This document shows positions 1 to 64,000 of a stretch of 64,000 nt of DNA, in pieces (the first letter of the stretch is position 1; each line of letters begins with the position of its first letter). Source of the stretch: Acidobacteriaceae bacterium (GTDB lineage Bacteria > Acidobacteriota > Terriglobia > Terriglobales > Acidobacteriaceae); contig PLDC01000005.1 of assembly GCA_003134995.1 (NCBI GenBank), positions 62,001 to 126,000 on the forward strand, in the 5' to 3' direction. Made by a program: the position numbers and the translations under genes. A model generated the notes under the pieces. The model ran no database searches and had not been told where the DNA came from. It worked only from the letters and a program-made list of their open reading frames with translations.

Positions 1-2
1 GT

Positions 3-899
3 TTCCATCTAAAGCCCCTCGCCCAGTTGCTCGGAGCATTTCCCCGCCTCGGCATCGTACTGCTCGACCGCCATCGCGCGCGCCTGTTCGATCTCCGCCT
101 CGGCGAACTCAGCGAGCGCATGGATTTCGTTCATCCCCTTACCCGCCGCGGCCGCGGCGCTGGCTTCGGAGCCTACGATGCCGGCCACGCCGAGCGCCGC
201 GTCGCCGACGACGCCCTCCATCATTTCAAGTTCATCGCCCAGTTCATCAAAGACTCGTTGGAAAAAAACATGTTCGAGAAGTGGATCATCGGCTGCCAGG
301 ATGTTCACTGGTCGCAGTTCGAAGCTCAACTGCATTCCTATGCGAAGCAAAAACTACTGGGCCGCTTTAATGCCGAAATAGCTCACGTGAGTAATGAAGA
401 AGTTCGCTCGCAAGCCGAAAAGATTTTCGCCGACTCGCAACAGCACCGCTGCCAGGAGGTCGTCAGCGAGACCATCAACCAGGCCCGCCACCATGCCCGC
501 GGAGTCACCGGATTGCGCCGCGTCCTCAACTCCCTCGAGTTAGGCGAAGTGCAAACCCTGCTCATCGGCCAGAACTATCACGCTCAGGCCGTCGAGTGCG
601 CCGGCTGCGGCCACCTTGACGCCCACCTCGTTAGCCTCTGTCCAGTTTGTAGCCGCGAGACTCGCGAGGTCGTCGACGTTTCCGAAGCCATCCTGCCCTG
701 GGTAATCCGCCACGACATCGAACTGTTCTACGTCAAAGATGATCCCGAGTTCGACAAAGTAGGCAACATCGCCGCGCTGTTACGCTTCCGCTCCGAACAA
801 AACAAAAACGTGCGCTCCATCACCGAGATCCCAGCGCACCCATCTCTAGGTCGCCAACCAGGATTAGTAGGCCGCTACCGAGGCGCAGCCATCGGCTGA
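3..899 (+). CDS. baeRF-type eRF1-like protein, 5' partial
   Basis: The reading frame is open from the left edge, so the N-terminus lies outside the window; 298 residues are visible. The sequence resembles the bacterial archaeo-eukaryotic release factor (baeRF, family 10-like) group. It shows an eRF1 domain-2-like strand (GIVLLDRHRARLFDLRLGEL), the family segment around KWIIGCQDVHWSQFEAQLH, and a C-terminal zinc-ribbon-like element with cysteine pairs CAGC and CPVC about 10 residues apart. These proteins are predicted to act at the ribosome, but their biochemical role in bacteria is largely unproven. A TTG at 27 is an internal codon and not the likely start. Family call is from motif memory; function is inferred. 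Confidence 0.72.
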   Translation, partial: FHLKPLAQLLGAFPRLGIVLLDRHRARLFDLRLGELSERMDFVHPLTRRGRGAGFGAYDAGHAERRVADDALHHFKFIAQFIKDSLEKNMFEKWIIGCQDVHWSQFEAQLHSYAKQKLLGRFNAEIAHVSNEEVRSQAEKIFADSQQHRCQEVVSETINQARHHARGVTGLRRVLNSLELGEVQTLLIGQNYHAQAVECAGCGHLDAHLVSLCPVCSRETREVVDVSEAILPWVIRHDIELFYVKDDPEFDKVGNIAALLRFRSEQNKNVRSITEIPAHPSLGRQPGLVGRYRGAAIG

Positions 900-1041
900 A
901 TTCCAATCCCCTCAGAGGTTGGGATTTAGCTGAGCGCGCGCAAACACAAAAATGGGGTGCCCCATTTCTCGCGTCCTTTGCGAGAAGTGGGAACCACGAA
1001 CGCCTGCAGCAAAGGTCTCCAAAGTCGAGGCGCCACTACAA

Positions 1042-1183
1042 GTGTAGAGCGGAGACTCATATCCGGTGCTTTTGACTTTGATCCCAACCGTGCCGCCAGC
1101 ACAACCGTGGAAAGATCGGCACTTCAGCGCCGCGTAAAGCTCCAAAAACTCAAACGGGCATCAGCCCCAGCGCGGCAGTTCAT
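1042..1183. repeat. Dispersed repeat, copy 1 (degenerate)
   Basis: This stretch is recognisably related to 2604-2800. Both run from a GTGTxGAGCGGA start, through CTTTGACTTTG- or CTCTGACTTTG-like text, to a shared block CAGCGCCGCGTAAAGCTCCA and a final GCGCGGCA. The two copies are direct repeats flanking the acyl-CoA-dehydrogenase-like gene, and this copy reaches into that gene's last codons. Copy 1 has lost the clean hairpin found in copy 2. Confidence 0.6.
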
Positions 1184-2414
1184 CCAAACCAATCCCCAGT
1201 GCAATCTTCCCAATCACTTCATGCGTAAGAAACGCATTCGCCGGATGAATCCTTCCCAAGCGCGCATCGCGTAACAAACGCTCGTATCCCGCCGACCGAA
1301 AAATTCCATGCCCGCCAGCCACATCAAGCCCAAGATCCACCACCCGCCACGACGCTTCCACCGCCCGATATTTCGCCGCGAAAATCTTCACCGCCCACTC
1401 GGCGCCGTAATCCACGCCCTTCGACCAGTCCTTAGCAATGCGATCAAGATGCGGCCCGATCGATTCCAACTCAATCACCATCTCCGCAACCGCGTGCTGA
1501 ATCTCCGGATGGTAAGCCATCGACCGCGTCAGCGCGAGCGAACTCTTGCTTTTCACAGAAGCAATGCTCTTATCCAGCGCCCGCTTGGCCAGCCCGTAAT
1601 AAACATTCGCAAACCCCAACAGCGCCCACGCAAACATCGAGAGAACATACCCATCGATTCCAGCACCCCCGGCCGGAACGATCCGCGCAACGTACCGGTC
1701 CGGAATGAAAACGTTCTCGAGGACCGTGTCATCGCTGCGCGTAGCGCGCATGCCGAGAACGTCCCAGGTTTCCTTAATGGTGTACCCGCTGCTGTCGCGC
1801 GGCATAAACGCGTGCACAATCTTCGGATGGCTGGGATCGCTCGTATCCATTCCATGCATGCCGAAACGCGTCCAGACCGGAGTCAGGCTTCCAAACTGTT
1901 TGCGGCCGGTAAAGCGATAGCCGCCATCCACCCGTTCCGCCTTCGTAGTAGAAAGAAGCACGGGAAGATCGTTGCCGCTCTCCGCGTGACCGGCTGCAAA
2001 AATTTCTCCCGCGGCGGCCTCGCGCAACATCCATTCGAGCGACGCATCTCCCTGCCGCCACAGATCGGCGGCCACACCCACCCAATAAAGATGCATATTC
2101 ACTGCCAGCGCAGTCGCCGGAGCGTAGTAAGCCAGCCGCCGCTGCTCGCGGCACACTTCGGCGAGATTCAATCCAGGCCCACCAAATTTCTCCGGAACCG
2201 GCAGCACAAGATATTTCGCAGCGCGAAGTTCCTCGAAATCCTCTTCGAAAAATCGATTCTCCCGGTCATAGCCAGCCGCGCGTGAATCAAACCGCGCCAG
2301 CATCTCCTCTGTAAGCCCACCGGTCGAAACCTCACACGCAGCACTGCGTTTTTTCGTCGAGCCCCCACCGCCGCTCGATGGATGCGGAGACTTCACCTTA
2401 GAAGTTTTCGCCAC
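1161..2414 (-). CDS. Acyl-CoA dehydrogenase-like flavoprotein
   Basis: The 417-aa product has the acyl-CoA dehydrogenase fold order. An N-terminal helical domain (LPVPEKFGGPGLNLAEVCREQR) is followed by a beta domain (GHAESGNDLP, GYRFTGRKQFGSLTPVW) and a C-terminal helical domain ending in GGHGIFRSAGYERLLRDAR. The usual YEGT catalytic-glutamate motif is not seen, so it may be a divergent dehydrogenase or a related flavin monooxygenase; the substrate is unknown. I chose a GTG start at 2412-2414 because GAGGAAG lies six bases upstream. The frame stays open to 2771, but that extension only translates dispersed-repeat DNA. Residues 3-25 form a low-complexity Ser/Gly/Lys leader. It appears monocistronic. 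Confidence 0.8.
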   Translation of the reverse strand: MAKTSKVKSPHPSSGGGGSTKKRSAACEVSTGGLTEEMLARFDSRAAGYDRENRFFEEDFEELRAAKYLVLPVPEKFGGPGLNLAEVCREQRRLAYYAPATALAVNMHLYWVGVAADLWRQGDASLEWMLREAAAGEIFAAGHAESGNDLPVLLSTTKAERVDGGYRFTGRKQFGSLTPVWTRFGMHGMDTSDPSHPKIVHAFMPRDSSGYTIKETWDVLGMRATRSDDTVLENVFIPDRYVARIVPAGGAGIDGYVLSMFAWALLGFANVYYGLAKRALDKSIASVKSKSSLALTRSMAYHPEIQHAVAEMVIELESIGPHLDRIAKDWSKGVDYGAEWAVKIFAAKYRAVEASWRVVDLGLDVAGGHGIFRSAGYERLLRDARLGRIHPANAFLTHEVIGKIALGIGLDELPRWG

Positions 2415-2470
2415 GAATTCTTCCTCGTACCTGGATTCAACTTTTCCAAGCCATTCTACAGAAAAGCAGG

Positions 2471-2591
2471 CAAGCGCCACGCAACTCTCTGTCATTGATA
2501 ACCGGGCGCCACTCAACTCTTTGCAATTGCGAACCGGGCGCCACGCAACTCTTCTGTCATTGCGAACCGGGCGCCAAGCCCGGTGAGTAAC
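2471..2591. repeat. About 33-bp tandem repeat array
   Basis: Three to four units occur head to tail, each built on CGAACCGGGCGCCAC, then GCAACTCT, then xGTCATTG. Units start near 2497, 2530 and 2563, with a partial unit from 2471. The last unit ends differently, in GCCAAGCCCGGTGAGTAAC. A solitary copy with the same ending occurs at 2947-2995. There is no spacer variation of the CRISPR type. Confidence 0.7.
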
Positions 2592-2603
2592 CTGCTTTTG
2601 TCC

Positions 2604-2800
2604 GTGTGGAGCGGACACTCCTGTCCGCTGCCTCTGACTTTGCTCTTGCCCTTGCTTTCGTTCTTGACCTCGACTCTCCCTGTCCCTCCATTCGGAGGGT
2701 CCTCCACGAACGCCCGCAGCGTCGTGGAAGAGCGGCGCTTCCAGCGCCGCGTAAAGCTCCAGAGAATTCAACCGGGCTTCAGCCCCCGCGCGGCAACTTC
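2604..2800. repeat. Dispersed repeat, copy 2 with GCGGACA hairpin
   Basis: This is the better-preserved copy of the element at 1042-1183. Near its start it has the perfect inverted repeat GCGGACA-CTCC-TGTCCGC. It ends in the shared block CAGCGCCGCGTAAAGCTCCA followed by CCCCCGCGCGGCA. It lies upstream of the acyl-CoA-dehydrogenase-like gene. Confidence 0.6.
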
Positions 2801-2946
2801 CGCCAGTTCTCCGCAGAGCGCCTTCTGCGCTTCCTAGTCGCCCTCGATCAGGACGTGCACATCGTCGTAAAGCCCCACCACAACAGAAAAAACGCCCCCG
2901 CCCTGCAAGTCTTCTGAGGCCGGGTCAGAAAGAGCCGGCAAGTCCC

Positions 2947-2995
2947 CACTCAACTCTTTGTCACTCCGAACCGGGCGCCAAGCCCGGTGAGGAAC
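2947..2995. repeat. Solitary copy of the 33-bp repeat
   Basis: This copy reads CACTCAACTCTTTGTCACT followed by CCGAACCGGGCGCCAAGCCCGGTGAGGAAC, matching the last unit of the tandem array at 2471-2591 at most positions. Confidence 0.6.
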
Positions 2996-3145
2996 CCGCT
3001 GTTCACGTCTCTGCACGGTGGTGTGCCGTAAAATGGAGGCGAGCCAACGGCATTGTGTTCGGGCGCGCGGCAGGAGGTCGCGCCTAGGAGGGCAACACAG
3101 GTTGAATGGATGGTGCCCGCCGTGAACGGGCATCGAAGGTTAACT

Positions 3146-3197
3146 TCATGCGGACTTGATCGTCCGCTGCACCGCAACGGGCATGCGCTTCAGTGTC
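3146..3197 (-). pseudogene. 3' part of a 60-aa gene interrupted by the IS
   Basis: Minus-strand codons from 3197 to the TGA at 3146-3148 encode the C-terminal 17 residues (TLKRMPVAVQRTIKSA plus a split Arg codon) of the gene whose 5' part is at 5102-5232. Deleting the IS and one target duplication joins the two parts in frame. Confidence 0.75.
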
Positions 3198-3205
3198 CTA
3201 AATTG
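3198..3205. repeat. Left 8-bp target-site duplication
   Basis: The sequence CTAAATTG directly abuts the left IS end and is repeated exactly at 5102-5109. Eight-base duplications are usual for the IS1595 family. Confidence 0.88.
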
Positions 3206-3237
3206 GGCAAATATATCCTTGACACACATGTGAATTT
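3206..3237 (+). repeat. Left terminal inverted repeat
   Basis: It begins GGCAAATATATCCTTG and continues through ACATGTGAAT. It matches the reverse complement of 5070-5101 at 26 of 32 positions. The -35 box of the transposase promoter lies inside it. Confidence 0.85.
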
Positions 3238-3247
3238 AGGGTATATT
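3219..3247 (+). promoter_or_regulatory. Transposase promoter, probably leaderless
   Basis: A perfect -35 TTGACA (3219-3224), a 17-bp spacer and a -10 TATATT (3242-3247) lie in and next to the left terminal repeat. The ATG is at 3255, only seven bases past the -10 box. Transcription should therefore start at or next to the start codon, leaving no room for a Shine-Dalgarno site. Confidence 0.75.
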
Positions 3248-3254
3248 TTCATAC

Positions 3255-4232
3255 ATGGACACCCCGAACACTCTCCAAGAAGCCATCGTTTACTTCTCTA
3301 ATCCTGACCGCGCTTTCGAGTACGCAAAGAAACTCCGCTGGCCAGATGGGAAGGTTGTTTGCCCACGTTGCAATGGGGCAAAGCACTCGTTCATCAAGAC
3401 CCGCCGCATCTGGTTTTGCTACGACTGCAAGAAGCAATTCACCTTGAAACTGGGTACGGTTTTCGAGGACTCGCCGCTTGGACTCGATAAGTGGATGACT
3501 GGATTCTGGCTGCTGGTCAATTGCAAGAACGGTGTTTCCAGCATGGAGATTCACCGTGCTTTGGGAATCACACAGAAGGCGGCATGGTTCATGCTGCAAC
3601 GCCTTCGGCTTGCTATCCAAGACGATTTTTTCGGCAGCAAACTCGGCGGCGAGGTCGAAGTAGACGAATCCTTCATTGGTGGCAAGGCGCGAAACATGCA
3701 CCTGAGTGAGCGCAAGCGCCGGATTACTGGAACGGGCACGAAGGACAAGACTGCTGTCATGGGCATCTTGGAGCGTGGCGGAAAGATTCGCACCACCGTC
3801 GTACCGAATCGCAAGAAGGCTGCATTGCAGGGCGAAGTCCGCAAGCATGTCGAAGCTGGCGCGGCTCTCTACTCCGATGCTCTGCTTTCCTATGAAGGAC
3901 TCGCTACCGACTACGCGCACAAGGTTGTCGATCATGCCGTGCAATACGTGGATGGCCGCGTACACACCAACGGCCTTGAGAATTTCTGGTCGCTCCTCAA
4001 GCGCGGCATCTCGGGCACGTATGTGTCGGTCGAACCGTTTCATCTTTTTCGCTACCTTGATGAACAAACTTTCCGATTCAACAACCGTAAAGACATGAAT
4101 GACGGCCAACGCTTCCAACTCGCCATGTCCCAGATCAGCGGCAAGCGTCTCACCTATTCGGAACTGACAGGTAAAGATCAATCGCCGCGCCACGAAGCGA
4201 CAGGGGCGCGGGAAACACCCATCCCGTTCTAG
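3255..4232 (+). CDS. IS1595-family (ISXO2-like) transposase
   Basis: The 325-aa DDE-type transposase has an N-terminal zinc ribbon (C36xxC39 and C55xxC58) and a helical region typical of IS1595 proteins. The ISXO2-like catalytic core shows VEVDESFIGG (D137), LYSDAL (D208) and HTNGLENFWSLLKRG (N239/E242). It should recognise the GGCAA terminal repeats and make 8-bp target duplications, as seen here. No disruption is visible. Its TAG stop shares the palindrome CTAG (4229-4232) with the stop of the convergent 52-aa gene. The start is the ATG directly behind the promoter at 3219-3247; translation is probably leaderless. A 314-aa open frame on the opposite strand is only a shadow of this gene. Confidence 0.93.
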   Translation: MDTPNTLQEAIVYFSNPDRAFEYAKKLRWPDGKVVCPRCNGAKHSFIKTRRIWFCYDCKKQFTLKLGTVFEDSPLGLDKWMTGFWLLVNCKNGVSSMEIHRALGITQKAAWFMLQRLRLAIQDDFFGSKLGGEVEVDESFIGGKARNMHLSERKRRITGTGTKDKTAVMGILERGGKIRTTVVPNRKKAALQGEVRKHVEAGAALYSDALLSYEGLATDYAHKVVDHAVQYVDGRVHTNGLENFWSLLKRGISGTYVSVEPFHLFRYLDEQTFRFNNRKDMNDGQRFQLAMSQISGKRLTYSELTGKDQSPRHEATGARETPIPF

Positions 4233-4387
4233 TCCTTGCCGTGTTTCTTCTTCTTCGGGGCAGTGAGTTTCCTGCCCTTTTTTCTCGCCTTCCCGACTGC
4301 GGTCTTAGGAACTTTGAAAAGTGCCATCATGCCACGTTCAAAGTTCTCTAGCGCCTTCGGCCCTTCGATATATTCAGGTTGCTTCAT
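4229..4387 (-). CDS. 52-aa basic IS passenger protein
   Basis: This short gene starts with ATG at 4385-4387, overlapping the stop of the upstream passenger gene in an ATGA arrangement, so translation is probably coupled. The product starts MKQPEYIEGPKALENFERGM and ends in a strongly basic tail rich in Lys (KARKKGRK, APKKKKHGKD). Small proteins of this EYxEGPxALxNFxR type recur next to IS1595-like transposases as far as I recall, but I know of no assigned function. DNA or RNA binding through the basic tail is only a guess. Its TAG stop overlaps that of the transposase. Confidence 0.72.
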   Translation of the reverse strand: MKQPEYIEGPKALENFERGMMALFKVPKTAVGKARKKGRKLTAPKKKKHGKD

Positions 4388-5052
4388 AAGTGCATTGTAT
4401 TCGGCAAAAAACCAAATCTAGCCTTATCGAACACCAGTTTAAACATCTGGGTGCGTTCCGCATCGCCGTCCATGTATCGCACGGTGAGCGGGTATTCGTC
4501 CTGTTCTGGTTGCGGGTCTGTGTCTTTCACGAATGAAAGTAAAAGCGTACCCCACCCTAAATGGTCAACAATGCGTGAATCTATACTCGCCCCTTTCTCG
4601 CGCAACTCGTAGGTCAAAATCAAGGGCACTGGCGGCTTCACGTATGCCTCTGACCCGAAACATAGTGTCCATGTACCTTTTTTCGACTGAATCGGGTCGA
4701 AGCGCACATCGGTTGGTATCCTTCCCCCTAAGTGTTCAATTCGGAACCACACGGGAGTATTCTTGCTATCTGTCTGTTCCATCCATACCTTTATTCCGAA
4801 CTGGCTGGCGATATGCAGCCCTAACCGAGGGCCATCATCGAGATACTTCTGTACCTTCTTGTGTTCATCAGCCCACGCCAGATAGCACGCAATCAAAAGG
4901 CACAGTACAGCTATCGCCCCTGTCGCACCCAAAGCCCACTTATTGCTTTTTTCAGCATAAAATATGTAGGCTCCTAGCACAGTGAAGAGGGCGCAACTCA
5001 TAAGCGCCCACCAATGGCGAAGCACAGCCCTACAAAAGAGGTAAATACGCAT
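4384..5052 (-). CDS. IS passenger membrane protein, unknown function
   Basis: The 222-aa product has two predicted membrane helices near the N-terminus (about residues 10-31, WWALMSCALFTVLGAYIFYA, and 38-60, ALGATGAIAVLCLLIACYLA). A soluble domain of about 155 residues with no motif I recognise follows. The ATG at 5050-5052 is chosen over an upstream TTG (5070) because a candidate promoter at 5059-5088 would start transcripts right at it. It forms a two-gene unit with the 52-aa gene and lies wholly inside the IS, transcribed against the transposase. It could protect, regulate or simply hitchhike on the element. Confidence 0.7.
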   Translation of the reverse strand: MRIYLFCRAVLRHWWALMSCALFTVLGAYIFYAEKSNKWALGATGAIAVLCLLIACYLAWADEHKKVQKYLDDGPRLGLHIASQFGIKVWMEQTDSKNTPVWFRIEHLGGRIPTDVRFDPIQSKKGTWTLCFGSEAYVKPPVPLILTYELREKGASIDSRIVDHLGWGTLLLSFVKDTDPQPEQDEYPLTVRYMDGDAERTQMFKLVFDKARFGFLPNTMHL

Positions 5053-5058
5053 AGCGCC

Positions 5059-5088
5059 AGTATGAAGCAATATTCACATGTGGCGCAA
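5059..5088 (-). promoter_or_regulatory. Candidate promoter of IS passenger genes
   Basis: On the minus strand, TTGCGC (5083-5088), an 18-bp spacer and CATACT (5059-5064) stand six bases before the ATG at 5052. This mirrors the leaderless layout at the other end of the element, though the boxes match consensus less well. Confidence 0.4.
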
Positions 5089-5101
5089 GTATATAATTGC
5101 C
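5070..5101 (-). repeat. Right terminal inverted repeat
   Basis: Read on the minus strand it begins GGCAATTATATACTTG and includes CACATGTGAAT, pairing with 3206-3237. Confidence 0.85.
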
Positions 5102-5109
5102 CTAAATTG
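5102..5109. repeat. Right 8-bp target-site duplication
   Basis: CTAAATTG is identical to 3198-3205 and directly follows the right IS end. Confidence 0.88.
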
Positions 5110-5232
5110 GCGCAGCGTATTCGCTTTGTCGCCACGGATAAAGGCATACCCGCTGGTCTTGGCTGGCGGGACAAGCTGAACCACGACGGGAGGCACATTA
5201 TTCACTTTACTCACTTTTGTGACTTTACTCAT
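5102..5232 (-). pseudogene. 5' part of a 60-aa gene interrupted by the IS
   Basis: An ATG at 5230-5232 follows a strong Shine-Dalgarno site, GGAGGTG (5241-5247), eight bases upstream. The frame reads MSKVTKVSKVNNVPPVVVQL and on to the target site CAATTTAG, where the IS interrupts it. Joined to 3146-3197 it gives exactly 61 codons, with total length 183 nt. The intact protein is 60 residues, basic at its C-terminus, with no family I recognise. In the present arrangement translation would run a few codons into the IS and stop. Confidence 0.75.
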
Positions 5233-5368
5233 TTTTTGAACACCTCCACTTACACAATCTTATGATACGCTCGACGGGTAACGGCGAGCAATCCTCAGGA
5301 TCTGAATCTTCTTGTCGTTTTCGAACTACGGGCACTACACTTCTCCTGCTACGGGAGGCGCCCGACCT

Positions 5369-6070
5369 GTGAAACACTCCAATCTGTTCCTGCTCTGCAC
5401 CCTTCTATTGGTCTGTTCATCGTGTGCCAACATCAAACGCCAAAAAGTGACCGATGAAAACAAAGACAAACTCATTAGCGAGGTTGCAACCAGCAAGGAC
5501 CTGACCGACGAGGAGCGGCAACTCCTGTCCGGGTACATCGCGCGACAAAATGTATCACGCATATTCCAAGGCGGCACGCCCAGCATTCCTACGGGTAAGA
5601 CAATCGGCGAGATGATCGAGGACCAACGGAAATGGGTCGCTCAGAACGCAGAAAAAAAGAAAGCGGAAGAGGAAAAAGTGCAGAAGTTATCAGCCGAAAT
5701 TGCGGCTAAAGAGGCAGCACTGCGTGAATTTGTGACAGTGACTTTGTACAGTCTTAAGGAATCCGAGTACGGTGGCATGAAGGGATTTGAAGCACGCATC
5801 GCATTCAAGGCGGGAAGCAAGGACATCCGCGCCTTCCAAGGTAATCTGGCCCTGTCCGATGTGCTGGGAAATTCTGTGGGCGAACTTCCCGTGAGAGTGT
5901 TAACCCCACTGAAGGCCCGTGAATCCGGAACTATGGACTACAGCAACCTTTATATGGCCTTTCGTGAACTGCAAGGAAAACGTCTAGAGGACATCAAGGC
6001 ACAGTGGAAACCCACGAAGATACTGTTTGCAGATTCTACGGAATTGTCTGTACTCAGAGGCGCAGATTGA
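5369..6070 (+). CDS. Putative lipoprotein with coiled coil
   Basis: The 233-aa product begins with a short hydrophobic signal (KHSNLFLLCTLLLVCSSC). Cys16 or Cys19 could be the lipidated residue, although the match to a lipobox is loose. A charged helical stretch around residues 80-120, rich in Lys, Glu and Ala, is probably a coiled coil; a beta-rich domain of about 110 residues follows. I recognise no family. The GTG start at 5369 is preferred because GGGAGG lies ten bases upstream; an earlier TTG at 5312 lacks such a site. It stands alone between the IS and the toxin-antitoxin pair. Confidence 0.65.
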   Translation: MKHSNLFLLCTLLLVCSSCANIKRQKVTDENKDKLISEVATSKDLTDEERQLLSGYIARQNVSRIFQGGTPSIPTGKTIGEMIEDQRKWVAQNAEKKKAEEEKVQKLSAEIAAKEAALREFVTVTLYSLKESEYGGMKGFEARIAFKAGSKDIRAFQGNLALSDVLGNSVGELPVRVLTPLKARESGTMDYSNLYMAFRELQGKRLEDIKAQWKPTKILFADSTELSVLRGAD

Positions 6071-6107
6071 GCCCCTCACGCCCTTTGTGGAATGGCGGGC
6101 CCCCCGT

Positions 6108-6530
6108 CTACCCAATCAGCGGATTAACCACCCGAACCGTCCCGTAACTCTGCTTCGCCGCCAAGTCCTCGGAGTACAAAATCGCCGCGCCTGATTGCTC
6201 TGCCGCTTGCAGAATGAGGGCATCCCAAAAAGAAGTCTTGTATCGCGCTTCGATCTCCAAGGCCTGGATCACAGCCTCGGGAGCGTTGACCACGATCTCC
6301 CAGCTCATGTAGTCGTAGATCAGACGGCGGATCTCGTCCGCAGCAAGGGGGCGCGCAACCTTGCGCCGCAGGTTGACGCAAAGCTCCTGCAAAACCTGCG
6401 TGCTCAAGACGCCCTGCCCGCTCGTCCACAAGCGCTCGACGAGCTGGCGTGCCCGCTCGTGCTTGATTCCCGTAGAGCGGTCATGGGCGTAGATCAGAAT
6501 GTTGGTGTCAACGAAATATTTGTCGGCCAT
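6108..6530 (-). CDS. vapC: PIN-domain toxin, VapC-like
   Basis: The 140-aa product is a complete PIN domain: VDTNILIYAHD (D8), QELCVN (E49), SFWDALILQAA (D103) and LYSEDL (E121/D122) supply the acidic metal-binding residues of the family. VapC toxins are RNases that are silenced by their antitoxin. The gene follows its antitoxin by 18 bp on the same strand, with a purine-rich GGCGAGGG before the ATG, so the two form an operon. All catalytic acids are present, unlike the damaged PIN gene at 8593-9012. Confidence 0.87.
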   Translation of the reverse strand: MADKYFVDTNILIYAHDRSTGIKHERARQLVERLWTSGQGVLSTQVLQELCVNLRRKVARPLAADEIRRLIYDYMSWEIVVNAPEAVIQALEIEARYKTSFWDALILQAAEQSGAAILYSEDLAAKQSYGTVRVVNPLIG

Positions 6531-6548
6531 CGTACGCGCCCTCGCCAG

Positions 6549-6782
6549 TTATCGTTCATGAAGTTCGTCCCGCGAGCGAGCAGGCGTCCACCGAAGATCC
6601 ATTCCTTCGCGTAGCCGTGCCAGTGCCCGCTTGCGCGCACGATGGAAAGCCTTGCGCTCGCGGACGATTTGTTCCAGGCGTGCCGCCAGCATGGCACTGA
6701 TCGAGGTGTCCTCTTCCGCCGCCAATACTCGGGCCTCGCGCAGCAGATCGGCATCCAGCTTGAGTGTGACATTGGTTTTCAT
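6549..6782 (-). CDS. vapB: Ribbon-helix-helix antitoxin, VapB-like
   Basis: The 77-aa product begins MKTNVTLKLDADLLREARVL, a ribbon-helix-helix pattern, with a charged C-terminal tail (RARKRALARLREG, RSRDELHER) suited to binding a PIN toxin. It would bind its own promoter and neutralise the toxin encoded at 6108-6530. The ATG at 6780-6782 is preferred because it starts the DNA-binding strand directly; an in-frame codon at 6827 adds a hydrophobic 15-residue leader with no such pattern. No clear Shine-Dalgarno site is seen. Confidence 0.8.
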   Translation of the reverse strand: MKTNVTLKLDADLLREARVLAAEEDTSISAMLAARLEQIVRERKAFHRARKRALARLREGMDLRWTPARSRDELHER

Positions 6783-7311
6783 ATGAGCACACAAATACGT
6801 GTAGCACAATATTACGTGCAAGCTCAAAGTAATGTCAACGAGTATTCTGCCTTCTCAGTCAAAGCGGAGCATTGTGACATCTAACCTTGCGCCCGAAACC
6901 AAATTAGGCCATCATGGTCAAGGCGGAGGCGGTACATCGCGCGGGAGCCGCACAGGACCTAAGTCCTTTGAGCGGAAGATTTTGCCCGTAAGCGATTGAG
7001 CCCCATAGATCAAATCGCATTTTTCCGCTAAGTCGATGATTCCAATATACCGGGGGGGAGGGGGTCCACCCGGTTTTCCCAAATCGGAACCGCCCAACGA
7101 CCCGATCACAGTCCTCTCAACTCAGCATCTTCGAAGAATTATTTTCCGTCGAAATCCACAGGCAAAACCAACACCGCACCACAGAGACACAGAGAAACTT
7201 TGTCTTGAGTTTTTTATTCTATTTTGTTTTTCTCTGTGTCTCCGTGCCTCCGTGGTGAAAAGCCTCAAGCCGCGTGATATGCTCCCGCTTTCGTACCAGC
7301 AGGAGGAACCC
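6783..7311. other. Repeat-rich gap before the asparaginase gene
   Basis: No gene is supported here. The left part should hold the antitoxin promoter and operator. About 6918-7110 is GC-rich with a run of G (TACCGGGGGGGAGGGGG) and resembles a composite dispersed repeat. An inverted repeat follows at 7178-7256. A 63-codon minus-strand frame (6918-7109) is probably repeat translation. Confidence 0.45.
7178..7256. repeat. Inverted CCACAGAG repeat element
   Basis: The left arm ACCACAGAGACACAGAGAAA (7178-7197) pairs with TTTCTCTGTGTCTCCGTG and CCTCCGTGGT on the right (7229-7256), around a T-rich loop. Relatives lie at 50857-50885 and near 53497-53516, so this is a dispersed small repeat. Confidence 0.65.
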
Positions 7312-8574
7312 ATGCCATTCTCGCGCCGTGACTTCGTAAAGACATCCGTGTTAGGAGCAGTCGCCGCCGGAGTAGGAACGCGCGCCCAAGCCGAGCCCTC
7401 AACCGCGCAACCACACGATTCACAATCCGGCTCCTACAAGCGACCCATCATCATCTGCGCCCACAACGGCCTCAACTATCTCGAGGACGCGTTCGCCTTC
7501 CTGAAAAGCGGCGGCGACACGCTCGACGCCGCGCTCAAAGTGGTCAAGGGACCGGAAGACGATCCCAACGACACCAGCGTCGGCCTCGGCGGCATTCCCA
7601 ACGAAGAAGGCGTGGTCGAACTCGACGCCTGCTGCATGCACGGACCGACGCGCCGCGCCGGCTCCGTCGGCGGCGTGCGCAACATCAAGAATGTCTCGCT
7701 GGTTTCAAAGGCCGTGTTCGAGCACACCGGACACGTCATGCTCGTCGGCGAAGGCGCAGAGCGCTTCGCCGTCGCCGTCGGCTTCCCGCGCGAGAACCTG
7801 CTTACCGACCACTCCCGCAAAGTCTGGCTGCTGTGGAAGGAGTATCACTCGAACGAAGATTGGTGGGGACCAGGCCTCGCCGACCCGCACTGGCAGCCTC
7901 CCGACACGAAGCCTGATGTAAAGCCGAGTGACGACAAGCCGCAATCACAACTGTGGCAGGAACGCTATCGCCGTCTCGAAGAACATGCAACGGCGTTGGG
8001 CATCGCTCCCGAGTTGCGAAGCGATGCGATTCATAAAGTTCTTTTCCCGCCGACCGGAACCATTCACTGCTCGGCGCTGAATGAGAAAGGTGAGATCTCC
8101 GGCTGCACCACCACCAGCGGACTCGGCTTCAAACTCCCCGGCCGCTGCGGCGATTCGCCCATCATCGGCGCCGGCTGCTACACCGACCAGGACGTGGGCT
8201 CAGCGGGAGCGACCGGCAGCGGCGAAGAGAACATCAAGGTCGAAGGCGCCCACACAATCGTAGAGAACCTGCGCCACGGCATGTCTCCGCAAGAAGCCGG
8301 CATGGACGCGCTCAAGCGCATCGTGCGCAACTACAACAACGACATGACCAAGCTGCGCTTCGTCGACATGACCTATTACATCCTGCGCAAAGACGGCGCC
8401 TACGCGGGAGTATCGCTGTGGGAAGGTTACGAACCCGGCAAGCCACACAAGATCGCGGTCCACGACGGCACGCGCCGCGCCGAGAACACCGTCCCGATGT
8501 TCAAAGGATCTTCGCAGGACTTTCCACCAGAACCAAAAGTGCCGGCGGAGGTTAAGAAGGAGTATCTGAAGTAG
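7312..8574 (+). CDS. TAT-exported asparaginase/aspartylglucosaminidase
   Basis: The 420-aa product belongs to the N-terminal-nucleophile asparaginase-2 / N4-(beta-N-acetylglucosaminyl)-L-asparaginase family. A twin-arginine signal (SRRDFVK, residues 4-10) and a hydrophobic stretch to about residue 27 indicate export of a folded protein. The precursor should cleave itself before Thr250 in TGTIHCSALNEKGE, exposing the catalytic threonine; GRCGDSPIIGAGCY (about 277-290) and GSGE (302-305) fit the substrate loop and oxyanion region. It would release aspartate from asparagine-linked sugars or peptides. The ATG at 7312 follows AGGAGG, so a 92-codon upstream extension of the frame is rejected. Confidence 0.88.
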   Translation: MPFSRRDFVKTSVLGAVAAGVGTRAQAEPSTAQPHDSQSGSYKRPIIICAHNGLNYLEDAFAFLKSGGDTLDAALKVVKGPEDDPNDTSVGLGGIPNEEGVVELDACCMHGPTRRAGSVGGVRNIKNVSLVSKAVFEHTGHVMLVGEGAERFAVAVGFPRENLLTDHSRKVWLLWKEYHSNEDWWGPGLADPHWQPPDTKPDVKPSDDKPQSQLWQERYRRLEEHATALGIAPELRSDAIHKVLFPPTGTIHCSALNEKGEISGCTTTSGLGFKLPGRCGDSPIIGAGCYTDQDVGSAGATGSGEENIKVEGAHTIVENLRHGMSPQEAGMDALKRIVRNYNNDMTKLRFVDMTYYILRKDGAYAGVSLWEGYEPGKPHKIAVHDGTRRAENTVPMFKGSSQDFPPEPKVPAEVKKEYLK

Positions 8575-8592
8575 CCTCTAGAAGCGGATACC

Positions 8593-9012
8593 TCAAACGA
8601 ACAGACGGACTCCGGCCTTTCGCGCAGCATCGGCCAGGGCTCGATCCAACGTGGCGAGTGGAAGGTGCTCGGTCCGCGCTGTCTCGAGGTATACGGCATC
8701 TTAAGCCGTGAGGCGGAATCCGCTCGCGCTTGCAAACGCTTGCCGAAACGAAATCGCAGTAGTACTGTACTCAACTGAAGAGGCTAGCAGCGCGTCGACA
8801 TCCGTCAGACACCGATCAATGTCAGATCTTGCGAGGGCACCTCGGCGATCCGCAGTGGCAAACCCATTCGCCATCTCGAGAAGCCAGAGCGGAGGGACTA
8901 CCGCGCGAGATCCCTGCTTGAGACTGTTCCAGACCTGCACCGCGTGAGGCGGCACAGGCCGATCAAGAAACCAAGCCAGACTGACCGACGTATCGAGCAC
9001 GAAACGGCTCAA
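8593..9012 (-). pseudogene. PIN-domain toxin with nonsense codon
   Basis: The frame encodes a 139-aa PIN protein but has TAA at 8701-8703 in place of codon 104. Before it: VLDTSVSLAWF (D7) and LLEMANG (E46). After it, in the same frame, DAVYLETARTEHLPLATLD follows and runs to a TGA at 8593-8595. The usual family motif here is LTAYDAxYLE, so a Tyr codon (TAC or TAT) has become TAA. The stop falls one residue before the essential Asp (D105), so the truncated product should be inactive. It starts with TTG overlapping the antitoxin stop (TTGA, 9009-9012), indicating coupled translation. Confidence 0.82.
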
Positions 9013-9245
9013 CGCCGACCCTCTTCGATCAATTCTTTGATCGTGGAGAACTTGGAACGATCAACGCGTTTGCGAATGTCTTCCATGTCTGCCCAAATTT
9101 CGTCCAAACCTTTTTGGGGCCGGACAGGGACGATCATGGCGGCGAGTTTGCCGCGCCGCGTGATGCCGATCTGCTCGCCAGTGCTGACACGCTCGACGAG
9201 TTCTGACAACTTTTGCTTGGCTTCAAATAGTCCAATAGTCTTCAC
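9009..9245 (-). CDS. Phd/YefM-type antitoxin
   Basis: The 78-aa product has the Phd/YefM fold signature: MKTIGLFEAKQKLSELVERV, then GEQIGITRRGKLAAMIVPV. Such antitoxins bind their own promoter and cap the cognate PIN toxin with a C-terminal helix, here IWADMEDIRKRV and beyond. The toxin gene overlaps its stop codon but carries a nonsense mutation, so this antitoxin may now be an orphan. The combination of a Phd-like antitoxin with a PIN toxin is common among VapBC-like modules. Confidence 0.85.
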   Translation of the reverse strand: MKTIGLFEAKQKLSELVERVSTGEQIGITRRGKLAAMIVPVRPQKGLDEIWADMEDIRKRVDRSKFSTIKELIEEGRR

Positions 9246-9299
9246 AATCCACCTAGATGGTTATTCTAGATGATTGAATTGGCCAGGTCAATTGGATCC

Positions 9300-10331
9300 T
9301 TATGCGAACCGCACCTTAACATCCGGCCCCTTTTCCAGATGGATGCTCTCGATGAAGCGCACTTTGCCGGTGAGCAGGGTGAGGATCACCGACGAAGTCC
9401 GCGTTCCTTCGCCGAAGAAGCGAACGCCCTTGAGCAGCGCTCCCTCTGTAACGCCAGTCGCGGCGAAGATAAGCTGCCTGCCAGGAGCGAGATCTTCTGC
9501 TTCGTAGATTTTGTTCTTGTCTTTGATGCCCATCTTGGCGAGGCGTTCTTCCTGTTCGGGCTTTACCACCAGGCGTCCGAGCATGTAGCCGTTGAGGCAG
9601 CGGATGGCCGCGGCGGTTATAACACCTTCGGGCGCGCCGCCTGAACCCATGACCGCGTGCACTCCTGTGCCAATGACGGCAGCTGCGATGCCAGCCGAAA
9701 GGTCGCCGTCGCCGATCAGCCGGATGCGAGCGCCGGCAGCGCGAATATCGGCAATCAGTTTCTCGTGTCGCGGGCGATCGAGCACAATCACCACCAGATC
9801 TTCAACGTCGCGGTCCATTCTCTTCGCGATATTCTTCAGATTGTCGGCCACGGGGGCATCAAGATCGACGGCGTTTTTGCAGGAAGGTCCGACGACGATC
9901 TTTTCCATGTAACAGTCGGGAGCGTGCAGCAAGCCTCCACGCTCGGAGGCGGCGAGCACGGTGATCGATCCGGGTGCGCCGGTGGCGCACAGGTTCGTGC
10001 CTTCGAGCGGATCGACTGCAATGTCGACCTCGGGAACTTCGCGTCCGTCGGGAAATTCGGCGCCGACTTTTTCGCCGATGTAAAGCATGGGGGCCTGGTC
10101 GCGCTCGCCTTCGCCGATGACGATGGTGCCGCGCATGGGGATGGAATCCATGGTCTGGCGCATGGCCTCGGTGGCCACCTGGTCAGAGAGATCGCGCTCG
10201 CCCTGACCCATGGTGCGAGCTGAAGCAATCGCCGCTACTTCGACCACACGCAAGAACCGCGATGCCAGATCGCTTTCAATGTTTTCTCCGAAACTGCGGG
10301 CCTTGCCTTCGTGACGAGTTTGCGTAGCCAT
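9300..10331 (-). CDS. glpX: Class II fructose-1,6-bisphosphatase
   Basis: The 343-aa product is a typical GlpX-type fructose-1,6-bisphosphatase, which removes the 1-phosphate in gluconeogenesis using divalent metal. Metal and substrate motifs are all present: [25 protein letters not shown] and IGDGDL, then [21 protein letters not shown]. Length is normal for the family. The ATG at 10329-10331 has GGAGGCC about eight bases upstream. It is transcribed alone, divergent from the SIMPL gene. Confidence 0.95.
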
Positions 10332-10531
10332 AAGGGCCTCCGAGCATGGTTAGGAAATGGTTGTCCGCCGGGTTGAGACTATACCCCAATCGGCGGAAGA
10401 TGGAAATACATCAATCGGATGGGGCGCGGTCAAAACACTTCAAGCCGATGGATTGAATAACCTGCGCCAGACTTTCGTGAGCTATACTTAGCGGCACCGA
10501 ATCTCAGTTCTGGACTACAGCCGAGGCAACG

Positions 10532-11296
10532 ATGGAAAGTAATAGCCAACTGAAAGGCAGTTTAGCGACGCTGGGGCTGCTACTTGCCTTCGGCATCATC
10601 GTCGGAGGCTGGCTGCTCGGCGCCCAGATCAAGGCGACGCGTCTTAGCGACCGCTATGTCAGCGTGAAGGGACTCGTCGAGCGAACGGTGAAGTCCGATC
10701 TGGTGATTTGGCCTTTAAGCTACAAAGAGGCCGGAGATAATCTGCCGGCAGTGTATGCGAAGACCGATTCCGACAAGACAGCCATTCTGCAGTTTCTCGA
10801 CGAGCAAGGAATCAAGTCCTCGGAAATCGAATTGGACGTTGTGCGTGTGATAGACACGCAGGCCAATGAATATGGAGGCGGCAACCGGGCTCCGCAACGT
10901 TACATTGTCGAACAACAAATCACGGTGAGAACGCCGCGAGTCGACCAGGTCGCGGCTGCGGCGCAGAAGACTATGCAACTCCTGCAAAAAGGCATCGTGC
11001 TGAACAGTAATCCGGGGCAGGGATTGGCTTACAAGTTCAGCGGACTGAACTCGATTAAGCCTGACATGATTACGGAGGCAACACGAAATGCCCGCGCGGC
11101 GGCAGAGCGCTTCGCTTCCGATTCCGGCAGCAAAGTCGGATCGATCCGGCAGGCGAATCAGGGCGTGTTCTCGATTCTTCCCGCCGATCAGGGCAGCACC
11201 ACCGGCGAAGAGGGCGACAACAACGCTACGGCCGACAACAGCCTGATGAAGACCGTCCGCGTCGTAACCTCGGTGCAATATTATCTGGAGAAGTAA
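10532..11296 (+). CDS. SIMPL-domain (DUF541) protein
   Basis: The 254-aa product has one N-terminal membrane anchor (about residues 10-30, ATLGLLLAFGIIVGGWLLGA) followed by a periplasmic SIMPL domain. RYVSVKGLVERTVKSDLVIW is the characteristic first strand, and ATRNARAAAERFASDSGSKVG the conserved helix. Members such as E. coli YggE are linked to oxidative-stress tolerance, but the molecular role is unclear. It is followed after 81 bp by the ATP-grasp gene on the same strand. A TATACT near 10482 may be its -10 box. Confidence 0.85.
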   Translation: MESNSQLKGSLATLGLLLAFGIIVGGWLLGAQIKATRLSDRYVSVKGLVERTVKSDLVIWPLSYKEAGDNLPAVYAKTDSDKTAILQFLDEQGIKSSEIELDVVRVIDTQANEYGGGNRAPQRYIVEQQITVRTPRVDQVAAAAQKTMQLLQKGIVLNSNPGQGLAYKFSGLNSIKPDMITEATRNARAAAERFASDSGSKVGSIRQANQGVFSILPADQGSTTGEEGDNNATADNSLMKTVRVVTSVQYYLEK

Positions 11297-11377
11297 ACCG
11301 GAGAAGTAAGTCGGAAATTTCCATGCCAAGTCCGCTGCTGTCGTGGTATTCTCTGCAACCTGCTTAGAGATGACCCC

Positions 11378-12583
11378 ATGCCGGAATCGCAACCGCTAAC
11401 CTTTCTCTGTATCACCACCTACGAAAAGGGACAGGAGTTCATGCGCGAGTGCAAGCGCCTAGGCTGCCGCGTGCTACTGCTTACGGCGGAGAAACTGCGC
11501 GACGCCGACTGGCCGCGTGAAATTCTCGATGACACTTTTTATATCCCGACCGAACTTCCGATTCCTGACATCGTGAATGCTGTCACGCACCTGGCACGCA
11601 CGCGGAAAATCGACCGGATCGTTGCTCTTGACGAATTCGACATGGAGACCGCCGCGACGCTGCGCGAACATCTGCGCATTCCGGGGATGGGGCTGACTAC
11701 CACGCGCTACTTCCGCGACAAGCTGGCCATGCGCATGAGGGCGCTCGATCGCGACATGCGCGTGCCAGATTTCGTTCCTGTCTTTAATCAGGCCGACATC
11801 CAGTACTACATGAACCGCGTACCGGGACCGTGGGTGCTGAAGCCGAGACAGGAAGCGTCAGCGATCGGGATCAAGAAGATTCATGCCGCTGAAGAGTTGT
11901 GGCCCGTGCTCGATCAACTGGGCGATAAGCAGTCGTCGTTCCTGCTGGAGAAGTTTGTTCCGGGCGAGGTCTACCATGTGGACTCCGTGGTTTCCGAAAA
12001 CGAAGTGGTGTTTGCCAACGTAAGCAAGTATGGCAAGCCACCGATGAATGTAGCGCAAGGCGGCGGAGTGTTCACCTCATTCACAGTGCCGAGAGAAAGC
12101 GAGGAGGATGCAGCTTTGCGCGAGATCAATCGCGATCTGATCGCCGCGCTGGGATTGCTGCGAGGCGTGTCGCACGCCGAATTTATAAAAGCGCACGCTG
12201 ATGGCGAGTTCTATTTTCTGGAATGCGCGGCACGCGTAGGCGGCGCTTACATCAATGAAATGGTCGAGGCCGCGACCGGCATTAACTTATGGCGCGAGTG
12301 GGCGCGCATCGAAGTCGCCGGAGAAAACGGAACTTATCGGCTGCCTCCTACGCGCGAGGAATACGCGGGAGTGATTCTATCGCTGGCGCGGCAGGAAGAT
12401 CCCGACACATCTGCGTACAACGATGCGGAAGTGTTTCTGCGAATCAAGAAGCATCACCACGCGGGATTGATTCTGCGCTCGACCGATCAGCAGCGCGTGC
12501 AGTCGCTGCTGGAGAGCTACAGCCAGCGCTTCGCGCAGGAGTTTACGGCCGTGGAACCACCGCGGGAGAAACCTACGGCCTAG
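11378..12583 (+). CDS. ATP-grasp enzyme
   Basis: The 401-aa product has ATP-grasp architecture. An N-terminal Rossmann-like domain (LTFLCITTYEKGQEFMRECK) is followed by the lid and nucleotide-binding region (GPWVLKPRQEASAIGIKKI, SSFLLEKFVPGEVYHVDSV) and the metal-binding end (EFYFLECAARVGGAYINEMV). Such enzymes ligate a carboxylate to an amine or thiol through an acyl-phosphate; the substrate here cannot be told from sequence. The closest types are carboxylate-amine ligases of the carbamoyl-phosphate-synthase-like group. It ends six bases from the stop of the convergent gene at 12589. Confidence 0.82.
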   Translation: MPESQPLTFLCITTYEKGQEFMRECKRLGCRVLLLTAEKLRDADWPREILDDTFYIPTELPIPDIVNAVTHLARTRKIDRIVALDEFDMETAATLREHLRIPGMGLTTTRYFRDKLAMRMRALDRDMRVPDFVPVFNQADIQYYMNRVPGPWVLKPRQEASAIGIKKIHAAEELWPVLDQLGDKQSSFLLEKFVPGEVYHVDSVVSENEVVFANVSKYGKPPMNVAQGGGVFTSFTVPRESEEDAALREINRDLIAALGLLRGVSHAEFIKAHADGEFYFLECAARVGGAYINEMVEAATGINLWREWARIEVAGENGTYRLPPTREEYAGVILSLARQEDPDTSAYNDAEVFLRIKKHHHAGLILRSTDQQRVQSLLESYSQRFAQEFTAVEPPREKPTA

Positions 12584-12588
12584 CTAGC

Positions 12589-14271
12589 TTACTGGTTGCT
12601 GGAGCCGGTAAAGAGGCCAGCAAGCGAGGAAAAGTTATAGCTGATCCCAACCTGCCCGCCGACCTTGCTGCCCTGAAGTAAATCGGTCTTGTTCGACCAG
12701 CTCACACCGATGGGAATGTTGATGCCTCCGGTTCCTTTGATGGTGAGCTTGGCCTGAGTGACCCACAGGGAACCTGCTGTGCCGACGAATTCCTGCGTTC
12801 CATTTGGGAGAGTTATGTCCGTTCCCGGAGCAACGGTACCTGCGGGAATATTTAGGATGGAAGGATGTGGTTGGTATTGCCAATATCCAGCGATGCTCAG
12901 CTGCGTCTGAGTAGATTTGCCTTTGCCGGAGAGCGTTCGGTCATACTCGGTTGAAACCTGGCCGTAGTGTAAGCTCCCGTATTTCGCGCCGGCGGGGATT
13001 GAGCCGTAGATGGAGACGGCACCGTTGAAGGTAAGCATTCCCATAGTTTGAAAGTTATAGGCGTAGATCAGCTTAAAATCATGAGTTGTCGGCTGGTTCG
13101 TCGGGCGGCCGTAGTCGTACTCGAAAGTGAACAGGTTACCGACAGCCTGATCGAGCGCGTTGAACCATGCCTGACGATAGATCGCACGATCCTGCACGGC
13201 TTTCGATACCGCGGAAGCAAGGTTGGAGTCGTTCATCACATCGCTGGTCATCACCTGCTGCCAGAATCTCTCGAAGGAGACGACCAACTTCTTTCCGCTT
13301 GGATCGGCGTCTGCCTCTTGCACCATTTTGCTTTCAGCCGCCTGAACGAGATCAGTCCTATCCGCTTCCGAATCGGAGAACGGAACATGCTTTGCGAGCA
13401 CAGCGGATACGGCATTCGTATCGGCTGTGATGGCGGCTAGGTTTTTCTTCAGCGAAGTGACCTGGCTGGCCCAAGCGCTCTTAAATTTAGCACTTCGGGG
13501 ATCGAACCTGTTCAGGAACTGGTAGCGCGCGGTAATGCCCGAAAGCTTGCCTGCGCCTGTTGGAATCGCCGCCTGGGACACTGAGGTGGCAGTGGTGCCA
13601 CTTGCCTGACCGGACGTTGCTGTGGTCGTGCTACTCTGCTGAGCCAAATCAAGGTTACCAGAAAGATTCAAGGGGTTGAGGACATGATTCTCAAACCACC
13701 CGAGGTTATTGCAAGTGACGGTACAATCCGGATTGTTTCCGGTTACAAGGCGGAATATCTGATCGCCGTTAGTGGTAAGCGTCGCCGTCGTGCCATTGAC
13801 CGACTCCGTTACGGCACCGGTGTTGAGGGCCAGCGAGAGAAGTTCTGCACTTCCCGCTTTGGACACTAGCGAAGTCGTACCGCTGGCGGTAGCGCCTGGA
13901 CTGAGCTGCTGGTCGGGCCGGGATTGGCCCGCATCCTTTAGGGCACTTGATATCGCGCTGTTCAAGGCAAGGGTTGAGGCTGTTGCGCTTATGATGTCGT
14001 CGAGTGCCCTCGGACTTGTGATGTCGAGCTTATTCAACGCGTCAATGAAGTCGACATTCGCGTTTGTCAGGTCGGATCCCGGAATAGCTTTCGCTGCGTT
14101 AACGGCGGTTTGCAAGGCAGCGAGGCTGTCGCAGTAGAACACAATTTCTTGGCGCGTGTCATGTCGGCAAAATGCCTGTGGGTCCTTTGCCGTCCACACG
14201 TTGTCCGATGGGGAAGCGATTGCCGGAAACGCAAACAATACCGCACTGATGCTTGCCACGAATATTTTCAT
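12589..14271 (-). CDS. Exported beta-rich protein, unknown family
   Basis: The 560-aa product starts with a clear signal peptide (MKIFVASISAVLFAFPAIAS). The C-terminal 200 residues alternate short hydrophobic and aromatic strands (FKLIYAYNF, KYGSLHYGQVSTEYDRTL, TQLSIAGYWQYQP) and end in GGQVGISYNFSSLAGLF, which suggests an outer-membrane beta-barrel or beta-sheet domain. I recognise no family. The ATG at 14269-14271 is chosen because it begins the signal peptide; the longer open frame overlaps the upstream gene. It is the last of three same-strand genes (with 14280-14609 and 14693-15832), eight bases after its neighbour, so likely one operon. Confidence 0.65.
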   Translation of the reverse strand: MKIFVASISAVLFAFPAIASPSDNVWTAKDPQAFCRHDTRQEIVFYCDSLAALQTAVNAAKAIPGSDLTNANVDFIDALNKLDITSPRALDDIISATASTLALNSAISSALKDAGQSRPDQQLSPGATASGTTSLVSKAGSAELLSLALNTGAVTESVNGTTATLTTNGDQIFRLVTGNNPDCTVTCNNLGWFENHVLNPLNLSGNLDLAQQSSTTTATSGQASGTTATSVSQAAIPTGAGKLSGITARYQFLNRFDPRSAKFKSAWASQVTSLKKNLAAITADTNAVSAVLAKHVPFSDSEADRTDLVQAAESKMVQEADADPSGKKLVVSFERFWQQVMTSDVMNDSNLASAVSKAVQDRAIYRQAWFNALDQAVGNLFTFEYDYGRPTNQPTTHDFKLIYAYNFQTMGMLTFNGAVSIYGSIPAGAKYGSLHYGQVSTEYDRTLSGKGKSTQTQLSIAGYWQYQPHPSILNIPAGTVAPGTDITLPNGTQEFVGTAGSLWVTQAKLTIKGTGGINIPIGVSWSNKTDLLQGSKVGGQVGISYNFSSLAGLFTGSSNQ

Positions 14272-14279
14272 TGAGGCCC

Positions 14280-14609
14280 TCAGATTCCAAAAAGTTCGAC
14301 GAAACCCGGCGTTTTTCCGGCATTGAGCGTATGCTTGGGTGCTGCTGCGTTTACGGTCCCAGATGTAACTGTGCCAACATCGATTACCGCCATTCCGTCT
14401 CCGGGGGCTCCCGCCAAATCCAGCTCCACCCACGTTTCCCCGGTGGCAAGGTTTTGGATCGTGACCTCGCGGCCATCGCCGCTAAGTGGGAAACTGGGTC
14501 CCTGCGTGTTCCCTGCAAACTTGGCGGCGTTCGTGATGGTGCCTGCACTGAGCGTGAAAGTGAAATTCGCTCCCGTGGTTCCTACGATATCGGCAGTAGT
14601 CCTCGACAT
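14280..14609 (-). CDS. Small beta-rich protein, unknown
   Basis: The 109-aa product (starting MSRTTADIVGTTGANFTFTL) is rich in Gly, Thr and Val, has no signal peptide and no motif I recognise. It looks like an all-beta domain. The start is an ATG at 14607-14609 with GGAGG four bases upstream. It lies between a membrane-protein gene and an exported-protein gene on the same strand, with an 8-bp gap to the latter, so the three may act together at the envelope. Confidence 0.6.
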   Translation of the reverse strand: MSRTTADIVGTTGANFTFTLSAGTITNAAKFAGNTQGPSFPLSGDGREVTIQNLATGETWVELDLAGAPGDGMAVIDVGTVTSGTVNAAAPKHTLNAGKTPGFVELFGI

Positions 14610-14692
14610 TGAGCCTCCTGAAGTTCAAGAATCCGTGAATGCAACACCAATTTAGTAAGGAGCAAACAAGTTCAACTGCTCTCGACTTCGCC

Positions 14693-15832
14693 CTACTTCT
14701 TCTGCTTCTCATCCGGCGGATCTCCGGCCAGCCGCAGGTTCACTGCCTTCTGTAACAGATCGAACCAGAACGGCGCGCCTTGGGAAATCGCCAGAACGGT
14801 TAGAGTCAGACCGACGAGCTTCAAGAACCACCACAGCAAAGGGTCTCCGCTCGCGCTGGCACTGTCGATCATGCGGGAATCCGGCACTGGCGCATCTTTG
14901 GCTGCCACTGCCGTGCCTTGGGCCTGAGGCGCCGTACTACTGAGGATCGGGAAACATTTCTTCTGCCCTTTGTCATCGCTCCAACACCAGCCCAGCGGAA
15001 TATCGGACGTGGCCAGTTCTCGCTTAACATCATTCAGCCGCTTGAACGCATCGTCGTTAGAGGGTGTGGTTTGTGCGCTGGCGCTTCCGCCGGACGCTGC
15101 GGCTGGTGCAGAGGTGTTGGTGGCCGCCGGTTTTTGCTCTTCTTTGGGCGCATTCTTCACATGCTCCGTTGCCGCGGCGACGGTCGCTGCCCGCATGGTC
15201 GGGTCATTCCAGAATGCCTTGGCCAGGGAAATTGAATCGGCATTCACCAGGACGCAGAGCACACCTCCGATGATCCACAGCCAGACGTTGGACGTGCGTT
15301 TGTACCAGCCGGAGACGCGGTCCATTGAGTCGTTGAACCAGCCCTCAAGTCGTTTTCTTTGATCCTCTACATTGGTAGCTCCCCGTAGCAGCGAATTCAG
15401 AAGTGCTGCCGGTTTGGCGAGCGGGTCGACTGCAGGTGCGGCGTTCGGTGCAGCTGCGCCCCCGGCAGCTACGGGATTGTTTAGACTTGCAGCCGGCGGC
15501 GGTGCTGCCGCGGGACTGCCAGGAAGGCTGATCCCCTTCTTGGCTGCCAAGTCCAACACGGCGAGAGCAAATGTTGCTGGAGCGATATAAGAGGGTCTAT
15601 GCGTAAGGTCGCCGCGCGCGTTCGGACTGCACAGACTCTCAATGATTGGCAGCTTATAAAAGTCATCCTTGAACTGGGCGCTGCCAAATAAACCTGCGAT
15701 GCCTTTCTCGAGAGTCTTTGCCCGCCAGCGGAACATGTTGGCGATGATTTCCTGAATTGCCGACGATGCGGCGCTCAACATCAGGTACAGGAAGATCATG
15801 CTGATCGCGAGTTCCAGGAGTGTGGAAGACAC
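14693..15832 (-). CDS. Membrane protein with Ala/Pro linkers
   Basis: The 379-aa product has three predicted membrane segments. One is at the N-terminus (LLELAISMIFLYLMLSAASS), one in the middle (VWLWIIGGVLCVLVNADSIS) and one near the C-terminus (FLKLVGLTLTVLAISQGAPF). They are separated by Ala/Pro-rich low-complexity linkers. The segment IQEIIANMFRWRAKTLEKGI after the first helix recalls a widespread uncharacterised membrane family. The GTG at 15830-15832 follows GGAGGTG by seven bases; an upstream TTG is less likely. It heads a probable three-gene operon. Confidence 0.68.
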   Translation of the reverse strand: MSSTLLELAISMIFLYLMLSAASSAIQEIIANMFRWRAKTLEKGIAGLFGSAQFKDDFYKLPIIESLCSPNARGDLTHRPSYIAPATFALAVLDLAAKKGISLPGSPAAAPPPAASLNNPVAAGGAAAPNAAPAVDPLAKPAALLNSLLRGATNVEDQRKRLEGWFNDSMDRVSGWYKRTSNVWLWIIGGVLCVLVNADSISLAKAFWNDPTMRAATVAAATEHVKNAPKEEQKPAATNTSAPAAASGGSASAQTTPSNDDAFKRLNDVKRELATSDIPLGWCWSDDKGQKKCFPILSSTAPQAQGTAVAAKDAPVPDSRMIDSASASGDPLLWWFLKLVGLTLTVLAISQGAPFWFDLLQKAVNLRLAGDPPDEKQKK

Positions 15833-16188
15833 GTGACACACCTCCGCCAATGAGAATCAGGATAAATTTAGCCTTTGGGGAAAAGGCCCTACGCCCCTCA
15901 ATGGCCAGCAACACTACTCGACAAGACTACAAATCCGAAAAACAAAGTGATTTTTGTTACGAAGTTGGAACAGAGCTGCTTGATTGTTGGTGTTCCGAAA
16001 GTCTTGGTGCGCGGAGTCTCACCCAAGATCGGAAATATTTTGGGCTGCGAATCGCTGGAGTCGCCCGCTGCAAGCCGATTTTTGCGGTGTTACAAAAACA
16101 GAACAGATTCGTGCGGTTGGAAAAAAATCGCGTCCTCCCGCACACTTGCGGGGTTAAAGCACGCATTTTCGCCGGCATCCCAAGGCTC
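15833..16188. other. Intergenic, nothing recognised
   Basis: About 355 bp with unusually AT-rich stretches compared with its flanks. It must hold the promoter of the minus-strand operon at 15832. Short open frames on both strands show no family similarity. Confidence 0.4.
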
Positions 16189-17370
16189 TTAGAACGCGTC
16201 GATCCCGGTAATGCTCTGCCCGATGATCAGCGAGTGCACATCGTGCGTGCCTTCGTAGGTCTTCACCGACTCTAAATTCATCATGTGCCGCATGATGGGA
16301 TAGTCGTCGGCTACGCCGTTCGCGCCTAGAATGTCACGCGAGAGGCGGGCGCATTCGAGGGCCATCCAGACGTTGTTGCGCTTGGCCATCGAAATGTGCT
16401 GGTGCTCGGCCTTGCCTGCATCTTTCAGGCGGCCGACTTGCAGCACAAGCAGTTGCGCTTTGGTGATTTCGCTGATCATCCAAGTGAGCTTGTCTTGCAC
16501 TAGCTGATGCGAGGCGATGGGTTGGTCGCGCCACTGCTTTCGAAGGATGGCGTACTGAAGGGCGCAGTCGTAACACGACATGGCTGCACCGATCGCTCCC
16601 CAAGCGATGCCGTAGCGGGCCTGATTCAAACACATCAGCGGAGATTTCAGCCCGCCGCTTTTCGGCAACAAGTTCGTCTCAGGGATGTGAACGTCCTGCA
16701 GCGACAGACCTGAAGTGACTGAAGCGCGCAGCGACCATTTGCCGTGGACATCCTGCGAGGTGAAACCGGGTCGATCTTTTTCAACCAGGAATCCGCGAAT
16801 CTTGTCGTTTTCGTTTTCAACTTTCGCCCAGATCACGGCGATGTCGGCGATGGTACCGGAAGTGATCCACATCTTCTCGCCGTTGAGGATGTATTCGTTG
16901 CCAACTTTGCGCGCGCGCGTCTTCATGCCGCCGGGGTTCGAGCCGAAGCCCGGCTCCGTCAGCCCGAAGCAGCCTAGCTTTTCACCTTTCTGCATGGGCG
17001 GCAGCCATGTTTCTTTCTGCTCCTCGCTGCCGAATTCGTAGATCGGGTACATGCACAGTCCCGACTGCACGCTGACGAAGCTGCGCACGCCGGAGTCGCC
17101 GCGCTCGAGTTCCTGCGTCATCAGTCCGTATTCGACGTTGCCCATGCCGGCGCAGCCGTAGCCCTTGAGCGACGCGCCGAAGAAACCGAGGTCCGCCATG
17201 GGCTTGACCAGTTCGCGCGGAAAGCGCCCAGCGCGGTTGCACTCTTCGATGATAGGAATAAGGTTGTCTTCAATGAACTGGCGCGTGGTGTCACGCACCA
17301 GGCGCTCTTCTTCGGTGAGTAGCGCATCGAACTGGATGAAATCGACTCCGCGAAATTTAATGGCAGGCAT
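16189..17370 (-). CDS. Glutaryl-CoA dehydrogenase-like enzyme
   Basis: The 393-aa product matches the glutaryl-CoA dehydrogenase branch of acyl-CoA dehydrogenases. It starts IKFRGVDFIQFDALLTEEE and has the FAD/substrate motif CFGLTEPGFGSNPGGMKTRA and the catalytic base region TYEGTHDVHSLIIGQ (E373). GCDH oxidises and decarboxylates glutaryl-CoA to crotonyl-CoA in lysine and tryptophan breakdown. Related enzymes act on other dicarboxylic or aromatic-derived CoA esters, so the exact substrate is not certain. The ATG at 17368-17370 follows GGAG; the upstream open frame is discarded. It appears monocistronic. Confidence 0.88.
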   Translation of the reverse strand: MPAIKFRGVDFIQFDALLTEEERLVRDTTRQFIEDNLIPIIEECNRAGRFPRELVKPMADLGFFGASLKGYGCAGMGNVEYGLMTQELERGDSGVRSFVSVQSGLCMYPIYEFGSEEQKETWLPPMQKGEKLGCFGLTEPGFGSNPGGMKTRARKVGNEYILNGEKMWITSGTIADIAVIWAKVENENDKIRGFLVEKDRPGFTSQDVHGKWSLRASVTSGLSLQDVHIPETNLLPKSGGLKSPLMCLNQARYGIAWGAIGAAMSCYDCALQYAILRKQWRDQPIASHQLVQDKLTWMISEITKAQLLVLQVGRLKDAGKAEHQHISMAKRNNVWMALECARLSRDILGANGVADDYPIMRHMMNLESVKTYEGTHDVHSLIIGQSITGIDAF

Positions 17371-18005
17371 AAGGAATCTCCGTGAGGTGCAGGCAAACAT
17401 ATGACGGTAGCAGGGGCGCGGGAGCGGGGTCAACGGCTGACGCGAAAGCGTCTCTCGGCTTGTTCGGCCTGAGTTATGAGCTCGCCTTGCTCCGCTCGGC
17501 GGACAGCCGAGGCGGCTCTCTCCACGTAAGCATTTCCCTCTCGAACCCTCAGGCACTTAGGTAAGCAGCTGGCGGCAACAGCCTTATGAACACTCATTGA
17601 GTTCGTTCAACGATTCCGTCCCCGGGAGTATGCAAATACCTGCATACTTTTTACCGAAATGCCCGAACCTTCCACAGTGTGCAATAACTTTCACCCTTGA
17701 CAACACTATTCCTGCACCGGAGAATGAGGAAGATTTCAACGGCGCTGGCAAGCCCCAGTCGCTGGATTTCCCCCTATCCTACGCGGCCGGAACACCGACA
17801 TTTGTCTGAGGGACAATTACGGTATGACTTGGACTACCCCGCAGTTCGAGGAGATTCAGTTGAACTGCGAGATCAATTCCTACGTCAGTGCGCGGCTATA
17901 ACTTTCTGCAGACAAGAGTGAAGGACGTATTAGCAGGCTTCAGCTGAGGCCAGGTTTTTCCCCCGCAATACAAGTCAGACTTGTCACTTGAAGGAGTTGG
18001 GGCTT
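17371..18005. other. Regulatory gap before the SGNH/Ig gene
   Basis: No gene is supported. It holds an 8-bp inverted repeat of the AGTATGCA motif (17627-17648) and a candidate promoter: TTGACA at 17697-17702, a 17-bp spacer and GAGAAT at 17720-17725. If used, that promoter leaves a leader of about 270 nt before the ATG at 18006. Confidence 0.4.
17627..17648. promoter_or_regulatory. Palindromic AGTATGCA site
   Basis: AGTATGCA (17627-17634) and TGCATACT (17641-17648) form perfect 8-bp arms around AATACC. Single copies of the same octamer occur upstream of other exported-protein genes in the window. Confidence 0.45.
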
Positions 18006-21000
18006 ATGGCCTTGAGCATGCACCGCATCTCGCGCGTCGTTTTGAATTCTCTCCTGCTGGCTGCACTCGCCACGATCGCCAGCACCGCCGCTCACGCCCA
18101 AAACCCAAACTGCCCCAACGGATCGGGAGAGATCTGTTCCGTACCGAGTTCGTGGACCTTCGCGAACACCTACGTCGGAAAAGCCAGCGGCAACAAGACG
18201 CTGACCATCTACAACAACACCAGCTCCGGCACGCTCTATATCGAGACGATTGCGTTTTCCTGCACCACCGGCTCCTCAGGAGATTGGGGCATCGCGTCCG
18301 GCACCGTACCTTTTCAGATGGGCCAAACGCAGACCCTCACCCACTATTCGATATTCTTTCAGCCGCACTCCGCCATCGCGGAGAGTTGTAACTTTGTGCT
18401 CACCATGCTGGATGGGTTCGTGCTGAACGTCCCAGTCACGGGCACGGGTTTAGCGACAACAGCGGCCTCAAGTTTGAGCGTGTCCTCGATGAGCTTTCCC
18501 AACCAGAGTGTGGGCACCACGAGCGCCGCGCAAACCGTGACGATCACCAACAACGGCAGCGCAACCTTGAATCTGGAAGCGATTAACATCGCGCCGCCAA
18601 GTTTCACGACCAACACTGTCACTTTTCCCTACGCCATAAAAGCCAATTCCAGCCTCACGCTTTCGGTTTATTACACTCCGAGCCAGGTTATCTCAGAAAC
18701 AGGCGTGTTGGATCTGGACTATGACGCCATTCCCGACAATGGCGTATCGCTCACCGGCAATGGCACTGCGGCCACTACCTTAAAAGTCGCTACCAACCCC
18801 ATGTTGCCGCAGGCCACGCAAGGCTATGCCTACGAAGCCGCCCTAACAACCAGCGGCGGCGTTGGACCTTATACATGGAGCGTTGCCTCCGGATCTTCGC
18901 TGCCTTCGGGACTCACTCTTTCCAGTTCCGGCGAGATCACAGGAACCGTCGCTTCAACAGTCGCGGTTGGCAGCTACCCTTTCACCGTTCAGGTTACAGA
19001 CACTTCCAACGGTGCGACGGCAACCAGTCTGTTGACCGTCGGCGTATATGCCTATCTCGGCGATGGCAACGGCGAAAGCTGCAACGATCTTTCATGGAAT
19101 GACCCTGTACTGAATACCCCGATGATCGCGATTACCGACCTTGGCACCGGCGAATTTGAAGGTCAGTACGAAGGTGGACTCTATCCCAATGGCAGCAACG
19201 TGCGGCCTTCCGCGCAGAACTCTTATGGCATAGGCCTCGCGGATGCGATTCAGCCCCTCAGTTCCACTGGCGCACCCGACCCTACCGGCAAGTACGTTTT
19301 CATGGCGATCGGGGAATCGACCGCGCAGAACGAATTTAACCGCTTCCTGCCTATCGCCAATGCCGATCCCACAAAGAATCCGAACCTTGTAATCGTCAAC
19401 GGAGCGCAGGGCGGAGCCACGCCAAACACTCTTACGAGCACCACTTCCGCGTATTGGACGACGGTGCTCGAAAATTATCTTCCGCAGAATAGCGTGACCG
19501 CCGATCAGGTCGTCGTCATTTGGATGGAAGACACCGACGGAATCGCCACCGGAACCTTCCCGACCGACATCACCAGCTTGCAGTCTGAGTACGAGACGCT
19601 GATGCAGACCATGCTCACTTTGTTTCCGAATCTGAAGATGGTCTATTTCTCGTCGCGAGTCTATGCCGGCTACTCCAACGGCCTGGCTACTCCCGATAAT
19701 CCTGAACCCTACGCGTACGAGGTCGGATACGCAGTGAAGTGGGCGATCGGCGACCAGCTCAACGGCAATGCGAATCTGAACTACAACCCGGCGGATGGTC
19801 CGGTAGTGGCGCCGTGGATGTCCTGGGGTCCCTACTATTGGTCGAACGGCATGCTCGGACGCAGCGACGGCCTGGTCTGGGATTGCGAAGATTTCTCATT
19901 CGATGGAACGCATCCCTCAACCTTCTTTGGTCAGTTGAAGGTCGCGACTCAATTGCTCCACTTCCTGAGAACCGACGTCACGACTGTACCGTGGTATCTG
20001 GCGCCAGTGTTGGGTCTCACCGCGACCGCCGGCAACAATCAGAGTGGTTACGTGGGCACGGCTCTGCCCACTGCTCTCAGCGTCCTCGCTTCGAATCTGA
20101 ACTCTGGCGTCGGGAACTCTGGAGTGAGCGTGAGCTTCAGCGATGGCGGCGTGGGAGGCAGCTTCAACCCACCATCGCCAGTAGTTACGGGCAGCAACGG
20201 AACCGCATCCACTACTTACACTCTGCCGCCCGCAGCCCAAACCGTCACCATCACCGCAAGCAGTTCCGGCTATACCTCAACAACATTCACCGAAACCGCG
20301 ACTTCGACCGGAGTCACACTCGCCCTCGCGGCCACCGGAGGCAACAACCAGAGCGGCGGCACCGGCACCACCCTGCCCACAGCGCTCCTCGTTACGGCAA
20401 CCAATAACGGCACTCCTGTCGCGGGCGTAAGCGTCACCTTCGTCGATAACGGAGCGGGAGGAACGTTCGGAACTCCAACCGTGGTTACGGGCTCGAACGG
20501 CACTGCCTCGAGCACATACACCCTGCCATCGACGGCGCAAACCGTGACCGTCACCGCCAGCAGTTCGGGTTATACGTCGGCAAATTTCACGGAAATCGCT
20601 GACACTCTCGCGCTCAGCCCCAATGGCGGCAACAATCAAACAGGCAGCGTTGGCTACGTTCTGCCGGTTGCTCTGACCGTGCTTGCGTCGAGTGACGGCA
20701 GCCCAGTCTCAGGACTCAGCGTCAGCTTCACCGACAACGGGGCCGGCGGGACCTTCGGCAGCCCAACCGCCACGACAGGCTCGAACGGCATCGCATCCTC
20801 TACTTACACTCTGCCGTCGACTGCGAAAACTGTCACCATCAACGCCACCAGCGCCAACTACACGTCGGCAACGTTTACCGAGACGGCCGCCACCTGCGCC
20901 ATGACCACAACCGCTGGCAATAACCAGAGCGGCATGGAGAGCACTACGCTACCCCTAGCGCTCTCAGCGGTAGCCTCGTGCAACGGCATTCCTGAATCCG

Positions 21001-21779
21001 GCGTGAGCGTCACCTTCAGCGACGGCGGCGCAGGCGGAACCTTTAGCACGCCAACCTCGGTCACCGGAACCAACGGCACCGCAACCAGCACTTACACTCT
21101 GCCGGCGAGCGTTGAAACCATTACCATCACGGCCACGGGCTCGGGCGGTTATGCGCCCTCGACCTTCACTGAAACTTCCACCCCAACGGTAACCAACATC
21201 ACGGGGGTTTCGGGTCAGAAGCAATCTGGAACAGTAGGATCTACGTTGCCGCTGCCCATCGTCCTCAAGGCCAAGAATGCTTCGGGGAAGGCCGTGTCGG
21301 GCGCTCCGATTACGTTCTCAGACTCCGGCCTGGGAGGCACGTTCTCCCCGAATCCGGCAATTACCGGTACCAACGGAGAGGCGAGCACTACCTTCACGCT
21401 TCCCACCTCCGCGAAGACCTTCGCCGTAAACGGCGCGGACGGCAGCGCATTCGCCAACGTGACCGAAACCTCGGTGGCCGACCCGGCCTCAATACTCGAG
21501 ATCGTCTCGGGCAACAACCAGCAAGGGCAGCCCAGCAAGGCGCTACTTAACAAGCTGGTCGTAAAGGTAACCGATCAGTACCAGAATCCGATCACGGGCG
21601 TAACCGTTACCTTCACCGACAACGGCGCGGGAGGAACGTTCTCCGCCACGAAGCCGGTAACGGGTACCAACGGTGAGGCTTCGGTTACCTACACCTGTGG
21701 AACGAAAACAGGTAAGGTAACCATCTCCACGACTACATCCACGCTGGGGCCTGTCAACTTCACGGAGACAGTGAAGTGA
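18006..21779 (+). CDS. Exported ASH / SGNH-like / Big-1 repeat protein
   Basis: The 1257-aa product has a signal peptide (to about residue 30, ending AHAQ). Two choice-of-anchor-D (ASH-like) domains follow (about 40-250), then a putative Ig (He_PIG-type) domain (about 258-340). Next comes an SGNH-hydrolase-like region (about 345-650) with GEST (S438), VIVNGAQGGAT and FDGTHPS (H636). Six Big-1-like repeats with cores such as FTDNGAGGTFGSP and GSNGxASSTYTLP end the protein. The SGNH-like part could cut esters on polysaccharide, but GES replaces the usual GDS. The start ATG follows AAGGAG by nine bases. A paralogue without the Ig repeats is at 28851-30800. Confidence 0.8.
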   Translation: MALSMHRISRVVLNSLLLAALATIASTAAHAQNPNCPNGSGEICSVPSSWTFANTYVGKASGNKTLTIYNNTSSGTLYIETIAFSCTTGSSGDWGIASGTVPFQMGQTQTLTHYSIFFQPHSAIAESCNFVLTMLDGFVLNVPVTGTGLATTAASSLSVSSMSFPNQSVGTTSAAQTVTITNNGSATLNLEAINIAPPSFTTNTVTFPYAIKANSSLTLSVYYTPSQVISETGVLDLDYDAIPDNGVSLTGNGTAATTLKVATNPMLPQATQGYAYEAALTTSGGVGPYTWSVASGSSLPSGLTLSSSGEITGTVASTVAVGSYPFTVQVTDTSNGATATSLLTVGVYAYLGDGNGESCNDLSWNDPVLNTPMIAITDLGTGEFEGQYEGGLYPNGSNVRPSAQNSYGIGLADAIQPLSSTGAPDPTGKYVFMAIGESTAQNEFNRFLPIANADPTKNPNLVIVNGAQGGATPNTLTSTTSAYWTTVLENYLPQNSVTADQVVVIWMEDTDGIATGTFPTDITSLQSEYETLMQTMLTLFPNLKMVYFSSRVYAGYSNGLATPDNPEPYAYEVGYAVKWAIGDQLNGNANLNYNPADGPVVAPWMSWGPYYWSNGMLGRSDGLVWDCEDFSFDGTHPSTFFGQLKVATQLLHFLRTDVTTVPWYLAPVLGLTATAGNNQSGYVGTALPTALSVLASNLNSGVGNSGVSVSFSDGGVGGSFNPPSPVVTGSNGTASTTYTLPPAAQTVTITASSSGYTSTTFTETATSTGVTLALAATGGNNQSGGTGTTLPTALLVTATNNGTPVAGVSVTFVDNGAGGTFGTPTVVTGSNGTASSTYTLPSTAQTVTVTASSSGYTSANFTEIADTLALSPNGGNNQTGSVGYVLPVALTVLASSDGSPVSGLSVSFTDNGAGGTFGSPTATTGSNGIASSTYTLPSTAKTVTINATSANYTSATFTETAATCAMTTTAGNNQSGMESTTLPLALSAVASCNGIPESGVSVTFSDGGAGGTFSTPTSVTGTNGTATSTYTLPASVETITITATGSGGYAPSTFTETSTPTVTNITGVSGQKQSGTVGSTLPLPIVLKAKNASGKAVSGAPITFSDSGLGGTFSPNPAITGTNGEASTTFTLPTSAKTFAVNGADGSAFANVTETSVADPASILEIVSGNNQQGQPSKALLNKLVVKVTDQYQNPITGVTVTFTDNGAGGTFSATKPVTGTNGEASVTYTCGTKTGKVTISTTTSTLGPVNFTETVK

Positions 21780-21873
21780 TTGGAATTGAACGGGACTGGA
21801 CATTGACAACTTTTGCCGCTGATTCTCCCTCAATTAGCGTTTGCACGCAGCAGGTTAGTTGGAGGAGGATACG

Positions 21874-24321
21874 TTGAATTGTTATCGTTTGTCGAAGGCG
21901 CTCGGCGCCGTCGCGATCCTGTCCGTGCTGTCATTGACGGTGTGTTTTTCCCGAGCTTCCGCTCAGGTGAGCGTGCTCACCAACAAGTATGACAACTCAC
22001 GCGACGGACAAAACATCAGCGAAACCCTGCTCACTTCCGCGGATGTAAACTCCAATCAATTCGGTAAGCTCTTCGCCTTCAGCGTTGATGGCTACGTTTC
22101 GGCCCAGCCCCTTTACATGTATGCCCTGACCGTCAACGGAGCCACGCACAACGTGGCTTTCGTCGCCACCGAGCATGACAGCGTGTTTGCCATTGACGCC
22201 GATACCGGCGCTTTGCTCTGGCAAACCAGCCTTCTCTATCCGGCTGGCGCGACCACTGTAACCATGGCAGTGCAAGGCTGTAGCGGCGTTACGGGATTGA
22301 ACGAAGTTGGAATTCTGGGAACGCCAGTCATCGACCCCACCAGCGGAACTCTTTACGTGGTCGCGAAGACGGCACTCTCGGGAACTTATTATTTCTATCT
22401 GCACGCACTCGATGTCACGACCGGCGCCGAAATGTTCGGAGGTCCCACTCCGATCAGCGCCACCGTCGGAACCTTGACCTTCACCGTCAAGAACCAGCTC
22501 CAGCGCCCAGCTTTGTTGGAATCGAATGGCAACATCTTCATCGGATTCGGATCGAACGGCTGCGACTTGAACGCTCGCGGCTGGCTGTTCGCCTACAGTG
22601 CTTCCACGCTGCAGCAATTAGCCGTCATGACCATGCAGCCCGATAACAACTACGGCAGCTCGATCTGGCAAAGCGGCGTCGGCCCCTCCGCAGACGGCGC
22701 AGGCAATATTTATATTTCGACCGCAAACGGCCTCTTTGATTTTGGCGACAACATTTTCGATCTCGGCGATAGCCTGCTGCAGTTGCAACTCGGCGCCAGC
22801 GGTTTCACCGTCGCGGATTCTTTCACGCCCTTCGATCAGTCCACTCTAGCCGCCGACGATATGGACATGGGCTCCGGCGCCATGACTCTTCTTCCGCCGC
22901 AAACCACTGGCGCTTACCCGAATCTGCTGGTCACCGCCGGCAAGCGTGGCGACATTTACCTGATCAATACCGACAGCATGGGCGGCTACAGCACGGCCAG
23001 CAATTCCCAGATTCCTCAATACATTCCTGGCGCACTCGCCGAGTACTATCATGGCAGCCCTTTGTACTGGAACAACGGCACCGACTCCCTCGTGTACTTT
23101 CTCTCGCACGGAGATTATTTAAGATCGTATTCGCTGGCGAATGGCGCGCTCACGGCCTTCGGACAGACGACGAGCAAGCTGACCACGTACGGACTTCCCG
23201 AAGTTTCTTCCAACGGAACCAGCAACGGCATTGTGTGGCTCGTGCAAAATGTCAGCAACGTTCCGCTGCTCTCCGCCTATGACGCGACTGCGCTGTTCCA
23301 GCTCTACAATTCCGGCCAGGCATCGGGCGGCCGCGATACGTTAGGCACGGTCACGCATTTCGCCACTCCAACCGTCGCGAACGGAAAAGTGTATGCCGGC
23401 ACGCAAACGCAGCTCGCGGTTTATGGATTGTTTCCCGACATCGCTGTCACTGCGGGCAACGGCCAGACTGGCGCCGCAGGCACGGCGCTGCCCATAGCGC
23501 TCACGGTCACTGCGAACAATCCTTACAGTGGCGCGGTGCTTCCCGGCGTGAATGTAACCTTCAGCGATGGCGGCAAGGGTGGCGTTTTCAGCAATCCCAC
23601 AGCAACCACTGGTAGCAACGGCGTAGCTACAACCACGTATACATTACCGAAGACTCCAAAGACCGTTACGATAACGGGCTCAAGCACGGGCTATGCCTCT
23701 GCAATTTTCACCGAGACCAGCGTGGTTGGTCCGGTGGCATCGCTCAGCACGATCTCAGGCAGCAAACAAGTTGGGACTGTCGGAACGACTCTGCCCAACC
23801 CCATCGTGGTGAAGGCCAAGGATGCGGTCGGAAACTTGGTCTCGGGTACGTCGATTTCGTTCAGCGACGGCTTCGGCGGAACGTTCAATCCGAACCCCGG
23901 CATCACCGGCACGAACGGTGAAACCAGCACCATGTACACCCTGCCCACGGTAGCGAAGGCACTCACCGTGACCGCGCAGGATGGAACCATCAGCCTGAAG
24001 ATCACGGAGAATTCCACTCCGGCCAGCCCAGCCCTCACGAACATTATTCAAGGCAACAACCAGTCCGCGAATCCCAACAACAAGTTGCCGAAGACTCTGA
24101 TCGTATCGGTGACTGACCAATACGGAAATGGCATCTCAGGCCTAACCGTGAACTTCACCGACAACGGAGCGGGAGGCACATTCAGCAATTCGGCGCCCGT
24201 AACCAGCACCATCGGCGAAGTCACCGTGACCTACACCACCGGATCGCAAGCCGGCACGGTAACCATCGACGCGACCTATGGCAGCCTATCGCCAGCAGTC
24301 TTTACCGAAACCGTGAAGTAA
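21874..24321 (+). CDS. Exported PQQ-like propeller with Big-1 repeats
   Basis: The 815-aa product has a signal peptide ending near FSRASAQ. A PQQ-like beta-propeller follows (about residues 30-510; AFVATEHDSVFAIDADTGALLWQ is a typical blade), then three Big-1-like Ig repeats. The final repeats closely resemble those ending the upstream protein, and both proteins close with FTETVK. No enzymatic motif was seen, so a binding or scaffolding role is likely. The TTG start at 21874 follows GGAGGAGG by five bases. It lies 94 bp behind the SGNH/Ig gene on the same strand and may be co-transcribed with it. Confidence 0.78.
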   Translation: MNCYRLSKALGAVAILSVLSLTVCFSRASAQVSVLTNKYDNSRDGQNISETLLTSADVNSNQFGKLFAFSVDGYVSAQPLYMYALTVNGATHNVAFVATEHDSVFAIDADTGALLWQTSLLYPAGATTVTMAVQGCSGVTGLNEVGILGTPVIDPTSGTLYVVAKTALSGTYYFYLHALDVTTGAEMFGGPTPISATVGTLTFTVKNQLQRPALLESNGNIFIGFGSNGCDLNARGWLFAYSASTLQQLAVMTMQPDNNYGSSIWQSGVGPSADGAGNIYISTANGLFDFGDNIFDLGDSLLQLQLGASGFTVADSFTPFDQSTLAADDMDMGSGAMTLLPPQTTGAYPNLLVTAGKRGDIYLINTDSMGGYSTASNSQIPQYIPGALAEYYHGSPLYWNNGTDSLVYFLSHGDYLRSYSLANGALTAFGQTTSKLTTYGLPEVSSNGTSNGIVWLVQNVSNVPLLSAYDATALFQLYNSGQASGGRDTLGTVTHFATPTVANGKVYAGTQTQLAVYGLFPDIAVTAGNGQTGAAGTALPIALTVTANNPYSGAVLPGVNVTFSDGGKGGVFSNPTATTGSNGVATTTYTLPKTPKTVTITGSSTGYASAIFTETSVVGPVASLSTISGSKQVGTVGTTLPNPIVVKAKDAVGNLVSGTSISFSDGFGGTFNPNPGITGTNGETSTMYTLPTVAKALTVTAQDGTISLKITENSTPASPALTNIIQGNNQSANPNNKLPKTLIVSVTDQYGNGISGLTVNFTDNGAGGTFSNSAPVTSTIGEVTVTYTTGSQAGTVTIDATYGSLSPAVFTETVK

Positions 24322-24360
24322 ATCAGTAGGGACAGATCCTGCGGAGATAGGCTCGTGTAG

Positions 24361-24382
24361 GGACGGACGCATTCGTCCGTCC
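24361..24382. terminator. Hairpin between convergent genes
   Basis: GGACGGACG-CATT-CGTCCGTCC is a perfect 9-bp stem between the stops of the convergent genes at 24321 and 24399. No strong T-run follows on the plus strand, so it is either a weak bidirectional terminator or a dispersed palindrome. Confidence 0.5.
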
Positions 24383-24398
24383 AGGCGCAACTGCCAAC

Positions 24399-25133
24399 TT
24401 ATTTTTCTCGCGCAGGTAAAACGCGGCCGAGGGCTGCCTCCAATTGGTCAGGCTTAAAGCCAAACGGTCCGGGTCTGCTCTTGTAGGCGACGCGGCCTTG
24501 CGTGTCGATGAGGTAAATGCGGTCCGGCCAGCCTGTATACGCTTGTTCGGTCGAGTTGCCGAACTCGTCAAGCACCGCCGGAAGCTCAAGGGCGAGCTTT
24601 CGAACGCAGGTTCCGGCGATGAACGCGCGATCTTCTTCCGTTTTCGGGCTCGCAAAAACGACTTTCTCTTTGATGTTGCTCTCCATCTGCCAAACGTCAC
24701 TGGGATGCGCCTCTGTAATATAAACGACCAGAAAAGCGGCACGATCGCGATACTGCCGGTAGAGCTTGTTGAGTGCGGGAGCCTCCCGCCGGAACGGCGG
24801 TCAGGTGTAGCTTCCGAATACCAGCACCACCGGTTGTCGTTGGTTTAGGAGGGAGAACTGAACCCGCTCGCTCTTGTCCACTTTGAGCAGGGAGAAGTCC
24901 GGCGCCCGATCTCCCACATGCAGGCCTCCCGCACGCGCGTGGATCCACAATGTTTCAAACGGGAACAACATGAAGACGACGGGGCCAGGCATTTTCGCCA
25001 TCACTCGGCCGAAGGTCTCAGGAGTCTGGCGCATCGCCCACCAGATGTACGCTCCGAAACAGGCATAGGCAATTGCCAGCCCGAGTAGAAGCCGGATTAG
25101 GAGCCTGCGAACGAATGGACTTGGCTTCAGCAT
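24399..25133 (-). CDS. Deiodinase-like selenoprotein with in-frame UGA
   Basis: One frame runs from ATG 25131-25133 to 24399, interrupted only by TGA at 24801-24803. Read as selenocysteine (U111), it gives 244 residues of the iodothyronine-deiodinase family: a membrane anchor (about 10-33), GDRAPDFSLL, VLVFGSYT-U-PPFRREAPAL, FLVVYITEAHPSD, then GWPDRIYLIDTQGRVAYKS. Animal deiodinases carry Sec exactly at this point in FGSxTUPPF, and homology runs without a break across the codon. Bacterial members have a thioredoxin-like fold and no proven substrate. The ATG directly follows the TAA of the TonB receptor gene, so translation is probably coupled. Alternative: a cysteine codon mutated to TGA. 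Sec machinery is not in the window. Confidence 0.85.
24775..24803 (-). promoter_or_regulatory. Candidate bacterial SECIS after UGA
   Basis: In the mRNA, bases 12-26 after the UGA form GCGGG-AGGCU-CCCGC, a 5-bp GC stem with a loop containing GG at positions 18-19. This fits the spacing expected of bacterial SECIS elements. A competing stem CCGCC-GUUCC-GGCGG starts directly after the UGA. The fold was judged by eye only. Confidence 0.55.
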
Positions 25134-28100
25134 TTAAAAGAGAAACTTCAGCGCGACCTGGATCACGCGTGGGCTGACATCCGACTGGATTTGCCCGAAG
25201 GTCGGCGATTCGATGTCACTCACCGGCAGACGGAAATTCGTATGGTTGAGCACATTGAACAACTCTCCGCGAAATTGAAGTTCTTTTGATTCTGTCAGAC
25301 GAATATTCTTGAACGCGGAGAAGTCCCAGTCCACGTATCGCGGACCCAGCACGGCGTTGCGGCCTTCGTCCCCAAACTGTTCGACTGGAGAATTTGGGTC
25401 CTGAGTAATTGCTTGAAACGCTTTCACGTTGAACCATTCGGCCGCAGTGCGCGGTCCGGAATTTGGATTGCCCACTACGTTGGGGCGATTGCTGGAAAAT
25501 CCCGAAATCTCCGGCGCTTGCCCCTGCAGCGAAACGTCGTTCGAGTCAAACACTGTGAAAGGTGTTCCGCTCATCGCCGTGAAAATTCCGTTCAACTGCC
25601 AGTTGCCAAAAACCTTTCCGTACCAGCTACTCGAGTGCTGCAAGAACGGAAGGCTCCACTGGTAACTCAACACGAGGCGATGGCGGGCATCAAACATGGA
25701 CGGGCCGCGCTCGGCCACGAGATCAAAGGGATTCTGCGCCAGATCATTCTCACCTGCTACAGGCTGCGAGGCCGATCCCGTGATGTTGAACGAAGAGACG
25801 TCGTCGATCGAGTGCGACCACGTATAAGACGCGAGAAATGACAGGCCGTGGCTGAAGCGCTTGCGCAGGCTGGCCTCCAGCGCGTTATAACTGGAGTTCG
25901 CGACGCTGGCGATCTCGCCCACCGAACCGTAAATGCAACTCGACGGCGGGTCCGCCAAGGTGCATCCGGAATACAGGCGCCGGTTATTTACATTATTTTC
26001 GGTGGAGATTGGACAAGGGCTTGCCACCGAGCAGCCAGCGCTGGTCGTATCCACTCCGGGATAATAGACCGCTGGATCGCCTTCAATGAATCGCGGCAGT
26101 CTCACGCCGGTGGTGCCGACATATCCGACTTGAAGTAGCCAGTCCGTGCCGAAGGAATGCTGAATATTCAGATTCCAATCCTGCGCGTAAGGCAGATGCA
26201 GATTGCGCGAGACCACAAGCAACGTCATGGGTTCGGGGAATGGCACTCCGAAGGGATCTGGAGAATAAAACGGATTGGCAAATGAGTTGATGGGAAATCC
26301 TAACTGGAGCGTCTTCAGATACGGAGGCGCGCTGACCGGGTCCTGCAGTGGGCCGCCTTCGCCCGTGTAGTAGGGCTCATAGAAAATTCCGTAAGCCGCA
26401 CTCACCACGGTCTTGGCATCGCCGCGAGGATCCCAGGCAAAGCCGAAGCGCGGAGCAAACGCTGTTTTCTGCGTTGGAATCAATCCCGCAGGGACGCCCG
26501 GATCGCCCGGATACAGTAGTCCCGCCGGGGCGTTGGGAATCACTTGCGACTGCGCTCCCGGAACAAAGAGATTCACCTCGTTATGGTTCTCGGTGGAGGG
26601 AAACGGGAGTTCCCAACGCAATCCCATGTTCAAGGTCAGGCGAGGTGTGACCTTGTAATTATCCTGGGCGTAAGCGTCGAGGGCTCGATCGCGAATTTCA
26701 CGGGCAAAATTTCCGCCGCCTTGCAGAAAGACAACTGGATTGCCCGAAAGATAATTGGCAAAACCGTCGTTGTAGAGGAAGTCCTCATAGGAGGGGATGC
26801 CGGCGAATACAAAAAAGCCATTGGTGGCGATGCCCTGCAATGCATTGATCTGGTCGCGCCGGTAGCCGCCGCCAAATTTGAATTCGTGGCGGCCGTGCAC
26901 CCAACTCAAAGAGCCAGAGACATCGAATGTATTTTGATACGTGTTGCGCGGACCGGTAATAGGGTCGCCCACCGAAGCGTAGCCGCCGACCTGGATAAAC
27001 GGCGGTCCCGCGGCTGAAGGCAGCGTGGGAGCGTACTGAAAACCAAAATCCGCAGGCGATTCATGGTTTAGGTGCTCATCCAGTAAAAACGTATTACGCA
27101 GAAAAGAAAAGCGCGCGACGCCGATGGTGGTGGGCGAAAAGATGTGCGTCTCTTGCGTTACGAAGTTTTGCGCGCGGTCGTACTCGCCGACCGGAAAGCC
27201 TGGGACGTTGGCGCCCACCGGCGAAAGAGGGTCGGTGGTTGGACCGCTGCTATACATGTAGCGGAAATTCAGATTGTCCGCGCGGGTAAGGTAATGATCG
27301 AGCCGCACTCCGAATTGATTGTTGTTCTCGCTTAGAGTTTGCGTGGCGATGAATCCATTCTCTCCAACGTTTGGCGAAGGGAAAAACGGCAAGACATTTG
27401 CAGCGACCGGATCGATGGGAGTGACCAGCGTCATCTGGTTGAATGGCACCGGCTGTCCAAAAAACGTCAATTGCCCCGCGGGGTTGCTGCACATACCGGA
27501 GGTCGGGTCGATGGTCGCTCCGATGGAGGTGCACAGCTCGGCGAAGTTGCCCGTCTTCTCGTCCGCGGAGGGCACGGTCGCGGGAACGGTTTCACCCTGC
27601 CGGTTGCGGAAGCCCTCGTAATATCCGAAGAAAAAAGTTTTGTCCTTAACAATCGGCCCGCCGAAGGTGGCGCCGAACTGGTTCTGCTTCAAAGGCTGAA
27701 CGCTCTGCGTGAAGTAGTCGGAAGAATCCATCGCATCGTTGCGCAGAAATTCCCAGGCGGCGCCATGAAATGAATTGGATCCGGAGCGAGTGACGATATT
27801 GGTGGTCGAGCCGGTGTTGCGTCCGAACTCCGCATTCGCGTTATGGCTGAGAATTTTGAATTCAGCAATCGCGTCAATTGGCGGCTTGAAAACGAAGCCT
27901 CCGTCGACTGAGCTGACGTTATCTGCGCCGTCGATCAGAAAATTATTCGACTCTGGCCGTTGCCCATCGACGGCGTAAGCCTGGTTCTCGCGGGCCGGAC
28001 CGCCAGCTTCGAGCAGTCCGGGAGTCAGGGGTACGACGCCGGGCTGAAGCAATCCCAACTGAGAAAAGTTGCGTCCATCGAGCGGGAGGTCGAGAATCTC

Positions 28101-28547
28101 GCGCTCCATCACAGTCTGCCCAAGGCTGCTGACCGTGCTTTGCACGAGTGCAGCATCCGCGCTGACTTCAACTTGCTGCGACTCCGCGCCAAGCTTGAGT
28201 TGAATGCTGACCGTCGCTGTTTCGTTGACATCCAAAGAAATTCCTTGCCGCAAGTACCTCTGGAAACCTTTGGCCTGAACCTCCAATTGATAATGCCCGA
28301 TCGGAAGTTCGACCAGCACGTACTCTCCCTGATGGTCGGTGACTGCCACTCGCGTCAATCCGGTTTCGATCTGCTTTGCAGTCACAGATGCCGACCGGAC
28401 AATCGCTCCGCTGGGATCGATCACGGTTCCGCGAATGCCTGCCGTGATTTGCTGTGCGGCTAGATTTACGCTTACGAGGTTGAAAACGGCGACGATTGGC
28501 AAAAGTACGAACAGGCGCTTCCTCATACCGCTCACGCATTTCCCCAT
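25134..28547 (-). CDS. Oar-like TonB-dependent receptor
   Basis: The 1137-aa outer-membrane protein has a signal peptide (to about residue 32). A carboxypeptidase-regulatory-like domain follows (about 35-125: ITAGIRGTVIDPSGAIVRSA, ending QVEVSADAA), then a plug (LPLDGRNFSQLGLLQPGVVP, DGQRPESNNFLIDGADN). The large beta-barrel ends in the aromatic terminus VIQVALKFLF. This is the expanded Acidobacteriota type of TonB receptor, thought to import large or complex nutrients; the ligand is unknown. The ATG follows GAGGAAAA, and a good promoter lies at 28651-28678. The next gene starts at the base after its TAA. Confidence 0.9.
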   Translation of the reverse strand: MGKCVSGMRKRLFVLLPIVAVFNLVSVNLAAQQITAGIRGTVIDPSGAIVRSASVTAKQIETGLTRVAVTDHQGEYVLVELPIGHYQLEVQAKGFQRYLRQGISLDVNETATVSIQLKLGAESQQVEVSADAALVQSTVSSLGQTVMEREILDLPLDGRNFSQLGLLQPGVVPLTPGLLEAGGPARENQAYAVDGQRPESNNFLIDGADNVSSVDGGFVFKPPIDAIAEFKILSHNANAEFGRNTGSTTNIVTRSGSNSFHGAAWEFLRNDAMDSSDYFTQSVQPLKQNQFGATFGGPIVKDKTFFFGYYEGFRNRQGETVPATVPSADEKTGNFAELCTSIGATIDPTSGMCSNPAGQLTFFGQPVPFNQMTLVTPIDPVAANVLPFFPSPNVGENGFIATQTLSENNNQFGVRLDHYLTRADNLNFRYMYSSGPTTDPLSPVGANVPGFPVGEYDRAQNFVTQETHIFSPTTIGVARFSFLRNTFLLDEHLNHESPADFGFQYAPTLPSAAGPPFIQVGGYASVGDPITGPRNTYQNTFDVSGSLSWVHGRHEFKFGGGYRRDQINALQGIATNGFFVFAGIPSYEDFLYNDGFANYLSGNPVVFLQGGGNFAREIRDRALDAYAQDNYKVTPRLTLNMGLRWELPFPSTENHNEVNLFVPGAQSQVIPNAPAGLLYPGDPGVPAGLIPTQKTAFAPRFGFAWDPRGDAKTVVSAAYGIFYEPYYTGEGGPLQDPVSAPPYLKTLQLGFPINSFANPFYSPDPFGVPFPEPMTLLVVSRNLHLPYAQDWNLNIQHSFGTDWLLQVGYVGTTGVRLPRFIEGDPAVYYPGVDTTSAGCSVASPCPISTENNVNNRRLYSGCTLADPPSSCIYGSVGEIASVANSSYNALEASLRKRFSHGLSFLASYTWSHSIDDVSSFNITGSASQPVAGENDLAQNPFDLVAERGPSMFDARHRLVLSYQWSLPFLQHSSSWYGKVFGNWQLNGIFTAMSGTPFTVFDSNDVSLQGQAPEISGFSSNRPNVVGNPNSGPRTAAEWFNVKAFQAITQDPNSPVEQFGDEGRNAVLGPRYVDWDFSAFKNIRLTESKELQFRGELFNVLNHTNFRLPVSDIESPTFGQIQSDVSPRVIQVALKFLF

Positions 28548-28650
28548 TTTTCCTCACGAATCGCAATTGACGCTTGGGACAAAGAACATCCCTGACAGCA
28601 GCAACAATTCAGCAGGTGTAGCGAGATCCCACAGAATCTAAAGTTCGGCG

Positions 28651-28678
28651 ATTATAGGGACGCGCGGCGAGAGGTCAA
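28651..28678 (-). promoter_or_regulatory. Promoter of the TonB receptor gene
   Basis: TTGACC (28673-28678), a 16-bp spacer and a perfect TATAAT (28651-28656) on the minus strand, leaving a leader of roughly 97 nt before the ATG at 28547. Confidence 0.68.
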
Positions 28679-28790
28679 TAATAGGAAAGGAGTATTAGCT
28701 TTTGTGAAGGGGCGAAACGAAGACAATTGGCGCACGCGTTCTGATCTTTGGCTCGAAGTCGAGATCAAAAATAAAAAACGACCAAAAAGC

Positions 28791-28831
28791 GCCGGCCCTG
28801 TCTCCTGAAAGAATTGAGAGACAGGGCCGGC
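28791..28831 (-). terminator. Rho-independent terminator
   Basis: A perfect 14-bp stem, GCCGGCCCTGTCTC with GAGACAGGGCCGGC, encloses a 13-nt loop. On the minus strand it is followed by GCTTTTTGG and further T runs. It lies just after the stop of the gene at 28851. Confidence 0.8.
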
Positions 28832-28850
28832 AATCGCACTATTTAATTTT

Positions 28851-30800
28851 CTAGTGCTTGCGAATATTGGCGGCGCCGGGTGCGAGATACCAGGGCGTCG
28901 CGGTTTCGTCGGTCTTTAGGAACTGCAGTAGCTGGGTAGATACCTTTAACTGACCGAAGGTGGAGGATGGGTGGGTGCCGTCGGCGGAGAAATCTTCGCA
29001 ATCCCACTCGAGGCCGTCTGCCCTGCCCAGCATTCCGTTGGCCCAGTAGTACGGACCCCACGCCATCCAGGGGGCCAGGATGGGCGAGCAACCGTTGTAA
29101 CCATCGCAAAGGTTGGCGTTGCCGTTGAGCTGGTCTCCGATAGCGTTTTTCACAGCGTAGCCCGCTTCGAACGCGTAAGGCTCGGGATCGTCGGGATCGA
29201 CCAGGCCATTGGAAAAGCCTCCGTAGACGCGCGAAGACCAGTACATCAGCTTCACGTTCGGGAAGTTGGTGAGCACGTCTTGCGCGAGAGTTTCATACTC
29301 GGCCTGCATGGTGGTCATATCTGTGGGGAAGGTTCCGGTCTTAATCGAGTCCGTATCTTCGATCCAAACAGCAACTACCTGGTCGGGAGTTACTCCGTTT
29401 TGCGGGAGGTAGTTATTGAGGATCGTGGACCAGTAATAGGAACTGGAACTCACGAACTCGTTGGGCGTTGCGCCGCCCTGCGCTCCATTGACGATCACCA
29501 AGTTAGGATTCTTCTCGGGATCAGAGTTGGCGATTGGAAGGAATCGGTTGAACTCGTTCTGCGCGGTGGATTCGCCGAGCGCGAGCAGAACATATTTTCC
29601 GGTCGGGTCAGGCTGGCCAGTGGAACTGAGAGGCCCAATGCTCTGCGCCAAACTCAACCCGTAGGCATACTGAGCCGAGGGATAAACGTTGGCGCCGTCG
29701 GGGTACAAGCCACCTTCTTCGCCCTCGTAGGTTCCGGTGCCGAGATCAGTAAGAGCCTGAATCGGCGTTGATGTGCCGGCAACATCCCACGAGAGATTGT
29801 TGCAGCTGTCTCCCATGTTAGCGTAAACGCCGAGGGTGAACGTCTTCTTGACGGTGTTGGGCTTGGAGCCCTTCACTTGGATCGAGAAGGTGTAGGTTCC
29901 CGCCTGAACGCTGGAAGCAAGTGTGCCGCTGATTACACCGGCGCTCGAAAGAGTCAGACCGGAAGGCAAGGTCGTACCGCTAGCCATGCTCCAGGTAAAT
30001 GGCCCGGTTCCTGAACTCGTGGTCAGTGTGGCTTCGTATGCGGCCGAGGCGGTTGCCTGGGGCAAGGTCGCGTTTGTAGCAATCGCAAGCGACTTTGCGG
30101 CTACTCCGTTGCCTGAAATGCTCACGCCATTATCTGGAATCTCGTTATAAGTAAGGTCGATGTTGCCGGTCTCGGATGTGATTCGGCTCGGACTGTAGTA
30201 GACCGAGACCGTGAGGCTGCCGCCCTTCGCGATGGAGTAAGGCAGTGTGATGGCGTTAGTGGTGAAATCGGCCGGTGAGATGGTAATCGTATTCAGATTG
30301 ATGCTGGCGTTGCCGGTATTGGTAATAGTGAAAGTCTGGGCGACGCTGGTCGATCCAACTGCCTGATTGGGGAACGACAACGAAGTTCCACTCAGGCTTA
30401 CCGTTGTCTGGGGTGCCAAACCGGTTCCGGTCAAGGGCACGTTCACCACGGTCGAGTCTGACATGGTGATGACGAAGTTGCAGTCATAAGACTGGGCCGC
30501 GAGCGGCTGAAAGAATATGGAGTAGTGCGTGATGTCGCCGGGCTTGGCCAGAGAAGTGGGAGCGACTCCGGAAGATATTCCGTAGCCCGCGCAGGAGAAG
30601 CCGACGGTATTAATGATCGCGGCTCCTGACTTTTGTATGTTCGTGATCGTGAGTACCTTGGAGCCGGTCACCTTGCCAACATAGGTATTGGCGAAGCTCA
30701 ACGAACCGGGGCTGGAGGAAACATCCTGGCCGATGGCCGGTAGTACCGCTGCCAAACTCAACAAGAAACCCACAACCGCGGTCGACAGAGTGCGTTGCAT
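28851..30800 (-). CDS. Exported ASH / He_PIG / SGNH-like protein
   Basis: The 649-aa product is a paralogue of the first 655 residues of the protein at 18006-21779. It has a signal peptide (to about 28, ending PAIGQ), two ASH-like domains (SLSFANTYVGKVTGSKVLTI; SLSFPNQAVGSTSVAQTFTI) and an He_PIG-type Ig domain. An SGNH-like region follows, with ALGESTAQNEFNR, LVIVNGAQGGATPNEF and DGTHPSSTFGQLKVSTQLLQ. It stops where its relative begins the Big-1 repeats, so it is the catalytic unit alone. The ATG at 30798-30800 follows AGGAGC. A terminator lies just downstream and a candidate promoter at 31109-31136. Confidence 0.8.
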   Translation of the reverse strand: MQRTLSTAVVGFLLSLAAVLPAIGQDVSSSPGSLSFANTYVGKVTGSKVLTITNIQKSGAAIINTVGFSCAGYGISSGVAPTSLAKPGDITHYSIFFQPLAAQSYDCNFVITMSDSTVVNVPLTGTGLAPQTTVSLSGTSLSFPNQAVGSTSVAQTFTITNTGNASINLNTITISPADFTTNAITLPYSIAKGGSLTVSVYYSPSRITSETGNIDLTYNEIPDNGVSISGNGVAAKSLAIATNATLPQATASAAYEATLTTSSGTGPFTWSMASGTTLPSGLTLSSAGVISGTLASSVQAGTYTFSIQVKGSKPNTVKKTFTLGVYANMGDSCNNLSWDVAGTSTPIQALTDLGTGTYEGEEGGLYPDGANVYPSAQYAYGLSLAQSIGPLSSTGQPDPTGKYVLLALGESTAQNEFNRFLPIANSDPEKNPNLVIVNGAQGGATPNEFVSSSSYYWSTILNNYLPQNGVTPDQVVAVWIEDTDSIKTGTFPTDMTTMQAEYETLAQDVLTNFPNVKLMYWSSRVYGGFSNGLVDPDDPEPYAFEAGYAVKNAIGDQLNGNANLCDGYNGCSPILAPWMAWGPYYWANGMLGRADGLEWDCEDFSADGTHPSSTFGQLKVSTQLLQFLKTDETATPWYLAPGAANIRKH

Positions 30801-31108
30801 AGTAGCTCCTGTATTCTGGTTATCCATTTCTCTTATGCGCAGATTCTTCTGTATGCAGATCTCTCATCTTTATTAGGCGAAGAACCGGGTGTCATAGTGA
30901 CAGACGGAATCCACACATGCTTGGTTCAAGATGGCAGGCACACACGAAAAACAGACATTCCTAGGTACTTCAAAAAGAAACCTGGTAATTCCGACGGACG
31001 ATCTCGCAACTCAACCGCGCCTTTGAACGGCTCTCTGGGTCAGCAGGGTTGAAGGAAAACCACCCGATCTAGCGTTACTCCTCGGGGGGATGAGGAGATC
31101 GTGGCGCT

Positions 31109-31157
31109 ATTCTAGCCCGGTCTTGCTGCGTGTCAAGAATGAAAGTTCTTGCATACT
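31109..31157 (-). promoter_or_regulatory. Promoter with AGTATGCA box
   Basis: On the minus strand, AGTATGCA (31150-31157) stands 13 bases before TTGACA (31131-31136). A 16-bp spacer and TAGAAT (31109-31114) follow. The same order and near-identical intervening text occur at 50898-50946. Confidence 0.6.
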
Positions 31158-31466
31158 GCTGGTTTTGAAAAGCGGCGCGACGCAGTTTCTTGCAGCCTGG
31201 AGCGTCGCATCTTGCTAGCAACTCTGATGTCTAAACTTTTTTCTCCACTCTTGAGTCTCAAGTCTTAAGTCTTACGACCTCTCACTTTGTTTAATTCTTC
31301 GCACGAGTTTTCAGGCAGACGGGCTGCGCTTGTAGAGCCGCCGAAGATTTTTTCCCATATTGGTGAGGAATTGGATGAAAAGCCGCGCCCAATGCGGAGA
31401 ATGCACTTCTGAGACCTAGTCACAGGACAACGGTCTATTTAAAGTTCATGTCGAGGCCGCCGAATC

Positions 31467-31503
31467 GAGCGGCATTCCGAAATCCCCATTCGAGGTATTT
31501 TAA
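31467..31503 (+). promoter_or_regulatory. Leader shared with gene at 61639
   Basis: GAGCGGCATTCCGAAATCCC continues to a TTCGAG and GTATTTTAA just before the ATG. It aligns with 61601-61638 almost base for base. The GAGG in it can act as the ribosome binding site. Confidence 0.55.
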
Positions 31504-33534
31504 ATGCGCGCCACTCCCCCATCGGCCAGCGGTATCGGGTCGTCTGCTAAATGTGCCTCTCTTCGATTCAACTCCCTTCGCTCTCTTCAACTCAGGATTC
31601 CGAGCGTCACTCTGATTGCACTGTTGCTGCCGTTCTTTCTTATTACTGGCGCGATGGGACAGGCGACCATCAATGAGAAGCTGGAAACAGTCACCCTTTA
31701 CGTGGATGGAGCGACGGGAAACGATTCAAACCCGGGCACCGAGTCGAAACCGTTTAAGACGATTGGCGCGGGCGTGTCTGCGGCGGAGACTAATAATCAC
31801 AACAGCATTGGGACCAAAGTGACCATCGAGGCTGGAACGTATCGCGAAAGCATCACGATGAGCCACAGTAGCAAAGATACTTCCCTGCCGATCACCATCG
31901 AAGCGGCGACAAACGGGACGGTAATTGTGAGCGGGGCTACGGTCTACACCGGCTTCTCTGAGTATTCGGATAATCACAGCATCTACACCACGAGTTGGAC
32001 TAATAACTGGGGCACCTGTCCTCAGCTTTCGACCTGCCCTTTCCAACAGGAGATCACGATGCGGCAGGAGTTGGTGGCTGTGAATGGCACAGTGCTGACG
32101 CAGGTGATGTCTATAACGCAAATGCAGCAGGGAACGTTCTACGTGGACGAAACCGGCAACCTACTTTACGTGTGGCCGGCATCCGGAACCGACATGGGCA
32201 CCGCAACCGTGGAGGCCGGGACTTCGTCGTCGATTTTTCAGATTGATCACAAATCTTATATCGTGATCCGCGGACTGACTTTTCAATACGCCAATACCTG
32301 CCATGCTTCGGCAGCCGTGGCAGTGACGGGCGAGTCTTCAAATATTGAGTTCGATACTGACATTTTTCAGTGGAACAACGGCCAGGGCTTGAGCATCTCG
32401 AATCCGGCAACATATTTCACGGTGGAGAACAGTTCGGCGCTGCACAACGGCGATAGCGGATTCCAGGAGGCCACCACGCTTTATGGGCTGTGGCAATCGG
32501 ACACGACCTCCTATAACAATTGGCGTGGCGCTCAGGGCGCTTATTACGTGTGCAACACTTCAGGCTTCCATGCATGGCAGGTACACGACGACACTATTGA
32601 CGGCCTGACCATAAGCTATAACGAGGCCTACGGTCTCCACTGGGATACTGATAATGCGAGCATCAGCACCAGTGGAATTATTGCCACCTCCAATTTGAGG
32701 AGCGGAATCTTCGTAGAGAAAGACGAGGGGCCGATCACGCTGAACACCGCCTACATCTGTAATCATACCGGCGCGCAGGTTGTGGGCGGGTTGGTGTTGC
32801 GTAACTCAGAGGGCGTTTCGCTTACAGACAGCGTCCTGATGAATAACGCGGCATCTCAAATTATTTTGATTGGAGTGAAGGGCGGCATTGAAGTCACCAA
32901 CTGGCAAACTGGCAAGGAAACCAACTTGATAACCCAGGACTTCACGAACACTGGAAACACGATTCAGGGAAACAGCAGCACGCAGTTATTGTTCGACGAC
33001 GGCTATCTGAACGATTCAGACTGGACAACTTTCCAGACCTCGCTGGTGTCGAAGAACAACACGTGGTGGAACACTTCGAGCACGACCACACCCTACACCA
33101 TCCCTTCACCCAACGATTGGACCTACGATGATTTCTCATCGTGGAAGAGCGCAACCACACAGGATTCGAGTTCGAGTTACAAGCAGCCCTCGGGCAGTCC
33201 CGGGACAGCCTGCGCCTTGAGTCCGGTGGGCACGGATTTCTGGATCACCGTCGACAACGCGCTTCTGACGGTGAAGCCGGGCAAGTCGGCTACTTTTAAC
33301 CTGGCGCTGACTCCGTTGAATTTTACGGGGACGGTCACACTGACGCTGGACGGAATCACCGAAGTGAAAGGACTGTCGGCGACGCTCAGTCCGAACTCGA
33401 TCAAGACCTCTGGAACCTCTGTGTTAACGGTGACTGCAGGAACGAACACGGCGGCCGGAACTTATTCGATCATTGTGATCGCCAACAACGGCAGCATCAC
33501 TCGTACGGTGACGGTGCAGTTGACGGTTTCGTAG
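31504..33534 (+). CDS. Exported right-handed beta-helix protein
   Basis: The 676-aa product has a long n-region, then a membrane-spanning signal (LIALLLPFFLITGAMGQ, to about residue 53). A parallel beta-helix domain of the pectate-lyase-like type follows: TLYVDGATGNDSNPGTESKPFKTIGAGV is the typical opening of such proteins, and YIVIRGLTFQYANT and later blades fit helix coils. The C-terminal 90 residues form an Ig-like domain (FWITVDNALLTVKPGKSATF to the end). Related beta-helix proteins bind or cleave polysaccharides, but no catalytic set can be assigned. The ATG has GAGG nine bases upstream in a leader shared with the gene at 61639. A strong palindromic terminator follows at 33553. Confidence 0.75.
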   Translation: MRATPPSASGIGSSAKCASLRFNSLRSLQLRIPSVTLIALLLPFFLITGAMGQATINEKLETVTLYVDGATGNDSNPGTESKPFKTIGAGVSAAETNNHNSIGTKVTIEAGTYRESITMSHSSKDTSLPITIEAATNGTVIVSGATVYTGFSEYSDNHSIYTTSWTNNWGTCPQLSTCPFQQEITMRQELVAVNGTVLTQVMSITQMQQGTFYVDETGNLLYVWPASGTDMGTATVEAGTSSSIFQIDHKSYIVIRGLTFQYANTCHASAAVAVTGESSNIEFDTDIFQWNNGQGLSISNPATYFTVENSSALHNGDSGFQEATTLYGLWQSDTTSYNNWRGAQGAYYVCNTSGFHAWQVHDDTIDGLTISYNEAYGLHWDTDNASISTSGIIATSNLRSGIFVEKDEGPITLNTAYICNHTGAQVVGGLVLRNSEGVSLTDSVLMNNAASQIILIGVKGGIEVTNWQTGKETNLITQDFTNTGNTIQGNSSTQLLFDDGYLNDSDWTTFQTSLVSKNNTWWNTSSTTTPYTIPSPNDWTYDDFSSWKSATTQDSSSSYKQPSGSPGTACALSPVGTDFWITVDNALLTVKPGKSATFNLALTPLNFTGTVTLTLDGITEVKGLSATLSPNSIKTSGTSVLTVTAGTNTAAGTYSIIVIANNGSITRTVTVQLTVS

Positions 33535-33552
33535 GGTCGTAGCCTTCTCAGG

Positions 33553-33592
33553 AAAATTAGCCCGCGGCGGAATTCTGCCGCGGGCTAATTTT
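33553..33592. terminator. Perfect bidirectional terminator
   Basis: A 16-bp perfect stem, AAAATTAGCCCGCGGC with GCCGCGGGCTAATTTT, encloses an 8-nt loop. A-tract and T-tract flank both sides, so it can stop transcription on either strand. It follows the beta-helix gene. Confidence 0.88.
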
Positions 33593-33684
33593 ATTCCGAA
33601 CTGTTGTCGGTTTTCCTCCTCCTAGTCGTCATCGATCGGGGGATCTTCGGTTTTGCGTACACATCCAACGAACCTGCTAATGTA

Positions 33685-34833
33685 TTGAAGCATTCCTTCG
33701 CGCTCCCGTACACTTTTCTGTTGCGAACGAAAGCACAAATCGGCGCTGGATTATTTCTTGCGAGCTTGCTCGCGGTTTCAGTCGCTCCCTCGCAAACGCC
33801 CACCGGCGCGCGTCCGGCGTTGCCGCTCGGTAGCGTGATCGCCGGCCGGGAGATGACCACTGCGCGCGCGGGCCACACGGCCACCGCGCTGCCCGACTTT
33901 ACGGTGTTGATCGTCGGCGGCAGAAATGCACATGGAACGATCCTGGCCGGCACTGAGGTCTACGATCCAACTACAGAGAAATTCACCAAGGCAGGCAGAA
34001 TGGCGGTGCCGCGGGAAGGACATATCGCGGCCGTCCTAGGGGATGCAAAAATCCTGATCGCCGGGGGTTCGACGCGCGGCGGCGTTGCGTTGTCGAGTTG
34101 TGAGGATTACGACTTCGAGACTGGAAGATTCACCACGCGGGGAAACATGCATGCGCGCCGCGCTCATGCTGCAGCCATCGTGCTGCGCAACGGAAAGCTT
34201 CTCGTCACCGGAGGCGATGACGGCGCCCAGTCGCTCGATTCAGCCGAAACCTACGATCTTCTCGATGGCAAGTGGACCGTCGCCGGCAAGATGACCGCGG
34301 CCCACGCGAATCATACGGCGACCATGCTCTCCGATGGACGCGTTCTGATCACGGGGGGAACTGGAAGCCATCACTCAGTGCTGGCCAGCGCAGAGATCTA
34401 CGACCCCAAGACCAATCAATTTACCGTCGTCGGCAGCTTGCATGACGCACGATCCGGGCATACAGCGGCACTTCTCACCTATGGAAAAGTTCTGATCGCC
34501 GGCGGCGCGGATGCGCAGGGAAAACCTCTCGCGTCGGCAGAACTCTACGATCCGCAATCTGGAACTTTTACTGCAACCGGGAGGCTTACAGAACCGCGGT
34601 CCAAACTCCCTGACTCCACGGCTTTGCTGGATGGCCGCGTTCTGATTGTGGGCGGCGCGCCGTCCGTGGAGATTTACGAGCCGAGAAGCGGCACGTTCCG
34701 CACCGCATCCGGAAGCCTGGATACTGCTCGTTACTATCCTGCGACGATCAAGCTCATGGACGGCACCACTCGCATCTTCGGTGGAGCAGACGCCAAAGGC
34801 GTCAGCACCGCCAAGACATGGATTTACCGCTAG
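33685..34833 (+). CDS. Exported Kelch-like beta-propeller protein
   Basis: The product of about 382 aa has a signal region (FLLRTKAQIGAGLFLASLLAVSVAPSQ) followed by six or seven Kelch-type blades. Repeats show the pattern GHTATxLxDGRVLIxGG, ASAEIYDPxTxxF: for example HTATMLSDGRVLITGGTGSH and ASAELYDPQSGTFTATG. Such propellers bind ligands or act as galactose-oxidase-like scaffolds; no copper-site tyrosine or cysteine pattern was identified. The start is uncertain: TTG at 33685 or 33721 is likely. The open frame reaches back to 33604, but that leaves only 12 bp behind a terminator. Confidence 0.72.
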   Translation: MKHSFALPYTFLLRTKAQIGAGLFLASLLAVSVAPSQTPTGARPALPLGSVIAGREMTTARAGHTATALPDFTVLIVGGRNAHGTILAGTEVYDPTTEKFTKAGRMAVPREGHIAAVLGDAKILIAGGSTRGGVALSSCEDYDFETGRFTTRGNMHARRAHAAAIVLRNGKLLVTGGDDGAQSLDSAETYDLLDGKWTVAGKMTAAHANHTATMLSDGRVLITGGTGSHHSVLASAEIYDPKTNQFTVVGSLHDARSGHTAALLTYGKVLIAGGADAQGKPLASAELYDPQSGTFTATGRLTEPRSKLPDSTALLDGRVLIVGGAPSVEIYEPRSGTFRTASGSLDTARYYPATIKLMDGTTRIFGGADAKGVSTAKTWIYR

Positions 34834-34987
34834 CAGTTTCTTGACCCAAAGCCTTAAATGACTTGTGCATGATGCCAAAAAGAAACAGGATCTTTTCGCG
34901 CTTCCGGGCGCAACTCAGTGTAAAGTTTCGTGTTTGTGTTGGCAGGATATTAGGCGCGCCTTCGTCGAGGAAGGAATCACGGAGACA

Positions 34988-36619
34988 ATGAGGAAGAACG
35001 AATCCCCCCAGGGCCATCTCGGCCTGCTTATGTTCCTGTTGTTGATTCTTGCAAGTTTGTTGGGAACTCCAGGGTGCGGCGGCGGTAGCAGCAGTTCCTC
35101 GGTCAGCGGCGGTGGCGGTGGTGGTGGTGGTGGCGGCACCGGGAATGCAGCGCCTTGTATCTTCACTCCTTCCATCTCAACCACGACAACGGGCGCTGGC
35201 TTGAACACGGTGGTCGGCGAGCACTACTTCGGAATGCACCTCAACAGCACCAACGCGCCCTGGCCTTACTACATTGTCGGCGGCTCTCGGCAACCTCTCC
35301 CTTTCGCCAGCCAGCGCCTTTGGGCTGCGGGCGTGGACTGGGCGGAGGTCAACACCGCGTCTGACGTATTTAACTGGACCGGCGCCCCCCAGAACATGGA
35401 TACGTGGATGTCAGAAGGGCAGGCGCACCCTCCCGTAGATATGCTCTACACTCTTGCTTACACGCCTAACTGGGCCTCATCGGAACCTAACGACACAACT
35501 TGCTCCAACGCCTCGAGAGAGGGCGGCGGAGAATGCGACCCTCCGCTGGACCTGAATTCCGATGGCTCCGGTACGAATGCAATCTGGATCGCATGGGTCA
35601 CGGCAGCCGCGCAGTACAGCAAGGCTGAGAAGGATGCCGGGGCGCCCGGATTTTCCTACTACGAGATCTGGAACGAATTCAACAGTTCGGTGTCGTGGAA
35701 TCCCAAGTACGCCACGACACAACAGTTGGTCCGCATGGAGCAGGATGCGCGTTGCGTAGTCGAAGGCCCACCGCCCAGCATTCCGAACGGTTGCACGGTA
35801 AATGGCAGCGTATTCCCGAGCGGCACGGCGATCGATCCCACAGCAAAGATTGTGACCCCGTCGCCGGTTGGGGCGGCGGCCGGTAACAACTTGGGCCAGG
35901 TAGCCTCGAGTTTGGCGACCTACTTTTCGACGCAGGTGCCCGCGGGGACTGGATACTTCGGCGGTTCCTTTTCTGACGCCATCGGCTTCCACGGTTATGT
36001 CGGCACCGCCACTGCAGTGGGCGCGAACGCCGTCCCGTGCCCAACCCCTGAGAATGTCAACATAGTGATGGCGGACTTGAGTAGCACACTCGCCCAGTTT
36101 CCAACGATCACCGCTGGCAAGCCCTTGTTCAACACCGAGGGCGGCTGGAGCCAGGCCCCCAGCGAGGGCTTTACCGACCCGGCCCGCCAGGCCGCATTTC
36201 TACCACGCTACCTGCTGCTGCAGGAATCCGACAACGTAAGTCGCGTTTACTGGTTCGCGTGGGATAGCAAAACGGACTCGAGCCTGTACGACGACAGCAC
36301 GGGTCAGACCACTCCGGCCGCAACTGCCTATGCGGAAGTGAACCAGTGGACTCAGGGCGCGACCGTGAGCCAGGCCTGTACCGCAAAAGGTACAGTGTGG
36401 ACCTGCGGCTTCACACGTTCAGGCGGCTACTCGGCCGTGGCAGTTTGGGATGCTGGCCAGGATTGCACCACCAGCAGTTGTCTGACTCCAACCGCATTTC
36501 CCGCGACAGGGTATGTCGATTATCGCGATGTAGCCGGAAACGTGACCCAACTCAACGGCGCTTCTTCGGTTCAAGTTGGAGCGCAGCCGATCCTCCTGGA
36601 AACGGCGCCACTGCCGTAA
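34988..36619 (+). CDS. Glycoside-hydrolase-like lipoprotein
   Basis: The 543-aa product has a lipoprotein-type signal (FLLLILASLLGTPGC, Cys30), a Ser/Gly-rich spacer with ten consecutive glycines, and a catalytic-looking TIM-barrel domain (about 60-500). FSYYEIWNEFNSS puts E230 at the acid/base position and KPLFNTEGGWSQ puts E384 at the nucleophile position of clan GH-A enzymes (GH39/GH5-like). It should hydrolyse a glycan at the cell surface; specificity is unknown. The segment GECDPPLDLNSDGSGTNAIW recurs in the protein at 61639. The ATG at 34988 follows GGAG; the 41-codon upstream extension is rejected. Confidence 0.78.
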   Translation: MRKNESPQGHLGLLMFLLLILASLLGTPGCGGGSSSSSVSGGGGGGGGGGTGNAAPCIFTPSISTTTTGAGLNTVVGEHYFGMHLNSTNAPWPYYIVGGSRQPLPFASQRLWAAGVDWAEVNTASDVFNWTGAPQNMDTWMSEGQAHPPVDMLYTLAYTPNWASSEPNDTTCSNASREGGGECDPPLDLNSDGSGTNAIWIAWVTAAAQYSKAEKDAGAPGFSYYEIWNEFNSSVSWNPKYATTQQLVRMEQDARCVVEGPPPSIPNGCTVNGSVFPSGTAIDPTAKIVTPSPVGAAAGNNLGQVASSLATYFSTQVPAGTGYFGGSFSDAIGFHGYVGTATAVGANAVPCPTPENVNIVMADLSSTLAQFPTITAGKPLFNTEGGWSQAPSEGFTDPARQAAFLPRYLLLQESDNVSRVYWFAWDSKTDSSLYDDSTGQTTPAATAYAEVNQWTQGATVSQACTAKGTVWTCGFTRSGGYSAVAVWDAGQDCTTSSCLTPTAFPATGYVDYRDVAGNVTQLNGASSVQVGAQPILLETAPLP

Positions 36620-36620
36620 A

Positions 36621-36710
36621 CAGTGGTCAGTGTTCAGTGGTCAGTGGTCAGTCAAACCAAAAGCTCAATCGGTACCGCAGGTTTTACTCACCACTGATCA
36701 CTGACCACTG
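36621..36710. repeat. CAGTGGTCAGTG inverted repeat
   Basis: CAGTGGTCAGTGTTCAGTGG (36621-36640) pairs with 36691-36710 at 19 of 20 positions. The left arm continues as a tandem CAGTGGT repeat to 36652. It lies 2 bp after the stop of the lipoprotein gene and could end its transcript, or be a dispersed repeat. Confidence 0.65.
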
Positions 36711-36719
36711 CATTTCATC

Positions 36720-36801
36720 AGTATGCAGTTTTTTGCGCACTTTATTGTGCACCGAACCCCGAAACTCCGCCATTGACGCGGCTTTCGAAGCATCTTATAA
36801 T
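36720..36801 (+). promoter_or_regulatory. Promoter of SBBP gene with AGTATGCA box
   Basis: TTGACG (36773-36778), a 17-bp spacer and a perfect TATAAT (36796-36801). AGTATGCA lies at 36720-36727, 45 bases before the -35 box. The transcript would start near 36808 with a leader of about 135 nt. Confidence 0.7.
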
Positions 36802-36944
36802 CACGCAGTTTGCACGCGAAGCGCTCCCAGGCGTTTTCGTTTGTCTAGGATTTAATCCCCCTGCCGGAAACTCTGGTGAATCCCAGCCGGCGTAGGCTCT
36901 CATCGAGCACGCACGCGTTGGAGTCCCTGGTTAGAGGAATCATC

Positions 36945-39900
36945 ATGCCTTTTTGTTCAAGCAGTTTCTGCCGCAAGACCTCGTCTCGCAGCCACGTTTC
37001 TGCATCGCTCTTTTCCCTCAGTACATTGTCGCGCGTCGCCGGCGTATGCGTGCTGCTCTTGGCGAGCGCATTAATTCTCGCAGCGGGCGGCGCCACTACC
37101 CGCCCTGACCTGCGCAACAGTTATGGCAAGCTGCCCTTGAGCTTCGAGGCCAATCATGGCCAGACCGATGCTCAAGTCAAGTTCATCGCTCGCGGAGCCG
37201 GCTATACGCTCTTCCTCACGCCCGCTGAAGCGGTCTTTTCTCTGCAGCAGAGCCGCGCGGCGAACGGAGTTTCATCCTCAGAGGCCCCAGATAACAACGG
37301 CGGCCCTGACTTAGCCGAGGCAGTTTTGAATCCCACGCCGAAGCTGGCGCCCCAGAATAACGCCATCCTGCGTGTGCAACTCGTGAATGCTGACCGCAAT
37401 GCAACGGTGACGGGGATGGATGAACTTCCCGGCCGGACAAATTACTTTCACGGCAATGATCCTTCGAAGTGGACCACCAATGCGGCAACCTTCGCCAAGG
37501 TGAACTACCGCGATGTTTTGAAAGGAATTGACCTGGTTTATTACGGCAATCAGGGCCAACTGGAATATGACTTCGTAGTCTCTCCCGGCGCGGACGCCGC
37601 GCTGATCAACCTGAAATTCAACGGCGCACGCAACCTGCATATCGACAAGCAAACCGGCGATTTGGTTCTGCGCGCCGGTAAGGAAGAAGTCCGATTTCAC
37701 AAGCCGGTCGCCTACCAGAACGATGCAACCGACAGCAAGCGCCTCGTCGCGGCCAATTACGTCCTCGATTCCAACAACCGCATCGGGTTCGCCGTGGGAC
37801 AATACGACCACAGCAAGTCCCTCGTGATCGATCCAACCCTGACCTACTCGACCTACCTCGGCGGCGGCAGCAACGACTACGGCACCGCCATCACGATCGA
37901 CGGCACAGGCAGCGCCTATGTAACCGGCTACACCAGTTCAACAAACTTTCCCACGACCAGCGGCGCTTATCAAACCAGTTGCGCTGGTGGCTGCAGCGGC
38001 TCCACGGCGGACGCCTTCGTAAGCAAGCTCGATCCTACCGGGTCATTCCTTGTGTTTTCCACCTATCTCGGTGGCACGGGCAACGAATATGGTAACGGCA
38101 TCGCTCTGGACGCATCCGGAGATGCCTACATCGTCGGGCAGACTTTCTCCACAAACTTTCCTACAACCCCGGGAGCGTTTCAGACCAGCTGCGGCTCTGA
38201 CAAGTGCGCCAGCGGCTATGCCTTCGTTACGGAATTGAACCCCACCGGCTCCGGCTTAATCTATTCCACCTACCTAGGTGGCAATGGTAAGAACCAGGGA
38301 AATGCAATTGTTTTGGATGCATCGAATAACGCTTATTTGACCGGTTATACGCAGTCTCTCACATTCCCCACTACTCCTGGCGCATTTCAGACAACTTGCA
38401 AATGCTCTCAGACGGTAGTCTTCGTGACCAAACTCAATTCCACTGGTTCAGGATTGATTTATTCGAGTTACCTGGGTGGAAGTAAAGGGGATGAGGGTTA
38501 CTCGATCGCGTTGGACTCCTCAAACAATGCGTACCTGACTGGATATACGCACTCGACTGACTTTCCCACAAGTCCCAGCGCATTTCAGAACAAGCTAAAT
38601 GCGAACGTTGCTGCTTTTGTTACCAAAATTAATTCCGTTGGTTCCGCATTGGTCTATTCAACCTATGTCGGCGGATCGACCTCCGCCACAACTCCATGCG
38701 AAGCCTGCGGCACAGCCGTTGCTGTGGATAGCTCAGGAAATGCCTACATCTGCGGGCTGACCGCGGAGTCGAATTTTCCAATCACTCCGGGCGTCTTCCA
38801 GACCGTATTCGCAAGCAGTGCCAATGGGCACGACGCCTTTCTTACGAAGCTAAATCCCACTGGCAGCGCGCTCATTTTCTCCACCTATCTTGGAGGCACT
38901 GGCGATGATGGCGCCACGGGCATCGGCCTGGATCCTTCGGGCGCTGTCTGGCTCAGGGGTAATACGAAATCGACTGATTTCCCAATCACTCCCGGCGCTT
39001 TCCAGACTAAGAATGCAGGCAGCTTCGACGCTTTTGTCGCCGAGTTGAGTTCAACCGGCTCAGCGTTATTGTATTCCACCTACCTTGGCGGTTCCGGCAC
39101 CGAGTATGGTGGAGCAACGTCCGTCCTGGCGCTGGATAATCAGAATCCACCGAACGTGTACGTAACCGGGTATACCGACTCCACGAACTTTCCGGTCGTC
39201 GCGGGGTCGTTACAAACCAGCAACGCAGGCCTGAACGATGCATTTGTCAGTAAGTTTTCTCCCAGTCCGAACGTCGGACTTTCTCCGGGCCTCAATTTTG
39301 GATATGTGTCCGACGGCACAACCAGTGCACCTCAGACCATGACGCTGACCAACACTGGCAATACGAACCTTACTGTCAGCAATGTCACCATCATAGGGCC
39401 GAACAGCGGCGATTTCGCGGAAACGAATAACTGCACTACCGTCGTGCCCCAATCGACATGCTCGATTATTGTGACCTTTACGCCATCGATCAACGGAGCG
39501 GAATCCGCCGATGTGTCGATTACGGACAATGCTCCCAACAGTCCTCAGCTCGGTAGCTTGACAGGCAACGGTCTCGGAAGCGGCCCTGCAGTTATGTTTT
39601 CTCCAACCAGCCTGACATTTCCCACTCAGTTGATCGGCACCAGCAGCTCGGCTCAAAGCGTTACGCTGAGCAATATTGGTAATCAGACTCTTACCCTCAT
39701 GAGCATCTCGATCGGGGCTGGCTTCTTGCAGACGAATAACTGCGGCTCGAGCGTGGCTGCCGGGGCAAGTTGCACAATTACTATCACCTTCAGGCCGACG
39801 AAGCCCAACACCACTACAGCATCACTGTCGGTGAAAGACAACGCCGCCGGCAGTCCCCAGACCGTAGCTCTTTCTGGAACTGGAACCTACGTTACCCTGT

Positions 39901-40211
39901 CGCCCGGTACCTTGAACTTTGGGACGGTTACGGTAGGCAAATCGAGCACACCGCAAGTTGCAACCTTCACCAACACTGCCAAGTTTGCGCTGCCGATCAA
40001 GAGTCTTACGATTGGCGGAACGAACGCCTCGGACTATACGGAAACGAATACCTGTCAACCGAGCGTGGCGGCCTCAGCAAGTTGCGACATCACGGTCACG
40101 TTCAAACCCACGGCAACCGGCCTGCGCACGGCCGACGTTTCCATCTCAGATGGGGGTGGTGGCAGCCCTCAGACGGTGGCTCTCACCGGGACTGGCCAAA
40201 CCGCCAAGTAG
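36945..40211 (+). CDS. SBBP-propeller protein with three ASH domains
   Basis: The 1088-aa product has a signal peptide (VAGVCVLLLASALILAAGGA) and the N-terminal domain that precedes SBBP propellers (YGKLPLSFEANHGQTDAQVKF). Seven SBBP beta-propeller repeats follow, with cores like STYLGGxxxDYGxxIxxDxxGxAYVTG; seven would close one propeller. Three choice-of-anchor-D domains end the protein, each with a conserved pair of cysteines (for example NNC and STC) that may form disulfides. No sorting signal follows. It is a close paralogue of the protein at 44609-47938. The ATG at 36945 begins the signal-bearing segment; GTG at 36876 is an alternative start. Confidence 0.82.
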   Translation: MPFCSSSFCRKTSSRSHVSASLFSLSTLSRVAGVCVLLLASALILAAGGATTRPDLRNSYGKLPLSFEANHGQTDAQVKFIARGAGYTLFLTPAEAVFSLQQSRAANGVSSSEAPDNNGGPDLAEAVLNPTPKLAPQNNAILRVQLVNADRNATVTGMDELPGRTNYFHGNDPSKWTTNAATFAKVNYRDVLKGIDLVYYGNQGQLEYDFVVSPGADAALINLKFNGARNLHIDKQTGDLVLRAGKEEVRFHKPVAYQNDATDSKRLVAANYVLDSNNRIGFAVGQYDHSKSLVIDPTLTYSTYLGGGSNDYGTAITIDGTGSAYVTGYTSSTNFPTTSGAYQTSCAGGCSGSTADAFVSKLDPTGSFLVFSTYLGGTGNEYGNGIALDASGDAYIVGQTFSTNFPTTPGAFQTSCGSDKCASGYAFVTELNPTGSGLIYSTYLGGNGKNQGNAIVLDASNNAYLTGYTQSLTFPTTPGAFQTTCKCSQTVVFVTKLNSTGSGLIYSSYLGGSKGDEGYSIALDSSNNAYLTGYTHSTDFPTSPSAFQNKLNANVAAFVTKINSVGSALVYSTYVGGSTSATTPCEACGTAVAVDSSGNAYICGLTAESNFPITPGVFQTVFASSANGHDAFLTKLNPTGSALIFSTYLGGTGDDGATGIGLDPSGAVWLRGNTKSTDFPITPGAFQTKNAGSFDAFVAELSSTGSALLYSTYLGGSGTEYGGATSVLALDNQNPPNVYVTGYTDSTNFPVVAGSLQTSNAGLNDAFVSKFSPSPNVGLSPGLNFGYVSDGTTSAPQTMTLTNTGNTNLTVSNVTIIGPNSGDFAETNNCTTVVPQSTCSIIVTFTPSINGAESADVSITDNAPNSPQLGSLTGNGLGSGPAVMFSPTSLTFPTQLIGTSSSAQSVTLSNIGNQTLTLMSISIGAGFLQTNNCGSSVAAGASCTITITFRPTKPNTTTASLSVKDNAAGSPQTVALSGTGTYVTLSPGTLNFGTVTVGKSSTPQVATFTNTAKFALPIKSLTIGGTNASDYTETNTCQPSVAASASCDITVTFKPTATGLRTADVSISDGGGGSPQTVALTGTGQTAK

Positions 40212-40282
40212 CAACGGGATGATCGATACGGGGTAAGTCGAGGGGTTGCAGCTATGCAATCTCCGATCCTAACGAACTCGCA

Positions 40283-41231
40283 TTACAGGCTGACGCACTT
40301 GGGGCAGTAGGTCGCATTCGGCAATGCCAAATGCCCATTGCCGCAGCGCGGGCTCGTATCCGCCGCACGAACACCTGTGTATAGAATGGCGAGCGCCGCC
40401 GAATGTAACGCCATCCAATGACCGGAGAAACCTCGCCAGACCGAGGCTGGTGGGTTCGTACCGCTGCTGCCGCTCGGAATCTTGCCCATGAAGAGCAGAA
40501 AATTCACAAAGGCGTAGACGAAAAATGCGTACCACCAAGTAACGCATCCAGTCGGGCGAGCCCTTCAAAACTACCTTCCACAAATCTCTTCGGTTCAAAT
40601 TCCCGACAAGCCTTTGCGCCACCAAAACGGCGGGGAACCACACGACGAAGATTCCCACGTGCAACATCCAGAAAAAAGCTCCCGGTGCCACACGAGATGA
40701 ACCCAAAGACTGAGGAAAAGTCCGATGGCAGAAAAACAAACGAAGAGCCAAAGGAAGGGTCTGATCCATTCGGGAACGGAGTTCAACCCCGCGTGATAAT
40801 CTGCAGCCGGGCAGGTGCTCGACTCTGCAGCAAAACTCGATGTCAGGTTCAAGCAATGCAGAACTAGAAGGTTTAATGGGATTGTAGTGGACAGCGGCCG
40901 CCTTATCTTGCAGGTCGCGCACGAACTCGTCAGCTTCCTGTTGCGTCGGAAACTCACGCTTGTAGCGTCCTGAATTTAGAGTCCCGGCAAAGGAATATGA
41001 GTATCCGAGTTCGGCGACACAATACCCACGCTTGGTTGTGAATGAAAAGTTCGGCTTGTTCACATCGACCGACTCAATGCGCCCATCAACGACAGGCCAG
41101 GCAGATGCTCGCCTACGTCGCAGCCAACGCCAAACCGGAATCATCCATCCGGCCAGGATGAACGCCAACCACACGTAGATCACCCACGGCCATGTGCCTG
41201 GATCGGTCCAGTGAAACGGAGCAACAGACAT
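40283..41231 (-). pseudogene. DUF3592-type membrane protein with three frame changes
   Basis: The N-terminal half reads as a DUF3592-like protein: a membrane helix (WVIYVWLAFILAGWMIPVW), then PVVDGRIESVDVNK and EADEFVRDLQDKAAAVHYNP. The frame then shifts at A-run 40832-40835, where the second frame supplies GLNSVPEWIRPFLWLFVCFS. It shifts back at 40672-40677, giving FFWMLHVGIFVVWFPAVLVA, and shifts again at 40521-40525, giving FVYAFVNFLLFMGK and a zinc-ribbon-like end (CGNGH, CPKC). All three lie in homopolymer runs of 4-6 bases (T on the coding strand). Either the gene is decaying or the sequence has indel errors; corrected, it would be a normal membrane protein. Confidence 0.72.
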
Positions 41232-41266
41232 GATGGTTCCAGCAACTTCAGATCAGTGCGTGGTGC

Positions 41267-44200
41267 TTAGTATGAGCTTGCCGGATTGTAGAACGTAGTG
41301 ACCATCGTCGCCGGTATGTCAATCGGGTCAGTCGGTTTGATGATCGGATTGTTTCGGCCCGCATCGCTCGGATCGAATACCACAAATCCTACTCCCGGCG
41401 AACCGTTCGGCAACGAGTAATCGTCGTAAGGATAGACCGGATTAGTGAATCCTGGATTCACGTTAGACACCCCAGACAGATCCTCACCTAGCCCTTGCCA
41501 GCCAGCGAACGTTTCGAACGTCCAGCTCTTCGAGGAGGAGGCGCAGATATTCGGAGAGCTGGCAGTGGTCTGGTAATGAAACGCGTCCGGATCAGTGTTG
41601 AAGGTTCCATTCGTCCGCCAGTACAAGTTACTCTGCCAGTTATGCAAGCTGGTAAGAGAAGAGCCGCAGGCGTAATCGCATCCCGACTGCACATAGAAAC
41701 CACCAGTCGAGGTGAGATCAAAGTAAAACAAATTACTCGAAGTATTGAAGATAAGGTTCGGACCGCCCGAGGGGCACACGTCCGTTAAGTAAGGGTTGCC
41801 ATTCGCGATCATTCCCTGGCGAGCGTACGCAAAGATGTTATTGGTGACCGTATTGGCCTTGTTTGGAAGTTGCGGGCCGTGAGTCATGTTGATGCCCATG
41901 GCCGACACTCGATAAACCAGATTGTTCTCTACCGTAACCAGGCCGGTTGAACCATCGAGGTTGATTCCGTAGCCGCCGTAGCCGTCGCTGTCGATAATCG
42001 AAGCGTCGCTCGTATCGTGAATCTTATTGTTCACGATCTGATTCCCGCTCGCGACAAATGCAGACCCGCCGGTAGCGAAGTAAATAGCCCCGCCATCATC
42101 CGTAACGCCCTCATACAAGTCGAACACGTGGTTGTAGGAAGCAATGTTGTTGAACGTGCCGGTGGAATTCTTGGTGCCGGGAGAGCACGTAGGCGCGAGA
42201 CAGACCTCAATACCGCTGTGGTAGCCGTCGTAGATATCGTTGTGAGTGTAGGTGTTGTCGTGCCCGGAGCCCTGCACGATCGCGGGACTGCTCGGAATAA
42301 CACGGCTGAATCCTTCAAACAAAGTATTTTCGACCGTCGTGAACTGTGGCACGTTCGAGTCGGTGTTTGCCGAAGCAGGCAGAAGGCCGATCCGGATCCC
42401 CAATCCCCCGATGTCGTAGAGCGCGCCGTTTTCAAACGTATTGTGAGACGTAGTCGAAGAGTTATCAGTCGTCGTGAACTCAATCCCCGCGCCCGCCGTT
42501 TCAGAAATGATGTCGCTATTGAAAGTGACGTATTGGCAGTTGTAGCAGCCCAAAGCCGCCGTCATAAGCGGCTCCTGCTGGGTCGACACATATCCGCCAG
42601 AGGCCGACGTGAAGTTGTCATGCTCGAACTGCAGTCCCTGAAAGGTGACATATTGCAAATAAGTCGCTTTAAATACCTGCGTCGACTGCGGAATAATAAT
42701 GGTGTCAGTCGGCGGATTCTCCCCGGTATTCGCGAGATAGGTCAGTGTCCACGGAGTTACTGACCTGTCGAGAAACCATTGCCCCGACTGAGTCAGCAGG
42801 TCTTTGACATTCTCAACCACGTAGCGGTGATTCGGAATGAAGCCATGCACCCCCGCCTGCTGATGAGTCGCACCAGTCAGGTAAACAATGTGGTTGACAC
42901 TGTCGATGGAGGAGATCCGCATTTTGGGCGTACTCCACAGTTCGAAATCCAGCAGTTCGATATCGCCTGTCGGATAGGGAGCATTCAGGTTTGTCCAGGT
43001 AGAACTGACGTCGCCGACGTGATACGTAAAACGATCGAAGCATTCCCATCCACTGCCAGTCACGTACACGGCGCAGTTCGCGTTAGGCGCAGGAGCCGGC
43101 GGTGGCGAACCGGCCAGATAAATCGGGCCGACGTTTCGGAGATAAGTTCCAACGGTACCGTTTGTAGATCCGCCCACGCGTGGACGCAACCGCCGCCCGC
43201 CGTTATAAAACAAATTCTCGAAGTAAACCGTGCTCTCGGGCAACGTCGTCTGATAAGTGTTTCCGGTCGTATTGGTCCAGCCAGTCACAACCATTCCGCC
43301 ACTTATCACCGGCGTCTCGTTCGGGTAGTTCTCCCACAGCACTCCCAGCGTGGACGTGCCAGAATCAGCCGCAGTGAAGGTCAGCGCTTGCTGATAATAG
43401 TTCCCTCCCTCAATTTGCACCGTGATGGGAGTAGTGCGGCCGTTCGCATTAGCTACAAGAGTCTGCACAGCGGTCTGCGTGTGAGCGATCGAGGCAAATG
43501 GTCCATCGGTATTAGTCGCGTTCGGCGCAGCGAGTGTTCCCGACCACGTGTCTTTGCCGTTTGTAGCAATGAAGTAGTCAGATCCCGTACCAATGTTCAG
43601 GGGAGCCAACTCGCTCGTGACGCCAGTGTAAGACGCAGTGATCGAAGAGCTTCCATTAGCAACCGCGGTCACCAATCCCGCCTTCACGGTCGCGGCGCCG
43701 GAATTCGATGTGGCCCAAGTCGCGGTGGTCGTAAGGTTCTGCGTTGTACCGTTGCTGTAGTATCCCGTCGCGGTCAACTGCAAAGTGTTCCCGACCGACA
43801 GCAAGGCAGATCCCGGAGAAATGCTGATTGAAGTAAGTGTGGCGCTCGACGCCTGCCCCGTTCCAGTCAGATTAATTTTCTGGGGGCTGTTGCTGGCACT
43901 ATCGGTAATGGTCACCACGCCAGTCTGAGTTCCGGTTGCCGTCGGGGTGTATGTCACCGAAATAGTGCATTTGCTTGTCGCAGGCAGTGAAGTCCCGCAA
44001 GTGTTGGTTTGAGCAAAGGCGCCGGTAATTGTGATGCTGGTAATCGTGAGTGCCGTCAAATTGTTGTTAGCTAGCGTCGACGTTAAAGGAGCGCTGGTCG
44101 TTCCGATCGTTGTCGTGGGGAAGGTCAACTTTGTAGGCGTCACCGAAACGCCCGTAATACCGTCGCCGCTAAGCGTGATTGTCTGTGGACTGTTGGTGGC

Positions 44201-44566
44201 ATTGTCAGTGATGGTGACCACTCCCGTCGCCTCGCCCGCAACGGTTGGGCTGAAGGTAACCGAAATCGTACAGTTCTTCCCCGCTTTGACGGTAGTGCCG
44301 CAGGTGTTCGTTTGAGCGAAAGGTCCGGTGGTGGTGATGCTGGTAATAGTTAGCAATACTGTACCGGTGTTTGTGAGAGTTGCCTTCTTTACGGCGCTGG
44401 TGGTTCCCACCGGCGTATTGGCAAAGCTCATGCTCGTGGTGGAAAGCGTAACCTGCTGCGCTGTTGCAGCGACGGTCAGCAGCAGAAATGCCAGTCCTGC
44501 AGTGAAGAGGTTCAAACGGTGCTTGCTGGGGGCCTGAAAGAAAGCTAAATAATTGCAAATCCGCAT
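41267..44566 (-). CDS. Exported ASH / Big-2 / beta-helix protein
   Basis: The 1099-aa product has a signal peptide (to about residue 37, ending TVAATAQ). Two choice-of-anchor-D domains follow (about 38-240), then a Big-2-like Ig domain (LTSISISPGSALLSVGNTLQ, to about 325) and a long right-handed beta-helix region (YFIATNGKDTWSGTLAAPNA to near the end). The helix region contains the pattern seen in secreted polysaccharide-acting beta-helix proteins, such as YVTFQGLQFEHDNFTS and HNTFENGALYDIGG. It may be a lyase or hydrolase, but I cannot name catalytic residues. The gene is on the same strand as the SBBP paralogue upstream, with a 42-bp gap, so they may be co-transcribed. Confidence 0.8.
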   Translation of the reverse strand: MRICNYLAFFQAPSKHRLNLFTAGLAFLLLTVAATAQQVTLSTTSMSFANTPVGTTSAVKKATLTNTGTVLLTITSITTTGPFAQTNTCGTTVKAGKNCTISVTFSPTVAGEATGVVTITDNATNSPQTITLSGDGITGVSVTPTKLTFPTTTIGTTSAPLTSTLANNNLTALTITSITITGAFAQTNTCGTSLPATSKCTISVTYTPTATGTQTGVVTITDSASNSPQKINLTGTGQASSATLTSISISPGSALLSVGNTLQLTATGYYSNGTTQNLTTTATWATSNSGAATVKAGLVTAVANGSSSITASYTGVTSELAPLNIGTGSDYFIATNGKDTWSGTLAAPNATNTDGPFASIAHTQTAVQTLVANANGRTTPITVQIEGGNYYQQALTFTAADSGTSTLGVLWENYPNETPVISGGMVVTGWTNTTGNTYQTTLPESTVYFENLFYNGGRRLRPRVGGSTNGTVGTYLRNVGPIYLAGSPPPAPAPNANCAVYVTGSGWECFDRFTYHVGDVSSTWTNLNAPYPTGDIELLDFELWSTPKMRISSIDSVNHIVYLTGATHQQAGVHGFIPNHRYVVENVKDLLTQSGQWFLDRSVTPWTLTYLANTGENPPTDTIIIPQSTQVFKATYLQYVTFQGLQFEHDNFTSASGGYVSTQQEPLMTAALGCYNCQYVTFNSDIISETAGAGIEFTTTDNSSTTSHNTFENGALYDIGGLGIRIGLLPASANTDSNVPQFTTVENTLFEGFSRVIPSSPAIVQGSGHDNTYTHNDIYDGYHSGIEVCLAPTCSPGTKNSTGTFNNIASYNHVFDLYEGVTDDGGAIYFATGGSAFVASGNQIVNNKIHDTSDASIIDSDGYGGYGINLDGSTGLVTVENNLVYRVSAMGINMTHGPQLPNKANTVTNNIFAYARQGMIANGNPYLTDVCPSGGPNLIFNTSSNLFYFDLTSTGGFYVQSGCDYACGSSLTSLHNWQSNLYWRTNGTFNTDPDAFHYQTTASSPNICASSSKSWTFETFAGWQGLGEDLSGVSNVNPGFTNPVYPYDDYSLPNGSPGVGFVVFDPSDAGRNNPIIKPTDPIDIPATMVTTFYNPASSY

Positions 44567-44608
44567 ATTGCGCTAGTCTCCATCCCAATGTTCAAATCGG
44601 CTGCCCTA

Positions 44609-47600
44609 CTATTGCCCAGTTCCACTCAACGGAATGTTTTGGCTCTGGTTGCCGCCCAGGAAATCTGAAACCGTAATGTTGGCGGTTCGAAGTCCCGCGG
44701 CCGTAGGGGTGAATGTCACAATAATCGAGCAACTGGATTTTCTGGGCAGACTCGTACCGCAATTATCCGTCTGGGTGTAATCCTTGTTGTCGGCTCCTGT
44801 AACAGTGACGCTTTTAATCGTAAGTGCGGTCGTGGCATTGTTGGTAAATGTAATCGTCTGTGTCGCGCTCGACTGACCTATCGTCACAGTTCCAAAACTC
44901 AAACTCGCAGGTGTCCAACTCACATAAGTGCCTACACCCGCAAGCGCTACCGTTTGCGGACTGGCCGGCGCGTTGTCCGTAACCACAACCGTACCTGTGC
45001 GAGTGTTAATCGTGGTCGGCGTAAACGTAACACTGATGGTGCAGCTCGCGTTGACAGCCACACTTGTACCGCAGTTATTCGTCTGCGAAAAATCGCCGGT
45101 GGTCGCGATGCTGGTGATCGTCAAGGCCGCCACGCCAGTGTTCGTGAGCGTCACGTTTTGCGGAGTGCTCGCCGTGCCGACCAATTGAGTTGGGAACGTG
45201 AGGCTTGTCGGCGACAGGGTTACCGCCGGCCCACTTCCTTCGCCTACGCCGGTAAGCGTGGTCGTCTCCGGGCTATTCGGAGCGTTGTCGGTCACGGTCA
45301 CGGTTGCGTTCTCAGTTCCAGAAATCGACGGGGTGAACGTAACGTTAATCGCGCAGGTGGCTTGCGGAGCGACGCTGCCAGACGTACAAGTATTCGTCTC
45401 CTTAAAATCGCTGCCATTGGCTCCGCTGATTCCAACCGACGTCACCGTCAGATTCGAATTACCGGTGTTAGTCACAGTAATCGTCATGGGAGCGCTTGTG
45501 GTTCCATCGTTCACGTTTCCAAAATTCAGCCCGGGCGACAGCCCAACGTTCGGGCTGGGAGCAAACTTGGTCACATAGCCGTCATAACCGCCCGAATGCT
45601 TGGTCTGAAATGCTTCCGAAGTAGTTGGAAACGTCGTGGAGTTCGTATAGCCGGTGATATAAATACCCGGCGGGACCTGATCATCCAGCGCGATCATGGT
45701 CGTGGCCAGGCCGTATTCGCTGCCCGCAACTCCGCCCAGATAAGTCGAGTAATTCAACGCCGACCCAGCCGGATTCAAGATGAGGACAAACGTTTCAGAA
45801 TCCGTACCCGCGGTATAGGTGTTGGAATAAGCGCCAGGAGTCGTCGGAAAATTAGTCGAGAACGTGTTCCCCTTGACGTACGCAGTGCCACTGCTATCCA
45901 GCACGATAGAGGTAGCCCCGTCATCGCCCGTTCCACCGATGTAGGTCGAGTAAATCAGCGCAGTTCCCGTGGAGTTAAACTTCGTTACGAAAGCGTCGTG
46001 GAAACCGCCCGCATAATTGACTTGAAAGGCTCCGGGAGTAGTAGGAAAGTTAGTCTCCCAGGTCAAGCCGGCGACATAGGCGTTGCCCTCCGCATCCACA
46101 GCGATCGACGAGCCGCAGGCTGCGCAAGCGCTCGTGCCGGTGGCACTGCCATTCAGATAAGTCGAATACACCTTCTCTGACGCCGTGGGATTAATCTTGG
46201 TGACAAAGACGCCGGTCGTAGCGCCCAGCGTGGTTTGAAAAGCGCCAGGCGTCGTCGGGAAATTCGTGGAATACGTGTAACCCGTCACGTACGCGTTGTC
46301 AGTGGAATCGACCGTGATGGCGTAACCAACGTCAGCGTTGTTGCCGCCCAGAAACGTGGAGTACACCAGCGCCGAGCCGCTCGAATTGATCTTCGTCACA
46401 AACGAATCAACGAACGTTTCCTTGCAGGAGGCGCACGTAGGCTGAAACACTCCGGGCGTAACTGGAAAGTTGGTCGACTTTGTATATCCCGTGACGTATG
46501 CGTTTCCAGCACTGTCGAGCGCAATGGCATCCAGTTCGTTTGTATTCTTTCCTCCCAGATAGGTGGAGTAAACCAGCCCTGAGCCGGTCGGATTCAACTC
46601 GGTGATAAATCCGTCACCATCCACGCACGTGCCACCGCCGCAAGCCGGCTGGTACGAACCCGCAGTCACAGGAAAATCCAAAGAAAATGTTGTGCCTCCA
46701 ATGAACGCATCTCCGCCGCCGTCCACCTGGATGCCGTAACCGTAATCCTTGGTGCTTCCGCCAAGGTAGGTGGAATAAACGAGCGCCGTTCCAGTGGAAT
46801 TCAGCTTGGTAACAAACGCATTAATGTGTGTCGTACTGCAGGCAGTGCTGCCGCCACAGGTAGGTTGGAACGACCCTGCAGTAGTCGGAAAATTCGTCGA
46901 TTGCGTGTATCCCGTAACGTAGGCGCTGCCGCTTGAATCCACGGCAATCGCGGTCGCATAATCGTTGCCCGTACCGCCCAGATAGGTCGAGTAGCCGAGC
47001 GTCGGGTCGATCACCAGCGCTTTGCTGTGATCATAGGCTCCAAGCTGGAAGGTGACACGGTTCTTTGCATCAAGCACGAAGCTGGATTCGACAAAGTTCT
47101 TCGGCTCCGCGGGCGAAGCTTGCTCACTCTCGGTCTGGTACGCCACGGGCTTGTGAAAGCGGACATCGCCTTTGTTTGTGCTCAAGATCAAGTCGCCGGT
47201 CTGGCGATCGAGGTGCATCTTTGAAGCGCCCGTGAAACTAACGCCAATTGCGCCAGGATCGCTGCCCGGTGCCACCACAAAGTCGTATTCCAATTGACGC
47301 TGGTTTCCGTAATAGACAAGGTCGATTCCCGGATACACGTCGCTGTAGCTGACTTTGCGATAGTTCACTACATTCGTGCGCCAATTGCGCGAATCTTTTC
47401 CGAGGAAATAATTTGTCGTACCAGGCAGTTGATCTGCGCCTGCCACTTGCGCATTCTTGTTAGCGCCCACCAGGCGCATGCGAAGCACGGCTCCCGTGCG
47501 TGACGGCTCAGGACGCGGCGTTGACAAGTCGCGGAAGCCCGCCATCGGAAGAGCGGCGCTCTCACCCGATGCCGAATGTTTGTTTTTATTGCCGGCCGAA

Positions 47601-47938
47601 AGAGCCAGCACAGCTTCATCATCGGTAAGAAAAACGGTATACCCAGGGCCGCGCGAAAGGAATTTCACTTTGCTATCGGTCTGGCCTGCGTTGGGTTCGA
47701 AGCTGAGAGGCAGTTGGCCGTAGCTCTCCAGAATCTTGCTCTGGTCCACTAAAGCCGGCTTGATTGCCGATGCAGCGTCACCCGGCGCCGCGTGCACGGT
47801 TATTCCAGAATTGACTCGAACGACCAGAACTCCCAGCGCCGTCAATAACAATCCGATTGACGCCGTGCGCACAACCGTAGACACAACTGCACCCCGCCCG
47901 CGAACAATCCCAGGCAACTTAACCGATAAAGATTTCAT
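44609..47938 (-). CDS. SBBP-propeller protein with three ASH domains
   Basis: The 1109-aa product mirrors the one at 36945-40211. It has a signal region (ASIGLLLTALGVLVVRVNSG), the pre-propeller domain (YGQLPLSFEPNAGQTDSKVK), seven SBBP repeats (for example STYLGGTGNDYATAIAVDSS, STYIGGTGDDGATSIVLDSS) and three cysteine-paired ASH domains. The fifth repeat of both paralogues has the same unusual CxxCG insertion (ACAACGSS here, CEACGTA there). Likely exported and surface-acting. The ATG at 47938 follows a G-rich GGGGGC. It probably heads a two-gene unit with the beta-helix gene. Confidence 0.82.
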   Translation of the reverse strand: MKSLSVKLPGIVRGRGAVVSTVVRTASIGLLLTALGVLVVRVNSGITVHAAPGDAASAIKPALVDQSKILESYGQLPLSFEPNAGQTDSKVKFLSRGPGYTVFLTDDEAVLALSAGNKNKHSASGESAALPMAGFRDLSTPRPEPSRTGAVLRMRLVGANKNAQVAGADQLPGTTNYFLGKDSRNWRTNVVNYRKVSYSDVYPGIDLVYYGNQRQLEYDFVVAPGSDPGAIGVSFTGASKMHLDRQTGDLILSTNKGDVRFHKPVAYQTESEQASPAEPKNFVESSFVLDAKNRVTFQLGAYDHSKALVIDPTLGYSTYLGGTGNDYATAIAVDSSGSAYVTGYTQSTNFPTTAGSFQPTCGGSTACSTTHINAFVTKLNSTGTALVYSTYLGGSTKDYGYGIQVDGGGDAFIGGTTFSLDFPVTAGSYQPACGGGTCVDGDGFITELNPTGSGLVYSTYLGGKNTNELDAIALDSAGNAYVTGYTKSTNFPVTPGVFQPTCASCKETFVDSFVTKINSSGSALVYSTFLGGNNADVGYAITVDSTDNAYVTGYTYSTNFPTTPGAFQTTLGATTGVFVTKINPTASEKVYSTYLNGSATGTSACAACGSSIAVDAEGNAYVAGLTWETNFPTTPGAFQVNYAGGFHDAFVTKFNSTGTALIYSTYIGGTGDDGATSIVLDSSGTAYVKGNTFSTNFPTTPGAYSNTYTAGTDSETFVLILNPAGSALNYSTYLGGVAGSEYGLATTMIALDDQVPPGIYITGYTNSTTFPTTSEAFQTKHSGGYDGYVTKFAPSPNVGLSPGLNFGNVNDGTTSAPMTITVTNTGNSNLTVTSVGISGANGSDFKETNTCTSGSVAPQATCAINVTFTPSISGTENATVTVTDNAPNSPETTTLTGVGEGSGPAVTLSPTSLTFPTQLVGTASTPQNVTLTNTGVAALTITSIATTGDFSQTNNCGTSVAVNASCTISVTFTPTTINTRTGTVVVTDNAPASPQTVALAGVGTYVSWTPASLSFGTVTIGQSSATQTITFTNNATTALTIKSVTVTGADNKDYTQTDNCGTSLPRKSSCSIIVTFTPTAAGLRTANITVSDFLGGNQSQNIPLSGTGQ

Positions 47939-48058
47939 GAAGCCCCCTGCTCCCCACAGCTGATGGAACCGCTAAGAAACTGGTAAGTCGGAGATAACGT
48001 GCGACAGCAGACTCGATATAAGTCCATCAATAAATTAAGAGCGTCCACACAAACAATT

Positions 48059-48102
48059 GGCACAGAGCCAGCAGGGTTTTGAACCCGGGCTGGCTCTGTG
48101 CC
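48059..48102 (-). terminator. Long hairpin after the FG-GAP gene
   Basis: A 14-bp perfect stem, GGCACAGAGCCAGC with GCTGGCTCTGTGCC, encloses a loop that itself contains GGGTT/AACCC. It lies 13 bp past the minus-strand stop at 48115. The T-run after it is weak (AATTGTTT). Confidence 0.65.
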
Positions 48103-48114
48103 CTAACTGCTAAC

Positions 48115-50538
48115 CTACTTCACCCGAACCGCGCTACCCGGAGCGGCTGTGCCCGTACCGGTCAGCTTAACTTGTTGCGGTCCCGTGGGATCGCCGTTGC
48201 CGATGCTCATGGTCGCTGTGAAGGTTCCGACAGTCTCCGGCGTGAAGGCCACGGTGATGGTGCAACTGGAGTTTGCCGGAACGCTGCCGTTGGGGAAGTT
48301 GCAAGTGTTGGTCTGGCTGAAGTAGTTCTCGGTGCCATTGATGAAGTTGATGCTTGTAATGGGGAGCGCAACCGATCCCGCGTTCTGGAACGTGACCACC
48401 GAAGTGCTGGTGGCGCCGTCGGCAGTGCTCTTGAACGTGATCGACGTGGGCGTAACTTTCACCGCAGTTGCCTCCGCAGTGACCAGCGTACCCGCCCGTC
48501 CGACAGTGAAGTCGCCGTTGTAAATCGCCGTTACGCTGGCTGTTCCAGACACCGTCGGGACGAAATAGATGTTGGATGTGCAACTCGCGCCGGGAGCCAG
48601 CGTTCCCGGAATGTTGCAGGTGGTGGTCTGACTAAATTGATTCTCGTTTACGCCCGAAAGGATGAGACTGGTGAAGGTGACCGTCACGCCGCTTTCATTG
48701 GTGAACGTGGTTGTCTTGGCCGCGCTCGTGGTCCCAACCAACTGGTAGCCGGAGAATGTGATCGTGCGTGGGTTCATCATGATCGGAACGTTGCCCGTAC
48801 CGGTCTCCTGGTACGCGATCATGCTGCCGCCACTCGTAATCTGCACCTGAGCATCGGCGAATTCCGAAAGCGCAGGATCAAACACGTTAGAGAACGTGCA
48901 GGATGCGCCCGCGGCAAGTGTACCCGTGCCCTGCGTCGGGCACGTGTTGGTCTGCGAGAAGTCGGTTGGAGAAGAACCAACGGTGGCAATGGTTCCCATC
49001 GTGTAGGCCGTCGTCCCGTTATTCTTCAAGGTGATGGTCTTGGCTGCGCTCGGGTCGCCTGAAGTGATGGTCCCGAAACTGTTGATTGTCGGAGACAGCG
49101 TCAGCAGACTATCCAACTGCACAGAAACGAAATTGCCGGTATTGTCTACTGCGGCGATATCCAGCTTGCCGTTTTGGTTGAAATCGCCGATCGCCAATCC
49201 GACTGGCGCGCCATTGGTGGGGAAAACAGATTGCGCCTTGAAAGTTCCGTTGCCGTTGCTCACCAACACCGAAGTCGTATTGTCGGTCTCATTCGCAGTG
49301 ATCAGCGACAGTTTCCCGCTGGAGGTCAAGTCCGCGGCCGCAATCGCGACCGCGCCCAACCCAATCGTGTAGTTCACTTTGTTCTGCAGCGTGCCGTTTC
49401 CGTTGCCCAGAAGCACTGAAGCCAGGCCGCCCGAAGTGGCGATCGCGACGTCCAGTGTGTCAGTCGTGCCGAAATTGCCGAGCACTACGCAGGTAGGTGT
49501 GTTCGCGGTCGCGTAAGGAACAGCTGTCTGGAAAGTGCCATCGCCGTTGCCCAGCAGAACTGAAACCGTATTGTCGATGCTGTTGGCGACGACCAGGTCA
49601 AGTTTGCCGTCTCCGTTCAGGTCGCCAACCGCTACGCCCATCGGCCCGTTGCCCGTGGCGTATTCCACGTGAGTCTTGAATGTGCCGTCACCATTGCCCA
49701 GCAGGATCGACACATTGTTGGTCTTGTAGTTGACCACCACGAGATCAAGTTTGCCGTCTCCGTTCAGATCCCCAGTGGCGAGTGCCACCGGCGCGCCGCC
49801 AGTCGCCGACGAATATTCTTCATGCGCCCCGAAGGTTCCATCGCCGTTGCCCAGCAGGATCGATGCCTGACTCGAATACTGATCAGCAGTCGCTAGATCC
49901 TGTTTGCCGTCGCCGTTGAAATCCCCGTGAATGATCGCGTACGGATTGCCCGGCACCGCATATTGCACCTTCGTCCCAAAAGTTCCAGTCCCAGTACCCA
50001 ACAGAACCGAAACAGTGTTGTTACCAGTAGCAGCCGCCAAATCAAGATGGCCAGAGCTGGTAAACTCCGTCGTGGTCACATCGTTCGGCGTAACGTCAGT
50101 GGCATAGTCGATCTTGGAAAACGCCGCCGTGAATCCGTTCTTGACGATCTCAAAGTACAGGGCGTTCGAAACCGTTCCGGTGCCGTTCTTAACGGTCACC
50201 AGCGCGGTGCCGGCCGTAGCCACGTCCGCCGCGGGAACCGAAGCCGTCAATTCCTCAGCCGTCTTAAATGTGGTGGTCAGCGCGGTGCCGTTCCAATCCA
50301 CAACGGCGTCAGAAGCGAAGCCCGTGCCATACACGGTCAACGTGAATGTGGCTGCGCCCGGAGCCTTCTGCCCCGGCGATAACGGCCCGTAGAGAAACGG
50401 AACCTGAGCCAGCGCCGCCGAAGCGCCCAGCGATACGACGATCATCGCCGCCAGGGTTAGGGTTAAGACTTTGGCGAAGCGGCGCGAAACAGTTTCCGCG
50501 CCCAAGAACTTTGTTACTTTTTGCTGGGAGGTATTCAC
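48115..50538 (-). CDS. Exported FG-GAP repeat protein with ASH domains
   Basis: The 807-aa product has a signal peptide (LTLTLAAMIVVSLGASAALAQ) and an IPT/TIG-like domain (about 38-135). FG-GAP/VCBS propeller repeats follow, with calcium-loop cores GDFNGDGKQDLATAD, GDLNGDGKLDLVVVN and GDLNGDGKLDLVVAN, then three ASH-like domains with paired cysteines. Seven-bladed FG-GAP folds bind ligands in a calcium-dependent way. I saw no enzyme motif, so adhesion or substrate binding is likely. The GTG at 50536-50538 follows AGGAGAG and is preferred to the frame's first ATG at 50583. Confidence 0.78.
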   Translation of the reverse strand: MNTSQQKVTKFLGAETVSRRFAKVLTLTLAAMIVVSLGASAALAQVPFLYGPLSPGQKAPGAATFTLTVYGTGFASDAVVDWNGTALTTTFKTAEELTASVPAADVATAGTALVTVKNGTGTVSNALYFEIVKNGFTAAFSKIDYATDVTPNDVTTTEFTSSGHLDLAAATGNNTVSVLLGTGTGTFGTKVQYAVPGNPYAIIHGDFNGDGKQDLATADQYSSQASILLGNGDGTFGAHEEYSSATGGAPVALATGDLNGDGKLDLVVVNYKTNNVSILLGNGDGTFKTHVEYATGNGPMGVAVGDLNGDGKLDLVVANSIDNTVSVLLGNGDGTFQTAVPYATANTPTCVVLGNFGTTDTLDVAIATSGGLASVLLGNGNGTLQNKVNYTIGLGAVAIAAADLTSSGKLSLITANETDNTTSVLVSNGNGTFKAQSVFPTNGAPVGLAIGDFNQNGKLDIAAVDNTGNFVSVQLDSLLTLSPTINSFGTITSGDPSAAKTITLKNNGTTAYTMGTIATVGSSPTDFSQTNTCPTQGTGTLAAGASCTFSNVFDPALSEFADAQVQITSGGSMIAYQETGTGNVPIMMNPRTITFSGYQLVGTTSAAKTTTFTNESGVTVTFTSLILSGVNENQFSQTTTCNIPGTLAPGASCTSNIYFVPTVSGTASVTAIYNGDFTVGRAGTLVTAEATAVKVTPTSITFKSTADGATSTSVVTFQNAGSVALPITSINFINGTENYFSQTNTCNFPNGSVPANSSCTITVAFTPETVGTFTATMSIGNGDPTGPQQVKLTGTGTAAPGSAVRVK

Positions 50539-51059
50539 GAATTCTCTCCTAATTTTTGAACTTGAAGGTGGTTGAACTGACATTGATGCCCGCTGCTGAG
50601 TTTTTCGATAGCAAACAACACTGCTGCCTATCTTGGAGCCCCAAAATATTTTGGACGTATGCTCGGGAGGGGGGGAACAAATGCCAACGCGAGAAACATC
50701 AGTTTCGCCGCACGCGCCAGCGCTGTCAAGATGAAGTATTTTGCACGGAGTCTATCGGATAGAGAAGAACGTCTCCGCCCGGCTCCCCGCTATTTCTTTC
50801 TACTAGATAAATATCCTCAGGTAGGCCTGGAATGACGAAAAAGCTCCTAAAGGTTCTTCTCTGTGCCTCTGTGCCTCTGTGGTGAATCGCTCCTAAGAGT
50901 ATGCAAATTTTGTCATCTTGACGCGCGTGGAACTCCGTCATACTCTGCTTAAACGCAGTGTTGCGTTCCGCACTTTCTCTCCCCCGCGGGCATGCACACT
51001 TCCAAAAATCCAGGAGCCCAGCTGCGGTAGCTGTCTCCTAATTCAACTCGGAGCGGTCA
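50539..51059. other. Divergent intergenic region
   Basis: No gene is supported. It holds a relative of the CCACAGAG repeat (50857-50885, TTCTCTGTGCCTCTGTG followed by CCTCTGTGGTGAA) and the promoter with AGTATGCA box at 50898-50946. Confidence 0.45.
50898..50946 (+). promoter_or_regulatory. Candidate promoter with AGTATGCA box
   Basis: AGTATGCA (50898-50905) stands 12 bases before TTGACG (50918-50923). A 17-bp spacer and TACTCT (50941-50946) follow; the -10 box is weak. The layout matches 31109-31157. It would drive the Kelch gene at 51060 with a leader of about 107 nt. Confidence 0.5.
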
Positions 51060-53234
51060 ATGAACCGTCCTAATCTTGCTTCTTGCGTTCGCCTCGGTCT
51101 GGTTTGCTTCCTCTTCAGCGCCCTCTTGGTTCTGCCGGCGTCGGCTCAAAAATGGAACCGTTACGGTCCCGGCACGCGTAGCCAGGCTTCCGGTGTTTAC
51201 GATCCCGTGACCAATACTTTGTTCTCGTTCGCCGGCCAGCATGCGCCGACCAACATCGACTTCAACGACGTTTGGGCCGCGCAGAACTTGATCCCGTCAT
51301 CCGCCGCGACTCAGGAAAACCTCGAGTGGATCCGAGTGGCGGTCTCGGGAAAGCAGCCTACCGACCGCTTCGGGCAGAGCGCAGTTTACAACCAGACCAC
51401 CAATCGCATGATCACTTTCGGCGGCGGCACTGGCTTCCCCGGACCTTGCATCAACGAACTCTGGGTCATCACTCATCTCAACGGCGTCGGCGGAGCTCCC
51501 GGCTGGACGAAAGAAGCGCCCACCGGAACCTTGCCTCCTGTGCGTGAAGGGCACACCGCCGTCTACGACCCCAACACAAATAAGATGATCGTGTTCGGCG
51601 GCACTGATTGCAACGGAGACTACTACAACGATCTTTGGATTCTCAGCAACGCCGACGGATCGACGGCCACGCCCTCGTGGGCCGAGGTCACGCCGATCGG
51701 AACGCCACCCAGCGCGCGTACGCAAGCCACCGCCATCTATGACTCCGTGAACAATGTGATGACCGTTTACGGCGGAGGCACCACGGCCACCAGCGTTCTT
51801 GGCGATGTCTGGACCCTCACCAACGCCAACGGCGTCACCGGCACGCCCACCTGGACTCAGCTTTCTCCGAAGGGCACCGCGCCCGCCGCGAGAGTCGGCC
51901 ACAGCGCCGTCTACGATTCCGTAAACAACCGCATGACGATTTTCGGTGGTGGCAACAACCACGGAAAAGTTTTGAACGACGGATGGGTTCTCACCTACCC
52001 CAACAACATCGGCGGCACTCCCACATGGAGTCAATCGACCTTTACCGACACCGCTCCCAATCGCGAGAGTCATGAAGCCATCTACAATTCAGTTTCCGGT
52101 GACATGGTCATCTTCGGCGGCGACAGTTCCCTGCCGAAGACTTTCACCGACGATCACATCTACATCCTGACCGATGCCAACGGATTGGCGACCGGCACCT
52201 GGACTCAGGACGGCCCCGCGCCCCGCTACCATACCAGCGCCATCTACGACACCGTGACCGACCAGATGGTGGTCTTTGGCGGAGACACTGCCACCGGCGC
52301 GATCGGCGATATGTGGTCTGTCTCCGGAATCGTTGCTGCCGGCCAAACCGTTACCACCACTCCCTACCACTGGGTACAAGTGTTCCCTTCAGGAACCGCT
52401 CCCAGCGCTCGTTACGGCCACGCCGCCGCGTATGATGGCACCGGCAATCACATGATGCTCTTCGGCGGCGGCACCAGCGCCACAGCCTGCTTGAACGATT
52501 CCTGGGTGCTCGACGATGCCAACTCCGCCGACGGCGTCCCGTCATGGGTTCAGTTAAGCCCCTCGGGCACGTTGCCTTCGGCTCGCATGAACTTCACCAA
52601 TCAATACGATCCAACAACCAATACTCTAATGATCTTCGGCGGAGCGAATTGCGACGCCGGATATTTGTCCGACGTATGGGTTCTCAGCAATGCCAACGGC
52701 GGCCCCGGAACTCCAACATGGACGCAGCTCTCGCCCACAGGCACAGCGCCCACTGCGCGCGAGAACGCCAGCTCCATCTACGACTCCACCAACAACGTCC
52801 TCACACTCTACGCTGGCGATTCCGGCTCAGTCGGTCTTTCCGATGTGTGGACGCTCTCGCACGCCAACGGCTCCGGCGGAACTCCGGTTTGGACGCACAT
52901 CGTGCCCACCGGCACCGCCCCAGCGGCTCGCACCGGCCAGGTTTCTGTCTACGACTCCAAGGACAACCGGATGATTATGTATGGCGGAAACAATTCGCTG
53001 ACCGGGACCGCCTATTACGAAGACACCTGGATACTCACCTTTGCCAACAACATTGGAGGAACGCCAGCGTGGATTTCCGAAAAGGTAAGCGGCACCGCTC
53101 CGCAACGCCACTTCTCCTCCGCCTTCTACAGCTCAGCCGACAATGACTTAATTATTTTCGGCGGAGAGAGCATGATCGCGACCTCGCCCTGGGATGACCG
53201 CACCTTCATCCTCACGGTAGCCAACGATCTGTGA
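51060..53234 (+). CDS. Exported Kelch-repeat protein
   Basis: The 724-aa product has a signal peptide (CVRLGLVCFLFSALLVLPASAQ) and about twelve Kelch-type repeats, enough for two propellers. Blades share the pattern PTWTQLSPxGTAPxARxGHSAVYDSxNNRMxIFGG followed by NDxWVLxxANGxGG. Kelch folds usually bind partners or carbohydrate; no catalytic residues were identified. It is not closely related to the shorter Kelch protein at 33685. A hairpin at 53270-53290 probably ends the transcript. Confidence 0.82.
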   Translation: MNRPNLASCVRLGLVCFLFSALLVLPASAQKWNRYGPGTRSQASGVYDPVTNTLFSFAGQHAPTNIDFNDVWAAQNLIPSSAATQENLEWIRVAVSGKQPTDRFGQSAVYNQTTNRMITFGGGTGFPGPCINELWVITHLNGVGGAPGWTKEAPTGTLPPVREGHTAVYDPNTNKMIVFGGTDCNGDYYNDLWILSNADGSTATPSWAEVTPIGTPPSARTQATAIYDSVNNVMTVYGGGTTATSVLGDVWTLTNANGVTGTPTWTQLSPKGTAPAARVGHSAVYDSVNNRMTIFGGGNNHGKVLNDGWVLTYPNNIGGTPTWSQSTFTDTAPNRESHEAIYNSVSGDMVIFGGDSSLPKTFTDDHIYILTDANGLATGTWTQDGPAPRYHTSAIYDTVTDQMVVFGGDTATGAIGDMWSVSGIVAAGQTVTTTPYHWVQVFPSGTAPSARYGHAAAYDGTGNHMMLFGGGTSATACLNDSWVLDDANSADGVPSWVQLSPSGTLPSARMNFTNQYDPTTNTLMIFGGANCDAGYLSDVWVLSNANGGPGTPTWTQLSPTGTAPTARENASSIYDSTNNVLTLYAGDSGSVGLSDVWTLSHANGSGGTPVWTHIVPTGTAPAARTGQVSVYDSKDNRMIMYGGNNSLTGTAYYEDTWILTFANNIGGTPAWISEKVSGTAPQRHFSSAFYSSADNDLIIFGGESMIATSPWDDRTFILTVANDL

Positions 53235-53595
53235 AGACATTCTTCCGCAAGGAAGGGAAGCTTTGAAAGGGCGCGGCTTCAAGCCGCGCCACAAAGCCCT
53301 CAAGTCAGAGCAGATCTCGAAAAGGGCACGAATTTATTAGTGCCGTTAAAGCGCTGAGAATGACCCGCGCTTTAGCGCCTGAGGTTCGCATTGGATTCCG
53401 GGTAGCGCAACTTCAGCGCTGCGATAAGTGCTTTATTTTTTCAACGTGGCTTCAGCACAGCGGCTAACGGTTCTTGCCCTGCACTACCCCGTGAGACCCC
53501 GTGTCCTCCGTGGTAAAGACTGTGGCGCTGCAAGCTTCCATCCCTCCCCACACAATAAAATGATATAAAACTCTCACCCCGAAAGGCAGGTCCGC
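53235..53595. other. Gap with hairpin and repeat relics
   Basis: The gap contains the terminator-like palindrome at 53270-53290 and a partial CCACAGAG-type repeat (CCCCGTGTCCTCCGTGGTAAAG, near 53495-53516). A TATAAA near 53563 could be the proC -10 box. Nothing else was recognised. Confidence 0.4.
53270..53290 (+). terminator. GGCGCGGCT palindrome
   Basis: GGCGCGGCT-TCA-AGCCGCGCC has 9-bp perfect arms and lies 35 bp after the stop of the Kelch gene. No T-run follows, so it may be a dispersed palindrome rather than a true terminator. Confidence 0.5.
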
Positions 53596-54423
53596 ATGCC
53601 AACCACTTTGTCGAACAAAAAAGTAGCCGTCCTAGGCGCAGGAAAACTAGGAGGCATAATCCTCCAGGCGTTACTCCGCGAAGGCTTGCTCTCAAGAGAG
53701 CTCACCCGCGCCACCGTGCGCCACTCCGACCGCGCCTTCCGCCTCGCCGAAAAACTCCGCATCGAGGTCGGCACCGACAACCTGAAAGCCGTCCAGGGTG
53801 CAGACATTATTTTCATCTGCGTCAAACCGCAAACCGTGCAGGAAGTCCTCGAAGAAATCCGTCCCAGCGTCACGCCAGGCCAACTCATAATCTCGGTAGC
53901 TGCTTCCGTGCCCACCAGCCAGATCGAAAGCGTCCTCGGTGTGAAAGTTGCCGTGGTGCGAGCCATGCCCAACACGCCCTGCGCCCTCGGAGCCGGCATG
54001 ACCGGCCTCTGCAAAGGCAGCCACGTCTCTCAGGATGAAATCGCGCTAGCCTGCCTGCTGTTCGACGTAGTAGGAAGAACGGTAGTAGTGGACGAGAAGC
54101 ACATGGACGCCGTAACCGGCCTCTCGGCCAGCGGTCCCGCATTCATCTACATCATCCTCGAATCACTGGCCGAAGCCGGAGTAAAAGTAGGCTTGCCCCG
54201 CGACGTAGCCACACTCCTGGCGGCGCAAACCACAATGGGCGCAGCCAAAGTCGTGCTCGAGACAGGAGATCATCCCGCGTTGCTAAAAGACGCAGTAACG
54301 ACCCCAGCCGGCTGCACCATCGACGGCATCATGGAACTAGAAGAAGGCAAGCTCCGGGTAACGCTAATCAAAGCAGTAGTAAAAGCCACCCAACGTGCCA
54401 AAGAACTGGCCTACACCAGCTAG
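53596..54423 (+). CDS. proC: Pyrroline-5-carboxylate reductase
   Basis: The 275-aa product catalyses the last step of proline synthesis, reducing 1-pyrroline-5-carboxylate with NAD(P)H. The N-terminal Rossmann motif KVAVLGAGKLGGIILQALL, the central VVRAMPNTPCALGAGMTGL and the C-terminal family signature TTPAGCTIDGIMELEEGKLR are all present. Length is normal. The ATG has GAAAGGCAGG just upstream. It is followed by a dispersed repeat and a membrane-protein gene. Confidence 0.96.
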   Translation: MPTTLSNKKVAVLGAGKLGGIILQALLREGLLSRELTRATVRHSDRAFRLAEKLRIEVGTDNLKAVQGADIIFICVKPQTVQEVLEEIRPSVTPGQLIISVAASVPTSQIESVLGVKVAVVRAMPNTPCALGAGMTGLCKGSHVSQDEIALACLLFDVVGRTVVVDEKHMDAVTGLSASGPAFIYIILESLAEAGVKVGLPRDVATLLAAQTTMGAAKVVLETGDHPALLKDAVTTPAGCTIDGIMELEEGKLRVTLIKAVVKATQRAKELAYTS

Positions 54424-54437
54424 CCGACTCCCTTCAT

Positions 54438-54530
54438 GTAGCCGCGGAGCGGCGAAAGAATGCAGCCCACGGCGTAAGCCGTGGGTACGAAGCGGAACAG
54501 GAACCAGCCCCGAAGGGCCGAAAGATGAGG
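54438..54530. repeat. Dispersed repeat with CCCACGGC hairpin
   Basis: The text GCCGCGGAGCGGCGAAAG precedes the perfect hairpin CCCACGGC-GTAA-GCCGTGGG (54466-54485), and AGCCCCGAAGGGCCGAAAG follows. I recall this type of text as a frequent intergenic repeat in Acidobacteriota, but no second copy is in the window. Confidence 0.5.
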
Positions 54531-54577
54531 GAGCCGCGGCTCTTGCACAAGCTCAATGCTATGATTCGCCCATAGCG

Positions 54578-56917
54578 ATGCGCCCCCAGCCCGACCCTCC
54601 ACACGATCAAAACCGATACGTCCATCGCTACGCCGCCCCTTTTCTCACCGCACTAGCCCTCATCTACGCACTGCTAGCTGGCCTGCACACCCTGCAAGAC
54701 TTCGACCTGGGCTGGCAGCTAGCCACGGGACGCTGGATCCTCCACCACCATCAACTTTTCTCCACAGACGTTTTCTCCTACACCGCGCAAGGATCCCCGT
54801 GGATCTACCCCGCGCTCTCCAGCATCGCCTTCTATCTAACCTATCTAGCCGGAGGTTACGCGCTGCTCTCCTGGCTGGGAGCGATAGCCTGCGCAGGAAC
54901 GATCGCGCTATTGCTGCGTCGAGACACCATCTCAACCTGCGCTCTGGCGCTCATAGCTATACCCCTGATAGCAAACCGCGCCCAACCCCGGGCAGAGATG
55001 TTCACAGTAATCCTGTTCGCAGCTTTTCTGAGCCTATTGTGGAGGCACTATCGGACCGGACGTTCACCACTATGGCTGCTCCCAATCCTCATGGTCGCCT
55101 GGGTCAACCTCCACCTAGGATTCATCGCAGGCCTAGCCCTGTGCGGCGCTTACGTCCTGCTGGAATTACTGGACCTTCCCTTCGCAGAAACTCGCCCACC
55201 CGCGAGGGCGAGATTAAAGCACGCCTGGCCATGGCTAGCCCTTAGCGCGGTTGCAACGCTGGTCAATCCATGGGGAGCAAACATCTATATAGCTCTAAGC
55301 AGACAGGCCCAAGCCCAGAGCCTTCACAACCTGTGGGTGGTCGAATGGGAAAACATTCACCCGTCATGGGCCAGCCTCCGCCAGGCACTGGACTGGCGCG
55401 ATCCGCAAAGTTCTTTCTGGTGGCTGCTGGCGGTCGCTGTGGTCTGCGCCGGCCTAGCCCTATGGCGCAAGCACTTCGGAGCCGCGATTATTCTTCTCGC
55501 CTCCGCATACCTAACCATCCAGCACGTCCGCCTGCAAGCCCTGTTCGCCTGCGTCGTAGTCGTCCTGGGCGGATCGCTCCTCAATGAAGCTTGGCAAGCC
55601 GTCGCAGCGCGATCCCGAACGGCAACGGCCATTTCGAGACGGCTCGTATCGAAACAAAAAACACAGAGCGCATGGACCAGCGCAACCCTCCTGCTCCTCA
55701 CAACCTCACTCACCATCCTAACCGGCATTCGTTCCTACGACCTCATCACCAACCGCCACTACCTGCGCTCCTCTCAGCTGTCACTCTTCGGCACAGGACT
55801 CTCGTGGTGGTTCCCCGAACGCGCAGTCGATTTCATTCAGCGCGAAAACTTGCCCGCAAACATTTTCAATACCTACAGCCTCGGCGGCTACTTAACGTGG
55901 AGACTCTCGCCCGGCTACCTCGACTACATTGATAGCCGCGCCATCCCCTTTGGCCCGCAACTTTTCTTCCGCGCCTATGACCTGAGCACCCAACCTCCCG
56001 ACTCGCCCGCCTGGCAGCAGGAAGCGGACGCTCGCAACATCAACACCATCATCGTGTCCCTGGCTCGTTACGATGGCATCACTTTGTTCCCGCAGCTCCC
56101 AGCATTCTGTCGCAGCCAAACCTGGCGTCCCGTCTACATGGACGAAGTGTCTGCCATCTTCCTGCGCCGCACTCCGCAAACCAATTCGCTCATTGATCGC
56201 CTGCAAATTGATTGCGGCAAAGTCTCCTTCAATCTCTCACGCGATCTCAACGCAGCGAAGACTTCGCGTGACAAAGCTGAGCTGTTCAACTCCTTCGCCA
56301 ATGCCGCTGGACTTCTCTACAGTCTCAATCGCTACCCTGAGGCACTCGCCTATCTGGATCGCGCGCAAAACATTTTCAGTGACAACGCAAACCTGCACCT
56401 CACGCGCGCGCTCGTGCTCGAGCACACAGGCCACGCCGCAGAGGCTGAGTCAGAGTTTCGCACCAGCCTGCGCATCGAACCACGCGATGAAAGCTGGCTT
56501 GACCTCGGGCTGTTCTACCTGACTGAAAAACGCTATGCCGATGCGGTTGAGATCTTCAAGCGATCGGCAGAGACTTCCTCGCGCCCTCACGACCTGTGGA
56601 TGCTGCTCGGACAATCCTACTTGCAGGTGCATCAGCCAGAACAGGCTCTGGTGGCCTTCGACAAGGCCGAGGCCTCGAGTCCATTTCGCGATGAAGGAGA
56701 ATCTCTGGGCGCGAATTTCAATTCGATGATCGCAACCGGCCGCGCGAAAGCCTGGTATCAACTGGGGGACACGGCTCGCGCTGTCAGCTTTCAGGAAGAC
56801 GCTGTGAAGTTGGCGCCGAATGATGCCAAGCTGTGGCTTGGTCTGGCTGACCTCTATGAAGCGGAAGGACGCACCACGCTAGCCGAGCAGGCGAGGCGGC
56901 GCGCCGCGGGGCGGTGA
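54578..56917 (+). CDS. Polytopic membrane protein with C-terminal TPRs
   Basis: The 779-aa product has roughly ten membrane helices in residues 20-440, an extracytoplasmic domain (SYDLITNRHYLRSSQLSLFG to about 600) and about four tetratricopeptide repeats (about 610-779, for example AEAESEFRTSLRIEPRDESW). The helix pattern and FDLGWQLATGRWILHHHQLF recall glycosyltransferase-C-like or PMT-like enzymes, but no catalytic DxD or DE pair could be fixed. The ATG at 54578 is chosen because the open frame before it overlaps proC and translates repeat DNA. Confidence 0.72.
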   Translation: MRPQPDPPHDQNRYVHRYAAPFLTALALIYALLAGLHTLQDFDLGWQLATGRWILHHHQLFSTDVFSYTAQGSPWIYPALSSIAFYLTYLAGGYALLSWLGAIACAGTIALLLRRDTISTCALALIAIPLIANRAQPRAEMFTVILFAAFLSLLWRHYRTGRSPLWLLPILMVAWVNLHLGFIAGLALCGAYVLLELLDLPFAETRPPARARLKHAWPWLALSAVATLVNPWGANIYIALSRQAQAQSLHNLWVVEWENIHPSWASLRQALDWRDPQSSFWWLLAVAVVCAGLALWRKHFGAAIILLASAYLTIQHVRLQALFACVVVVLGGSLLNEAWQAVAARSRTATAISRRLVSKQKTQSAWTSATLLLLTTSLTILTGIRSYDLITNRHYLRSSQLSLFGTGLSWWFPERAVDFIQRENLPANIFNTYSLGGYLTWRLSPGYLDYIDSRAIPFGPQLFFRAYDLSTQPPDSPAWQQEADARNINTIIVSLARYDGITLFPQLPAFCRSQTWRPVYMDEVSAIFLRRTPQTNSLIDRLQIDCGKVSFNLSRDLNAAKTSRDKAELFNSFANAAGLLYSLNRYPEALAYLDRAQNIFSDNANLHLTRALVLEHTGHAAEAESEFRTSLRIEPRDESWLDLGLFYLTEKRYADAVEIFKRSAETSSRPHDLWMLLGQSYLQVHQPEQALVAFDKAEASSPFRDEGESLGANFNSMIATGRAKAWYQLGDTARAVSFQEDAVKLAPNDAKLWLGLADLYEAEGRTTLAEQARRRAAGR

Positions 56918-56933
56918 GCCGGGGCTGAAACAT

Positions 56934-57003
56934 TTGTACATACAAAATGCTCCAGTTGGAACATAACTCCAGTATGTTCCAGTGGAACATTGTGTATGTG
57001 CAA
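56934..57003. repeat. 70-bp composite inverted repeat
   Basis: Outer arms 56934-56953 and 56984-57003 (20 nt, 17 matching, starting TTGTACATACA) enclose perfect inner 9-bp arms TGGAACATA and TATGTTCCA around ACTCCAG. The whole can fold as one long, AT-rich hairpin. It lies between the convergent stops of the TPR gene and the di-haem gene. Confidence 0.65.
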
Positions 57004-57286
57004 TAATGTACATTGAATACTATATGTACAGTTGCCCCTAAGCGATAGAGGTTGCTGGAGTTGAGGAATCTGCCTGGAACGGGTTGCGACTTGCTTAGCT
57101 GGGGACGCGCAAGAGTGGATGGCGGCGGCTCCCTTCGCAAAGAATGCGATTGTCAGATGCGTGCGTAGGTTCGGCTCCGAACTATGGTGTCCGGATCGAA
57201 CACAAAAGGCCGCGTTCAATTAAACCAATTCTTGGCTCAACCAAACGCGGCCCATAGTTTCCAGCGTTACCTTTAACTTCTCGAAC

Positions 57287-58723
57287 TTACAGCGAGCGCA
57301 GGAAGTCGACCAGATCCTGCTGGTTCGTCTTGCTCAGGTTGTTGAAGTTGACGACCGTCTGGTTCGCTTCTGACTGCACGTAGCTGGTGTTGGCCACGCT
57401 GTAGTGATCTTCGATCGCGGTCACGATGTTGGCGGTACGACCATCGTGCAGGAACCAGAGGCGCTGCCCGATGCCCCACAGTGGCGAGGTGCGGAATTCA
57501 TCCGGACCCGCTCCACCCTGCGGCAGGCCATCGGCCAGCCCAGGCCCCATGTGATGCACGATCAGGTCAGAGTAAAGGCTGATGGTGATGCTGTCCAATG
57601 CCGGCCGTGACGTATGGGGCGTGGTGAACGAAGTGGTGTGGCAGTAAACGCAACCGGCGTTGGTGAACTGCGTCTTGCCGTTCTTGGTAGCGCTGCTGGA
57701 GGGTCCGGGAGTTGGCGGATTCAGCCACTGAATAAAGTACTCCGTGCGCGAGTAATCGCCGGGGAACATCTCCGTCAGGATTCCCGGCGTGAAGTTGGTG
57801 ACCGTCTCCGGTACGGGGTTGAAGAGGCAACCCGCGGTCTGGTTGATCTCCGTGGGGTAGGTCTCGTTGGTGACGCCCATTTCCACGTTCATTTGCAGCG
57901 CGGACATCAGCAGCGTAGAGCGCACCTGCGCCTTCCATCCGAAGCGCTGAATGCTGCCATCGTTGCCGCTGTAATTCGGATGTCCTGTGATCCCGAGCGA
58001 TGCCTTCTCGGTGAGGTTCGAATTCATGTTGTCGATGATGGCGATGTTGCGCACCACTTCGATCAGCCCATCTCCGTAGGTCGGAGTCACCTGGCGAAGC
58101 ACCAGATTGCCTTCCGTCGAAGCCTGGTTGAAGTTCGGCTGCGCAAGCGTGCAACCCGGAGCGTCGGCGCGGCCCTGAATCGTGAACAACTGATGTACGT
58201 TTCCGTCAGGGATGGTCGTGCCCGGCTGATTGATAAAGCGTGCTTCCAGGATCGGACCGGTTGAAGTCTCAAAGAACGGCATCGAGTTGCTGGCGCCGTT
58301 GTACTGGTAAACATTGAACAGAGGATTGCTTGGCGGGCTCGATCCGCCAGCCGCCGGATAGGCGTGGCAGGTCTGGCAGGAATTGGCATTGAACACCGGC
58401 CCCAGTCCGCCATCTGTGGGAGACGTCACGACCACGTCGTGAACGCGGTCGAATTCGGCGGTGATGCTGGGCTCAATCTGCACTTCGTTGGCGCTCAGCG
58501 TGCCGAGGAAGCCGCCAGCAGTGGCCGGCAGCGGTCGAGGACCGGGGTCCGTCGCCGTGGGGCAGGGCGATGGCGTACACGTCCCGCCTTTCACAGATTT
58601 CGGCAAGTAGGTAGTGGCGCCCGCGGCTAGCAGCAGCAACAAGGCCAGAGGAAGAATGCTCTTCAACCACTTATGCTTGCTGAGTTGAGCCTGCACTCGA
58701 TTCATTTTCGTCCACAATGACAT
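57287..58723 (-). CDS. Di-haem DUF1111-type oxidoreductase
   Basis: The 478-aa product has a signal-anchor (ILPLALLLLLAAGATTYLP) and two haem-binding CxxCH motifs: NSCQTCHAYP (C116/C119/H120) and GCVYCHTTSF near residue 360. The arrangement and the motif RTSPLWGIGQRLWFLHDGR near the C-terminus fit the di-haem oxidoreductase (DUF1111) family, distantly related to MauG and cytochrome c peroxidases. It should act in the periplasm, on an unknown electron acceptor or donor. The ATG at 58721-58723 follows AAGGGG. It is 32 bp downstream of a paralogue and probably co-transcribed with it. Confidence 0.83.
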   Translation of the reverse strand: MSLWTKMNRVQAQLSKHKWLKSILPLALLLLLAAGATTYLPKSVKGGTCTPSPCPTATDPGPRPLPATAGGFLGTLSANEVQIEPSITAEFDRVHDVVVTSPTDGGLGPVFNANSCQTCHAYPAAGGSSPPSNPLFNVYQYNGASNSMPFFETSTGPILEARFINQPGTTIPDGNVHQLFTIQGRADAPGCTLAQPNFNQASTEGNLVLRQVTPTYGDGLIEVVRNIAIIDNMNSNLTEKASLGITGHPNYSGNDGSIQRFGWKAQVRSTLLMSALQMNVEMGVTNETYPTEINQTAGCLFNPVPETVTNFTPGILTEMFPGDYSRTEYFIQWLNPPTPGPSSSATKNGKTQFTNAGCVYCHTTSFTTPHTSRPALDSITISLYSDLIVHHMGPGLADGLPQGGAGPDEFRTSPLWGIGQRLWFLHDGRTANIVTAIEDHYSVANTSYVQSEANQTVVNFNNLSKTNQQDLVDFLRSL

Positions 58724-58755
58724 AGCAGTCCCCTTAATATTCGTCATGCCGAGCC

Positions 58756-60261
58756 TTACAGCGAGCGCAGGAAGTTGATGAGATCCTGTGCCTGCGTATT
58801 CCCATCAGTCCCAACCGTTGTGGGCAGATTGTTGAAGTTGGTGATGACCGCGTTCGCCTCGGAGGCTGGATAAATGCCGTTGCCCAGGCTGTAGTGATCT
58901 TCAATTGCGGTCACGATGTTGTTGGTGCGCGCATCGTGCAGGAAAAATTGACGTTGGCCAATGCCCCACAACGGAGCGGTGCGGAACTCATCGCCGCTGG
59001 CCGCGCCCTGCGTAACGTTATCCGCCAGGCCCGGTCCCATGTCATGAACCAGCAGGTCCGAATAGAGCGTCGCGGTCTGGTTGCTCAGCGCGGCGATCGA
59101 TGAAGGCGAACTGGTGAACGAAACGTTGTGGCACAGATTGCAGCCGACGCTATTGAACACCGCGAGACCGTTGGTGGTGGAAGTCGTCGGCGCCACAGGC
59201 GTCGGCGGCTGCAGGAAGCGCATGAACAGAGAGAAGCGCTCGAGATCGCCGGGGAAGTTCACTCCAACTTTAGGAGCTTCGCCCGTATCGTTGCGGTCGT
59301 CAGGAACGCCCTTGGTTTTGTTGGTTCCAGGCGCGACCGGGAACGGCGGCAGGCAGGTCGGATAAGTTTCGTCGTTCTCGCTGGGGAAGGCTTCGTCGCT
59401 CACGCCTTCTTCCACTGTGTAAGCTTCGCCGGAGAAGGTAATCATCGACTTATGCTGAGCCTTCCAGCCGAAGCGCGCGATGGTGCCGTCATCGGACTGA
59501 TTCGGATGTCCCGTAATTCCCAGCGTCGCCTTCAGCGGAAGGTTCGCATTCATATTGGCGAGGATGGATGTTTCAGGAATCAGCTCCATCAGTCCCACGC
59601 CGTACGTAGGCGTTACCTGGCGGAAGATAATGTCGTTCGTCGACTGCGCCTGTGTGAAATTCGGCTGAACTTCCTGAGTGCAACCCGGAGCGTCCGTGCG
59701 GTTGGAAATCGTGAACATCTGGTGCACGCTGCCATCGGGCGTCACGCCGTCAGATAAGTAAGGAAAGCGCGCTACCATGGTCGGCCCGTTCGTGGTGATG
59801 AAATAGGGCATGGTGTTGGTCGCGCCCATGAGCTGGTAAATGCCGAACAGCGGATTCGTCGGAGAACTGGAACCGCCGACCGCAGGGTAAGCGTGGCAAC
59901 TATTGCAGGAGTTGGAATTGAAACGCGGGCCAAGGCCGACGGTCTTTACCAACGGTCCGCCCGCCACGAAGTTCACCTCGGTGAAAATCTGCGTGAGACG
60001 AGTCGTGATCGCGTTCTGATTGGTGGTCAGCGCCGAATAGAAGGCGCCGGCGTCAGCAGGCAATGGACGCGGTCCCGGATCGGTGGGGCACGGGTTCGAG
60101 CCGCATCCCGACGACTGGCCATGAGCCACGGTCGCAGGCCGCGAGATCAATAAGGTGGCGGACAACGCCATCAGCAGCGCCACAGTTAAGAAGATCGAGA
60201 GGCGTTGACGGGAACTAAGTCCTGAGTTTGTCTGCATAGGAGAATCGTCAATTCTGCGCAT
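58756..60261 (-). CDS. Di-haem DUF1111-type oxidoreductase
   Basis: The product of about 501 aa is a paralogue of the downstream gene, with a signal (LSIFLTVALLMALSATLLIS) and CxxCH motifs in NSCNSCHAYP and GCNLCHNVSF. The end motif RTAPLWGIGQRQFFLHDAR is conserved. Both contain GPRPLPA just after the signal and a segment MFTISNRTDAPGC or LFTIQGRADAPGC. The pair arose by tandem duplication and diverged well. The start is uncertain: ATG at 60261 has GGAAA nearby, while 60237 gives a more compact signal peptide. It probably leads the two-gene operon. Confidence 0.8.
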   Translation of the reverse strand: MRRIDDSPMQTNSGLSSRQRLSIFLTVALLMALSATLLISRPATVAHGQSSGCGSNPCPTDPGPRPLPADAGAFYSALTTNQNAITTRLTQIFTEVNFVAGGPLVKTVGLGPRFNSNSCNSCHAYPAVGGSSSPTNPLFGIYQLMGATNTMPYFITTNGPTMVARFPYLSDGVTPDGSVHQMFTISNRTDAPGCTQEVQPNFTQAQSTNDIIFRQVTPTYGVGLMELIPETSILANMNANLPLKATLGITGHPNQSDDGTIARFGWKAQHKSMITFSGEAYTVEEGVSDEAFPSENDETYPTCLPPFPVAPGTNKTKGVPDDRNDTGEAPKVGVNFPGDLERFSLFMRFLQPPTPVAPTTSTTNGLAVFNSVGCNLCHNVSFTSSPSSIAALSNQTATLYSDLLVHDMGPGLADNVTQGAASGDEFRTAPLWGIGQRQFFLHDARTNNIVTAIEDHYSLGNGIYPASEANAVITNFNNLPTTVGTDGNTQAQDLINFLRSL

Positions 60262-60439
60262 GGATTTCCAACCTGTTCTCAACAAGCGGTTCGGTCACAG
60301 CCGCTTACTTTGCGGCGGCTTTACGAGGAATTTTTTTGGGGGAAAATCTTTTGGCGCACGTGTTTACACGCCGAATGAACCTTACCGTATTACAGGCGAC
60401 AAAACGTGTCAATGAGACAATCTTCTCCGTGAAGAATCT

Positions 60440-60447
60440 TGCATACT
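60440..60447 (-). promoter_or_regulatory. AGTATGCA site before the di-haem operon
   Basis: Minus-strand AGTATGCAAGA matches the start of the box at 31150-31157. It lies 27 bases before a TTGACA (60407-60412). A weak TACGGT at 60384-60389 is the only -10 candidate with a normal spacer. Confidence 0.4.
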
Positions 60448-60597
60448 AAAGTAACGTCGCTCCAATGGTCGCGTTTACCTTGAGGTCATCACGGTGGCGC
60501 GTAAGATAATTATCCCGGCACTGGCACATTCGGGCCATTTACCCCCTGAGCGCCGCCGAATACGCTGTTTCCAAGAATTGATCGGGTAGGAAACTTC

Positions 60598-60617
60598 CCG
60601 ACCTTCTGGTCGGTTTT
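60598..60617 (+). terminator. Small terminator-like hairpin
   Basis: CCGACC-TTCT-GGTCGG is followed by TTTT. It lies about 95 bp before the regulator gene, so it could attenuate that transcript. Confidence 0.5.
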
Positions 60618-60711
60618 GCACCTTGTCTTTTTCCCCTAAGAAAACCTTCTCCCAGCAAAATGTTGGGAGACGAATGGCTCCCGATTGGGATTCGCATGAG
60701 GGCTTTCCGCT

Positions 60712-61515
60712 ATGGCTCAATTGACCAGCTTTCCGCAGCGAGAAAAAGAAAAGATTCGCGTCCTGGCTGCAGATAACACCTCCATGAACACGCAATTGTT
60801 GGTGGAGGCCCTAGCCCGGGAAGGCCAGTTCAGTGTCTCCGGCTCAGAATCGAAGGCTGACGATATTCTCGCTCGCGTGAAGAAGGAGCATCCGCACGTC
60901 GCGCTGATCAGCGCAAGGCTGTCAGATCACTCCGGGGCCGGATTCGCCCTGTGCCGCGAAATTCTTTCCGCTTCTCCGGCGACACGCGTGATTCTGCTTC
61001 TGGATTCTTCCGAACGCGCGCCCGTGATCGAGGCCTTTCGCGCCGGAGCCCTCGGTATTTTTTCCCGGACGGAACCTCTCAAGTTGCTTGCGAAATGTAT
61101 TCTCTGCGTTCATCACGACGAGGTGTGGGTCAGCAGCCGCGAACTTCATTATCTGTTGCAAGCTCTCGCCGAGCCTGCTCCCATCCGGCTCAACAACGTG
61201 AACGGAAATGCGCTGCTCTCCGCGCGCGAACTCGAAGTTGTCAGCTGTCTCGCCGAGGGACTTACGAATCGCGAGATCGCTCAGCGCCTCACGCTCACGG
61301 AACACACTGTGAAAAACTATCTCTTCCGAATCTTCGACAAGCTCGGAGTTTCAAGCCGTGTCGAAGTCGTGCTCTACGCGTTAAGCGGCGGCGGACCTGC
61401 GCCCCGCCAATCTATTTCCATCTCTCGCGCGAAAAAACAAAACAGCCTCGCGCCGATCATCGACCCCGCAGCTTCGCCAGTCCACGCTGCTAGAAGCTTA
61501 AGCCGCTTCTCATAA
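60712..61515 (+). CDS. LuxR/NarL-type regulator with degenerate receiver
   Basis: The 267-aa product has a receiver-like domain (about 15-130) and a LuxR-type helix-turn-helix (about 170-232: LSARELEVVSCLAEGLTNREIAQRL, then TEHTVKNYLFRIFDKLGVSS). In the receiver the usual phospho-acceptor Asp is replaced by Ser (VALISARLSDHSG, S67) and the conserved Lys by Arg (GIFSRTEP), so classical phosphorylation seems unlikely. The C-terminal 35 residues are a basic, low-complexity tail. No histidine kinase is next to it. It is followed after 123 bp by the large Ig/hydrolase gene, a possible target. Confidence 0.83.
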   Translation: MAQLTSFPQREKEKIRVLAADNTSMNTQLLVEALAREGQFSVSGSESKADDILARVKKEHPHVALISARLSDHSGAGFALCREILSASPATRVILLLDSSERAPVIEAFRAGALGIFSRTEPLKLLAKCILCVHHDEVWVSSRELHYLLQALAEPAPIRLNNVNGNALLSARELEVVSCLAEGLTNREIAQRLTLTEHTVKNYLFRIFDKLGVSSRVEVVLYALSGGGPAPRQSISISRAKKQNSLAPIIDPAASPVHAARSLSRFS

Positions 61516-61600
61516 ATTGTTGTTGCAGTTCATATGTCGTTCGACATCTGTAATCCCTAGCCACGCTCGATAGAGTCCTCTCATGGACTCTCAAAACATT

Positions 61601-61638
61601 GAGCGTCCTTTCGAATCCCCCTTCGAGAGGTATTTAAA
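61601..61638 (+). promoter_or_regulatory. Leader shared with gene at 31504
   Basis: GAGCGTCCTTTCGAATCCCC continues to TTCGAGAGGTATTTAAA just before the ATG. It aligns with 31467-31503. CTTTCGAA and TTCGAGAG can pair as a small stem, and AGAGG can act as the ribosome binding site. Confidence 0.55.
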
Positions 61639-64000
61639 ATGTTGTCCGACGCATTTCCCCCGGCTCGCGATCGCCAGCCATCTGATCGATCCGAGCGTTT
61701 TCAACCACTCTCTTTAACCATCTCAAGATTTTTCCTTGCCCTGCTCATCGCTTTCTCAGTGATCAGCTTCGCTTCTGTTGCCAGCGCGGCCGAGGCTCAG
61801 GCAAACGCATCCAACAAAGGCCTGAAACTTTCAGGAACTCTTCCCGGCGGCGAAGTCGGCGTGACTTTCAGCGCCACATTAACCGCCAGCGGCGGAACCG
61901 CTCCTTACACGTTCTCCATTTCCTGGGGAAAACTTCCAGCAGGCTTGTCTCTCGGCACAAAAACCGGAACCATTTCCGGCCAGCCAACCGAAACAGGAAC
62001 TTACAATTTCGGCATTCACGTCAAAGACTCCTCAGACCTAGCCATAGGAGAGCCCTTCGCGATTACAGTCGCTAAGGCACCCGCCGTCGTGCTGACCATC
62101 GCTCCCACGACTGCAACCGTGGCCTCTGGCGCGTCCACGCAATTCACCGCCACGGTCACCAACAAATCCAACATAGCTGTAACCTGGTCAGCTTCGCTAG
62201 GGACGATCTCCAGTACCGGCCTCTATCAGGCGCCCATCGTTACCTCGAATACCGCTGCCACTGTGACCGCGACCAGCGTCGCTAATACTACGAAATCCGC
62301 GACGGCGGCAGTAACGGTAACTCCGCCTCCAGTCAGCATCACCACAAAATCTTTGTTAACTGCGACCGCCGGCACTGCCTACTCGAGCACACTGTCCGCC
62401 ACCGGAGGCAAGCTCCCCTACACCTGGACGCTCTCTTCCGGATCCCTGCCCAGCGGAATCACCGTGCTGTCAGCCGGATCGATCTCGGGAACTACTTCGC
62501 AGACCGGCTCCTTCACCGCCACCATCGAAGTCACAGATTCCTCGTCGCCGAAACTCACTTCGTCGAAATCTCTCACTCTCACCGTGAATGCTGCGGTGGC
62601 AGTCACCATCACTCCCACAACTGCCAGCGTGGCCTCCGGCATGTCCACGGAGTTCACTGCCTTGGTCAGCAACACACCCAACGTAGCCGTTACCTGGACC
62701 GCTTCTCGGGGAACGGTTTCCACCACCGGCCTGTATCAGGCGCCAACAGTCACCTCCAACACCTCGGCGACCGTGACCGCCACGAGCCAGGCTGACACAA
62801 CCAAGTCTGCAACGGCTTCGGTCACCATAACTCCGCCGCCAGTCACCGTTACAACAACATCCTTATCGAACGCGACCGCGGGCGCGGCCTACTCGAACAG
62901 CTTAACCGCCACGGGAGGCACAACCCCGTATTCCTGGTCACTCTCTTCCGGAACGCTGCCCAGTGGTATCACCATTCAGTCCTCTGGATCGCTTTCCGGA
63001 ACTGCCGCGAAGACCGGCACCTACAACATCAGCGTCGAGGTCACCGATTCCTCTTCGCCGAAACTCACCGCGTCGCAGTCGCTCACTCTGACTGTCGCCG
63101 CCGGCAACTCCGGCGGACCCCTCCCAGCGCCAATCTACTTCGGATTCTCGGAGTCCAATACGGAAAGCTCCGACTGGCCAACCGTAAACTTTGGCATGCA
63201 GCGCTTCTGGGATTCCCCTCCGTTGCAATGGCCATATCTGAACACCGCTTCGGGGGTATTCGACTTCACCAACCTCGACACGGATCTCGCCCTGGCCTAT
63301 ACCCAAGGCGCGAAGATAGGCATGTATACGCTCGCTCGAACTCCGCCGTGGGCAACGTCCAATCCGAACGACACAACCTGCAATTACTCAGGCACGGGGA
63401 GTGGCAACGGCAACGGCGAGTGCGACCCTCCAAGCGACCTGAACTCCGATGGCAGTGGAGCCGACGCCATCTGGAAGGCGTGGATCACTGCAATCGCGAC
63501 CCACGTCAACAGCCCGGGCTACACCGCAACCCACGCCCACATTATGTATTGGGAAATCTGGAACGAGCCCGATACCAAAGCCTTCTTCGCCGGCAGCATC
63601 GCCCAATTGGCGCGGCTTACCGAAGATGCCAATTGCATCATCACAGGCCGCGGCGTGATTCACGAGAATGGCAACGGAACATCCGTTCCCTGCACGGCAA
63701 CCGCGATTGACCCCACGGCGCAGATCGTGATGGCCTCGGCACACGCTAAAGGCGCGGCGCTCAAGTATGGACAGAACGAACTGTATTGCGATGACTCCCC
63801 TTCAACCTACCAACTGCCATGCCCGAATCCCGCGAACGCGATATCGACGGCGGTGGATATTATCAACTTCCACATGAAGCCGGGAAACGAAAGCGGCAAC
63901 AATTGCCCGGCCCCGACTCCATGCACGGTGGAATCAGCCATGCAGTGGTATGTCGCAAACATCCGCGGCATGTTGCAACCAGCGGATCTGTTGAAACCCT
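61639..64000 (+). CDS. Exported Ig-repeat glycoside-hydrolase-like protein, 3' partial
   Basis: The frame is open from ATG 61639 to the right edge (787 codons, no stop). A signal peptide (to about residue 54, FLALLIAFSVISFASVASAA) is followed by alternating He_PIG-type and Big-2-like Ig domains (about 60-490). A TIM-barrel-like domain then starts near residue 500 (YFGFSESNTES). HIMYWEIWNEPDTK places E643 at the acid/base position of clan GH-A hydrolases; the nucleophile would lie beyond the window. GECDPPSDLNSDGSGADAIW nearly repeats a segment of the lipoprotein at 34988, so the catalytic domains are homologous. The LuxR-type gene lies just upstream. Confidence 0.8.
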   Translation, partial: MLSDAFPPARDRQPSDRSERFQPLSLTISRFFLALLIAFSVISFASVASAAEAQANASNKGLKLSGTLPGGEVGVTFSATLTASGGTAPYTFSISWGKLPAGLSLGTKTGTISGQPTETGTYNFGIHVKDSSDLAIGEPFAITVAKAPAVVLTIAPTTATVASGASTQFTATVTNKSNIAVTWSASLGTISSTGLYQAPIVTSNTAATVTATSVANTTKSATAAVTVTPPPVSITTKSLLTATAGTAYSSTLSATGGKLPYTWTLSSGSLPSGITVLSAGSISGTTSQTGSFTATIEVTDSSSPKLTSSKSLTLTVNAAVAVTITPTTASVASGMSTEFTALVSNTPNVAVTWTASRGTVSTTGLYQAPTVTSNTSATVTATSQADTTKSATASVTITPPPVTVTTTSLSNATAGAAYSNSLTATGGTTPYSWSLSSGTLPSGITIQSSGSLSGTAAKTGTYNISVEVTDSSSPKLTASQSLTLTVAAGNSGGPLPAPIYFGFSESNTESSDWPTVNFGMQRFWDSPPLQWPYLNTASGVFDFTNLDTDLALAYTQGAKIGMYTLARTPPWATSNPNDTTCNYSGTGSGNGNGECDPPSDLNSDGSGADAIWKAWITAIATHVNSPGYTATHAHIMYWEIWNEPDTKAFFAGSIAQLARLTEDANCIITGRGVIHENGNGTSVPCTATAIDPTAQIVMASAHAKGAALKYGQNELYCDDSPSTYQLPCPNPANAISTAVDIINFHMKPGNESGNNCPAPTPCTVESAMQWYVANIRGMLQPADLLKP

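Follow-up and report, generated by a model that had tools for sequence, protein, structure and literature searches.

An in-frame UGA in a deiodinase-like gene

The window analyzed here is a stretch of 64,000 nucleotides from the 5.62 Mb, 29-contig genome of an Acidobacteriaceae bacterium, and all coordinates refer to this stretch. One frame of its minus strand (25133..24399) consists of 244 sense or UGA codons followed by TAA, with a single internal stop, TGA at 24803-24801. An earlier note on this DNA had described the same frame and stop, and the sequence context of the UGA matches the residues quoted there (VLVFGSYT-*-PPFRREAPAL...FLVVYITEAHPSD). Under the standard code the gene is split into two pieces of 110 and 95 residues, and ordinary gene calling therefore truncates it. 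The features discussed below are the following:

25134..28547, minus strand: upstream neighbor, a TonB-receptor-like outer-membrane protein whose TAA is followed without a gap by the start codon ATG of the selenoprotein gene (TAAATG)
24399..25133, minus strand: whole gene of the predicted deiodinase-like selenoprotein (PF00837), 244 residues with selenocysteine (Sec) at 111 and a TAA stop
25032..25118, minus strand: predicted N-terminal transmembrane helix, model residues 6-34, with basic residues on its N-terminal side
24423..24923, minus strand: catalytic thioredoxin-fold domain, residues 71-237, from the profile match, the predicted structure and structure comparison
24801..24803, minus strand: in-frame UGA, very probably Sec111, from the TGA/Cys column and the alignment with the DIO2/DIO3 active-site residue
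24775..24789, minus strand: SECIS hairpin located 12-26 nt past the UGA, with the stem GCGGGA/UCCCGC and a loop containing GG, from covariation, synonymous constraint and a stability peak
24705..24722, minus strand: Tyr138, Glu141 and His143, proton-relay residues of deiodinases that border the deiodinase-specific loop, from conservation and their roles in DIO (PMC11592359)
24606..24608, minus strand: Cys176, the proposed resolving Cys, at +65 from Sec and with no further cysteine in the catalytic domain, from conservation of its position

The read-through protein matches the T4_deiodinase profile (PF00837) over residues 71-237 with 8.1e-31 and 107.6 bits, where the curated cut-off is 27 bits. 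In alignments with mouse DIO3 and DIO2 the UGA falls on the catalytic residue, which agrees with the claim of the note that it sits where animal deiodinases use selenocysteine. The predicted model has the deiodinase fold with the deiodinase-specific loop, and DIO3 and DIO2 are the nearest solved structures by sequence and fold, ahead of the thioredoxin and peroxiredoxin rows; ResA, Bcp and AhpE follow in the next rows of the structure comparison. The best 19-residue hydropathy is 1.95, from residue 12, and a hydrophobic N-terminal segment is present in 108 of the 121 homologs with enough in-frame upstream sequence, although start codons in this set are not fixed. The protein is probably membrane-anchored with its catalytic domain facing the periplasm, because basic residues precede the membrane helix (the positive-inside rule).

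The note had argued for a real Sec codon from the 133 further codons left intact after the UGA. This argument is weak by itself because 36 TGAs in the window, including the one in this gene, have at least 100 open codons before them and at least 60 after them; among these 36 read-through positions no other Sec motif was recognized by eye. Since frames that stay open beyond a TGA are not unusual in the DNA of the window, the case for Sec rests on homology and on the comparative evidence presented below, which uphold the Sec reading itself.

Codon usage at the UGA position among homologous loci

We compared 159 loci, of which 18 came from the window-genome search of relatives, 11 from named records and 130 from the search of class genomes; left out were G154, G234 and G127 (one TGA each) as well as G166, G341, G365, G292 and one place in G313 (no TGA). 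The codon at the Sec position is TGA in 137 loci, TGC in 11 and TGT in 10, with a gap in one, the frame-broken copy L016; no other sense codon, TAA or TAG was found in this column in the 159 loci. The true Cys forms among the 159 loci number 20, because one TGC row, L123, is a misaligned partial sequence and is not counted, and every readable row of the column carries TGA or Cys. Counts out of 132 given below refer to distinct TGA sequences, five duplicate TGA rows having been dropped beforehand, and they are not counts of independent events, as the rows are related by descent.

Outside the window genome, 16 unbroken copies of deiodinase grade (E 2.5e-31 or better) contain exactly one TGA each. 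A 17th genome, G026, carries a copy with a frame broken near the active site (L016, G026:C66), which may be an assembly error; weaker matches are, by their scores, other thioredoxin-like proteins. Relative to the nearest relative, dN/dS is about 0.07 before the UGA and about 0.05 after it, and the latter value indicates that the second half of the gene is under purifying selection.

All 11 named records encoding close relatives are bins assigned to Acidobacteria, Terriglobia or Terriglobales/Acidobacteriales, which suggests Terriglobia for the window genome too. Beyond the class, further genomes of the phylum likewise carry TGA-containing matches. A tree constructed by a quick method combined two mouse rows and 18 of the 20 Cys rows with 80 of the 132 Sec rows, the Sec rows having been thinned at 80% identity and freed of short sequences. 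The Cys forms group together with a support of 83, not starred, and the two mouse sequences join the branch that separates two groups of bacterial Sec forms, with 97 on both sides; 16 of the 97 inner branches are starred and 43 are open. The tree neither roots itself nor places the animals inside the bacteria.

The TonB-receptor-like homolog lies upstream in 5 of the 16 loci compared (window included), close to the gene in three of the five. A different neighbor set is shared by another three or four loci, from among G001, G002, G004 and G007, and the G007 neighbors match VWA, DUF2207 and HD/GAF families. Gene neighbors are not conserved beyond the closest relatives in the 16 loci, and we rejected an operon logic, as the TonB-receptor-like homolog is upstream in only 5 of the 16 and no function can be read from the context. 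On opposite strands on the two sides of the selenoprotein gene, the window also contains two long Ig-domain-type proteins with near-identical stretches such as VNGAQGGATPN (17988-21779, plus strand, and 28851-30827, minus strand), which, judged by eye, look like inverted paralogs.

The hairpin downstream of the UGA

The GC-rich hairpin with GG in its loop, which the note had placed 12-26 nt after the UGA, folds at 24789-24775. Taken alone it is unremarkable (-10.3 kcal/mol, z -1.8, with 12 of 200 shuffled sequences folding equally well), and the case for a SECIS element is therefore carried by the comparison of homologs. Across the 132 TGA sequences, the pairs of the six-pair stem are standard in 82% of cells, a share that drops to 49-61% if one strand of the stem is shifted by 1-3 bases. 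AGGUU is the most frequent loop (95 of 132), and the AGGCU loop of the window is the only one of its kind among the 132 rows. Three or fewer of the six modelled pairs are kept in 11 of the 132 rows, most of which can, judged by eye, fold the hairpin in a shifted register (L064, L088 and L018 types). Most informative is the third base of the Arg(+5) codon, where changes leave the protein unaltered: of 120 rows, 82 have G facing C, 37 have C facing G and one has a mismatch.

Synonymous codon choice within the hairpin differs from that elsewhere in the same genes. Glu(+6) is encoded by GAG in 91 of 91 cases compared to 53% elsewhere, Gln(+6) by CAG in 32 of 32 (75% elsewhere), Val(+7) by GTT in 96 of 126 (17% elsewhere), and Pro(+8) by CCC or CCT in 83 of 84 (50% elsewhere). 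When the protein was held fixed and the codons were redrawn in every second of the 132 rows (66 rows), the mean gain in stability of the native RNA was 5.3 kcal/mol at codons +4..+11, compared to values between -1.23 and +0.88 for sampled stretches starting at codons -32 to -8 or +6 to +97. These comparisons indicate that the hairpin is under selection at the RNA level across the homologs. It lies just 3' of the UGA and has G in a small apical loop, in keeping with the definition of the bacterial SECIS (PMC1088965), and it is located inside the coding region, in contrast to the 3'UTR element of the animal DIO1-3. A search of Rfam with positions 24300-25200 of the window gave no match at E up to 5.

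Selenocysteine decoding machinery

The genome to which the window belongs contains tRNA-Sec (72.3 bits; called tRNA-SeC with anticodon tca by ARAGORN), SelB (353.5 bits), SelA (529.8 bits, including its neighbors in frame) and SelD (372.6 bits). The main refutation envisaged in the earlier note, a genome with neither selB nor tRNA-Sec, fails because both are present. The SelD of this genome (L061, G000:C14) is likely a selenoprotein itself, with an in-frame UGA in ...AAGUASK....

In a sample of 399 genomes of the class, 115 contain a TGA-containing match (counting G129, whose match also has TAG and TAA), and tRNA-Sec was found at E ≤ 1e-11 in 265. The two coincide in 100 of the 115 genomes; of the 15 that remain, one yields tRNA-Sec when the threshold is relaxed, and SelB was matched in 13, in 11 cases above its curated cut-off. 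In 14 of the 115 genomes tRNA-Sec was not found even at the relaxed threshold. A SelB match is present in 12 of these 14, just below the curated cut-off in G306 and G240, and neither tRNA-Sec nor SelB was found in G238 and G381, which are 80% and 59% complete. G436, G421, G336 and others combine SelB and a TGA-containing match with no tRNA-Sec at E ≤ 1e-9, yet G436 is rated 100% complete; an odd tRNA-Sec may have been overlooked in these and similar genomes. There is no TGA-containing match in 165 of the 265 Sec-decoding class genomes, and some genomes that decode Sec, such as G251 and G304, carry Cys forms.

Two further arrangements were noticed. In G306, 98% complete and with no tRNA-Sec found, the deiodinase-like Sec match shares its strand with the selB match and follows it at a distance of about 0.9 kb (L164, G306:C3:26880-30428); the end domain of SelB was confirmed at this locus, and an IclR-type regulator is on the other side of the deiodinase-like gene. 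G055:C2 has two tRNA-Sec matches about 3.6 kb apart.

In one genome, a lone stop in an otherwise open frame would look the same if it were a recent nonsense mutation or a sequencing error in a pseudogene, and the note had named as a refutation that close relatives all have Cys, with TGA in this strain alone. Close relatives carry TGA. The same TGA at the same codon in 137 of the 159 loci, the purifying selection after the UGA and the constraint at the level of the SECIS element lead us to reject this explanation, whose probability we consider close to nil. A suppressor tRNA or a recoding to Cys or Trp could also insert something other than Sec at the UGA. The full Sec machinery, the SECIS element and the exchange of Sec and Cys at the catalytic residue make such decoding very improbable. 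We are thus highly confident, on comparative grounds, that the mid-gene UGA is a genuine Sec codon and the product a selenoprotein of the deiodinase-like family; the gene is not broken, its apparent stop very probably being read as the selenium-containing amino acid.

Active-site residues and the second cysteine

The proton-relay residues of DIO2 are Ser127, Thr129, Tyr157, Glu160 and His162 (PMC11592359). The corresponding residues S108, T110, Y138, E141 and H143 are kept in all 132 Sec forms, Trp148 is kept in 126 of 132, and Tyr138, Glu141 and His143 are also kept in all 20 Cys forms. The motifs GSxTUPPF and YIxEAHxxDxW are preserved, the deiodinase-specific loop included. The second relay His of the animal DIO1-3 is not: the window protein lacks it, and the column of DIO2 His182 contains Pro in 105, Ala in 21 and His in one of the 132 rows, with His in the next column in five. 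The term "deiodinase-like" used in the note is appropriate for the family, the fold and most of the active site. The charged residue before GP (DIO2 Lys241, DIO3 Arg275) is Pro in the window protein and in 78 of 132 rows, and neither Lys nor Arg is among the six commonest states of the column in the 132 rows.

No Cys occurs at -2 from Sec in the 132 rows, which have Tyr, Phe or His there, unlike DIO1 and DIO3 with their proximal Cys; the DIO2 chain compared has Ala. Residue 104 (-7) is Leu, Val, Ile or Met in all 132 rows, with Ser108 at -3, and the residue at +3 is Phe in 131 and Tyr in one. Reviews of 2022 and 2026 give the PF00837 motif as UxxC (PMC9312934, PMC13188914), which does not fit this set because of the Phe at +3; the motif here is UPPF, combined with a remote Cys.

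A further Cys follows the Sec in 131 of 132 Sec forms, mostly at +65 or +48. The 125 residues after Sec contain one Cys in 118 of the 132, two in 12, four in one and none in one (a row gapped at column 176), with patterns that include +65 alone (79), +48 alone (32), +59 and +65 (9) and +50 (4). Among the Cys forms, all ten with the GSY(T/S)CPN motif have Cys at +65, in nine of them as the sole Cys; the other ten comprise one with Cys at +67 and nine that lack a further Cys, of which seven have the motif GSxTCP(F/M/Q)TA. We infer a Sec/Cys redox pair whose partner is placed differently in two subfamilies. The resolving role of the further Cys is a proposal, since its position varies, 14 of the 132 Sec forms have none or more than one, and 9 of the 20 Cys forms have none.

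Fusion with TPR was seen in five of the eight Cys-form proteins scanned, an architecture unlike that of the Sec form in the window. In these five (L105, L106, L108, L112 and L116; 474-566 aa), a Cys deiodinase-like domain with GSY(T/S)CPN stands behind long TPR arrays.

Relation to known proteins and possible function

In 2005, Zhang et al. described deiodinase-like bacterial selenoproteins from the Sargasso Sea, including both Sec and Cys forms and a bacterial SECIS (PMC1088965); the earlier note, too, had stated that bacterial proteins of this type are known. The protein reported here therefore belongs to an already known kind and is a new member of it, in a lineage where this kind is common. 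It resembles the 2005 proteins in its family (PF00837), the in-frame UGA at the catalytic position, the bacterial SECIS and the existence of Cys forms; theirs were four marine Sec sequences (PMC1088965), whereas here the TGA-containing matches come from 115 of 399 sampled genomes of one Acidobacteriota class. A marine survey of 2008 lists deiodinase-like selenoproteins and, in its accessible text, gives no partner-Cys motif (PMC2398784). A survey of 2006 counts four selenoproteins of three families in Acidobacteria, and the word "deiodinase" is absent from its accessible text (PMC1794560). We found no earlier report of a deiodinase in Acidobacteria or Acidobacteriota in the literature searched. 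The 2026 review states, for a list that includes prokaryotic deiodinase-like proteins, that "their biological functions remain largely ..." (PMC13188914).

The best reading of the protein is that of a membrane-anchored and probably periplasmic Sec/Cys redox enzyme. The selenolate of Sec111 would attack an electrophilic substrate with the assistance of the Ser108-Thr110-Tyr138-Glu141-His143 proton relay, Cys176 would resolve the oxidized selenium to a selenenyl-sulfide, and a periplasmic thiol reductase would then reduce this bond. The likeliest class of substrate, to which we give somewhat better than even chances, is a peroxide, a disulfide or a similar oxidized compound; a carbon-halogen bond is the bolder option and an unlikely one.

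The redox half of this explanation, a Sec peroxidase or thiol-disulfide reductase sharing only the fold with deiodinases, is moderately probable. It agrees with the single further Cys of most Sec forms at +65 or +48, with the Cys at +65 throughout the GSY(T/S)CPN Cys forms and with the presence of ResA, Bcp and AhpE among the next structural rows. The motif of peroxiredoxins is PxxxT/SxxC. Here its Pro is missing (residue 104), and neither PxxxT/SxxC, as in AhpE and Bcp/PrxQ, nor CxxC or UxxC, as in ResA-type oxidoreductases, is present; there is no Cys at -2 either, and the protein has the deiodinase EAH loop. We know of no invariant Glu/His relay as a feature of the peroxiredoxin or thiol-disulfide reductase families.

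A rival reading is a true reductive dehalogenase, one that strips iodine, bromine or chlorine from aromatics in the manner of animal deiodinases, with Sec taking the halogen and the conserved relay giving the proton. DIO3 and DIO2 as the nearest solved structures, together with the retention of both motifs, of Ser, Thr, Tyr, Glu and His in 132 of 132 and of Trp148, speak for such an activity. Against it are the loss of the His182 equivalent, the Pro in place of Lys241/Arg275, and the Cys forms, some of them TPR-fused, which also keep Tyr, Glu and His. Zhang et al. moreover expected a function different from that of deiodinases because bacteria have no thyroid hormone, and called a redox function possible (PMC1088965). 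Dehalogenation is possible, and we consider it unlikely.

In its boldest form, the proposal would make this large selenoenzyme family of Acidobacteriota the bacterial functional counterpart of deiodinases, that is, membrane-anchored, probably periplasmic, Sec-dependent aromatic dehalogenases that use the animal proton relay with a different resolving Cys (+65 or +48 in two subfamilies), which we regard as rather improbable. The set of homologs offers a SECIS element in which covariation is visible at synonymous sites. The 137 TGA-coded loci keep most of the animal active site, and halogen removal by bacterial relatives of deiodinases is thereby made directly testable.
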